Of a stretch of 39,035 bases of DNA, positions 1-39,035 are shown piece after piece. Within the stretch, counting starts at the first letter, position 1, and the number at the start of each line of letters is the position of its first letter. The DNA comes from an uncultured Actinomycetes bacterium (GTDB lineage Bacteria > Actinomycetota > Coriobacteriia > Coriobacteriales > Atopobiaceae), in NCBI GenBank assembly GCA_900313905.1, contig OMTG01000167.1:1-39035 (forward strand), given 5' to 3'. The translations under genes and the position numbers were made by a program. The notes under the pieces are model-generated. The model was not told the DNA's origin. It made no database searches and was given only the letters and a program-made list of their open reading frames with translations.

Positions 1-689
1 ATGGGGGAAATGCTGTCATAGACCATCTCCAGCTCGTCTGCATCGAGCTTGGCAAGTACGACAAGACAGTCCGGAAACACTAGATAGTCATCAGAGGCAT
101 CAATCTGCCTGCTGCGGCAGAACATCTTGAAGCTGCCGAACATCTCCTCCACACTTGATTGCGTTGTGGCAAGCCATATCTCGCACCATCTCGCCACTTT
201 GTCGGGGTATTCATCATCCCTGCCAGTCCAGAGCATGCGCACGCAGACGCCCTCAATATCATTGATGCTATCTACCAGAGACCTGTAGCGTGGATGTCCA
301 TTCTTTGTTGCCTTGCTCTCATCTGCATAGGCAGCAATCTTCTGGTCAAAGAAATCTTTCTGCTTCTGAGGTACGAAGACAGTGGCTGACATAACTGGAT
401 TTTCATCTTCAGTACAAGAAATCCCGACAAGCTGAACTTTCTTGGAGGTGCTGTCAAAAGCATCAGGCTCGAGCTCGTAGCCAGGTGAGCTATTGAAACG
501 CAGGTACATGCCACCTCTTGCTTCCGCAGCCGTATCTGCAGCCTCAGCATCCCTGAGCTCCTGTCTGAGCGCCGAGGCATGCTTTTCGCGCATTCTCTTC
601 GGAAGCTTATTGCCCCCGCCACGCGAGGTGCTCTGATAGGGATAGGACGTTGACGCATCCGGAAGAATGATATTGCGCTTGAGCTTCAT
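1..689 (-). CDS. S8 (subtilisin-like) peptidase, N-terminal part, cut by window edge
   Basis: The frame is open from an ATG at 687-689 to the left edge, giving about 229 residues and no stop. The N-terminus reads MKLKRNIILPDAST, followed by a Ser/Gly-rich stretch ending RGGGNKLPKR, then a charged helix, then RGGMYLRFNSSPGYELEPDAF and an IEGVCVRMLW segment. This is the layout I know from the long N-terminal region of the S8 peptidases that are encoded beside AAA+ ATPases. The catalytic Asp/His/Ser triad would lie beyond the edge and cannot be checked. The start lies 3 nt after the stop of the ATPase gene, so the two are almost certainly co-transcribed and probably translationally coupled. The likely role is proteolysis controlled by, or of proteins unfolded by, the ATPase (inference). 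Family assignment is fairly confident; function is not. Confidence 0.72.
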   Translation of the reverse strand, partial: MKLKRNIILPDASTSYPYQSTSRGGGNKLPKRMREKHASALRQELRDAEAADTAAEARGGMYLRFNSSPGYELEPDAFDSTSKKVQLVGISCTEDENPVMSATVFVPQKQKDFFDQKIAAYADESKATKNGHPRYRSLVDSINDIEGVCVRMLWTGRDDEYPDKVARWCEIWLATTQSSVEEMFGSFKMFCRSRQIDASDDYLVFPDCLVVLAKLDADELEMVYDSISP

Positions 690-692
690 GTG

Positions 693-1655
693 CTAGCTCA
701 CCTGCTTCACCGCAGCATAGCGATCCATGCGTTCATTGCAGAGATCCTGGAGGACCGACTCCGATATCTCAGCGCCTTCGAGCAATGAATCCTTTATCGC
801 ATCTCGGCACACCTGGACTATCTCTGCCTGGCAGAGGCTTGACATGTGCTTCGCAAGATCGGCAGAGCAGGAGAAGTGGGGATCATAGCCACCGATGGTG
901 TGGTCTACCAGCTCGCGGGCCTCCCCTGCTGTCGGGAGGTCGTAGTGGATCACATCGTCGAAGCGCCTGAAGAGAGCGGAATCGAGCATCTCGAAGTTGT
1001 TGGTTGCAGCAAGTATGATGCTTTGCGAATGATCGGCTTCGATGAACTGGAGGAACGAATTGAGTATCCTCCTCATCTCTCCGACTTCATTATCCAAGCT
1101 TCTGTCAGCACCAATGGCATCAAACTCATCGAAGAGATACACACCAGGCATCCGAGCGATGCTCTCGAAGATCTGACGTAGCTTCACGCTTGTCTCGCCC
1201 ATATATTTGGTGATGAGCTTGTCCATCTGGACGGTCAGAAGAGGCAGCTGGAGTTCCGATGCGATGACGGAAGCGGTCATGGTCTTGCCAGTCCCCGGAG
1301 CTCCTTCCAGAAGAATGCGCCGCCTGTTCTCATATCCATAATCAGCTAGCTTGCCGCGCTGCCGATATTCCCTCATGACACGCTCAAGACGTAGCTTGAT
1401 CTCTTCAGAGACAATCAGATCGCCCATCCGCACGCTCGGATAGGCCACCGTGAACAGATCCTCGTTGCCTGCAAGATTGATCACTTTGGCTGCGGCTCGT
1501 TTCTGGCTTGCCAAAGCCTTGATCTCTCGGGCGGCGGCTGCATGGCCTTTTCTCGCCTCATTGGCTGCAATCTGCAGCAGGCAGCTGCGGAAAGCCTCAT
1601 CGTCGTTGGCGTAATGGGCCCGCGCCAGCTGCTTAACCTGATCGTTTGTTGCCAT
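693..1655 (-). CDS. AAA+ ATPase paired with S8 peptidase
   Basis: 320 residues. Walker A GAPGTGKT is at 118-125, Walker B VYLFDEFD at 172-179, sensor-1 ATN near 207-209, and tandem arginines (FRRFD) at 219-223, so all ATPase motifs are intact. The first ~100 residues are helical and basic and may be a substrate or partner-binding region. The ATG at 1655 was chosen over an upstream in-frame GTG (1673) because GGAGGAGGGG lies about 6 nt before the ATG and the GTG is part of that SD. The C-terminal part (after ~225) is the small AAA lid. The fold resembles the FtsH/spastin-type AAA group. Next downstream is the S8 protease and upstream is an RHH protein. The likely role is a remodelling ATPase that presents substrates to, or holds in check, the neighbouring protease; a defence role is possible but not shown by sequence. 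Confidence 0.85.
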   Translation of the reverse strand: MATNDQVKQLARAHYANDDEAFRSCLLQIAANEARKGHAAAAREIKALASQKRAAAKVINLAGNEDLFTVAYPSVRMGDLIVSEEIKLRLERVMREYRQRGKLADYGYENRRRILLEGAPGTGKTMTASVIASELQLPLLTVQMDKLITKYMGETSVKLRQIFESIARMPGVYLFDEFDAIGADRSLDNEVGEMRRILNSFLQFIEADHSQSIILAATNNFEMLDSALFRRFDDVIHYDLPTAGEARELVDHTIGGYDPHFSCSADLAKHMSSLCQAEIVQVCRDAIKDSLLEGAEISESVLQDLCNERMDRYAAVKQVS

Positions 1656-1800
1656 GTCAAACCCCTCCTCCACAGGCCTTCGGAAAAATGAATTGGCTCT
1701 GATGATACGTTATAGATATGGACTGCACATGCCTTTTGCCGCTAGGCACCGAAAATATGGCATCGGCCGCTGACGTAGATCTTGCAAATGAGGACAGACG

Positions 1801-2073
1801 CTATCCCAGTGCCTTTCGCAGTACATCGCGCATGAACTGGCTGCGCGTCTCATTGCAGCTCGCTGCCTTTCGGTCGAGCGCTTCGCGCTGCGAGCGTGGC
1901 ACCTTGAAGGCAACGGTCACCAGCTCTTCATCCGCAAGAGGGGGACGGCCCTGCGGACGCACGATCCACTTTCCAGGCGTGCCTGGGTACTCTCCACGTT
2001 CTGCCTCGCTGGCCATGAGCTCGAAGCCCTCTTCAGTGAGCGCATGCCCACCCCCGAGCACATGCTCTGCCAT
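1801..2073 (-). CDS. ribbon-helix-helix (CopG/Arc-type) DNA-binding protein
   Basis: 90 residues from the ATG at 2073, which has AGGAGGGG 4 nt upstream; an earlier in-frame start (2103) lacks an SD. The C-terminal ~40 residues (VTVAFKVPRSQREALDRKAA, then a second helix ending FMRDVLRKALG) have the beta-helix-helix pattern of RHH repressors and antitoxins. The N-terminal half (LTEEGFELMASEAERGEYPG) is typical of antitoxin-like RHH proteins. No toxin gene adjoins it. It is 128 nt before the ATPase gene on the same strand and may be the autoregulator of the RHH-ATPase-protease cassette (inference). Confidence 0.7.
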   Translation of the reverse strand: MAEHVLGGGHALTEEGFELMASEAERGEYPGTPGKWIVRPQGRPPLADEELVTVAFKVPRSQREALDRKAASCNETRSQFMRDVLRKALG

Positions 2074-2211
2074 TTCCCCTCCTAGCAAAGTCCGAGATAT
2101 CAAATCCTTAGCTGTATAGATGCACAGGCAGGAGCTGCCATCTTCCCGTCCGCTGGAACTGCCAATCCTGCATTCATAGCTGATGCAACTGTACCATATT
2201 TATGTTGAATC

Positions 2212-2228
2212 TTATTGTTTAACAATAA
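2212..2228. promoter_or_regulatory. candidate operator palindrome
   Basis: Perfect 8-bp arms TTATTGTT/AACAATAA around a single T in an AT-rich patch. The position, upstream of the RHH regulator, fits autoregulation, but no clear -35/-10 pair could be placed. Inference only. Confidence 0.35.
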
Positions 2229-2462
2229 TAAGAGAGCAGCACGCCATGCGTTTCACACCTTCAATCAGAGCAGCAGAGTCCACCCTCCTACAGCAATGGG
2301 TTTGCACTCCGCAATTAACCCTCCGCATGGCTGCAAACGACATCAAATGCAGGTTTACCAGAGCATCCTTGTTCTCAGAATCCACTGACAAACGAGATGA
2401 CCAGCATTCAGGCGATTCCAGTGGCACTGCATCCATTGGTCCAGTTAATGAATGCCTTACGC

Positions 2463-2488
2463 AGAAGAGGGCATCTCAGCCCTCTTCT
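2463..2488 (-). terminator. stem-loop after PRC-barrel gene
   Basis: Ten-base arms AGAAGAGGGC and GCCCTCTTCT enclose a 6-nt loop, 25 nt beyond the PRC-barrel stop. There is no strong U-tract on the minus strand. Confidence 0.45.
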
Positions 2489-2512
2489 TCCGTACTTCTA
2501 TATCCGACTTGC

Positions 2513-3361
2513 CTACTTGCTGGCTTTTTTGTATTCATCCATGAAGGAGCCGAACATGGAGCCCATCTTGCCGATCTGGCGGCCTACGGCCTTGGCTGCC
2601 TCCTGGCCGGCATCGCCCTTCTTGGCCGAGGAGGTCTTCTTGACGCCTGCCGCCTTCTCGTATTCGACCTTGGACTCATCCATCGCCTTCTTGGTGCGGC
2701 TGATGGCACGCCCCAGCTCATGGGAGCCCTTGTCCACGGCTTCGGTCGCAGCTTTGCTGGCCTTCTTGGCGTCTTCCTTGCCCTTGAGCTTGGCCTTGGC
2801 CACATTCTCTCCGGCCTTGGCAGCAAGGCCTCCATTGAGCTCCAAGGTCGCTGCCTCAGGGTCCACGATCATGTAGCCCTTGTGGTAGCCCCTGAGCATC
2901 GAGACCGGGATCTCGACCGTGCCCACGAGCTTCCTTGCCAGTCCATCATCGCCGACGAAGAACTTCTCGACCTCGCCCGTCTTAGGGTCATAGGACACAT
3001 CGTCGATGTAGCCAAGCTCCTTGCCATCCGTGGTCTTGGCATCCATGCCGGTCCACATGAGGCAGGAGTCCCAATCGATCCCCAAGCGCGCACGTGCCTT
3101 GTCGTCGAAGCTCTCGTCTCCCATCGTGGCCACGAGGCCCTTGTCCGTGACCTTGAAGGCATCATAGGCAATGAAGAGATCGGGCCTCTTCACCATGCCC
3201 GCTATGTCAGGCTGGGTGATCGTGAAGCCCACCACATGCTTCCCATCAGGTGCATAGACGGTCATATGCACCCTGCCCACTGACTTCTGCTTCACCTTGC
3301 CTGAACGGCTGGTCGTCTCGCTGAAGACATGGAGCCTATAGAGCTGTCCTACCCGGGTCAT
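2513..3361 (-). CDS. PRC-barrel domain protein
   Basis: 282 residues from the ATG at 3361 (AAGGAG 6 nt upstream). The first ~180 residues contain PRC-barrel-like beta-strand segments, e.g. MTRVGQLYRLHVFSE near the start and ELGYIDDVSYDPKTGEVEKF near 115-135. The second half is Lys/Ala-rich, predicted helical and coiled (AKAKLKGKEDAKKASKAATE and similar). PRC-barrels are small domains found in RimM, photosystem H subunits and general stress proteins; the substrate here is unknown. The basic tail suggests binding to nucleic acid or other acidic polymer, or a cytoplasmic scaffold (inference). Next upstream is a YtxH-type gene, another envelope/stress protein, but a terminator lies between. Confidence 0.75.
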   Translation of the reverse strand: MTRVGQLYRLHVFSETTSRSGKVKQKSVGRVHMTVYAPDGKHVVGFTITQPDIAGMVKRPDLFIAYDAFKVTDKGLVATMGDESFDDKARARLGIDWDSCLMWTGMDAKTTDGKELGYIDDVSYDPKTGEVEKFFVGDDGLARKLVGTVEIPVSMLRGYHKGYMIVDPEAATLELNGGLAAKAGENVAKAKLKGKEDAKKASKAATEAVDKGSHELGRAISRTKKAMDESKVEYEKAAGVKKTSSAKKGDAGQEAAKAVGRQIGKMGSMFGSFMDEYKKASK

Positions 3362-3386
3362 GATGTTCTCCTTCGTGCAGACGTAA

Positions 3387-3414
3387 AAAGGGGCGCTCCT
3401 CGCGGGGCGCCCCT
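3387..3414 (-). terminator. intrinsic terminator after the YtxH gene
   Basis: The stem AGGGGCGC/GCGCCCCT has a loop of ~10 nt and is followed on the minus strand by TTTTTA. It separates the YtxH gene from the PRC-barrel gene. Confidence 0.8.
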
Positions 3415-3460
3415 TCAAGCTGACATGGTGCTTCTGGTTCGAGATGCCCTGTAAACGAGC

Positions 3461-3922
3461 CTACTCAGCGTCAGCGGGCTTCTCCTCAGCCGGCTCGGCC
3501 TTCGTCTCGACCTCGACGTGCACCGGGTCGGATTCAGGAGCGGCGGTCCCTGCCGCGGTGCTCACGGTATCGGCGACAGAGCTCACAGCAGAAGCGACCG
3601 TATCGGAGGTCGTTGCCACGGCGTCATTCAGGGTGTCGCGGAGCTGGTCCATGCGCTCGCGGGCCAGATCGATCTTGGCGCGCAGCTCATCGGTATGGGC
3701 ATCGACCTGCGGACGGAAGTCATTGAACTTGTCGGTCACGACACGCGATCCACGCTCGTAGGAATCCACGGCGTTGTCCCATGCATCATTCATGGCATCG
3801 GATGCCATGGCACGGCTCTCAGCGCCAGAGCGGGGTGCGAGCAGGAGGCCTGCCATTGCACCGATTGCAGCACCAAAGATGCTACCCAACACAAAACCAA
3901 GACCCGCACTCTTCTCGCTCAT
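3461..3922 (-). CDS. YtxH-like membrane/stress protein
   Basis: 153 residues from the ATG at 3922 (MSEKSAGLGFVLGS), preceded by AGAAAGGA. A glycine-rich single membrane helix at residues ~8-30 ends in LLLAPRSG, the YtxH hallmark (GxxxGxxxGLLxAPxSG). A long amphipathic helix follows (about 40-110), then an acidic Ala/Glu tail ending EEKPADAE. Members are general stress or envelope proteins of unknown biochemical role. It is a single-gene unit closed by the terminator at 3387-3414. Confidence 0.8.
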   Translation of the reverse strand: MSEKSAGLGFVLGSIFGAAIGAMAGLLLAPRSGAESRAMASDAMNDAWDNAVDSYERGSRVVTDKFNDFRPQVDAHTDELRAKIDLARERMDQLRDTLNDAVATTSDTVASAVSSVADTVSTAAGTAAPESDPVHVEVETKAEPAEEKPADAE

Positions 3923-4072
3923 ATCGAATCCTTTCTCATGCAACAGGCACGGGAAATCGCTCAGGGAACCTGCCCTCGGCCCTATTTCCTCTGTGCGTGG
4001 ATTATACCCAAACCCACTATAGCTAACCGAAACCAGTCTCCTTATGGGTCGGAGCGCTTCGTTAGCGGTTCT

Positions 4073-4711
4073 TTAACGTTGGTCCTCGCGGCCTTCGGCC
4101 CACTGGTCGACCATATCATCAGGGACGACGGTCCACGGCTCACGCTCTGCCTTCTCGGCTGCGACACGCTTGGCCTCTGCCCGCTCCTGCTGCTTCCTCA
4201 CGGTCTCGTCGAAAGCAGCCTTCTCCTGCTCCTGCGTCGTAATCCTCTGCACGAGGGCGATGAGGCCCTGGACAATCGCATCGATATCCGGCTCAGGTGC
4301 GCCGCCGCCCGAGAAGGCCCATTGCATGATCCAAGCAGCAGAGGAGAGCGCTCCTACGCAGAGCACATCATCTGGGCAGATGAGCTGCACATGGTAGGTC
4401 CTGGCAACCCCATCCACAGCCTTGGTGCGCCCATAGGAGACATCATCCCCCAGGTTCGTCCTCGCCATGAGCTCGACGGCGACATGCTCCAGAAGATGGG
4501 CAAGCTCGGTTGCGCCCATGACCTCACGGAAGGTCTTGCCGCCATCGCCGACACAGATATGGCTGGCGATCTGCGGCATGAGGCGCCAGACCCTCGTCGT
4601 GCCATCCAGGTCCTCGTTTGTCATGAGCGGATAGCCGTCGCCTATGCGGACACGCGCCGTCAGATACTCTGGGCCGACACTGACCTTCTGGATCTCTATG
4701 CACTGGGACAT
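4073..4711 (-). CDS. stand-alone cyanophycin-synthetase N-domain-like protein
   Basis: 212 residues. The first ~130 follow the N-terminal domain of cyanophycin synthetase (CphA): LMPQIASHIC (44-53) matches LPxLxxHxC, AHLLEHVAVEL (71-81) matches HxxEHVAxEL, and SYGRT (92-96) matches FGRT, then YHVQLICPDD and an Ala-rich helix. The ATP-grasp and Mur-ligase domains that make CphA a synthetase are absent. From memory of the family, this N domain binds the polymer and in some CphA enzymes hides a metallo-hydrolase site that includes the HxxEH motif; here H72-xx-E75-H76 is intact. The C-terminal ~60 residues form a charged helix (QEQEKAAFDETVRKQQERAE). It sits 24 nt after the CNNM/CorC gene, probably in one operon. 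The domain match is by eye; the role is unknown. Confidence 0.62.
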   Translation of the reverse strand: MSQCIEIQKVSVGPEYLTARVRIGDGYPLMTNEDLDGTTRVWRLMPQIASHICVGDGGKTFREVMGATELAHLLEHVAVELMARTNLGDDVSYGRTKAVDGVARTYHVQLICPDDVLCVGALSSAAWIMQWAFSGGGAPEPDIDAIVQGLIALVQRITTQEQEKAAFDETVRKQQERAEAKRVAAEKAEREPWTVVPDDMVDQWAEGREDQR

Positions 4712-4735
4712 GGGTGGACCTCCTTGTCCTTGAGC

Positions 4736-6094
4736 CTATTCTTCTTCCTCAGAGGACCCCTTGTCCTCATCCGCCTCATGCGCATCCTCCTGGGGAGCCT
4801 CCTCCTCGGTCTTCTCGGGGGCGGTGACCCTTAAGAGAGCGATGCGCTTTCCGCGCATGGACTGCACACGGAAGGTATACCCATCCTTCGTGTACACATC
4901 GCCAGGCGACGGCAGCTGGTCTGCCAGCTCCAGGATGAAGCCAGCGACTGTCTCGTATTCCTCGTTGTCCGGGATGGGCCATCCCAGATCCTTCGCATCA
5001 TCCACGGAGAAGCGGCCATCGACGAGCCACTCGCGGTCATTGAGCTGGGTCAGATACTTGTTGTCCGGATCGAACTCGTCCTCGATCTCGCCCACGACCT
5101 CCTCGACGATGTCCTCGATCGTGATGACGCCGGCGGTGCCGCCATACTCGTCCACGACGATGACCATCTGGTCATGGGAGGACTGCATCTCCTGGAGGAG
5201 CGGGATGATGTCCTTCGTATCAGGGACGAAGTCTGCATCGCGCATGCACTCCGAGATGGGCTCGTTCTTGTTCTCGCCGTCCATGAGGGGGCTGATGATG
5301 TCCTTGATGTGGGCGATGCCGACGATGCGGTCCACATCCTCGTGGTAGATGGGGATGCGGGAATAGCCAGTCCTGCGCATGACCGTCAGGACCTCATCCA
5401 GGGTCGAGGTGTCCTCCATGGCGGTCATATCGACACGGGGGACCATCACCTCGCGGGCGATTGCATCGCCCAGGTCGAAGATCTCGTGGATCATCGACTT
5501 CTCGGAGTCGGAGAGGTCGTCCGCATCCGAGACCATGTACTTGATCTCGTCCTCAGAGACATTGTTCCGGTCGTCAGTCGACTTGATGCCCAGAAGGCGT
5601 GCGAGGCCATTGGCGCTTGCCGAGGTCAGCCAGACCAGGGGCTTCACGATGGTGGAGAAGGTCTTGAGGGGGCCAGCCACGTTCTTGGCCACCTTCTCCG
5701 CATCCGCCATAGCGATGCGCTTCGGCACAAGCTCGCCGACCACGATGGAGAAGTAGGAGACGATGAGGGTGATGAGGACAGGAGAGAGCACCGAGGCGGT
5801 GCCTTCTGCCATGCCGCAGGATGCCATCCACTCTGCGAACGGCTCAGAGAGGCTCGTTGCTGCAAAGGCGGAGCTTGCAAACCCGACCAGCGTGATAGCG
5901 ACCTGGATTGCCGCCAGGAAGGCCGTAGGATCGTCACTCATCTCGGCTGCGAGCGCAGCCTTCCTGTCGCCCTCCTCTGCCTCATGATCGAGCATGACCT
6001 TCTTGGCAGTGGAGAGAGCCATCTCTGACATCGAGAAATAGCCATTGACGATTGTCAGCAGTATCGTGACGATGATGCTAATTGCTATGTCCAT
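4736..6094 (-). CDS. CNNM/CorC-family transporter-like protein (DUF21, CBS pair, CorC)
   Basis: 452 residues. An N-terminal DUF21 membrane region (about 1-165) starts with the helix IAISIIVTILLTIVNGYF, has further helices near 60-80 and 100-120, and carries GELVPKRIAM (120-129), the conserved family motif. Two CBS domains follow at roughly 205-335 (EVMVPRVDMTAM; DEYGGTAGVITIEDIVEEVVG), then a CorC_HlyC domain at ~345-425 and a strongly acidic tail. These are often annotated hemolysin or TlyC, but the family is linked to Mg2+/divalent cation export, with CBS domains sensing adenine nucleotide and Mg2+. First gene of a likely two-gene unit with the CphA-N-like gene. Confidence 0.93.
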   Translation of the reverse strand: MDIAISIIVTILLTIVNGYFSMSEMALSTAKKVMLDHEAEEGDRKAALAAEMSDDPTAFLAAIQVAITLVGFASSAFAATSLSEPFAEWMASCGMAEGTASVLSPVLITLIVSYFSIVVGELVPKRIAMADAEKVAKNVAGPLKTFSTIVKPLVWLTSASANGLARLLGIKSTDDRNNVSEDEIKYMVSDADDLSDSEKSMIHEIFDLGDAIAREVMVPRVDMTAMEDTSTLDEVLTVMRRTGYSRIPIYHEDVDRIVGIAHIKDIISPLMDGENKNEPISECMRDADFVPDTKDIIPLLQEMQSSHDQMVIVVDEYGGTAGVITIEDIVEEVVGEIEDEFDPDNKYLTQLNDREWLVDGRFSVDDAKDLGWPIPDNEEYETVAGFILELADQLPSPGDVYTKDGYTFRVQSMRGKRIALLRVTAPEKTEEEAPQEDAHEADEDKGSSEEEE

Positions 6095-6827
6095 GCGCGT
6101 AGGCGCAACCTCCCGGATACGTGCGGAATCTTAAACCTCAATTCTACCAAAACATGCTGTCTCGGCTGGTCACAGGAAGGCCCCATATGCAGTGCCATCC
6201 CATGCAGAAGCAGGATTCCCTCTATGCATGCATTTTTCTACCCACAGCACTCCCCGTCTTGCAGGATCTTCTCCTCATCAAGGATTCGGCATCGCGGGCA
6301 GGAACGCCTTCTGCTTCGAAGCAGACGCCCCAGGTAAGCTTCATCGCAAGCTTCGTCGCCGAGGCCACAGCCCCAAAGGATTTGGTACATGATTGTGCGC
6401 GTGCCCAGCGTCTATCTGAGTCTCCGGACATCCTGTCCATGCCGCGTTTTGAGTATCGTTTCCCAGTGCCACATCGCTGCGCATCATGAATGTGGAGGAC
6501 GACACGCACCAGCAAGATGCCAATAGACGTAGCGCAGCACGCTGCAGCATGCAAGCCTTTGACATGCGCATTCATGGACTCATCGAGCCTTCCGGACCAG
6601 CTTTCGCAAGCCGGGGATGTGCATGGTCATATCGGGTTTTGAGTATCATTTTTGAGTCTCATTTTGCATTCTCATGAGATAGCAACGTGATACTCAAACG
6701 ATAAGCGCAGGGAGACCCTGTGCACCCCACGACGCGGCATACTAGTCATTTGAACAAAGCTCTCCTCGCTATCGCATCACCGTCGCACTCCCCTGAAGTG
6801 CAGCAAGGCCACTTGATGAAGAAGAAA
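6095..6827. other. long gene-free stretch with repeated GTTTGAGTATC motifs
   Basis: About 730 nt without a credible gene between the CNNM promoter side and the FprA terminator. It carries related repeats at 6444-6461, 6634-6664 and, inverted, 6687-6704. Short frames here lack SD sites and family features. Confidence 0.5.
6634..6704. repeat. inverted and tandem GTTTTGAGTATC repeats
   Basis: GTTTTGAGTATCATT is followed directly by the variant TTTGAGTCTCATTTT. About 35 nt later GATACTCAAAC appears as the inverted copy. A further direct copy is at 6444-6461 (CGTTTTGAGTATCGTTT). The arrangement resembles a repressor-binding region or the end of a decayed element. Confidence 0.5.
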
Positions 6828-6852
6828 GGGCCGGGACATCTCGTCCCGGCCC
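6828..6852 (-). terminator. terminator after the flavodiiron gene
   Basis: Perfect 10-bp stem GGGCCGGGAC/GTCCCGGCCC with a 5-nt loop, followed on the minus strand by TTTCTTCTTC. Confidence 0.8.
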
Positions 6853-6891
6853 CAGCAATCGCATCTGCATTTGTGGCAAGAGCGCTTCTTC

Positions 6892-8085
6892 TTATGCGTT
6901 CTCTTTCACAAGGTCGATGATCTTGGTGCGGACATCTGCCAGGTACTCCTCAGAGGGGATCCAGTTGGCAGAGATGGTGAGCGGCACATCGAAGCCCACC
7001 GACTCCATCTCGGAAGCAATCTGCTTCTGTGCAAGCGGAGCCCAGCCATAGGAGCCGAAGGCCACGCCCGTGCGGCCCTGGTTCTTCGGGCTCAGGCCCT
7101 TCATGTAGGCGATGAAGCCTGCCATGGTCGGCAGCATCTGGGAGTTGAAGGTCGGCGAACCGAGGCAGATGTACTTCGCATCCAGGAAAGCATTCATCAC
7201 GTCGGAGTTGTCGTTGGCCTTGAGGTCCATGAGCTGGACCTTGATGCCCGAGGCAATGAAGCCATCGGCGATTGCATGGGCAAGCTTGTCCGTGGAGCCC
7301 CACATGCTGTCATAGGCGACGACAGCCGTATCCTGCAGCTTGCCGGAGGTGTATTCCTCTTCGTAAGCCTTGAGGATGTCCTCCACATGGGAGCGCCAGA
7401 TGACACCATGGGCAGGAGCGATCATATCGATGGCATCCGGACCGAGGCCACGCACTGCCTTCACGGCATTGGCTGCCTGTGCACGGTAGGGCTGCACGAT
7501 GTTGGCATAGTACTTGCGGGCCTGGTTCATGACGGTGGAAAGGTCATTCTCGTCGTCGAAGCGATAGGAGCTTGCATAATGCTGGCCGAAGGCATCGTTC
7601 GAGAAGAGGATCTTGTCGTAGGCATCATAGGTGACCATGTTGTCCGGCCAGTGCACCATCGGCGTCTGCACGAAGGCAAGCGTGCGCTTGCCGATATTGA
7701 GCGTATCGCCCGTCTTCACGCCGTGATAGCCCAGATCGCCGTAATGGGCGGTGAGGCCCTTCACGCCCTGCGGGGCAGAGGCATAGATCTCGACATTCGG
7801 CGAGAGCTGCTTGATGACCGGAGTGGAGCCAGAGTGGTCCATCTCCACATGGTTGCAGATCAGGACATCGATCTTGGAGGGGTCAATCACCGTGGAGATG
7901 CGGGAGACCAGCTCATCCTTGAAAGTGATCTTCGCGGTATCGATGAGGGTGACCTTCTCATCGAGGATGAGGTAGGCATTGTAAGTGATGCCGTCCTCGG
8001 TCTTGTAGCCGTGGAAGCTGCGGGCATTCCAATCAAGGGCGCCCACCCAATAGACATCGGGCTTTATCTGGATTGCTGTAAGCAT
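6892..8085 (-). CDS. flavodiiron protein (A-type flavoprotein, FprA family)
   Basis: 397 residues from the ATG at 8085, which has AAGGA 8 nt upstream; two earlier in-frame starts would place the SD inside the gene. Residues 1-~245 are a metallo-beta-lactamase-like diiron domain with ligands H79, E81, D83 and H84 (HVEMDH), H145 (HWPD), D164 (SNDAFGQH) and H226 (PAHGVIW). Residues ~252-397 are a flavodoxin domain with the FMN loop DSMWGSTDKLA. These enzymes reduce O2 to water, or NO to N2O, in the cytoplasm of anaerobes, using rubredoxin or F420-type donors; no rubredoxin gene is adjacent. Monocistronic: terminator downstream and a long gap upstream. Confidence 0.95.
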   Translation of the reverse strand: MLTAIQIKPDVYWVGALDWNARSFHGYKTEDGITYNAYLILDEKVTLIDTAKITFKDELVSRISTVIDPSKIDVLICNHVEMDHSGSTPVIKQLSPNVEIYASAPQGVKGLTAHYGDLGYHGVKTGDTLNIGKRTLAFVQTPMVHWPDNMVTYDAYDKILFSNDAFGQHYASSYRFDDENDLSTVMNQARKYYANIVQPYRAQAANAVKAVRGLGPDAIDMIAPAHGVIWRSHVEDILKAYEEEYTSGKLQDTAVVAYDSMWGSTDKLAHAIADGFIASGIKVQLMDLKANDNSDVMNAFLDAKYICLGSPTFNSQMLPTMAGFIAYMKGLSPKNQGRTGVAFGSYGWAPLAQKQIASEMESVGFDVPLTISANWIPSEEYLADVRTKIIDLVKENA

Positions 8086-8557
8086 GGGAACCATCCTTAG
8101 TTGAATGACATCCGGGCGTATCTGAGCATAGCATGCGGCACAGTGCCGCATATATGCATCTTTCCCTTCAGATGCTACCGTTTTTCAAGCCTCTGCAAGA
8201 CAGCAATCATGAAAGTCAACAAGCAGAGGGCAGGTGCATGCCACAGCGGCCGATTGCCTGGATCTTCCTTCACCTGAGATGCCAGGCTATCCTGCAGAAG
8301 GCACTCTCGGCCGCCTCATCCTCCTGGTAGCTTGTTTAGTTTTCAGCTCATTTGTTTAGTTTTCGCAGTTATTTGAATACTATTCGAATAGCTAGTCAAG
8401 TGCTAGTCAAGCAAGACAAGCGAGGCCAGCCACCAATGCGATTCCTTGTCTGCATGCGGGATTGAATCCGCAGCATTCAAAGATGCCCATGGTCAGTACG
8501 TCCAGACTTGCGAAGCGCCAAAAGCTGGAGCCGCTCCTCAGGTTCCAGCTTGGTCGG
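8086..8557. other. intergenic region with repeat copy 1
   Basis: 470 nt between the FprA start and the hipA stop. The only structured element seen is the palindromic repeat at 8331-8420. Read on the minus strand, that repeat is followed by AGGAGGATGAGG and a frame that stops within ten codons. Confidence 0.5.
8331..8420 (-). repeat. island repeat, copy 1 (palindromic)
   Basis: Begins CTTGTTTAG, repeats TTTGTTTAG ~20 nt later, then the palindromic core TTGAATACTATTCGAATAG with CTAGTCAAG, and ends CTAGTCAAGC. It aligns along its length with copies at 11430-11512 and 13167-13257 in the same orientation. It lies just beyond the 3' end of hipA. Confidence 0.75.
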
Positions 8558-9877
8558 CTATGGATGCAGCGACCTCCGGGGCAGCGAATCCTTCTCGATG
8601 AAGGATGCAACCTTGCGGACCTCGTCAAATCCTTGATCAAGAAGCTCCTGCTCAGCATCAGGCAGAGCATCTGACACCTGGGCGCATAGATTGCGATAGA
8701 GGGTCCACCCCATCTTCAAGCTCAATCCAGCGCGAGCAAAGACATCCTCCAGATCTTCTGCGCTTACATCATCGATACGGCGGCTCCTGCAGAGCGACAC
8801 GCCCATCTCACGGTCCAGCTCGGGATACATGGTTGTGCATGTAATGTCGTAGAGGGGTGCAAGCTCCCTGCTTGACCAAGAGGAATTCCAGAGCAGCGAA
8901 TGGTTCTTGAGATGGTTGTCACAGTTGCCGATGATGAAATCGAGCAGCAGGCTCTCGATGAACATCATCCTGTCCCCAAACGGATTGGAAGAGGAACGCG
9001 AGATGATGCTGCAGCAGCGCTCAACGTAATGACCGTCGGTCGGCTCGTATTTGCAGAAGGCCGGAAGCCCTGATGCTTGGCAGAAATCCTCCTGGTGCAG
9101 GCGAGCAGGAAGGGAAAGCCCGTCCAAGGTATTTATGGAGTCAGATGTGCGGTCAAAACGCCGCACGGCAAGCAGGGGCTCATGGCCATCAACTGGAATC
9201 AGCTCGCAGCCTTCCGTATCGAATCCGCAGAGACGTGCAACAGTGAGGCAGAAGGCCTCGTTGATGGTCTGCAGGGGAAATTGTTCGGCCGACACCTTGA
9301 CAATCGTGTTTGACGGAGCCGACCCTCGAGGAAGGAACCAGCCCCTCTTTGGATCCGTGCCGCTTTGGTGGTACAGACCAATCTTGGTCTGCGCACCGGC
9401 GAGCGAGAGACGGGAAGCGCTGCCGAACTCTGAAGCAGTGGCAAGCGGCCGTGCTGCGAATTCCTCGAGCCGTTCGAATGATAGTGGCTCGTAATGCCGA
9501 CCGTCGGTTGGGAATGCGGTCGACGTACTGAAGACAAGTCCGCCAACAGATTCGTTGTTGAGGCGCGAAAGGAGCGAAACGGTATCTCCGATGCTTGCGC
9601 GTGCAACGCTGGAAAGAGCGCGACGCATCTCCCCTTCCGGCAGCAAGCCTTCAAAGAAGCCAGCTGCCTGCACAGATTCAAAGGGCTCTTGCTGCAGAGG
9701 CAACGAGAGCGAAATGGGCGCCGGACGTGCTGACGCCAGATACTGAGGATCGTAGGAGAAGGAGACTGCGCCAGCTGCGTCGGATTCAAGCATGCCGACC
9801 CGCTCGTATGTGGCGTCAACCTCTCGGAACACCTGCAGCGATACCATGCCATCGCCACGCCTTTGCATGACGCTCAT
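8558..9877 (-). CDS. hipA: HipA-family serine/threonine kinase toxin
   Basis: 439 residues from the ATG at 9877, 1 nt after the hipB stop. The N-terminal subdomain (about 12-120) holds SLPLQQEPF and FFEGLLPEG. The kinase core has the P-loop-like SLAGAQTK (158-165), the ATP lysine region IVKVS (192-196), the catalytic loop GNCDNHLKN (317-325, Asp320 the likely base) and the metal-binding Asp in PLYDI (~343). HipA kinases phosphorylate glutamyl-tRNA synthetase or other targets and stop growth; HipB binds and neutralises them. All active-site motifs are intact, so it is probably functional. It is transcribed with hipB from the operator region at 10126-10222. Repeat copies 1 and 2 lie on either side of the module. 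Confidence 0.93.
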   Translation of the reverse strand: MSVMQRRGDGMVSLQVFREVDATYERVGMLESDAAGAVSFSYDPQYLASARPAPISLSLPLQQEPFESVQAAGFFEGLLPEGEMRRALSSVARASIGDTVSLLSRLNNESVGGLVFSTSTAFPTDGRHYEPLSFERLEEFAARPLATASEFGSASRLSLAGAQTKIGLYHQSGTDPKRGWFLPRGSAPSNTIVKVSAEQFPLQTINEAFCLTVARLCGFDTEGCELIPVDGHEPLLAVRRFDRTSDSINTLDGLSLPARLHQEDFCQASGLPAFCKYEPTDGHYVERCCSIISRSSSNPFGDRMMFIESLLLDFIIGNCDNHLKNHSLLWNSSWSSRELAPLYDITCTTMYPELDREMGVSLCRSRRIDDVSAEDLEDVFARAGLSLKMGWTLYRNLCAQVSDALPDAEQELLDQGFDEVRKVASFIEKDSLPRRSLHP

Positions 9878-9878
9878 C

Positions 9879-10121
9879 CTACCCACGCTCCCTCAAGAAG
9901 ATGTCGATGCCCAGGTTTGTGACGAGGTCGAGCACACGCTGGATGCCGACACTCCCACGACCACGCTCGATTTCGCCAATCAGGCGGGGGCTGCAGTTGG
10001 ACATTGCCGCAATCTGCTCCTGCGTGTAGCCAAGCTCCTTCCGGCGGGCACGGATGATGGCTCCGATGGCTTTCATGTCGTATACCTGCGTGAGCTGGGG
10101 TTGTTCAGTCGCCTGCTGCAT
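9879..10121 (-). CDS. hipB: HipB-like Xre-family antitoxin and autorepressor
   Basis: 80 residues. A Cro/C1-type helix-turn-helix spans ~18-70 (IGAIIRARRKELGYTQEQIA, then SPRLIGEIERGRGSVGIQRV). It precedes hipA with a 1-nt gap, the usual antitoxin-first order. The C-terminal end IDIFLRERG is short, as in HipB proteins whose tail contacts the kinase. The SD (TAGGGAAG) is inside the first of three copies of a 20-bp operator, so repressor bound at that site would also cover the sequence encoding the ribosome-binding site. Confidence 0.9.
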   Translation of the reverse strand: MQQATEQPQLTQVYDMKAIGAIIRARRKELGYTQEQIAAMSNCSPRLIGEIERGRGSVGIQRVLDLVTNLGIDIFLRERG

Positions 10122-10125
10122 GGTT

Positions 10126-10222
10126 ATCTTCCCTATACGTAAGATTATTGCTTTGCTAGAGTATATCTTCCCTATGCGTAAGATTTTTCGAGAATTAGCA
10201 TAAGCTTACGTATAGGGAAGAT
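10126..10222 (-). promoter_or_regulatory. hipBA operator region with three operator copies
   Basis: ATCTTCCCTATRCGTAAGAT occurs at 10126-10145 and 10165-10184 in one orientation and at 10203-10222 inverted (one arm degraded to AGCT). Each intact copy has ATCTT/AAGAT arms around 10 bp. A -10-like TATACT for minus-strand transcription is at 10160-10165, directly beside the middle copy. Binding by HipB is inferred from position, as in other hipBA loci. Confidence 0.75.
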
Positions 10223-10329
10223 TTAGCTTGCTGCGCCATGCGCAATCAGGATGGCAGCTGAGGAACAGCTGGAGCAAGTAGTTTTGCGGCGAGGCATCAA
10301 TAACATAGCTGTACTGCAGACATTCACTT

Positions 10330-10701
10330 CTAGATGGTGGCACGCGATACATAGAGCTCCTGCGCCAGATCATCGAGGGTCACGAAGTCACTGCGCTCAA
10401 GCAGCACATTGAGGAGGAAGGCCTGCCGCTCTTCGGGAGTCGTCGGCAGGCCACTCCGGCGGGATGCTGCATCCTGCCAGCTCTTCCACGCTGTCCCATC
10501 GGCAATCTCGAGATGATAGCCCTGTCCACGCTTCAGCACGATCTGTGCCGCATCAGCCAGAGCATCGTTTGCCGCATTCACTTCATTCCGGACGGCACGA
10601 ACAGAGAGCTGCATCTTCTGCGCAAGCTCTGCCGGAAGTATGCCAGGCTCTTGCTCGACATATCCGACCAGGCGCAGGGTCTTTTCGCTGATGTGCTGCA
10701 T
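10330..10701 (-). pseudogene. truncated BglG/Mga-type transcriptional regulator fragment
   Basis: 123 residues from the ATG at 10701 (SD AAAGGAGG 5 nt upstream). The first ~65 residues are an HTH_11 domain (ISEKTLRLVGYVEQEPGILP, then LSVRAVRNEVNAANDAL). After a linker a second helix-turn-helix begins (LLERSDFVTLDDLAQELYVS) but the protein stops at ...SRATI. Full-length relatives of the PTS antiterminator type continue with the rest of this HTH, PRD domains and often EIIA/EIIB domains, typically over 500 residues. No continuation was seen in any frame before the hipB operator. It is most likely a remnant cut when the hipBA module arrived; a functional short DNA-binding protein cannot be excluded. 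Confidence 0.65.
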
Positions 10702-10953
10702 GCCATCCTCCTTTTCGTCTTCCATCTTATGGAGCAGAAAAGCAGGACTCCAGCCACCAAGCTTCCTCTTTCGAGCGGGCTTAGCGGAAAACGTCTGAAC
10801 AAGTAGGTGCAGCATCTCACCTGCAGGATTCATGCGAATACCAGTGCGGCCCCTTATGATTGCTGGATCATCCTGGCTGTGCGACCAGCTGAATTCCCCT
10901 GAACAGGCAAGGACCCCATACGGGGGACATCAGCAGCGTGCGGGGGCAGGAGC

Positions 10954-10991
10954 CGCATAAAAATTAAGCGGAGACACCTTCGTGCCACCGC
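10954..10991 (-). terminator. terminator-like hairpin inside the accessory gap
   Basis: On the minus strand GCGGTGGCAC-GAAG-GTGTCTCCGC (10-bp arms with one mismatch and one G-U) is followed by TTAATTTTTAT. No confident gene ends here, so it may close an unrecognised transcript starting near repeat copy 2. Confidence 0.5.
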
Positions 10992-11429
10992 TACATAAAA
11001 CCCTTGTGGGTTTTGAAATCCAATTCTAAATATATCCGCTCGGAGCGCGATGTCAATCAATTCGGCAATGGCGGCGTAATCTTGTTGTGGGCTAGCCTGC
11101 CTCGTTTGCCCAGCTAGCGTTCTGACCTGTACCTGGCTTCGGCCCTATCGCCTCGACGATGCCGCGAACAGGATATTCGTAGCCCTTGCCCTCATATGCT
11201 ACCATTTTCGACTGCGACGAGGCATCGATCGATTGGTCAAACCCATTCTGCGTAGCTGGGCTGCAGACAGCTGGGAAATAATCGAAGACGGCAAAGGTGC
11301 TGTGCCATTCGATGATCATCGATATGCATCACCGCAGCGCCCTTAAACGCTAGCATCTACGCGTTGGTCGACTATTCGAACGATTTCTAGCCTTCTGTAT
11401 ATGCTATACGAGATTTGCCTGCATGATAA

Positions 11430-11512
11430 CTTGTTTAGATTTAGCCACTATTTGTTTAGTATTCTCGGGTATTTGACTACTATTCGAATAGCTAGTCAAG
11501 CTGTTGACAAGC
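11430..11512 (-). repeat. island repeat, copy 2 (palindromic)
   Basis: CTTGTTTAG, then TTTGTTTAG ~20 nt on, then the core TTGACTACTATTCGAATAG with CTAGTCAAG, ending GTTGACAAGC. It lies between the 3' end of the AlbA_2 gene and the truncated regulator. Confidence 0.75.
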
Positions 11513-11581
11513 GCAAAAGACAAACCTGACCAAGCCACTCAACAGATGACTACAACGCATCTGATGATGCCCTGGGCTTCA

Positions 11582-11609
11582 GCCAGCACCCTCATATGAG
11601 GGTGCTGGC
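11582..11609 (-). terminator. perfect palindrome after the AlbA_2 gene
   Basis: Arms GCCAGCACCCTCAT and ATGAGGGTGCTGGC with no spacer, 12 nt beyond the stop codon at 11621. There is no U-tract, so termination is likely but not certain. Confidence 0.55.
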
Positions 11610-11620
11610 CATGCTTGCTG

Positions 11621-13138
11621 CTACGCAGTGGGCTTCGACGATGCGAGGCGGTATCTCTGCCGGGTGCTCCCCTTCGGTTCCGTCGGCTCAATAAGACCTC
11701 GTTCAATCATCGAGTTGATATGCTTGACGACCGTCGCGCGCGATCTTCCCGTCATTCCCGCAACTTCGCGCACGCTGACCGTCGTGCGCTTTCCAAGAAG
11801 CAGAAGCACTGTCTGTTCCACAGTCTCCCCTGCAGAAAGCTTCTTCTCCGTATCGCTCAGATGGCGGCGCTCGAAGACGAGCATGAACGATCTGATATTG
11901 TCTTTCGGAACCGGTGCAGGCATGAATGCATCTTGGAGCTCCCGCTCTATGGTCTGATACCCCGTGCCCCTGTTCTCTGCGACGTATCCGCCTTTGTAGG
12001 GAGTGCTTTCGAGAATGTTGGAAAGATACTGATTCCTGGAAGCGGAGACGCCCTCTTTGCCGAGCGAGTCAAGCGTCACATTGCCATAGAGCCCGCCAGG
12101 ATTCGTGATCTCGAGCCGGTCGACACAGAGATCGACCTGGACTGGAGTTCCCAGTGCAAGTGGTGAATAATCCCTATGCATGAGCGCATTGACAACAGCC
12201 TCGCGCACCGCAAGCTCAGGATAGTCCGTGACATCTTTCCTGAAGGCACCTTCTATGAGGGCACCAGTACGCGTATTCTTGTCCACAGCGGCAATCGTGT
12301 CCTCGACGATGACGGGAATGGAGCCAACCAGTGTTGCGCTGTCGACAAGACGCTTTCCCGATGAGGTGGTTTCTGCCTTTGTCGACCCTGGATAGCAGGC
12401 AAAGGATACATTGAGCCGCGGGAAATACTTCTGCGGATACGTTCCAAGTGCAAGGAGGCCCGCCAATGTCGGATGCAGTGTCCCATCCTCATCCCGGCTG
12501 GCGATTCGCAGGTTTACAGCAGCCTCCTCATCATCCATCTTGGCAAAGACCCTCGGATGAATCTTACGCTCCCTTTCCAGAAGCCCCTGCAGAAGCGAGC
12601 TGTCCAGATCGTCCATCGATGCTTCGGGGACGAGAGCGATATCGTGCCGTGGCTGCTCCTGCTCCTCGACCAGACGATCGACCTCGTATTGGGAGAGCCG
12701 CCGATCTCCATCGCCTGTCCGGATATAGGAGCCTGAGTAACGCCCCGCTGCTGTGATATAGCAGGGCTTGTCCGCAGGCATCATTTCGGCGATATTTGCA
12801 ACTACCAGCGGCTTTCCTTCGAACTGGAGAATCCGGATATCTGGCCTTACAGGTGGTGTCAGCTTTTCATTGCAGACATTGGATAACGAATCCATAATGC
12901 GCTTGGGATCAAACCCTTCCAAAGGAGCGAATCCGTCCTTTTCGGAGAGCCCGAGAATCACCGTGCCACCAGCACCATTGGCAAATGCGGAGATGGTCGT
13001 TGCAATGTCTTTCGTGAGCTGCTTCCGTGCAGATTTCACCTCATAATGCTGCGTATCATTGCCGATTCTTCTCATGGTCTCGACGACGCGCACAGCGTCT
13101 GCTTCATTTTCAATGCGAAAATTGGCTGCATCTTCCAT
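11621..13138 (-). CDS. AlbA_2 (Schlafen-type) / HATPase / winged-helix regulator-like protein
   Basis: 505 residues. An AlbA_2 domain spans ~30-150 (HYEVKSARKQ, SAFANGAGGTVILGL, GRYSGSYIRTG). A linker follows, then a GHKL-type ATP-binding domain with N box EAVVNALMHRDYS (313-325), a DRLEITNPGGL strand and G box ENRGTGY (388-394). A C-terminal winged helix (~440-498) contains REVAGMTGRSRATVVKHINS. Proteins of this build are common in Actinobacteria and gut bacteria as presumed nucleic-acid-binding regulators, often near defence or toxin genes. The SD GGAGGTG is 7 nt before the ATG. Repeat copy 3 sits 29 nt upstream and copy 2 lies 109 nt beyond the stop; autoregulation at the palindrome is plausible (inference). 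Confidence 0.88.
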   Translation of the reverse strand: MEDAANFRIENEADAVRVVETMRRIGNDTQHYEVKSARKQLTKDIATTISAFANGAGGTVILGLSEKDGFAPLEGFDPKRIMDSLSNVCNEKLTPPVRPDIRILQFEGKPLVVANIAEMMPADKPCYITAAGRYSGSYIRTGDGDRRLSQYEVDRLVEEQEQPRHDIALVPEASMDDLDSSLLQGLLERERKIHPRVFAKMDDEEAAVNLRIASRDEDGTLHPTLAGLLALGTYPQKYFPRLNVSFACYPGSTKAETTSSGKRLVDSATLVGSIPVIVEDTIAAVDKNTRTGALIEGAFRKDVTDYPELAVREAVVNALMHRDYSPLALGTPVQVDLCVDRLEITNPGGLYGNVTLDSLGKEGVSASRNQYLSNILESTPYKGGYVAENRGTGYQTIERELQDAFMPAPVPKDNIRSFMLVFERRHLSDTEKKLSAGETVEQTVLLLLGKRTTVSVREVAGMTGRSRATVVKHINSMIERGLIEPTEPKGSTRQRYRLASSKPTA

Positions 13139-13166
13139 GCGTCCACCTCCGCTGCCGCACTTCCAG

Positions 13167-13257
13167 CTTGTTTAGTACTATTGCTATTTGACTACTTTTC
13201 TTAGTATTTTGACTACTATTTGAATAGTAGTCAAGCAGTAGTCAACGCTTGATAAGC
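13167..13257 (-). repeat. island repeat, copy 3 (perfect palindrome), AlbA_2 gene promoter region
   Basis: Begins CTTGTTTAG and has the perfect core TTGACTACTATT-TG-AATAGTAGTCAA (12-bp arms, 13209-13234). Extra direct copies of TTTGACTAC and AGTAGTCAA flank it. It lies 29-119 nt before the AlbA_2 start codon and probably holds its promoter and operator. Confidence 0.75.
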
Positions 13258-13570
13258 CTGGACCCCTAAATCCTTTGTCTGACGCCCATAGCAGCAGCTC
13301 TTCCAAATTCTGTTGCATCTGCAACGAGCATCATGCATTCAGTGGAGATCATCTCCTAATCCGATGTGTCTGACTGGCTATCGCGCAGCCAGCTGCCAAC
13401 TATCCAAATGATTGGCTGAAGCATGCAGCTAACCACCCTCAGAAATGCAGCAGTGTGAGATATACATTCTGTTCACAGTATATTATTTTATGAATTGATT
13501 TATTTTTCATTAATTATCAAATCATATAGGTAGCAATGGGACGCTTCGACTCCATCCTCTTCTGCATGGG

Positions 13571-13679
13571 AAGTGTGTGAGTAAATTTACACTTGCTCCG
13601 AGAGGCTATCACAAAAGTCCAGGATTGATATAAACAGGTACCTGTAAGTGTAAATTTCGCCCTGCTCAATTTTACACTT
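13571..13679. promoter_or_regulatory. cluster of AAGTGTAAATTT-type sites
   Basis: GTAAATTTAC-ACTT (13581-13594, with AAGTGT at 13571), AAGTGTAAATTT (13646-13657) and AATTTTACACTT (13668-13679) are variants of one motif in both orientations. ACAGGTACCTGT, a perfect 12-bp palindrome, lies at 13634-13645. No gene start is near on the plus strand, and the nearest minus-strand start is ~430 nt away. Confidence 0.45.
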
Positions 13680-13718
13680 CATTCTGGGTTGGGCCACCGA
13701 TTGAAGATTCCACATAGA

Positions 13719-13754
13719 GGAGGCCTGCAGGCTCATGGTAACCTGCAGGCCTCC
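13719..13754 (-). terminator. strong hairpin after the EF-G-like gene
   Basis: 13-bp perfect arms GGAGGCCTGCAGG/CCTGCAGGCCTCC with a 10-nt loop, ~30 nt beyond the stop. No clear U-tract on either strand. Confidence 0.6.
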
Positions 13755-13782
13755 AATCTTGCACTATAGCGTCAGCTCTGGA

Positions 13783-15849
13783 CTACTTCAGGCCGGCAGC
13801 ACGCCTGTCCTGGTACTCCTTCGCCAGCTTCTCCTGCACATCGTGCGGCACCTGCTCATAGCCCGAGAGCTCGATCGTGAACTCGCCGGTGCCACGGGAA
13901 AGGGAGCGCAGGCGCGTTGCGTAGTCGACGACTTCGGCATACGGGACGGTAGCCGAGATTGTCGTCATTCCCTGCTCGGCGCCCTGTCCTGCCTCCATGC
14001 CCTCGACACGGCCACGGGAGGCGGAGATGTCGCCCATGATGGAGCCGGCATAGCTCTCAGGCACGGTCACCTTCATGCTCGCCATTGGCTCGAGGAGCAC
14101 CGGCTCTGCCTGCTCGACGGCCTTCTGGAAGCCGATGCGGGCTGCCGTCTTGAATGCCATCTCATTGGAGTCGACCGGATGGTAGGAGCCGTCGTAGACA
14201 GCGACCTTGATGTCGATCATCGGATAGCCAGCAAGCACGCCTTCTGCCATGGTCTCCTGGACACCCTTGTCGATGGCCGGGATGAAGTTCCTGGGGATGT
14301 GGCCACCCACGACCTCATCCACGAACTCGTAGCCCTGGCCCGGGTTCGGCTCGAGGCGCAGCCAGCAGTCGCCGAACTGGCCCGCACCGCCTGTCTGCTT
14401 CTTGTGGCGGCCTTCTGCGGAGGCGACACGGCGGATGGTCTCACGGTACGGGATGCGCAGCTTCACGGTATGGGCGGTAATGCCGACACGGTCCTCGAGT
14501 CGGTCGAGCAGGACGCTCACCTGTGCCTCGCCGATAGCGGAGATGACAGTCTGGTTCGTCTCCTCGTCGCGCTCGACCTTGATGGTCGGATCGGCATCAG
14601 CAGCCTTCTCGAGGAAGGTGTAGAGCTTGTCTTCGGTGCCACGCTTGTCCGGCTCGATCGCGATGCGGTAGAGCGAGTTCGGGAAGCGGAAGGCAGCAGC
14701 CTCGACCTTGCCGGTGACGGAGAGCGTATCGCCTGTCATCGCTTCAAGCTTCGGCACGACGACTATATCGCCAGCCTGGGCGCACTTGACCTCGGTGGTC
14801 TCACGTCCGCACATGCGGTAGAGGTGCGTGAGGCGCTCGGTCTTGCGGGTGCGGGCATTCACGAGCTCGAGGCCCGGCGTCACGGTGCCAGCCAGCACCT
14901 TCAGGAAGGAGAGGCGGCCGTTCGACGGATCCTGCAGGGACTTGAAGTCGAAGACGACCGGACGGTCATCATCCGGCGAGATGTCGAGCTGCTCGCCATT
15001 CACGAGCGGGATGCGGCCGAAGTCTGCCATGGTCGGGAAGTAGTTCACGACGTTGTCCATGAAGGAGATGACGCCCTCCTCCTTCACGCAGGAGCCAGCG
15101 AAGACCGGCACGAAGATGCGCTCGACCAGAGCCTTGTGGAGCAGGCCTTCGAGCTCCTCCTGGGTGAGTGCCTCGCCGTCGAGGTATTTCATCATGAGCT
15201 CGTCGTCCGCCTCGACGACAAGCTCGCAGAGGGCATCGCGGGCGGCCTGGTAGGCTTCCTGGTACTCGTCAGGCACGGGCCCCTCGACGGGCTTTCCACC
15301 CTCGAGATGGCGGGCGGTGCCATGGACCACATCGATGATGCCGGAGAAGGCATCGCCCACGCCCATGGGCAGCGTCACAGCAGCCAGGCGGTTGCCGAAG
15401 TGCTCCTTCAGGCTCTCCATCGTGGTCTCGAAATCAGCCTCTGCACGGTCGATGCGGTTCACGAAGACAGCACGTGCCAAGGACAGGTCCTCGGCTGCGA
15501 ACCAGAGCCTGGTCGTGACCGTGGCTGGACCACCTGCAGCATCGACCACAAAGAGTGCAGTCTCGCATACGCTCATCGCTGCATAGGCATCGCCGATGAA
15601 ATCGGGATAGCAGGGGGCATCGAGGACATTGATGCGCTCGCCCTTCCACTCGATCGGCGCGATGGTCGTCGAGATGGAGAATCCGCGCGACGCTTCCTCG
15701 TTATCGTAATCAAGCGTGGGCTTGGTGCCGGCATGGCCCCCCAGACGGGTCGTCTTGCCCGTCAGATGCAGCATGGCCTCAGCCAGCATGGTCTTGCCCA
15801 CGCCACCTTGGCCCACAAGGACTACGTTCTTGACCTTCTCATCACCCAT
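13783..15849 (-). CDS. elongation factor G-like translational GTPase (EF-G2 type)
   Basis: 688 residues from the ATG at 15849 (AAGGAGG 7 nt upstream); longer frames start before the SD. Domain order is that of EF-G: G domain (1-~280), beta-barrel II (~300-390), III, IV (MTDIKVAVYDGSYHPVDSNE-type segment) and V ending GYEQVPHDVQEKLAKEYQDR. The P-loop GQGGVGKT (13-20) is intact. The other G motifs depart from true EF-G: G3 is DAPCYPDF (77-84) instead of DTPGHVDF, so the catalytic His is Tyr; switch I reads DYDNEEASRGFSI; G4 is NRID instead of NKxD. This fits the EF-G2 paralogue group, whose GTPase is weak or ribosome-independent. Not the housekeeping fusA, as no rpsL, rpsG or tuf is nearby. Confidence 0.88.
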   Translation of the reverse strand: MGDEKVKNVVLVGQGGVGKTMLAEAMLHLTGKTTRLGGHAGTKPTLDYDNEEASRGFSISTTIAPIEWKGERINVLDAPCYPDFIGDAYAAMSVCETALFVVDAAGGPATVTTRLWFAAEDLSLARAVFVNRIDRAEADFETTMESLKEHFGNRLAAVTLPMGVGDAFSGIIDVVHGTARHLEGGKPVEGPVPDEYQEAYQAARDALCELVVEADDELMMKYLDGEALTQEELEGLLHKALVERIFVPVFAGSCVKEEGVISFMDNVVNYFPTMADFGRIPLVNGEQLDISPDDDRPVVFDFKSLQDPSNGRLSFLKVLAGTVTPGLELVNARTRKTERLTHLYRMCGRETTEVKCAQAGDIVVVPKLEAMTGDTLSVTGKVEAAAFRFPNSLYRIAIEPDKRGTEDKLYTFLEKAADADPTIKVERDEETNQTVISAIGEAQVSVLLDRLEDRVGITAHTVKLRIPYRETIRRVASAEGRHKKQTGGAGQFGDCWLRLEPNPGQGYEFVDEVVGGHIPRNFIPAIDKGVQETMAEGVLAGYPMIDIKVAVYDGSYHPVDSNEMAFKTAARIGFQKAVEQAEPVLLEPMASMKVTVPESYAGSIMGDISASRGRVEGMEAGQGAEQGMTTISATVPYAEVVDYATRLRSLSRGTGEFTIELSGYEQVPHDVQEKLAKEYQDRRAAGLK

Positions 15850-16024
15850 ACGTGTGCCTCCTTGGTCCAACGGAAGGCGAGACGAGCCCCGCCTGTCCGA
15901 AGCGAGTCGCTTGGACCTAACCTTACCCGCCAAGGCAAGGCGTGAGGCATACATATCGGGAGACGTGCGCTTCGTATGCGCCAGACGGTGTATGCACCAC
16001 GGCGCATAGAAATGAAGGCCTTAC

Positions 16025-16621
16025 TTATTCCCCGGAAGCAGCCTTGATGCGGTCAGCATCTGAGATCTTCCGCACCGGTCTGCAGGGTGCACCGAAGGCA
16101 AGCGTATGGGGCGGAATATCCTTCGTGACGAGAGATCCTGCACCGATCACACAGCCTTCGCCGATCGTGACGCCTGGCATGATGGAGACGCGGGCGCCAA
16201 GCCAGCAGTGGTCCCCCACCACAATCGAAAGGGCTCGCTCGATGCCTTCCTCCCGCTCATCTGCCACGAGCGGATGCTGCGCCGTATAGGCTCCGAAGTC
16301 GGGGCCAATGCAGCAATGCGCACCAATTGTGATCTTGGCTCCATCCATGAAGTAGGCGCCATGGTTCACGAAGGTATGCGGTCCAATCGAGACATTGAAC
16401 CCATAGTCCACCTGGAGCGGCGCCCAGAGCTCCACATCCTCGCCGACATATCCCAGAAGGTCTTCCAGCAACTCGCGCTGGCGGGGAAGGTCGGAAGGCC
16501 TGGCCTGGTTGAACTCGAAGGCCATATCCTGTGCCTTGGCGCGCAGCTCTGCCAGCTCCTCGTCGTTGTTCGCGTCGTACCAGTCGCCCTGGCCCATAAG
16601 GTCGCGTGCAGTCTCGCCCAT
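16025..16621 (-). CDS. sugar O-acetyltransferase (maltose/galactoside acetyltransferase family)
   Basis: 199 residues from the ATG at 16621, 1 nt after the crcB stop, so likely translationally coupled. An N-terminal helical Mac segment (LMGQGDWYDANNDEELAELR) is followed by left-handed beta-helix hexapeptide repeats: ITIGAHCCIGPDFGAY, IVVGDHCWLGARVSIMPGVT and IGEGCVIGAGSLVTKDIPPH. The catalytic His is in FVNHGAYFMD. It transfers acetyl from acetyl-CoA to a sugar, probably detoxifying non-metabolisable sugars. A specific substrate cannot be read from the sequence. Confidence 0.93.
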   Translation of the reverse strand: MGETARDLMGQGDWYDANNDEELAELRAKAQDMAFEFNQARPSDLPRQRELLEDLLGYVGEDVELWAPLQVDYGFNVSIGPHTFVNHGAYFMDGAKITIGAHCCIGPDFGAYTAQHPLVADEREEGIERALSIVVGDHCWLGARVSIMPGVTIGEGCVIGAGSLVTKDIPPHTLAFGAPCRPVRKISDADRIKAASGE

Positions 16622-16622
16622 G

Positions 16623-16985
16623 CTAGGCCGCCAATCTCTGTCCCAAGACGACAGCAATAAGGCCTGCCGCCAGGCTGATCCCCATATAGAGCACGGCTTC
16701 GCCGTAGGCACCCCTGCTCATGAGCTGGTTCGACTCGAGCGCGAAGGTCGAGAAGGTCGTGAAGCCGCCGCAGAAGCCCGTCTTCAGGAAAAGCTCCCAG
16801 CGGGGAGATACCGTGCCCTTCACGACCAGAGCAGCGATGAGGCCGATAGCGAGCGAGCCTGCGATGTTGATAGCGAGGGTCTTCCAAGGGAATCCGCCTT
16901 GCGCCCCGACGGGGGCCAGGCCGATGAGATACCGGAGGATGGCGCCAAGGCCGCCTCCGAGGCCGACAAGCAGGCATTCCAGCAT
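16623..16985 (-). CDS. crcB: fluoride channel FluC/CrcB
   Basis: 120 residues, the normal length, from the ATG at 16985 with AAGGAG 8 nt upstream. Four membrane helices: about 3-23, 35-56, 66-84 and 95-117. The family signature GFCGGFTTFSTF (70-81) and the pore-lining Asn in INIAGSLAIG (39-48) are present. It exports F- as a dual-topology dimer. Only one copy is in the window; some Actinobacteria carry two adjacent copies. No fluoride riboswitch was recognised upstream. Confidence 0.93.
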   Translation of the reverse strand: MLECLLVGLGGGLGAILRYLIGLAPVGAQGGFPWKTLAINIAGSLAIGLIAALVVKGTVSPRWELFLKTGFCGGFTTFSTFALESNQLMSRGAYGEAVLYMGISLAAGLIAVVLGQRLAA

Positions 16986-17118
16986 GAGTGAGCTCCTTCT
17001 TCTCGTCTGTACCCATCCAGTATGGAAGAGGCAGGGGCAAGAAGGGCATGCCACAAGGCAAGACCAGCAAAACTGCTGATTGGCTGACGCAGGCAGTTCC
17101 TCGTTGCGAGATCCCCGG

Positions 17119-17637
17119 TCAGGCCAGAGTCAGCATGGCCAGCTCGGCGGACGTGATATAGCCCTTCCGCTCAGCCTCATGTGCGGCTTCAGTCGATCTC
17201 TCGGGGCCCAGAGCCGGCGCCGCCACACAGATCGCATCAGCTGCTTCCTGGCAGGCGATGCCCTCATACCGCACGAGCCTGTCAGGGCCCCTGCGCCAGA
17301 TGAGCTTCACGCCGGCACCGAGATTGCGCCTCGTACGCTTGGGCGCCGCCATAAGGATGAAGCGCGGATCGGTCGGGCAGAGGCCAAGCAGGGATACCAC
17401 CGACTCCCCATAGAGGTAGGCTCCTTCCACTGCCGCCTTCACGGCCACGGCGTAGGGAGCCTGCTCCTGATAGGGCCATACAGGCACCCGGTAGAGGCCC
17501 CGGGCCATGCGCACGAGCCTGCCGCGGGCCGCATACTGCACGACCTCGGCTTCGGAGATGCCGAGATCCCTTGCCTCTGCGGATGTGATGAGCCCATAGT
17601 CGTCGGTTGCGTCGTATATGTCATCAATCTTAGCCAT
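17119..17637 (-). CDS. AbiEi-type antitoxin / winged-helix regulator, orphan
   Basis: 172 residues if it starts at the ATG at 17637 (MAKIDDIYDATDDYGLIT). An N-terminal winged helix of the AbiEi type is followed by ARGRLVRMARGLYRVP, the usual Leu-x5-GlyxTyr turn, then a second domain with FILMAAPKRTRRNLGAGVKL. AbiEi proteins are antitoxins and repressors of type IV abortive-infection systems. The cognate AbiEii nucleotidyltransferase is absent on both sides. No SD is visible before 17637; an alternative ATG at 17673 is in frame. TATAAA lies 6 nt before the 17637 ATG, so a leaderless message is possible. It may work as a stand-alone regulator. Confidence 0.75.
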   Translation of the reverse strand: MAKIDDIYDATDDYGLITSAEARDLGISEAEVVQYAARGRLVRMARGLYRVPVWPYQEQAPYAVAVKAAVEGAYLYGESVVSLLGLCPTDPRFILMAAPKRTRRNLGAGVKLIWRRGPDRLVRYEGIACQEAADAICVAAPALGPERSTEAAHEAERKGYITSAELAMLTLA

Positions 17638-17799
17638 GTCAGTTTTATAGCAGATACGCTCTATTTTTGACATACTGGGCCATGCTCTCCGATTGATGCG
17701 GATGGTTGCTTGTCCTGGCATGCATGGGAGGCAAAGAGATTCTCTCCAGACAGATTGCACAAGGCCATGCCAACGGCGATCTCCTGCAGAGATACGAAA

Positions 17800-17833
17800 A
17801 GAGGGCCGGCGCCCTTTCGGACGCTGGCCCTCT
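17800..17833 (-). terminator. terminator after hsp20
   Basis: Stem AGAGGGCC(A)GCG/CGC(C)GGCCCTCT with one mismatch, followed on the minus strand by TTTTCG. Confidence 0.75.
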
Positions 17834-17852
17834 GCATGGCAGATATGCGCCG

Positions 17853-18281
17853 CTACTCGATCGTGACCTTGGTCGCGTTGGTCTTCTCCTGAATCTTCGG
17901 GACCGTGATCGTGAGGACACCATCGGCGAGCTTTGCCGTGAGGCCTTCAGCAGCTGCATCCTTCAGATAGACGCCGCGGCTTGCCTGCCACTCGCCTGTC
18001 TCCTTCTGGATCCAGTTCTTGCCCTTGTCCTCGTCGGTTTCCTTCTTGTCGACGGAGACAGAAAGCCTGCCCTCATTGAGCTCCACGTCGATCTCATCCT
18101 TCTTGACGCCCGGGAGATGTGCGGAGACTACATAGTGGTCACCTGCATCCTCGACGTCCATTGGGAATGCATCGCTGGAATCGACTGCGAGGACTGGCGC
18201 GAAGAAGTCATCGAACGCACTGAACGGCCATGCCCTGCGAAGTGCCTTCTCGTAGTCGCTATAGGGAACCATTCCTGCCAT
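17853..18281 (-). CDS. Hsp20 / alpha-crystallin family small heat-shock protein
   Basis: 142 residues from the ATG at 18281 (AAGGAG 8 nt upstream). An alpha-crystallin domain (~40-140) has PMDVEDAGDHYVVSAHLPGV, the loop IDVELNEGRLSVSV and the closing ADGVLTITVPK (A-x-x-DGVLxxxxPK, the family signature). The N-terminal WPFSAFDDFFAP motif is typical for oligomerisation. It is an ATP-independent holdase for misfolded proteins. A TGTATAAAGT extended -10 lies at about 18361-18370 on the minus strand. Upstream of that an imperfect direct repeat (ACTTAGATAAACT / ACTTAGAAATACT) may be a control site. No CIRCE or HAIR element was recognised. Confidence 0.95.
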   Translation of the reverse strand: MAGMVPYSDYEKALRRAWPFSAFDDFFAPVLAVDSSDAFPMDVEDAGDHYVVSAHLPGVKKDEIDVELNEGRLSVSVDKKETDEDKGKNWIQKETGEWQASRGVYLKDAAAEGLTAKLADGVLTITVPKIQEKTNATKVTIE

Positions 18282-18453
18282 CGTTACCACTCCTTCAAGT
18301 ATTCTGGAGGCCCTTCTGGACCTCTTCGGGTTTCGTTGTTATACCTTCCCAGAGTGGCAGACTTTATACATGCAAACTCAGTATTTCTAAGTTTTTTCGA
18401 TGAGTTTATCTAAGTGTTTTCGTAGCAGATATTGTCTCTTTCAGCAGCTTGCC

Positions 18454-18954
18454 CTATTTGTCCGGCGTGATCCAGAACTTGAGGAGCGGGAAGCTCACGA
18501 CGACGGCGAGCAGGGTGTTCACAACCGAGGCGAGGGTGCCGGAAAGGCCTGCATCCATGCCCCAAGTGTTCTGGCAGAAGCTCGTGACATAGCCCGGCAG
18601 GATCAGGTTCACGACGACGATGAGGATGGCGAGAACGGCGAACTTCGGGGCAGCTTTGCTGAAGTCAGCCGTGGACTTGAAGACCCACTTCATCTGGACA
18701 AAAAAGTTCACGACCTGGGCCAGGACCTCAGCGATCAGGAAGGTGATGAAGCCGCCCACGCCATTGGAGCCCGGTGTCGTGTAGTTGAAGATCCAGAACG
18801 AGAAGGGGGAGGTGAGCCCCATCGCATTGATGAAGAGGGCCGTGCCTATCCAGGTGCAGACGAAGCGCGTCGCGGTGCTGATGTTGCTCAGCACATTGAA
18901 TTTGATGAATTCCCACAGGCTCTCATGCTCCTGGGTCCACGTCTTGAAGCTCAT
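18454..18954 (-). CDS. GtrA-like small polytopic membrane protein
   Basis: 166 residues from the ATG at 18954 (AAAGGGA upstream). Four hydrophobic segments at roughly 27-45, 62-85, 102-122 and 138-158. The pattern TRFVCTWIGTALFIN then AQVVNFFVQMKWVF is the GtrA/DPMS-type arrangement (RFxxxG...NF...WVF). GtrA proteins help flip or stabilise lipid-linked sugars. It follows the GH3 gene by ~50 nt on the same strand and is probably the last gene of the beta-glucoside operon. Family assignment is by pattern only. Confidence 0.6.
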   Translation of the reverse strand: MSFKTWTQEHESLWEFIKFNVLSNISTATRFVCTWIGTALFINAMGLTSPFSFWIFNYTTPGSNGVGGFITFLIAEVLAQVVNFFVQMKWVFKSTADFSKAAPKFAVLAILIVVVNLILPGYVTSFCQNTWGMDAGLSGTLASVVNTLLAVVVSFPLLKFWITPDK

Positions 18955-19002
18955 TGGGGCTGTCCCTTTCTCTTGGTCGGTCTCGTATTGCACGTGTGAT
19001 TG

Positions 19003-21543
19003 CTAGTGGTCCTGGCTTGCCAGGAGCTTCTCTCCCCTGCTGTTCTGGATGAGGTTCGCGATGAACTGATAGAGCAGGGGCAGGAAGAACCAGAGGAACC
19101 AGACAAGCAGGAAGCCCTGGCCGGTGAGGATCTTCACGATGCCTGCCGGCACGAAGCCCACAAGGCCCCAGCCCTGGATCTCGCGGACCAGCGCATCCAC
19201 AAGACCCATCGAGACGAACTGGCCGGCGTTCTTTGCGAGCGCCCGGAGCGGCATGTTGTAGATGAAGAGGACATTGAGGTCCGGATGCCCCTCCTTCTCG
19301 CCCTTCTTGACCAGATGGTCGAGCACAAGCCAGACGAGCCAGAAGATGGGGCTCCTGCCATGGTTGAGGTCACGGAAGCAGGTGTTGCGGTCGAGCGTGA
19401 GCTCAGGCTTCTTGAGCTTGTGGCCCAACATCTGCTCGAACTCCTCGTCCGTGATGTCCTGGATATCTGCCGTCTTGTAGGAAGGGATGTTCCTTCCCGC
19501 ATAGGGATACGGGTCATGGGTGCCCGAGAGGAGGACGGTCGCTGTGAGACGGATGTCCTCGCAGGAGCTGCCGACACCAATGTGGTAGCTGCCGCCTTCG
19601 ACCTCCCAGGCGCCGGTCGCCACATTGAAGTAGCGGAATGCCTTGTCATCGAGATCGATCGTGACCTGGCGGCTCTCCTTGGGCTCGAGATAGACCTTCT
19701 GGAAGCCTTTGAGCTCCTCTGCCGCACGAAAGAGCGGAGACTGCGGCTTGCCGATGTAGACCTCAGCCACCTCGGCGCCAGCGACAGCTCCAGTATTCGT
19801 GAGCGTGAAGCTCACGGTCGCCGTGGGAAGGCCCTTGCTTCCGAGTGCCGGCTGGTGGATATGGACCTTGAGGTCGGAGTAGGCGAAGGTCGTATAGGAG
19901 AGGCCGAATCCGAAGGGGAAGGCCACCGGCACCTTGGCCGTCTCGTAATAGCGATATCCCACGAAGATGCCTTCGCGGTACTGCGCCTCCTCCTCATCGG
20001 ACGGGAAGTACCTGTAGCTCGGCGTATCGGCAAGGGCGCGGGGCCAGGATTCGGCAAGCTTGCCCGAAGGCGCAGCCTCGCCCGTCAAGACCTTGAGCGC
20101 CGCACGTGCCCCTGCCTGGCCGCCCAGACCGAGATAGAGGAGGGCTGGCACCTCGTCTGCCCAGTCGGTCGCCACAGCGCCACCGGAGGAGAGCAGGACA
20201 ACGATGTTCGGATTGACCTCAGCGATCTTCTTCACAAGATCGCGCTGGTTCTGGGAGAGCTCAAAAGCGGTCCGGTCCATGCCCTCGGACTCCGCTGCCT
20301 CGGAAAGCCCCAGGCAGAGGATGACCACATCAGCCTGCTTTGCCAGCCTGGCTGCTGCTTCGGCCTTCTCGGCCGAGGGTTCGCCCATGCGCTCGAAGCC
20401 CTGCTCGTAGCCGATGAGGTCGAGATCGCTCGTCTCGGTGACATCGAGGAGCGTATCGAGCTTCGTGGGATTCACGAGCGAGGAGCCTGCCCCCTGGTAG
20501 CGGGGCTGCTTCGCGAAGTCGCCGATCAGGGCGACCTTCGTGTGCGGCGCGAGCGGAAGGAGGGGGTTGCCCTCCACAGCATCGTTCTTCAGAAGGACGA
20601 TGCCGGCCTCTGCGGCACTGAGTGCGACCTCGTGGTGTGCTGCCTCGTCGAAGGTGTCAGAAGCAGAAGCCGTCGCCTCATGGGTCGAGAGGATGAGCTT
20701 GATCGCCGTGGCAACCCGTGCGTCGAGCAGCTCCTCCGAGAGCTCTCCTGACTTCACGGCACGGATGAGCTCGCGGGTGGAATCGAGGCCTGGGGCCGGC
20801 ATCTCGAAGATCGAGCCTGCCTTCACGCCCGCCACATGATCGTTGGAGCCGCCCCAGTCGGTCACGACCGCGCCGTCAAAGCCCCACTCCTTGTGGAGGA
20901 TTTCCTGGAGCAGATGCTCATTCTCATTGGCGTAGGTTCCATTGACCTTGTTGTAGCTCGTCATGATCGAGGCTGGCTTGGCCTCCTTCACGACAATCTC
21001 GAAGGCCGTGAGATAGATCTCGCGCAGCGTCCGCTCGTCCAGGACGGAATCGGATGCCTGGCGCCTCGTCTCCTGGCTGTTCACGGCGAAGTGCTTGACG
21101 CAGGTGCCGATGCCCTTGGACTGGACGCCCCGCACATAGGCAGCGCCCATCTTGCCCGCAAGATAGGGGTCCTCGGAGAAATACTCGAAGTCGCGGCCGC
21201 CCAAGGGGCTCCGCTTGATGCAGATGCCCGGACCCAGAAGGACATTCACATCCTCGACCGCAGCCTCCTCGCCCAGGGCCGCGCCGACCTTCTCCACGAC
21301 CTCAGGGTCCCAGGTATCAGCCAGGGTCACAGCGGTCGGGAAGCAGGTTGCAGGGAGGCTCGTCCCCAGACCCAGATGGTTTGCGCCCTCAGCCTGCCTC
21401 CTCAGCCCATGGGGGCCATCTGAGAAGAAGAGCTGGGGCAGCCCTGCATGCTTGATCTCACGCGTCCCGAAGGCCGTGGCGCCTGCCAGAAGGGCGCACT
21501 TCTCCTCGAGCGTCAGCTTCTGCAGGATGTCCTCATATGCCAC
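19003..21543 (-). CDS. GH3 beta-glucosidase with C-terminal membrane region
   Basis: 846 residues, GTG start (SD AAAGGGA upstream). N-terminal TIM barrel (~1-270) with FFSDGPHGLRRQ, KHFAVN (150-155) and the nucleophile Asp229 in VVTDWGGSND. The alpha/beta sandwich domain follows (~300-540), then a fibronectin III-like domain (~575-690; GAEVAEVYIGKPQSP, LKGFQKVYLEPKES). A further ~130 residues are unusual for GH3: AHKLKKPELTLDRNT-type linker, then hydrophobic stretches (WGLVGFVPAGIVKILTG, FLLVWFLWFFLPLLYQFIAN) and a basic end. There is no signal peptide, so the enzyme may be held on the inner face of the membrane. It probably cleaves beta-glucosides or short glucans. It follows the PTS IIA gene in the same operon direction after a hairpin. 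Confidence 0.92.
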   Translation of the reverse strand: MAYEDILQKLTLEEKCALLAGATAFGTREIKHAGLPQLFFSDGPHGLRRQAEGANHLGLGTSLPATCFPTAVTLADTWDPEVVEKVGAALGEEAAVEDVNVLLGPGICIKRSPLGGRDFEYFSEDPYLAGKMGAAYVRGVQSKGIGTCVKHFAVNSQETRRQASDSVLDERTLREIYLTAFEIVVKEAKPASIMTSYNKVNGTYANENEHLLQEILHKEWGFDGAVVTDWGGSNDHVAGVKAGSIFEMPAPGLDSTRELIRAVKSGELSEELLDARVATAIKLILSTHEATASASDTFDEAAHHEVALSAAEAGIVLLKNDAVEGNPLLPLAPHTKVALIGDFAKQPRYQGAGSSLVNPTKLDTLLDVTETSDLDLIGYEQGFERMGEPSAEKAEAAARLAKQADVVILCLGLSEAAESEGMDRTAFELSQNQRDLVKKIAEVNPNIVVLLSSGGAVATDWADEVPALLYLGLGGQAGARAALKVLTGEAAPSGKLAESWPRALADTPSYRYFPSDEEEAQYREGIFVGYRYYETAKVPVAFPFGFGLSYTTFAYSDLKVHIHQPALGSKGLPTATVSFTLTNTGAVAGAEVAEVYIGKPQSPLFRAAEELKGFQKVYLEPKESRQVTIDLDDKAFRYFNVATGAWEVEGGSYHIGVGSSCEDIRLTATVLLSGTHDPYPYAGRNIPSYKTADIQDITDEEFEQMLGHKLKKPELTLDRNTCFRDLNHGRSPIFWLVWLVLDHLVKKGEKEGHPDLNVLFIYNMPLRALAKNAGQFVSMGLVDALVREIQGWGLVGFVPAGIVKILTGQGFLLVWFLWFFLPLLYQFIANLIQNSRGEKLLASQDH

Positions 21544-21729
21544 AGCAGATCCCTTTCCTTCGCAGAGGCCTTGCGCAGGCCTCGTCTGAGCAAGCTTCTA
21601 TTTTTCACATATCCGAGGATACCGAAGTTGGGAAAGATTGCCGCTTCTGTGGCACAAACGGTCATCTTCTCGGCATAGCCTGCACTCCGCTGCCACTGGC
21701 GGCACATCCTGCAGCCAGCATAGAGCAAT

Positions 21730-21756
21730 GCGGACAGGTCTGGGGGACCTGTCCGC
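21730..21756 (-). terminator. hairpin between PTS IIA and GH3 genes
   Basis: Perfect 11-bp arms GCGGACAGGTC/GACCTGTCCGC with a 5-nt loop, 27 nt after the IIA stop. No U-tract, so it may stabilise the upstream mRNA or attenuate GH3 rather than stop transcription. Confidence 0.55.
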
Positions 21757-21782
21757 ACCGAAAGGAGGCTATGTGGTTGTGC

Positions 21783-22130
21783 CTAGTCTTCGGAAGCCTC
21801 GAGCTTCTTGTAGACATCGATGAAGTCCTCAGCGAGGACGCGGAAGGTCTCTGCGCCCATCAGCTGGTCCTCTGCATGCATGAGGAGCATCGAGAAGTGG
21901 ACCGAGCGGCCACCGGCATCGTTCGCCAGAAGCTGCAGGTGCACATTGTGCCCCTGGAGGAAGGCATCGGAGCCCTCCTTCATCAGATGCTCGGCCTCGT
22001 CGAACTTGCCTTCCTTGGCCTTGTTGATGGCATCGATGTACATGGACTTGGCGGTGCCGACCGAAGCGATGATCTCGAAGCATACCTCTTCCATATCAGG
22101 AGTCTCAGGCGTGGCGTTCTCGTCTGCCAT
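21783..22130 (-). CDS. PTS lactose/cellobiose-family EIIA component
   Basis: 115 residues. All-helical EIIA(Lac) fold: EEVCFEIIASVGTAKSMYID, AEHLMKEGSDAFLQGHNVHL and the active site MHAEDQLM with phospho-accepting His85. It accepts phosphate from HPr and passes it to EIIB. SD GGGAG is about 6 nt before the ATG. It starts 3 nt from the IIB stop, so the two are coupled. Confidence 0.95.
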   Translation of the reverse strand: MADENATPETPDMEEVCFEIIASVGTAKSMYIDAINKAKEGKFDEAEHLMKEGSDAFLQGHNVHLQLLANDAGGRSVHFSMLLMHAEDQLMGAETFRVLAEDFIDVYKKLEASED

Positions 22131-22132
22131 CT

Positions 22133-22438
22133 CTACTCCCCCATGAGCTTCATTGCGTCGGACAGGATCTTCTTCGCATTCATGCGGCCATAGTCAGCCA
22201 TAGCGATGACGGTGACGGGGATGCGGCCCTTCACGACGTCCTCGGCGTCCTTCTTCGCATAGGCGATCTGGGGCCCGAGCATGAGGATATCGTAGTCGTC
22301 CACGATATCGAGCGCCTTGTTCAGCGGGTCGGCCTTGACCTCGACGTCGAGGCCCTCAGCCTTTGCCTCCGCCTGCATCTTCTGGACGAGCAGGCTCGTG
22401 GACATGCCAGCATTGCAGGCCAGCAGAATCTTCTTCAT
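22133..22438 (-). CDS. PTS lactose/cellobiose-family EIIB component
   Basis: 101 residues. The phosphocysteine loop ACNAGMSTSLLVQKM carries Cys8 at the usual place. The remainder (DILMLGPQIAYAKKDAEDVV, VTVIAMADYGRMNAKKIL) follows EIIB(Cel). It carries phosphate from EIIA His85 to the sugar moving through EIIC. Separated from IIC by 163 nt that include a GCCTGCC-CGAA-GGCAGGC hairpin. Confidence 0.95.
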   Translation of the reverse strand: MKKILLACNAGMSTSLLVQKMQAEAKAEGLDVEVKADPLNKALDIVDDYDILMLGPQIAYAKKDAEDVVKGRIPVTVIAMADYGRMNAKKILSDAMKLMGE

Positions 22439-22480
22439 GATCTATCTCTCCCTCTTATCCAAACCCAATGCCGTATGGAG

Positions 22481-22498
22481 GCCTGCCCGAAGGCAGGC
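22481..22498 (-). other. hairpin between PTS IIC and IIB genes
   Basis: GCCTGCC-CGAA-GGCAGGC, 7-bp perfect arms, in the 163-nt gap. No U-tract. Probably an mRNA-processing or stability element (inference). Confidence 0.45.
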
Positions 22499-22601
22499 AG
22501 ATGACGTGTGCCAGGATGGCACGGAATCATTATCCCTCGCCGCCGGGGTGGGCCCGCCTGGGAAGACGAGCCCAAAGGCGGAGGAAAAGGAAGTGGTCCA
22601 G

Positions 22602-24038
22602 CTACTCGGCCTTCTCGGAGGCGAGCTCGGCCTGCTTGGCCTGTGCACGCTCGGAGACCCTCATGAACGGCAGGTAGATGGCCATGGCGCCTGCAATCTC
22701 GATGACCTGCCAGACGGCGGCACGCCAGTCCATGCCGGTCGCGAGGAGGGCGGAGAGGACAGCCGGGGTGGTCCAGGGGACCTGGACGACGCACGGAGCA
22801 ATCACGCCGGCGCAGGTGAGGCCATAGGTGAGGCCGATGCAGAGGTCGGGAACGAGGACGAACGGGATCATGAGCGGCAGGTTGTAGACGATAGGATAGC
22901 CGTAGATGACCGGCTCGTTGATGTTGAAGAGGCCGGGGAGGATGGCGAGCTTGGCGACCTCACGGGAGCTCTTGCTCTTGGAGAAGATGAAGGTGTCGAG
23001 GAGCAGTGCGAGCGTGCAGCCGGAGCCGCCGATGAGGGCGAAGGAGTTCACGATCTGCATGTTCATGTAGTGGTCCTGCGGGATCGGCTGGCCAGCAGCG
23101 AAGGTGGCCATGTTGTCGACGATCAGCATCGTGAGGATAGGCTCAGCAAGGACGCCGGAGATCGTGGACTGATGGATGCCGAGGCAGAAGAGGAGGTTCG
23201 CGAAGGTGTAGATGATGATGACAGCCCAAGGACCGGCGTTCATGAGGCCCTTCAGAGGAGCGGCGATGCCCGTGGCGATGAGCGTCAGAAGATCCGTGGC
23301 GAAGAGGCCGGAGAGCAGCGCTGCGATGAGGCCCCAGAAGGAGAGCGTGAGCAGCATCGGGAACATGACATTGAAGGAGTCAGCGACAGCAGGCGGGATG
23401 CCCGGGCCGAGGTTGACCTTCAGGTGCTCGTTCTGGGAGAGCTTGATGAAGATCGTGGTCGTGAGGAGGCCGACGATGATGGCGCCGAAGAGGCCATTGG
23501 CGCCGGTGAAGGAAGTCGAGAAGGCGCCCGTGACGGTCGCTCCCGTCATCGCATAGCCGTCAGGCATCGTGACGCCGAGGTCGGCGACTGCGAACTTCAC
23601 GGAATCGGCGAGCTTGTCGGTCGCGTTCGTGGCGACGAGATAGTCGCCGAGGGTTGCGGTGATGGCCTGCGGCATCATGATCACGAAGGAGGAGATGCCG
23701 ACGACGACACAGGCGATCGGGTTGTCGAAGCGCTTGTTCTTCGCGAAGCAGTAGCCGATGACGCCAGCCAGGATGACAGCGGCGAAGTTCAGGGTGCCGA
23801 GCGTGACGGCGCTGCCCCAGACCTGGACATTGGCAAGCTCGACGGAGTCTTTCGCCCAGAAGAGCGGAAAGACGACGTTGTTGATGAGGACAGCGATGCC
23901 TGCCAGGATGTAGAGCGGCATCACGGTCGCGAAGGCATCGCGGAGCGTCCTCAGATGTATCTGGTTTCCGATCTTGGCAGAGACTTCGGCAAACTTGTCG
24001 AGGAATGTCGCGCCCTGCTCCTCTTTCTCTTCAGCCAT
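22602..24038 (-). CDS. PTS cellobiose/beta-glucoside-family EIIC permease
   Basis: 478 residues with about ten hydrophobic segments, the EIIC(Cel/Lac) layout: N-terminal FATVMPLYILAGIAVLINNV, central LFGAIIVGLLTTTIFIKLSQ, LSFWGLIAALLSGLFA and the conserved NINEPVIYGYPIVYN loop (N-I-N-E-P-V-x-F/Y-G), which forms the sugar site. The ATG is preceded by GAGAAGGAA that overlaps the region just after the GH1 stop (11 nt gap), so it is co-translated with GH1. Substrate class from context: cellobiose or related beta-glucosides. Confidence 0.95.
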   Translation of the reverse strand: MAEEKEEQGATFLDKFAEVSAKIGNQIHLRTLRDAFATVMPLYILAGIAVLINNVVFPLFWAKDSVELANVQVWGSAVTLGTLNFAAVILAGVIGYCFAKNKRFDNPIACVVVGISSFVIMMPQAITATLGDYLVATNATDKLADSVKFAVADLGVTMPDGYAMTGATVTGAFSTSFTGANGLFGAIIVGLLTTTIFIKLSQNEHLKVNLGPGIPPAVADSFNVMFPMLLTLSFWGLIAALLSGLFATDLLTLIATGIAAPLKGLMNAGPWAVIIIYTFANLLFCLGIHQSTISGVLAEPILTMLIVDNMATFAAGQPIPQDHYMNMQIVNSFALIGGSGCTLALLLDTFIFSKSKSSREVAKLAILPGLFNINEPVIYGYPIVYNLPLMIPFVLVPDLCIGLTYGLTCAGVIAPCVVQVPWTTPAVLSALLATGMDWRAAVWQVIEIAGAMAIYLPFMRVSERAQAKQAELASEKAE

Positions 24039-24048
24039 TTCCTTCTCC

Positions 24049-25449
24049 CTAGTCGACTATATGCGTCTCGCAGACGCGCTTAAGCCATGCAGCGGATTTC
24101 TTGAGGCGGCGCCGGTATCCATCTTCCAGGTCCACCTCGACGAAGCCATAACGGTTCTTGAATGCGTTCTTCCAGGACCAGTTATCAATCACGGCCCAGT
24201 AGTGGTAGCCACGGCACTTGGCGCCTTCGTCGATCGCACGTGCGATCCATTCGAGATGGCGGCGGACGAAATCGATGCGATAGTCGTCCTGGATGATGCC
24301 GTTCTCGTCCTTCTTGAGGTCCTCGCGCTCGATGCCGATGCCGTTCTCGGAGACGAACCACTCGAGATCCGGGTAGTGCTCCTTCAGGCTCATCGCGAAG
24401 TCGTAGATGCCCTTCGGATAGATCTCCCAGCCACGGCTCTTGTTCATCTCGGCCTCAGGCCACACATACGGGTCTGCGAAGACCGGGATGCCATGCTCGT
24501 CCGTGTCGTGGGCAGGAGCCTGGACACGCTCGGGATGGTAGTAGTTGAAGCCAAGCCAATCGACCTTGCCATCTGCCAGAATGATCTTGTCCTCCGGACG
24601 CTCCGGAAGCACGATGCCGCGCTCCTTCAGGGTGGCAATCACGTCCTCGGGCAGATGCCCCTCGGCCACGAGGTCCAGCCACCAGCGGTTGTCGACGCCG
24701 TCTGCCATCCGCACGGCCTCGAGGTCTGCCTCAGACGGATTCTCCTTCGTGTAGGGCGGCGTGAAGCAGTTGATGAGGCCGATCCTTGCATCCGGCAGCA
24801 TCGCGCTATCTTCCTGTGCCTTGCGGAAGGCACGGACAGCCAGGCAATGGGCGATCGAGATGTTGTACTGGACCGCACGGGCGCGACCATAATCGCGGAT
24901 GAACGGATACCATTCGCCTGAGGTGTAACGCTGCTGCGGCTCGACAATCGGCTCATTGAAGGTGAACCAGCACCGGATCTCCTTGCCGAAGGCACGGAAT
25001 GCCTTGTCCGCATAATTCGCATAGGCCTCTGTGACCTCACGGTTCTCCCAGCCGCCACGCCGGAACAGGTAGGTCGGCATATCGAAGTGGTAGAGGTTCA
25101 CGAAGACCTCGATGCCTGCCTTCTTGGCGGCAGCGAAGATCTTGTGGTAGAACTCCTCCCCTTCCGGGTTCACCTGTCCATCCTGATCGATGAGACGGCT
25201 CCACTGGATGGAGGTCCTGACCGAGGCCAGGCCAAGCGAAGCCAGAAGCGCGAAATCCTCTTCGTAGCGATGGCCGAAGTCATTGCCCGCATAGGAGCCG
25301 ACCCGGTTGTGGAACGCCGTGATATCGAGGTTCGACCAGGTATCCCAGAGGTTCTCGAGCTTGCCGCCTGCTTGCCACCCTCCTTCCGTCTGGGGGCCCG
25401 ACATGGCTGCGCCGAAGAAGAAATCGTCAGGCAGCTTGATCTGACCCAT
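24049..25449 (-). CDS. GH1 6-phospho-beta-glucosidase
   Basis: 466 residues; SD AAAGGAG before the ATG. It starts with the GH1 N-signature FFFGAAMSGPQTEGG, has acid/base Glu166 in TFNEPIV and nucleophile Glu368 in VSENGIG. The aglycone/glycone loop reads DNWSWKNAF where non-phosphorylated-substrate enzymes have DNFEW, and the C-terminal LKKSAAWLKRV is basic. Both fit a phospho-sugar substrate, as does the adjacent PTS. It acts in the cytoplasm to split the imported beta-glucoside 6-phosphate into glucose-6-P and aglycone or glucose. First gene of the operon controlled by the divergent GntR regulator. Confidence 0.93.
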   Translation of the reverse strand: MGQIKLPDDFFFGAAMSGPQTEGGWQAGGKLENLWDTWSNLDITAFHNRVGSYAGNDFGHRYEEDFALLASLGLASVRTSIQWSRLIDQDGQVNPEGEEFYHKIFAAAKKAGIEVFVNLYHFDMPTYLFRRGGWENREVTEAYANYADKAFRAFGKEIRCWFTFNEPIVEPQQRYTSGEWYPFIRDYGRARAVQYNISIAHCLAVRAFRKAQEDSAMLPDARIGLINCFTPPYTKENPSEADLEAVRMADGVDNRWWLDLVAEGHLPEDVIATLKERGIVLPERPEDKIILADGKVDWLGFNYYHPERVQAPAHDTDEHGIPVFADPYVWPEAEMNKSRGWEIYPKGIYDFAMSLKEHYPDLEWFVSENGIGIEREDLKKDENGIIQDDYRIDFVRRHLEWIARAIDEGAKCRGYHYWAVIDNWSWKNAFKNRYGFVEVDLEDGYRRRLKKSAAWLKRVCETHIVD

Positions 25450-25753
25450 ATCGCTCCTTTCTCCCTTGTCCTGCTGGTGCTTGGCGCCTTCAAGCTTCTT
25501 TCAGGCGCTTCGTTGGTTAGTATATTCACATTCTAAATTAGACATGTCTAGTTTATTTTTGGGTATTCTTTTTATAAAATTATACCTATCCGTTAGCGGC
25601 TGTTTTCAGGCGGCGAGCGGCAGGACATGATGAACAGCTGGATAGTCTGGAGAATGCATCCCTATAGTTGTTCGCAGGATGATGGACAATGGAGCTATCG
25701 GATGGTCCCGGCATGGGTACATCCCTTGTGAATCATAGTGAGAGCAGGCAGAA
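25450..25753. promoter_or_regulatory. divergent promoter region of the beta-glucoside operon and gntR
   Basis: 304 nt between GH1 (minus) and gntR (plus). A -10-like TATACT for the minus strand is at 25519-25524. The palindrome TAGACATGTCTA (25539-25550) covers its -35 zone. A plus-strand TATAAA lies near 25571. The core is AT-rich compared with its surroundings. Confidence 0.65.
25539..25550. promoter_or_regulatory. candidate GntR (HutC-type) operator
   Basis: Perfect 12-bp palindrome TAGACATGTCTA, similar in form to known HutC-subfamily sites, between the divergent genes and overlapping the -35 zone of the GH1 promoter. Confidence 0.6.
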
Positions 25754-26473
25754 GTGCTGAAGTATGAAGCAGTCATCGACGACCTGAAGGAGGGCATCGA
25801 AACAGGTGCCTATCCTCCCTACTCGCAGCTCCCCTCGACGGCGCAGCTCTGCGAGAAATACGGCGTGAGCAAGATCACGATCAAGAAGGCCATGGACCAG
25901 CTTGAAGCCATGGGCTACATATCGCGCAGGCGGGGATCGGGCTCCTTCGTGAAGCGCCACGACGAGAACCTCCCCGCGGGGCTCACGGGCGAGCATTCGA
26001 ACCAGATGACCGGCTTCATGGCAGAGCACAGGGCACGCAGCGAACGGGTCTCGACCAAGGTGCTCACCTTCACGGTCGAGCGCCCTTCCCCAAAGGTGGC
26101 CGCAGCCTTGGATATGGATGAGGACAGCTTCGTCTACCACATCATCCGCGTCCGATCCGCAAACGATATCCCCTTGGCCATCGAGTACACCTATATGCCG
26201 ATCGATGTGATTCCAGACCTCAAGACCGCAGCCGTCGAATCGAGCATCTATTCCTACATCGAGGACGATCTGGGCCTCAAGATCTCGAGCGCTCACCGCA
26301 CCGTGCGTGCGGTCCTCCCGACCGAGCTCGAGGAGAAGGAGCTCCACGAGGAGCCGACAAGCCCGCTCCTCGAGGTGGAGCAGACCGCCTTTTTGGATGA
26401 CGGGAAAGCATTCGAGTACTCGATCTCCCGCCATGCCCATGGCTACGAGCTCTATGTGATCTCGACCAAGTAG
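25754..26473 (+). CDS. GntR-family (HutC subfamily) transcriptional regulator
   Basis: 239 residues, GTG start. Winged helix at ~1-70 (DLKEGIETGAYPPYSQLPST, VSKITIKKAMDQLEAMGYIS, RRRGSGSFV). A UTRA effector domain follows at ~90-235 (SFVYHIIRVRSANDIPLAIE, YTYMPIDVIPDL, LLEVEQTAFLDDGKAFEYS). UTRA regulators sense sugar phosphates and lift repression. It is divergent to the GH1-PTS operon and most likely its repressor, with the palindrome at 25539-25550 as the site. The SD is weak (GAGAGCAGGCAGAA). Confidence 0.92.
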   Translation: MLKYEAVIDDLKEGIETGAYPPYSQLPSTAQLCEKYGVSKITIKKAMDQLEAMGYISRRRGSGSFVKRHDENLPAGLTGEHSNQMTGFMAEHRARSERVSTKVLTFTVERPSPKVAAALDMDEDSFVYHIIRVRSANDIPLAIEYTYMPIDVIPDLKTAAVESSIYSYIEDDLGLKISSAHRTVRAVLPTELEEKELHEEPTSPLLEVEQTAFLDDGKAFEYSISRHAHGYELYVISTK

Positions 26474-26504
26474 GCATCTGCAGATCCAGTCCAAAGACAG
26501 CAAA

Positions 26505-26534
26505 GCGGCCGGCAGCACCAATGCTGCCGGCCGC
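26505..26534. terminator. bidirectional terminator between gntR and the MFS gene
   Basis: 13-bp perfect arms GCGGCCGGCAGCA/TGCTGCCGGCCGC with a 4-nt loop. T-rich on both exits (TTCCTTTC on plus, TTTGCTGTCTTT on minus). It serves two convergent genes. Confidence 0.85.
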
Positions 26535-26559
26535 TTCCTTTCAGATGCAGTGCGCTCTC

Positions 26560-27759
26560 CTACTTGTGCGCCTTCAGGATCTTCGAGAAAGACGTATCGG
26601 AGTGGCGTGCCCAGAAGAGGTACACGAGGACCGAGATCACACAGGCAAGCGAGACGATGGACCACATGGCAGAATAACCCATGCCCGTGATGAGCGAGCC
26701 TGCGATGCCGCCGCCGAGGCCGTAGCCGATATCGTAGCCGCAGAGGAACGTGGAGTTCGCAGAGCCCCTGGACTCGTTGTCTGCCGTATGCACGGCCATG
26801 GACTGGAGGCTCGGCTCGAGGCCGCCGAAGGCATAGCCAGCAAGGACAGCAGAGAGGATGAAGGTCACGCCGTTCGGCACGAAGGCAAGCAGCAGGAAGG
26901 CCACGAGCATCGAAGCGTTGCAGCTGTAGACGAAGAAGGCTTCGCCCTTCTCGTCGACGAGCTTGCCAAGGGTCACACGGACAAGGAGCAGCATCGCAGA
27001 CATCACGAGGAAGTAGATGGAGCCCGAAGGCAGGCTGTTCTCGGAGGCGAAGATGGCGACGAAGTTTTCGGGGGCGCCGAACGTGAACATGAAGATCATC
27101 ATGGTCACGGTCGCAGGCAGAGAGTCGCGGTTGATGATGGCGCGGAGATCGAGCTTCTTGTGGGGCACCTCGACCCTGGGAGCCTTGATGCCAGCAAAGA
27201 GGACGAGGCTGAGGACAGCGATGAGCGCTGCGACCATATAGAGCACCTTGAAGCCGAAGGCACCCATGAGCTCGAGGCCGAGGGCCGGCGCGATGGCCGA
27301 TGCCAGTGCCGTCGCCATTCCGAAGTAGCCCATGCCTTCAGCGAAGCGGGGGCGGCAGATCACGTCGGAGGCGACGGTCGCGGTCGTGGAGTTCGAGAAC
27401 GAGAGGCCGATGCCGTGCACCATGCGGAGCGCTATGGCCAGAGAGAGCGTCGGGACGATCACGTAGCCCACAGGAGCGAGGCCCATCAGCAGGAGGCCGA
27501 TCACGAGGGCCGTCCTCCTCACGCCGTTGTCGAGCCACCAGCCGACGAAGGGGCGGACGATCACGGCGACGAACGAGAAGACCGCGGCGCAGATGCCGGC
27601 GATGGCCTCGGTGCCGCCGAGGCTCTGGATGAAGAACGGGAACGTGGAGAGGCTCATGATGTGATTGGTGAAGACGCAGAGATTCACCAGGATGATGAGG
27701 ACCAGATCCTTGGTCCACAGCTTGGGCTGCGCCTGAGCCTTGGTTTCAGTTTGAGTCAT
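26560..27759 (-). CDS. MFS transporter
   Basis: 399 residues from the ATG at 27759 (GGAAGGAAT upstream). Twelve hydrophobic segments in two halves. The loop 2-3 motif A reads GWWLDNGVRRTALVIG (a G-x3-D-x3-R-R variant), with the second-half counterpart GKLVDEKGEAFFVYS. DLVLIILVNLCVFTNHIMS opens the first helix. The motifs fit drug or metabolite efflux/uptake permeases of the YhhS type; the substrate is not evident. Its neighbour is a separate DUF2798 unit, so context does not help. Confidence 0.9.
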   Translation of the reverse strand: MTQTETKAQAQPKLWTKDLVLIILVNLCVFTNHIMSLSTFPFFIQSLGGTEAIAGICAAVFSFVAVIVRPFVGWWLDNGVRRTALVIGLLLMGLAPVGYVIVPTLSLAIALRMVHGIGLSFSNSTTATVASDVICRPRFAEGMGYFGMATALASAIAPALGLELMGAFGFKVLYMVAALIAVLSLVLFAGIKAPRVEVPHKKLDLRAIINRDSLPATVTMMIFMFTFGAPENFVAIFASENSLPSGSIYFLVMSAMLLLVRVTLGKLVDEKGEAFFVYSCNASMLVAFLLLAFVPNGVTFILSAVLAGYAFGGLEPSLQSMAVHTADNESRGSANSTFLCGYDIGYGLGGGIAGSLITGMGYSAMWSIVSLACVISVLVYLFWARHSDTSFSKILKAHK

Positions 27760-27815
27760 GGATTCCTTCCTCTGCAAGGTATATGGGCACGTGAAGAGCA
27801 CGCCTCACAGAGGCG

Positions 27816-27858
27816 AGTGGCCCTTCATCAATCGGATTTACGCCTGAAGGGCCACTCA
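27816..27858 (-). terminator. hairpin after the DUF2798 gene
   Basis: 13-bp arms GAGTGGCCCTTCA/TGAAGGGCCACTC, 17-nt loop, ~60 nt after the stop. A smaller GCCTC-ACA-GAGGC stem lies just beyond it. No U-tract. Confidence 0.5.
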
Positions 27859-27919
27859 TTGATTCCTGAACAGTATAGCGCGGGGCACATGGCCCCGCAC
27901 ACAATCGCCAGAGGCCGCT

Positions 27920-28465
27920 TTAAGCCTCTGCACCCTCAGGAGCGCCTGCCTCCTTCTTCTCGCCCACGTGGCTGAAGAGCTTGGCGAAGACGAGACGGGA
28001 GACGGGGCCTGCGGCGAAGAGGTTCCAGAGAAGCGCCATCGGGAAGTTCTTGATGAGGGTGCCGACCCAGATGGCCAGGAGCTCAACGACAGGCATTCCG
28101 CCGAGGATGATGTTGAAGAGGATGCTTGCCACCAAGCTCATGGTCGGGCACATCACGAGGACCGTGCAGAAGGAGCGGATGATGGTGCAGAAGAAGGGGT
28201 TGTCCTTCTTGGGGTCGACGAGACGTGCTGCAAGGCCTGCACCGAGACGGTTGCCCCAGAGGTTCGAGAACAGAAAGACGAAGAGCCACATATAGGCTGC
28301 CTCGATGAGGGCGGCCAGGAACACGTCGTTCGTCATGTTCGAGAAGCCACCTGCCATGGTCGGGATGCCCATCTTCCAGGCGACGTTGTAGACCTCCATC
28401 CCGTACGCCATCGTGATTGACATGAGGATTCCGAAGATGATTCCTTGCGCCTTGTTCTTTGGCAT
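27920..28465 (-). CDS. DUF2798-like four-helix membrane protein
   Basis: 181 residues from the ATG at 28465 (AAAGGA upstream). Four hydrophobic helices in two similar halves. The first half opens KNKAQGIIFGILMSITMAYG and the second CTIIRSFCTVLVMCPTMSLV, an internal duplication characteristic of DUF2798 proteins. Function is unknown. It has its own terminator upstream (28494-28531) and hairpin downstream, so it is probably monocistronic. Confidence 0.75.
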   Translation of the reverse strand: MPKNKAQGIIFGILMSITMAYGMEVYNVAWKMGIPTMAGGFSNMTNDVFLAALIEAAYMWLFVFLFSNLWGNRLGAGLAARLVDPKKDNPFFCTIIRSFCTVLVMCPTMSLVASILFNIILGGMPVVELLAIWVGTLIKNFPMALLWNLFAAGPVSRLVFAKLFSHVGEKKEAGAPEGAEA

Positions 28466-28493
28466 GCCAGCTGCTTCCTTTCTGCACAACAAA

Positions 28494-28531
28494 AAAGCGT
28501 GCAGACCGAAATTCTTCGATCCGCACGCTTT
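28494..28531 (-). terminator. terminator after dedA
   Basis: Stem AAAGCGTGC/GCACGCTTT with extra pairing inside, followed on the minus strand by TTTTTTGTTG. Confidence 0.85.
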
Positions 28532-28621
28532 GCCATGCACTTGTTGCTCTGTGCGCTACACGCAAGGTCTACTCTAGCACCGCTGCGTGCATGCCTTACC
28601 AAATCGACACACCGCGGACTG

Positions 28622-29275
28622 CTACTCAGCGGCCGCCTTCTTGCCGAACTTGGCCTTCAAGGCACCCACCACAGCCGGAATCACGGAGATCAGGATGATG
28701 CCGATAACGACCGCAGAGAAGTGCTCCTGCACGAAGGGGTTTCCGCCGAAGAAGTAGCCAAGGAGCACGAAGAGGGTCGACCAGGTGATGCCGCCCAGGA
28801 CGTTGAAGGGCACGAAGTGCTTCCAGTGCATGCCGCCCATGCCCGCAAGGAACGGCACGAAGGTGCGGATGAAGGGGAAGAAGCGGCCCAGGAAGATGGC
28901 AAGACGGCCCCATTTGTCGAGGAAATCCTCGGTCTGCTTCACGCGCTCGGGCGTCATCGCCTTGACCTTGCCAGAGGCGACGATCTTGCGCCCGAAGAAG
29001 TGGCCGATCATGAAATTGCACTGGTCGCCCAGGATGGCTGCCGCCCAGGCTGTGGCAAGCAGAAGGAAGACGTTGAAGCCGCCGTTGTTCGCGAAGATGC
29101 CCGCCGCGAAGAGCAGCGAGTCGCCCGGCAGGAACGGGAAGAACACGACGCCGGTCTCGATGAAGACAATCAGGAAGACGAAGCCATACGCGTAGAGCGG
29201 GCCAGCCAGGATCCATCCAGCGATGGCCCCTCTTGGATCGTGCAGCAGATTGGCAATGAAATCGATGAAGCCCAC
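28622..29275 (-). CDS. DedA-family membrane protein
   Basis: 217 residues, GTG start with GGAAGGGAAGG just upstream. VTT/SNARE-associated domain: the acidic motif FIETGVVFFPFLPGDSLLF and the GRFFPFIRTFVPFLAGMGGM loop are the two family signatures. There are about five membrane helices and a basic end. DedA proteins act in lipid scrambling (undecaprenyl-phosphate or phospholipid recycling) and in membrane-potential maintenance. The SRP RNA gene precedes it, and the terminator at 28494-28531 follows. Confidence 0.92.
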   Translation of the reverse strand: MGFIDFIANLLHDPRGAIAGWILAGPLYAYGFVFLIVFIETGVVFFPFLPGDSLLFAAGIFANNGGFNVFLLLATAWAAAILGDQCNFMIGHFFGRKIVASGKVKAMTPERVKQTEDFLDKWGRLAIFLGRFFPFIRTFVPFLAGMGGMHWKHFVPFNVLGGITWSTLFVLLGYFFGGNPFVQEHFSAVVIGIILISVIPAVVGALKAKFGKKAAAE

Positions 29276-29345
29276 AGGCCTTCCCTTCCGTGTCCCGATA
29301 CAAAGAATGCCTCACAGGGCATGCAGACGTCCTGGAGGCACTCAC

Positions 29346-29456
29346 CAAGCGTGCTCGATGGGAACGGGCGCCCGCCCGAGGCTCCTTATGGCTGCTGCCT
29401 CCCGGCCCTGACCAGGTTCGGAACAGTACGTCGCCCGAACCCATCGAACACGCTCA
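29346..29456 (-). ncRNA. ffs: signal recognition particle RNA (small bacterial type)
   Basis: On the minus strand the conserved apical loop region reads CCTGGTCAGGGCCGGGAGG followed by CAGCAGCC, the Ffh-binding helix 8 hallmark. The outer ends pair: AGCGTGTTCGATGGG (5') with CCCATCGAGCACGCTT (3'). Length is about 110 nt, as expected for the 4.5S type. It binds Ffh to target membrane proteins. End positions are set by the outer stem and are approximate by a few bases. Confidence 0.93.
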
Positions 29457-29560
29457 CGATGTTTCAGTATACCGAAGTTCTGTGTCCTGCCACAGCGGAG
29501 CCCCATTCAGGAGAGAACCTCCACGAGACTTCCGTTTCTCAGGGCACAGTCCTGCTGCAT

Positions 29561-30724
29561 CTACTCCAGAAGGCGCTTGGCGGGCACCATGCGCTCCAAG
29601 GCATCGTTCAGGATACGGTCCTCCTGCGCGAAGTGGAAGCGGATGTAGCGCATCTCCTCATGCTGGAAGAAGTAGGATCCCGGGACTCCGGCAACGCCCA
29701 CCCTGCGGGCAAGCTCCTGGGAGAAGTGGACATCGGTCCCAAGGCCGAAGCCCGAGATGTCGCACAGGACATAGAAGGTGCCCTGAGGCGGCACAAAGGA
29801 GATGCCAAGGGCGGCAAGGCCGTTGCAGAAGAGCCGGCGCTTTGCCGTATAGGTGGCCTTCAAGGCATCGTAGTAGGCGTCGGGGAACATGAGGCCGGCG
29901 ACAGCGGCCTCCATGAGAGGCGCAGAGGCAGAGTTCGTGAAGCGTTCGTGCACCCGCTTCGCCACAAAGGCGAGGTCCTCCGGCGCATAGAGATAGCCAA
30001 GGCGCCAGCCTGTGATCGAGAAGGTCTCGGAGAGCGAGCTGCACATGATGGTCCGCTCATACATCCCGGGCAGCGTCGAGAAGTAGATATGCTTGCTGGG
30101 GGCATAGACGATGTGCTCGTATACCTCATCGGTGATCACATAGAGGTCATGACGCTCGACAATCGTGGCGATGGTCTCGAGCTCCTCTCTTGTGAAGACA
30201 CGCCCCGTCGGATTGTGCGGGTTGTTCAGGATGAGCGCCTTCACGCCCGGCTTGGCGCAGGCGCGCTCGAGCTCATCCGCATCGAAGGTGAACTCAGGCG
30301 GGTTCAGCTTCACGAAGATCGGCTCCGCGCCTGCCATCCTGATGTCCGGCACATAGTTCTCGTAGCAGGGATCGAAGACGACGACCTTGTCTCCCGGGGC
30401 GACGACCGTGAAGATCGCCACGAGCAGGGCCTCGGTGCAGCCGGAGGTCACCACGACATTCTTGTCGGGATGATAGGAGAGCCCCGTGAAGCGGTTGACC
30501 TTGGCAGTCAGCGCCTCGCGGAAGTTCGCTGCGCCATAGGAGATCGCATACTGGTTCGGTCCTCCATGGGCCACCTCGTTCAGGCGGTCCGTCAATGCCT
30601 TGGGCGGCGTGAAGCTGGGGAATCCCTGGGAGAGATTGATTGCGTCGTACTCATAGGCCTGTTCCGTCATCGTATGGATGGCGGAGACCGGAATCGACTG
30701 AGCAGCAGGATTGAGGCTCTTCAT
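29561..30724 (-). CDS. class I/II aminotransferase-like protein lacking the PLP lysine
   Basis: 387 residues from the ATG at 30724; the SD is weak. The fold-type I layout is intact: SQGFPSF, NQYAISYGAANFREAL, NNPHNPTG, ITDEVYEH (Asp199 for the PLP pyridine N) and the C-terminal RFHFAQ arginine. The signature that normally reads S-x-S-K-x(4)-x-G-x-R-x-G is here SLSETFSITGWRLG, with Glu233 where the Schiff-base lysine must be. The codon is GAG at 30028-30026 (+ strand ctc); one base change from AAG would explain it. Without lysine it cannot do normal transamination. It could bind PLP non-covalently, or be a recently inactivated gene. The reading frame is otherwise undamaged. Closest in pattern to aspartate/aromatic-type aminotransferases. 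Confidence 0.85.
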   Translation of the reverse strand: MKSLNPAAQSIPVSAIHTMTEQAYEYDAINLSQGFPSFTPPKALTDRLNEVAHGGPNQYAISYGAANFREALTAKVNRFTGLSYHPDKNVVVTSGCTEALLVAIFTVVAPGDKVVVFDPCYENYVPDIRMAGAEPIFVKLNPPEFTFDADELERACAKPGVKALILNNPHNPTGRVFTREELETIATIVERHDLYVITDEVYEHIVYAPSKHIYFSTLPGMYERTIMCSSLSETFSITGWRLGYLYAPEDLAFVAKRVHERFTNSASAPLMEAAVAGLMFPDAYYDALKATYTAKRRLFCNGLAALGISFVPPQGTFYVLCDISGFGLGTDVHFSQELARRVGVAGVPGSYFFQHEEMRYIRFHFAQEDRILNDALERMVPAKRLLE

Positions 30725-30912
30725 GAGGGAATGCGCACCCCTTAGGCGTTGGCGAAACAAGAATCACTACCAAGTACAGCATGATACTAGAATTCCGCGG
30801 GCGCTCCCGGTGCAGCAACCATTCAGGTGATTGCAAACTGTTACGAAAATGAGGAGGAGCTCGATCAAGCGATGCCTTGAAGGCACCGAGAGAAAAATCA
30901 TCCACAGAAAAG

Positions 30913-30945
30913 AAGCCCAGCCCCGTCGGCGACGGAACTGGGCTT
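30913..30945 (-). terminator. terminator after pgi
   Basis: Stem AAGCCCAG/CTGGGCTT with inner pairing CCGTC/GACGG, followed on the minus strand by CTTTTCTG. Confidence 0.75.
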
Positions 30946-30971
30946 GCAGGCGCTCTTCCGGTCTTTCCGGA

Positions 30972-32666
30972 CTAGTGGCGATGGGCGCGATAGAAGGCGA
31001 TGAGAGCCTTCGTGGAAGCGTCCTGCGTCGCGAGCGCCTCGTCGTCGTGGAAGGCAGGAGTAATCTGCTTGGCAAGCTGCTTGCCAAGCTCGACGCCCCA
31101 CTGGTCGAAGGAGTCGATGCCCCAGACCGTGCCCTCGGTGAAGGTGATGTACTCGTAGAGGGCGATGAGCTCGCCGAGCGCAAACGGCGTCAGCGTGTCG
31201 CCGAAGATCGAGGTGGTCGGACGGTTGCCCGTGAAGCAGCGGGCAGGGACCATCCACTCTGCCGTGCCCTCTGCACGGACCTCGTCAGCTGTCTTGCCGA
31301 AGGCAAGGGCCTTGGTCTGTGCCAGGAAGTTGCCGAGGAAGAGCTCGTGGATGTCCTGGTCCCCATCCTTGGTCGGGTTCGGAGTGTTCGCGAAGGCGAT
31401 GAAGTCTGCAGGGATCAGGCGGGTGCCCTGATGGATCAGCTGATAGAAGGCGTGCTGGCCGTTGGTGCCTGCCTCGCCCCAATAGATCTCGCCCGTCTCG
31501 GTCGTGACCGGGGTGCCGTCCCAGCGCGTGCTCTTGCCGTTGGACTCCATCGTGAGCTGCTGCAGGTAGGCAGGGAAGCGATGCATATACTGGTCATACG
31601 GCAGCACGGCATGGCTCTCGGCCTTGAAGAAGTTCACGTACCAGACGTTCATGAGGCCCATGAGGGCACAGACGTTCTTCTCGAGCGGCGTCGTGGCGAA
31701 ATACACGTCCATTGCATGGAAGCCTTCGAGGAAGTTCTCGAAGGTCTTCGGGCCATAGGCGATGATGAGGGAGAGGCCCACAGCGGAGTCGACGGAATAG
31801 CGGCCGCCGACCCAGCTCCAGAAGCCAAAGGCATTCTGAGGGTCGATGCCGAACTCCTCGACGAGCTTGAGGTTCGTGGAGACAGCCACGAAGTGGCACT
31901 TGATAGCCTCTGCAACGGAGGCATCGGAGCCATCGATGGCACCCTGAGCCTTCAGGGTGTCGAGCAGCCAGGTGCGGACCTCGCGTGCGTTGGTCATCGT
32001 CTCGAGCGTCGTGAAGGTCTTGGAGACGATGATCACAAGCGTGGTCTCGGGATCCAGGCCCTTGAGCTTCTCGGCAGCATCATTCGGGTCGATGTTGGAG
32101 ATGTAGCGCACCTGGATGCCAGCGTCGGCGTACGGACGCAGCGCCTCGTAGACCATGACCGGGCCGAGGTCGGAGCCGCCGATGCCGATGGAGACGACGT
32201 TCTCGATCTTCTTGCCGGTGACGCCCTTCCACTCGCCCGAGCGGACCTTCTCGGCGAAGGCATACATGCGGTCGAGCACCTCATGGACGTCCTTCACGCA
32301 ATCCTGGCCATCGACGATGAGCTTGCCCTCATCGGATGCCGGACGGCGCAGCGCAGAGTGCAGGACAGCACGGTCCTCGGTCGTGTTGATGTGGACGCCG
32401 GAGAGCATCTGGTCGCGGCGCTCCTCAAGCTTCACGGCACGGCCCAGCGCCACGAGATCCTTGATTACCTCGTCGGTCACGAGGTTCTTGGAAAGATCGA
32501 AGTGCAGGTCGTTCACGTCGAAGCTAAGCTTCTGGACACGCTCGGGATCGTCAGCAAACCACTGCTTGAGCGAGATGCCCTTCTCCTGCATCTCACGGTA
32601 ATCCTCGGACAGCTTTGCCCACTCAGGCAGCTGAGTCGGATCGATAGGTGCTGCTACGTTAGCCAC
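30972..32666 (-). CDS. pgi: glucose-6-phosphate isomerase
   Basis: 564 residues from the GTG at 32666, chosen because GGGAGGT lies 5 nt before it; an ATG 15 nt upstream (32681) has its own SD displaced and would include that site. Sugar isomerase motifs: [10 protein letters not shown] (phosphate site), [20 protein letters not shown], Glu/His region [16 protein letters not shown], and the C-terminal Lys in [12 protein letters not shown]. It interconverts glucose-6-P and fructose-6-P. The long-type Pgi (~550 residues) as in Actinobacteria and Proteobacteria. Single gene with a strong terminator. Confidence 0.95.
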
Positions 32667-32850
32667 GTAAACCTCCCTCATCTGCCCCGCATTGACGCGG
32701 GACCTCCTTGCCTATCTATAAGATTACCGCAGCATGGAGCGGCTGGAGCAGATGCATCAGAAAAATAGCCAGCGTCCCATAAAGCCATCCGAACGGCATG
32801 GACGCACCATCACATCATGCAATTTCCTGATGAATGAGGCAGAGGCGCCC

Positions 32851-33399
32851 TCAGTAGGGCTCCCCGAGCGGCGGAAGCTTCTTGAGGTAGGCCCAGACGA
32901 TCTGCTTCTTGCGGGCATCCGAGAGCGATGCCTCGAAGCCGCCGAGGTTCATGGCACGCATGCCGCAGACCTCCGCCACATGCCCTGGCTCGAGCATCGC
33001 AGATGCGAAGTCCTCCAGGCTCGAGAGCTCTTCGGCATAGGCCTCCCGTACGCAGGAGGCAGCCGTCTCGTCGCAGACGACAAGGGTGGAGGGGTCGAGG
33101 ACCGCAATGGCCTCACGGAGCAGCTCGGGGGTGAGGCTCTCCCCTGCCTCAGTCTTCGTGCTCAGGGCGCACCAGTCCTCGGGCGCATAGCCCAGCCGGT
33201 CGAAGGCAGCATGCAGCGCCTTGCCATCAGCGCCGGCCAGCAACGTCCTGCCGCCCTGATCGCCTGGTCCCAAATCGCCTTTCAGGATGAGGAGCGACGA
33301 GAAGGCATTGCCTGCCATGCAGACGCCACGGGAGACGAGGCCTCCGATCTCGGCTTGAGCCTTTGCGATATAGCGCTTCCGAATGTCCTCATGCTCCAT
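32851..33399 (-). CDS. conserved protein with distant uracil-DNA-glycosylase-like fold
   Basis: 182 residues from the ATG at 33399 (AAGGAGG 8 nt upstream). The order of segments recalls the UDG superfamily: LLILKGDLGPGDQGGRTLLA (where UDG has the GEAPG...G-R loop), LHAAFDRLGYAPEDWCALST, an LDPSTLVVCDETAASCVREA strand-helix, and a basic final helix. The catalytic Asp/Asn/His motifs of UDG are not recognisable. The protein may be a non-catalytic relative or an unrelated alpha/beta protein. Monocistronic, divergent from trxA. Confidence 0.45.
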   Translation of the reverse strand: MEHEDIRKRYIAKAQAEIGGLVSRGVCMAGNAFSSLLILKGDLGPGDQGGRTLLAGADGKALHAAFDRLGYAPEDWCALSTKTEAGESLTPELLREAIAVLDPSTLVVCDETAASCVREAYAEELSSLEDFASAMLEPGHVAEVCGMRAMNLGGFEASLSDARKKQIVWAYLKKLPPLGEPY

Positions 33400-33556
33400 G
33401 GGGTCCACCTCCTTGCCACCTGCTATCCATAGCCTCTAGCTTACTCCACTTCGCATGCTGCCCTCACTGACATAAAACGCCGAGTTACCGGGTATAAGCG
33501 CAGCAAAGATTGACATGGCGGCGATGAGAGCGCCGCGTGGCCAAGGAGGTCTTCAG

Positions 33557-33874
33557 ATGGCAGAGGCTATCACGCAAGAGACATTCGACAGCATCATCAC
33601 CTCATCCCCCAAGCCGGTTCTGGTGGATTTCTGGGCAAGCTGGTGCGGCCCCTGCCGTGCATTGGGTCCCGTGGTCGAGCAGGTCGGCAAGGAGATGGCG
33701 GACAGGCTGGCTGTCTATAAGTGCAACGTGGATGAGGAGGAAGAGCTTGCCACCCGCTTCCATATCGTGAGCATCCCGACCCTCATCCTCTTCAAGGACG
33801 GAAAGCCTGCACATACGCTCGTCGGCAACATGCCGAAGGCGACCCTCGTGAAGGAGCTCGAGGCGAACCTCTGA
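33557..33874 (+). CDS. trxA: thioredoxin
   Basis: 105 residues from the ATG at 33557 (AAGGAGG 8 nt upstream); an earlier in-frame ATG has no SD. Active site WCGPC with Cys30 and Cys33, buried Asp24, and cis-Pro in SIPTLILF. Length is typical. It is a cytoplasmic protein-disulfide reductase. A -10-like TATAAG is near 33493. Ends at the terminator 33905-33931. Confidence 0.95.
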   Translation: MAEAITQETFDSIITSSPKPVLVDFWASWCGPCRALGPVVEQVGKEMADRLAVYKCNVDEEEELATRFHIVSIPTLILFKDGKPAHTLVGNMPKATLVKELEANL

Positions 33875-33904
33875 GTCTGAGGGAAACAAGGGATGGACTA
33901 TGAT

Positions 33905-33931
33905 AGGGATGTCAGCTGAGCTGGCATCCCT
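33905..33931 (+). terminator. terminator after trxA
   Basis: 12-bp arms AGGGATGTCAGC/GCTGGCATCCCT (one G-U), 3-nt loop, then AATTCTTTG. It overlaps the leader of the PAP2 gene. Confidence 0.7.
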
Positions 33932-33937
33932 AATTCT

Positions 33938-34624
33938 TTGCGGAAAGGACCAGCCACGAACGTCCTCCATGCTTTCCTGCATCAGATCCTGCGCAGCAAG
34001 CGCCTCATCCTCGTCGTCCTGGCACTTTCCATCCTCTTGGCGATCCTCGAGGACCTCTTCACTGGCGAGGCATTGAAGATCGACAGCTGGGCCTACAGCA
34101 CGATCGTGGTGGGCTGGCGGCAGGCATGGCTCACGCCCTACATGCAGCAATTCTCCGATCTCGCCTCTCCGGTCGTCCTCTTCGTGATCTGCCTCATTAT
34201 CACGGCCTTCGCCCCAGGAAGGCAGCCTGGACGCTGTGCCCTTCTCAATCTTGTGCTTGCGATAGCGCTCAATGTGCTCCTGAAGGGCATCATCCAGCGG
34301 CCCCGCCCCGAAGGCTTCCGCCTCATCGCCGAGACTGGCTACAGCTTTCCTTCGGGCCACTCGATGGTGAGCATGGCATTCTATGGGCTGATCATCTGGA
34401 TGATCTGGCACAACGAGAAGGACCAGATGCTGAAATACGTCCTGTGCGCCACCTTTGTCCTGGTGATTGCCTTTGTCGGCATCTCCCGCATCTATCTCGG
34501 CGTCCACTATGCCTCGGATGTGCTGGCTGGCTTCTGCGTGTCGCTCCTCTGGCTCGCCTTCTACACGAAGGTGATAGCCCCGCTCTTCCTTGCGGACAGA
34601 GCTCCAGAAGAAAGAAAGGCATAG
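33938..34624 (+). CDS. PAP2-family membrane phosphatase
   Basis: Up to 228 residues. Phosphatase signature motifs: KGIIQRPRP (C1), FPSGHSM (C2) and ISRIYLGVHYASD (C3), with about five to six membrane helices. It probably dephosphorylates undecaprenyl pyrophosphate, phosphatidic acid or a related lipid at the membrane. The start is uncertain. The only in-frame canonical choice is TTG 33938, which has no SD, while the clear SD AAAGGA (33944-33949) is 6 nt before an in-frame ACG (33956). Either ACG is used as a rare start or an ancestral ATG was changed. Convergent with the phosphodiesterase gene. Confidence 0.85.
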   Translation: MRKGPATNVLHAFLHQILRSKRLILVVLALSILLAILEDLFTGEALKIDSWAYSTIVVGWRQAWLTPYMQQFSDLASPVVLFVICLIITAFAPGRQPGRCALLNLVLAIALNVLLKGIIQRPRPEGFRLIAETGYSFPSGHSMVSMAFYGLIIWMIWHNEKDQMLKYVLCATFVLVIAFVGISRIYLGVHYASDVLAGFCVSLLWLAFYTKVIAPLFLADRAPEERKA

Positions 34625-34686
34625 CCACAAACGGAAAGAGGCGCACCCACCAGGCACGCCTCCCATTGCTTTTCAGTCTTTCATTC

Positions 34687-35196
34687 CTACCAGCCGAAGA
34701 AGAATCCGCCTCTGTCTTCATCGTCAGCATCCTCATCTTTCGCCAGATATTCGATGCGGGCGTCCAGGACCTTTCCCTTCTCGATCTCGATCCAGCCTAT
34801 GCTGGGCCCCTTCGAGGTGCGGGGATAGGTCGGAGAGCCTGGATTCATCAGCAGGATGCCGCGCTTCGTGTGCTCGAAAAAGGGCTTGTGGGTATGGCCG
34901 CAGACAGCAATCGAGCCCCACATGAGGTCGAGCTTCTCCTCGTAATGGCAGACCTGCCAGAGCGCCCCCTCATAGAGGAAATGGATGTGGCGCTTGACGC
35001 CAGGTCCATAGTCATAGCCCCAGTCATTGTTCCCAAGGCAGAGCTTCACAGGAGCAATGCCCTGCAGGGTGCGATAATCGCTTTCTGAGCAGATGTCACC
35101 CGCATGGACAATCAGATCGGCACCATCCAAGGCATCGAGGAGTCCCTCGGAGAGGTAGCCATGCGTATCGGATATGACGGCGACCTGCTTTGCCAA
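34687..35196 (-). CDS. YfcE/MJ0936-type metallophosphodiesterase
   Basis: 169 residues, TTG start with GGAAGGAT about 5 nt upstream. Metal-binding motifs in order: ISDTHG (9-14), HAGD, GNND, H in the VCHYEE strand, and CGHTHKPFF, then NPGS. These cleave phosphodiesters with Mn2+ or Ni2+. The last ~20 residues are acidic (AKDEDADDEDRGG) with an FFFGW end, not typical of the family. It begins 13 nt after the LytTR gene, so it is in that operon. Confidence 0.92.
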   Translation of the reverse strand: MAKQVAVISDTHGYLSEGLLDALDGADLIVHAGDICSESDYRTLQGIAPVKLCLGNNDWGYDYGPGVKRHIHFLYEGALWQVCHYEEKLDLMWGSIAVCGHTHKPFFEHTKRGILLMNPGSPTYPRTSKGPSIGWIEIEKGKVLDARIEYLAKDEDADDEDRGGFFFGW

Positions 35197-35209
35197 GGCT
35201 ATCCTTCCA

Positions 35210-35929
35210 TCAGAGGCCCAGGGCCCGTTTCAGCTGGACGACACGGCGGCGGGAGACGGAGATCTTCTTCCCTTCGATGCCATTGACGCCTAGCTGCAAA
35301 ATACCACTCGGCAGGACCTCGATGTCCTCGACGTACTGAAGATTAACGATATAGCCACGGTGCACGCGGAAGAAGCCATGGGGCGTGAGCTCGGTCTCGA
35401 GCCTGGCCAGGGAGATCGTGGAGAGGTAGCGCTCCGTATCCGTATAGATGCAGGAGTAGTCGTCCTTCGCCTCGATGTAGCGGATCTGGTCGATCGGGAC
35501 AAGGACCTTGCGGCCACCCTTCTCCACCGGGATGCGCTCCACGGAGGCATGGTTCTGTACCTGGGGCTTCGCCAGGACCTGGACCTTATCGAGGGCCTGG
35601 TTCAGGCGGTCGGTCTCGACCGGCTTCATAAGGTAGTCGACAGCATTCACATCGAAGGCCTCGAGCGCATACTCGCTGTATGCCGTCACGAAGACGACCG
35701 CGGGCGGGTTCTTGAGCTTGTGCAGGGCTTCTGCGAGCTGCATGCCCGATGTCTTGGGCATCGAGATGTCGAGGAACATCACGTCAGGACGCCCCTCCAT
35801 GAGCTTCTCGACCGCTTCGCGCGCACTGGAAGCCTCGGTGATGCCATCGACACGGCCCGTCTCTTCCAGCAGGTATTTCAGCTCGGAACGAGCCGGCGCT
35901 TCATCGTCCACAATCATTGCCCGCAACAT
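35210..35929 (-). CDS. LytTR-family response regulator
   Basis: 240 residues from the ATG at 35929 (GGGAGGT 10 nt upstream). A receiver domain (1-~125) has acidic pocket DDE (8-10), phospho-acceptor Asp54 in FLDISMP, Thr in VTAYSEYALEAF and Lys in DYLMKPV. A LytTR DNA-binding domain covers ~140-238 (IRYIEAKDDYSCIYT, FFRVHRGYIVNL). Such regulators bind direct repeats before murein hydrolase, export or pyruvate-uptake genes. Its partner is the kinase gene 110 nt upstream. Confidence 0.95.
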   Translation of the reverse strand: MLRAMIVDDEAPARSELKYLLEETGRVDGITEASSAREAVEKLMEGRPDVMFLDISMPKTSGMQLAEALHKLKNPPAVVFVTAYSEYALEAFDVNAVDYLMKPVETDRLNQALDKVQVLAKPQVQNHASVERIPVEKGGRKVLVPIDQIRYIEAKDDYSCIYTDTERYLSTISLARLETELTPHGFFRVHRGYIVNLQYVEDIEVLPSGILQLGVNGIEGKKISVSRRRVVQLKRALGL

Positions 35930-36038
35930 AGGCTGCTGACCTCCCACACGTGTCACCTTGCTTCAACCATAGCAAATATCTGGGCCTAACACCCAGCCAA
36001 TTCCCGTCCAGACGGAGCTCCAGGCTCCCCGGCAAACC

Positions 36039-37385
36039 TTACGACTCCAATGTGGCTGCAGCTCCCCCGAGCCTCAGCGCAATCTGTGTCCCCTTGTCCA
36101 CTTTGCTCACAACCTCTATACCCGAATCCGGCCCATAGAAGCGCTTCACACGCTCTGCGACATTCCTGAGGGCGATGCCCGTCCCCTTCGAGGATGGGCC
36201 TGATTCGATGGTATGGGGCTTCTCTATGGCCTCCAGGAGCTTCTTGATGGTCTCCGAGTCCATGCCGACACCATCATCCGTCACAGCGATGAGGACATCC
36301 TCCCCATCACGAACGGCGTGCACGTCGATATGGAGCGCCCCCTCATCGCGCATCGCATGGCGGACTGCATTCTCGACGATGGGCTGCACGACGAAAGAGG
36401 GCACAAGGAGCCGCTCAAGCCCCTGCTCGATATGCTCGGTCTCCACGATGCGGTCCTCCCCGAAGCGGGCGTGCTCGAAGGTGAGATAGCGCCTTGTCTG
36501 CTCGAGCTCCCGGGAGAGCGGTAGCATCTGCTCCGAGCCTTCCAGGGTCTGGCGGTAGAAAGCGGCAAAATCCCGGAGCAGCACCCGTGCCTTTGCCGGA
36601 TCGGTGCGGATGAGGGATGCAATCGTGTTCAGGGTATTGAAGAGGAAATGCGGATTGATCTGCGCCTGGAGGGCTTTGACCTCGGCACGGGCGGTGAGCT
36701 CTGCCTGCTGGTCGAGCTCGTAGGAGGTGAGCTGCGTCGAGAGGAGGTTCGCAAGGCCACGTGCAATCGCGATCTGGGTGCGGTCGATCGAGCGGCCATA
36801 GCGGTAATAGAAGGTGATGGCTCCGACGGCCTTGTTCTGGACAGTCAGCGGGGCGATGATGCCTGCGGGGAGCACCTTGCTGTTCTTGATGCGTCCCTCT
36901 TCCTCGAAGCGCTTGATCTCCGCCCTCGTATATTGGAAGGTCTGGAGCCTGCCAGACTTGATGGTCTCATCCACCCTCGTGCCGTTGGGGCTGCCTGAAG
37001 GATAGGCGCCAGCGTCCTCCCCGACATAGGCGAGGACCTCCTTCGTGTCGCACATGGAGAGGGCCTGCGCCTCGGTCTCGGGCAGAAGGAGCTTGCAGAC
37101 CGCCTCGCAGCTCTCTGGGCTGAGGCCATTCCTCATATGGTCCAGCGTGTTCGAGGCGACGCGCAGCGTGCGCTCGGTAGCACGCGAACGCAGCGTATCG
37201 GGATAGATGAGGGAAAGCCCTCCCAAGACCACGACGACCGCCAAGGCAGCACCGACAATGCCTGTGGCCAAGGCGCTCTGCATGGTGATGCCCCAGCCGA
37301 GAACCACCATCAAGGTCACGATAACGAGGAGGAGGATGAGCAGGAAGAGCAGGAAGAAGCGCCTATCGTTGTTCTGTTCTTCCAT
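36039..37385 (-). CDS. LytS-type sensor histidine kinase
   Basis: 448 residues. Two membrane helices (about 10-32 and 38-60) with little outside between them. A GAF-like sensor follows (~90-205; PAGIIAPLTVQNKAVGAITF), then the His_kinase domain with phospho-accepting His in AQINPHFLFNTLNTI and the linker FYRQTLEGSEQMLPLSRELE. The ATPase domain has N box PIVENAVRHAM and G2 GTGIALRNVAERV. Classic LytS/BtsS proteins have five to six helices; this one has only two, so the signal is probably cytoplasmic through the GAF domain. Its ATG lies inside the end of the glycosyltransferase gene (23-nt overlap), with GGAAGGAC as SD. Confidence 0.93.
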   Translation of the reverse strand: MEEQNNDRRFFLLFLLILLLVIVTLMVVLGWGITMQSALATGIVGAALAVVVVLGGLSLIYPDTLRSRATERTLRVASNTLDHMRNGLSPESCEAVCKLLLPETEAQALSMCDTKEVLAYVGEDAGAYPSGSPNGTRVDETIKSGRLQTFQYTRAEIKRFEEEGRIKNSKVLPAGIIAPLTVQNKAVGAITFYYRYGRSIDRTQIAIARGLANLLSTQLTSYELDQQAELTARAEVKALQAQINPHFLFNTLNTIASLIRTDPAKARVLLRDFAAFYRQTLEGSEQMLPLSRELEQTRRYLTFEHARFGEDRIVETEHIEQGLERLLVPSFVVQPIVENAVRHAMRDEGALHIDVHAVRDGEDVLIAVTDDGVGMDSETIKKLLEAIEKPHTIESGPSSKGTGIALRNVAERVKRFYGPDSGIEVVSKVDKGTQIALRLGGAAATLES

Positions 37386-38607
37386 CCAATCGGTCCTTCC
37401 TGAGCTGTGCGGGTGCGCCTGTTGCTGTGATGCGCTCCTCTATGTCCTCATCTTCCCAGAGCGATGCCATGATCCTCGGCCAGAAGGTCTGGAACTCCAG
37501 ATAGGCCTGGGCATGCTCTTTGGCCCATCGTTCGGCCTCATGGCGACCATGGAGCCATATGCGCAGATAGGCCATATGCTCAGGCTCAGCGAGGGCACGA
37601 CGGAACGAGGTCTTCCTGATGCGGTCGAAGACTTCGCGGGAGAGCCAGGGGGCAGGATAGGGCTCCAGGGACTGCCTCGTTATCACCCTGAAATCAGGCT
37701 GGGTATTCGCGAAGCGCACCTTCTCGTACTCGTAGGTCCATCTATACACATCCTGGAGAAATCTCGAGGCGGCAGAGGGGATCTCGGGCGGGAGATGGCG
37801 GACATGCCATGTGTTGTCGAACCAGACCTCGCGGCCGTGCATGCGCATGGTGATGAGGTAGTCCATATCCTCGCCACGCGTGATGTAGGGGTCGAAGGCC
37901 ACCTGCGTGAAGGCATTCGCATGCAGGGCGAAGCAGCCACCACAGACATAGTTCGAGCGGGAGATCCTCGTTGCCTCCTGGGCACGCCTCATCCATTGGT
38001 TGAATTCCGAGCGCTTCGCCCAGTACTTGTCGGACCAGTGGGGATGCGACTCATCGGCAAAGCAGGAGTCTTCACGGTCGATGAAGAAGCCGCTCTTCGC
38101 ATCGATTGCGATATCCTGCCTGTTCACGTTGCCCAGACCATATACGGCATCGATCAGGAAGTTCTCATCGAGGGCGACCTCGTCGTCGTCCAGAAAGACC
38201 ACGATATCGTGGCCATAGACCGCCGCTGCGGCAAGGCCCATGTTCCTGATCGCTCCATAGCCCCGAAGGGCCACAGGATCGCCTTCCACATCAGGAGCGA
38301 TTGCATGGACGACGTCCTCGATGCATGCTGCCTCCTTCGTCCCGACCACAACCGGATTGAGGTTGGGATGGGCACGGCAGATGCTGTCCACCCGGATACG
38401 CGCCGTCTCTTCGCAGACAGGCTCTGCCACCAGAAGGACAATGACGCGGAGGACTCCCCTGACCTGCTCGAGTGACTCGAGGCAGGTCTCCAGCTCAGGC
38501 GTGGGCTTTGTCACCGGAGTGGCATGGTCATAGGTGCCGACCTCGCCGACCGCACGGATGCGGTCATCGGCTGCCCAATATGAGGGAATCACGATTGCAG
38601 GATTCAA
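37363..38607 (-). CDS. family-2-like glycosyltransferase
   Basis: 414 residues, TTG start (GGGGAGGAAAG about 11 nt upstream). GT-A fold: NPAIVIPSYWA opening strand, the metal-binding DDDEV in IVVFLDDDEVALDE, then GGCFALHANAF and the catalytic-base-type TRGEDMDYL (like ED in GT2). The last ~120 residues are charged and helical, with no membrane span, so the enzyme is cytosolic or peripheral. The acceptor and sugar are unknown; related soluble GT2-like proteins act on glycans of the cell surface. It is translationally coupled to a LytS-type kinase. Confidence 0.8.
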   Translation of the reverse strand: MNPAIVIPSYWAADDRIRAVGEVGTYDHATPVTKPTPELETCLESLEQVRGVLRVIVLLVAEPVCEETARIRVDSICRAHPNLNPVVVGTKEAACIEDVVHAIAPDVEGDPVALRGYGAIRNMGLAAAAVYGHDIVVFLDDDEVALDENFLIDAVYGLGNVNRQDIAIDAKSGFFIDREDSCFADESHPHWSDKYWAKRSEFNQWMRRAQEATRISRSNYVCGGCFALHANAFTQVAFDPYITRGEDMDYLITMRMHGREVWFDNTWHVRHLPPEIPSAASRFLQDVYRWTYEYEKVRFANTQPDFRVITRQSLEPYPAPWLSREVFDRIRKTSFRRALAEPEHMAYLRIWLHGRHEAERWAKEHAQAYLEFQTFWPRIMASLWEDEDIEERITATGAPAQLRKDRLDGRTEQR

Positions 38608-38938
38608 GGCTCGGCTTTCCTCCCCATTCCGCTGCGCCAGGCTGGTGGATTCGGCAGCTGCGGCATCATCTGAGAGATTCCATGCAATGCAGCCAACCCA
38701 TCACATAGAGTACTACCGCCTCGGCCAAACCGTAAGGCAGAACTGAAGAGTGCAGCATCCATGGCACTGGTCTGGCTGGCCCAAAATCCTGTCCACCATA
38801 TGCTGTGCCGCCTCCACACTGGGAGGTCTCCGGAAGAATGCCGGGAGGGCGCATGCACATTCTGCTCTGCTTCGATACATTCCTAATTTTAGCGCATACC
38901 AAGACAGATCTATGCACTCACTGAAAATCAGCCTGGGC
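38608..38938. other. 330-nt gap upstream of the glycosyltransferase gene
   Basis: No gene, hairpin or clear operator was seen here. It presumably holds the promoter of the glycosyltransferase-LytS-LytTR-phosphodiesterase operon, but no convincing -35/-10 was found. Confidence 0.4.
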
Positions 38939-38979
38939 AGAAAAATAAAAAACAACCTCGCACCGAAACCGGTACGAGG
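38939..38979 (-). terminator. terminator after tRNA-Ala
   Basis: Hairpin CCTCGTACCGG-TTT-CGGTGCGAGG, then TTGTTTTTTATTTTT on the minus strand. A textbook intrinsic terminator 11 nt beyond the tRNA CCA. Confidence 0.9.
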
Positions 38980-38989
38980 CGAAGATTCA

Positions 38990-39035
38990 TGGTGGAGACG
39001 ATGGGGATCGAACCCACGACCTCAGGCTTGCAAAG
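38990..39035 (-). tRNA. tRNA-Ala (anticodon UGC), 3' half, cut by window edge
   Basis: On the minus strand the edge is position 31, then the anticodon loop TTTGCAA (TGC at 34-36), stem GCCTG, variable AGGTC, T arm GTGGG-TTCGATC-CCCAT and acceptor CGTCTCC plus encoded ACCA. U at position 70 is the G3:U70 hallmark expected for alanine tRNA. The 5' half is outside the window. Confidence 0.93.

Follow-up and report, generated by a model that had tools for sequence, protein, structure and literature searches.

The window analyzed here is the whole 39,035-nt stretch of contig OMTG01000167.1, which derives from an uncultured Atopobiaceae bacterium. A stand-alone protein with the N domain of cyanophycin synthetase (CphA) had been annotated initially at 4073–4711 with the strand left unstated. 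The ORF is present at this position and lies on the minus strand, running from the ATG at 4711 to the stop codon at 4073 and encoding a 212 aa protein, referred to here as CphN. The features of the locus are the following:

4073–4711, minus strand: cphN-like gene for the stand-alone cyanophycin-synthetase N-domain protein (212 aa, stop codon included), identified by profile and structure matches
4217–4711, minus strand: CphA-N-type folded domain, residues 1–165 (AlphaFold pLDDT 92.1, pTM 0.90)
4553–4561, minus strand: H51-x-C53, with C53 as predicted third metal ligand and H51 as second-shell His (alignment to SuCphA1, PMC9262961)
4484–4498, minus strand: H72-x-x-E75-H76, predicted metal-binding HxxEH and general base (alignment to SuCphA1, PMC9262961)
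4076–4216, minus strand: C-terminal tail, residues 166–212, charged, of low complexity, outside the folded domain and variable among relatives
4719–4725, minus strand: Shine-Dalgarno sequence AAGGAGG, 7 nt ahead of the cphN-like ATG
4736–6094, minus strand: CNNM/CorC-type membrane protein (CNNM, two CBS and CorC_HlyC domains), 24 nt upstream of the CphN gene
3461–3922, minus strand: YtxH-family protein, next gene downstream of CphN, for which ATG 3922 is a likelier start than TTG 3943
2513–3418, minus strand: PRC-barrel protein, closing the conserved block

Judging from its sequence, CphN has no signal peptide and should be cytosolic, and its model opens with a beta strand at residue 5; its substrate should for the same reason be cytosolic as well. 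A promoter scan of the CphN region gave nothing exceeding chance. The 129-nt gap between the CphN and YtxH genes (window 3944–4072) holds GGTATAATCC, possibly a separate promoter for YtxH and PRC, which was not flagged by the consensus scan. Upstream, at 6892–8151, the window encodes a flavodiiron/flavorubredoxin-type protein, relatives of which (~32–34% identity) adjoin CphN in f6 (L058, L060).

Family membership, fold and putative active site

Pfam search of CphN led to PF18921 (Cyanophycin_syn) only, at residues 38–125 with 40.7 bits over a cut-off of 27 (E-value = 2.7e-10), while the NCBIfam CphA models (TIGR02068) match it over their N-terminal ~150 positions only. The ATP-grasp and Mur-ligase domains of the CphA1 architecture are absent from the 212 aa chain, and the genome of the window has no second PF18921 match. 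The top PDB chains in a phmmer search were those of CphA1 (7wac, 7lg5, 7txv). The AlphaFold model of residues 1–165, built on an alignment of Atopobiaceae-type rows only and carrying no placed zinc, retrieved CphA1 again with Foldseek (7wac, E-value = 2.8e-7). VIA comparison with 7txv, which is the E82Q mutant and thus altered at the residue equivalent to E75, gave a Z of 18.9 over 155 aligned residues (rmsd 3.5). CphA1 entries are the best PDB matches of the model (Z 18–19), followed by TmCphA1 and CphA2 (Z ~14), and the first unrelated chain has a Z of 6.8. Since profile, PDB and model searches all retrieve the CphA1 N domain and no other fold emerged, the initial observation of a free-standing CphA N domain is confirmed. 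The resemblance exceeds chance, as six residues are identical in 62/62 solo homologues and the model independently retrieves CphA1. Both its profile match and its fold therefore place CphN in PF18921, but it is not a cyanophycin synthetase.

Concerning the putative active site, the protein bears H51-x-C53, H72xxE75H76 and Y93GRT96. In the phmmer alignment H51, C53, H72, E75 and H76 correspond to H57, C59, H79, E82 and H83 of SuCphA1 (numbering of PMC9262961), an equivalence taken from alignments and not from superposed side-chain coordinates. In CphA1 the same Cys and HxxEH residues make up an endo-cyanophycinase, a peptidase site that was termed cryptic in 2022 (Sharon et al., PMC9262961). 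The E82Q mutation abolishes primer-independent synthesis, an isolated N domain in trans enables primer-dependent CphA1, and the N domains of CphA2 and TmCphA1 do not have the motif (PMC9262961).

The HxxEH had been annotated as intact (H72, E75, H76) and, rather than being poorly conserved among orthologues, it proved to be invariant together with its Cys. Specifically, P46, C53, T68, H72, E75, H76 and T96 are found in all 62 solo homologues, F61 and G94 are kept in 61/62 and D115 in 60/62, and position 51 is His in 58/62 and Gln in 4/62. The motif is also retained in 12 additional deep loci. Matches from the collection scan with profile A2 are biased to TE[LI][AP]HLLEH and were for this reason left out of the conservation measure, supplying names and structure rows only. 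The CphA2 and TmCphA1 domains share the fold of CphN but lack the motif, whereas all solo proteins keep it; as the fold persists without the motif, its retention in 62/62 suggests that the site is under selection. E75 shows no more variation than the predicted metal ligands, in a fold that is viable without the motif, which argues for catalysis, although conserved metal sites can have structural or sensory roles too.

The closest known system, the CphA1 N domain (SuCphA1 7lg5/7txv, TeCphA1 7wac; PMC9262961), resembles CphN in fold, in the HxC...HxxEH arrangement and in PF18921 membership; CphN differs in being free-standing, in having neither the G nor the M domain, in belonging to another operon and in that no cyanophycin pathway was found with it. 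The spacing is Cx18HxxEH in nearly all solo proteins and Cx19HxxEH in CphA, owing to the loss of one residue between F61 and T68; this shorter loop, together with Gln at position 51 in 4/62, means that activity could be altered. The position of SuCphA1 R70, a residue that contacts cyanophycin and whose Ala mutant loses primer-independent activity wholly or partly (PMC9262961), is never Arg in the solo proteins, as against 9/9 aligned actinobacterial CphA sequences. The net charge of the core has a median of -13 in solo proteins (-8 in the window protein) versus about -3 in CphA N domains (range -7 to +1). With the site residues kept and R70, spacing and charge altered, the sequences suggest that the catalytic apparatus was retained and the substrate side changed.

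Distribution and genomic neighborhood

Searching 248 Coriobacteriia genomes with a profile built from 16 divergent solo proteins revealed the CphN gene in 242 of them, nearly always once per genome, so the gene is no fragment; a BLAST-type search found it in 53 of 60 relatives. In the phylum sample of our survey, which covered Actinomycetota, solo forms occurred in Coriobacteriia and in one genome of another class (G335), and the remaining PF18921-type matches all lay within long CphA frames. Searches of viral contigs gave no relative, and those of plasmids gave CphA-type records only and no solo form. The PMSF tree splits solo proteins from CphA N domains with a support of 100/100 and its solo branches broadly track the family groups; its root is not fixed, because the CphA side is mostly actinobacterial. 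The dN/dS between the window gene and its nearest same-genus orthologue is 0.20, indicating purifying selection. The CphN gene belongs to the core of the class Coriobacteriia, where it occurs in single copy and is inherited vertically.

As had been noted for the window, no cyanophycin genes lie near CphN. Neither full CphA nor cyanophycinase was found over cut-off in any of 60 relatives (0/60 for both), and the genome of the window gave no cyanophycinase match whatsoever. TIGR02068 matches all 60 relatives at E < 0.001, mostly as cross-matches to Mur ligases and ATP-grasp proteins with none over cut-off, and a cyanophycin role based on them was rejected. The strongest such match (L101, 253 bits) is an ATP-grasp ORF of 344 aa that lacks both the N and the M domain; located at L101:582–1616 in genome G050, which also has a solo CphN, it is CphA/GshF-like and covers TIGR02068 positions 156–470, and contamination is possible. 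With CphN near-universal in the class and no cyanophycin genes over cut-off in the relatives searched, this enzyme type appears to be used for something else. The initial suggestion of a binder of acidic or glutamyl polymer found no support, the domain itself being strongly acidic.

In Atopobiaceae the genes are arranged in the block CNNM – CphN – YtxH – PRC, with CNNM near CphN in 27 of the 31 loci examined and YtxH in all 31. The link with CNNM/CorC that had been pointed out for the window is thus real within this family, but it is lineage-specific, as deep-branching families have other, more informative partners, and CNNM is weakened as a functional partner. Their operon order is CphN – PLP aminotransferase – second Ddl-type ligase – YtxH – PRC barrel, and a same-strand class I PLP aminotransferase and a same-strand Ddl-family ligase follow CphN in 23/34 and 22/34 deep loci, respectively. 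Upstream of CphN there is a DPBB lytic-transglycosylase-type gene in many cases, or SerRS and an unknown gene. In Eggerthellaceae-like loci, a ~276 aa gene without Pfam or NCBIfam match is established between SerRS and CphN (L061:7405–8232, with equivalents in f2). G335 has its aminotransferase, Ddl and YtxH genes in inverted order at a distance of 5–9 kb from CphN. Locus L055 (G042) has the order CNNM – DPBB – CphN – aminotransferase – Ddl – YtxH – PRC, which combines both arrangements and so links them, and in the PMSF tree it is sister of the CNNM-type group. The aminotransferase/Ddl operon is the ancestral context of CphN and the CNNM neighbor is derived.

The Ddl adjoining CphN is a second paralogue, as the genomes tested carry a better-scoring Ddl elsewhere. 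The Ddl-like ligase of L055 (L055:4862–5794, f7) is very diverged, scoring 57 bits with the Ddl model where two others reach 225–238, and possibly acts on a different substrate. In the genome of the window the housekeeping Ddl alone scores over cut-off; a close aminotransferase orthologue is absent from the window genus and is unlinked in eight Atopobiaceae genomes. CphN has thus outlasted both partners, persisting in Atopobiaceae in their absence.

Proposed function and alternatives

We consider that CphN is probably a zinc hydrolase of the type found in the CphA1 N domain (inverzincin-like HxxEH), free-standing and cytosolic, which belongs to the class core and acts on a substrate other than cyanophycin. 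The solo peptidase envisaged in the initial annotation is plausible. From homology to SuCphA1 (PMC9262961), H72, H76 and C53 would bind a Zn ion and E75 would activate water for the cleavage of an amide bond. The changed residues and the genomic context suggest another short peptide or isopeptide as the substrate. Because most deep families have an amino-acid aminotransferase and one more ATP-grasp dipeptide ligase next to CphN, as well as a cell-wall gene on its upstream side, we tentatively propose a cell-wall-type or ligase-made di- or oligopeptide handled by the adjoining Ddl-like ligase and aminotransferase, in which case the hydrolase would have been retained in Atopobiaceae, the window organism included, after its partners were lost or became unlinked; the functional link to these two genes is read solely from gene order. 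Equally speculative is the idea that small zinc peptidases or amidases of the cytosol form a hitherto undescribed family throughout the Coriobacteriia, to which CphN belongs, and that they operate with a dedicated aminotransferase and second Ddl-family ligase in an unrecognized peptide pathway; such enzymes might resemble the kind of free peptidase from which CphA obtained its N domain. The HxxEH motif is shared with M16 peptidases or inverzincins (pitrilysin, insulin-degrading enzyme), of which the CphA1 N domain has been proposed as a distant relative (PMC9262961). CphN differs from them in its size of ~160 residues and in its predicted third ligand, which is a Cys upstream of the motif where theirs is an acidic residue downstream; the structural matches listed for its model do not include M16 peptidases, though a relation may still exist.

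A more specific and overlapping form of the zinc hydrolase proposal is that CphN works specifically with the second Ddl-like ligase, as a VanX-like or editing dipeptidase that removes a dipeptide containing a D-amino acid. The same-strand aminotransferase and the Ddl-like paralogue, apart from the housekeeping Ddl, and the DPBB lytic-transglycosylase-type gene upstream agree with this, but they are again matters of gene order, and the window genome keeps CphN with neither gene at hand, so that we regard this form as possible at best. VanX-type D,D-dipeptidases offer a working analogy only, that of a metallopeptidase beside an extra Ddl-family ligase; their motif differs from that of CphN, no sequence relation was detected and CphN is not a member of that group. 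Somewhat unlikely is a non-catalytic metal- or peptide-binding module, in which the C/H/H metal serves stability, sensing or docking, e.g., in a soluble regulator of the CNNM/CorC membrane protein or of YtxH/PRC. The constant presence of YtxH and the mostly close CNNM in the Atopobiaceae loci examined would fit such a role, as would the acidic tails of many Atopobiaceae proteins, which are long, end in a conserved peptide and resemble protein-protein interaction elements; however, CNNM is a non-ancestral partner and the invariant general base E75 would be needless for a purely structural metal. An endo-cyanophycinase acting on cyanophycin from the diet or from neighboring bacteria would agree with PF18921 membership, the intact site and the activity of the CphA1 N domain (PMC9262961), but it is improbable for a protein without signal peptide whose first strand starts at residue 5, in a group whose 60 relatives have no cyanophycinase over cut-off and whose domain never has Arg at the R70 position and is much more acidic than CphA N. 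Finally, the presence of a single N-terminal domain out of a three-domain enzyme could suggest that CphN is what remains of a cyanophycin synthetase in decay, but this is refuted by the class-wide presence, the dN/dS, the invariant site, the separate clade, the own Shine-Dalgarno sequence and the conserved operon.

None of the open-access papers searched describes the N domain as a protein on its own. The CphA1 peptidase site was hitherto known only as part of a synthetase, and a near-universal free version means that this module has a life of its own. The Coriobacteriia that carry it, among them Olsenella and Atopobium with their relatives, inhabit human and animal guts, and solo CphN in them points to an uncharacterized peptide metabolism tied to a second Ddl-type ligase. 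As a small soluble protein, it is suited to the study of the CphA1-type site. Furthermore, PF18921 matches labeled "cyanophycin synthetase" in Coriobacteriia-type genomes are no sign of cyanophycin.

C-terminal tails in Atopobiaceae

Past residue ~165, the Atopobiaceae proteins (L001–L030, L119–L198) continue into a tail rich in E, D, P and A, which ranges from 0 to ~380 aa. An [VIL]R end is present in 40 of 78 distinct C-termini, mostly within a peptide like VPRPHLVR or IPGPRRVR. This type of end motif occurs in no other frame among the 4608 of L119–L198, and the window protein does not have it. A second group of C-termini in the family is characterized by RGPRMSRKII.
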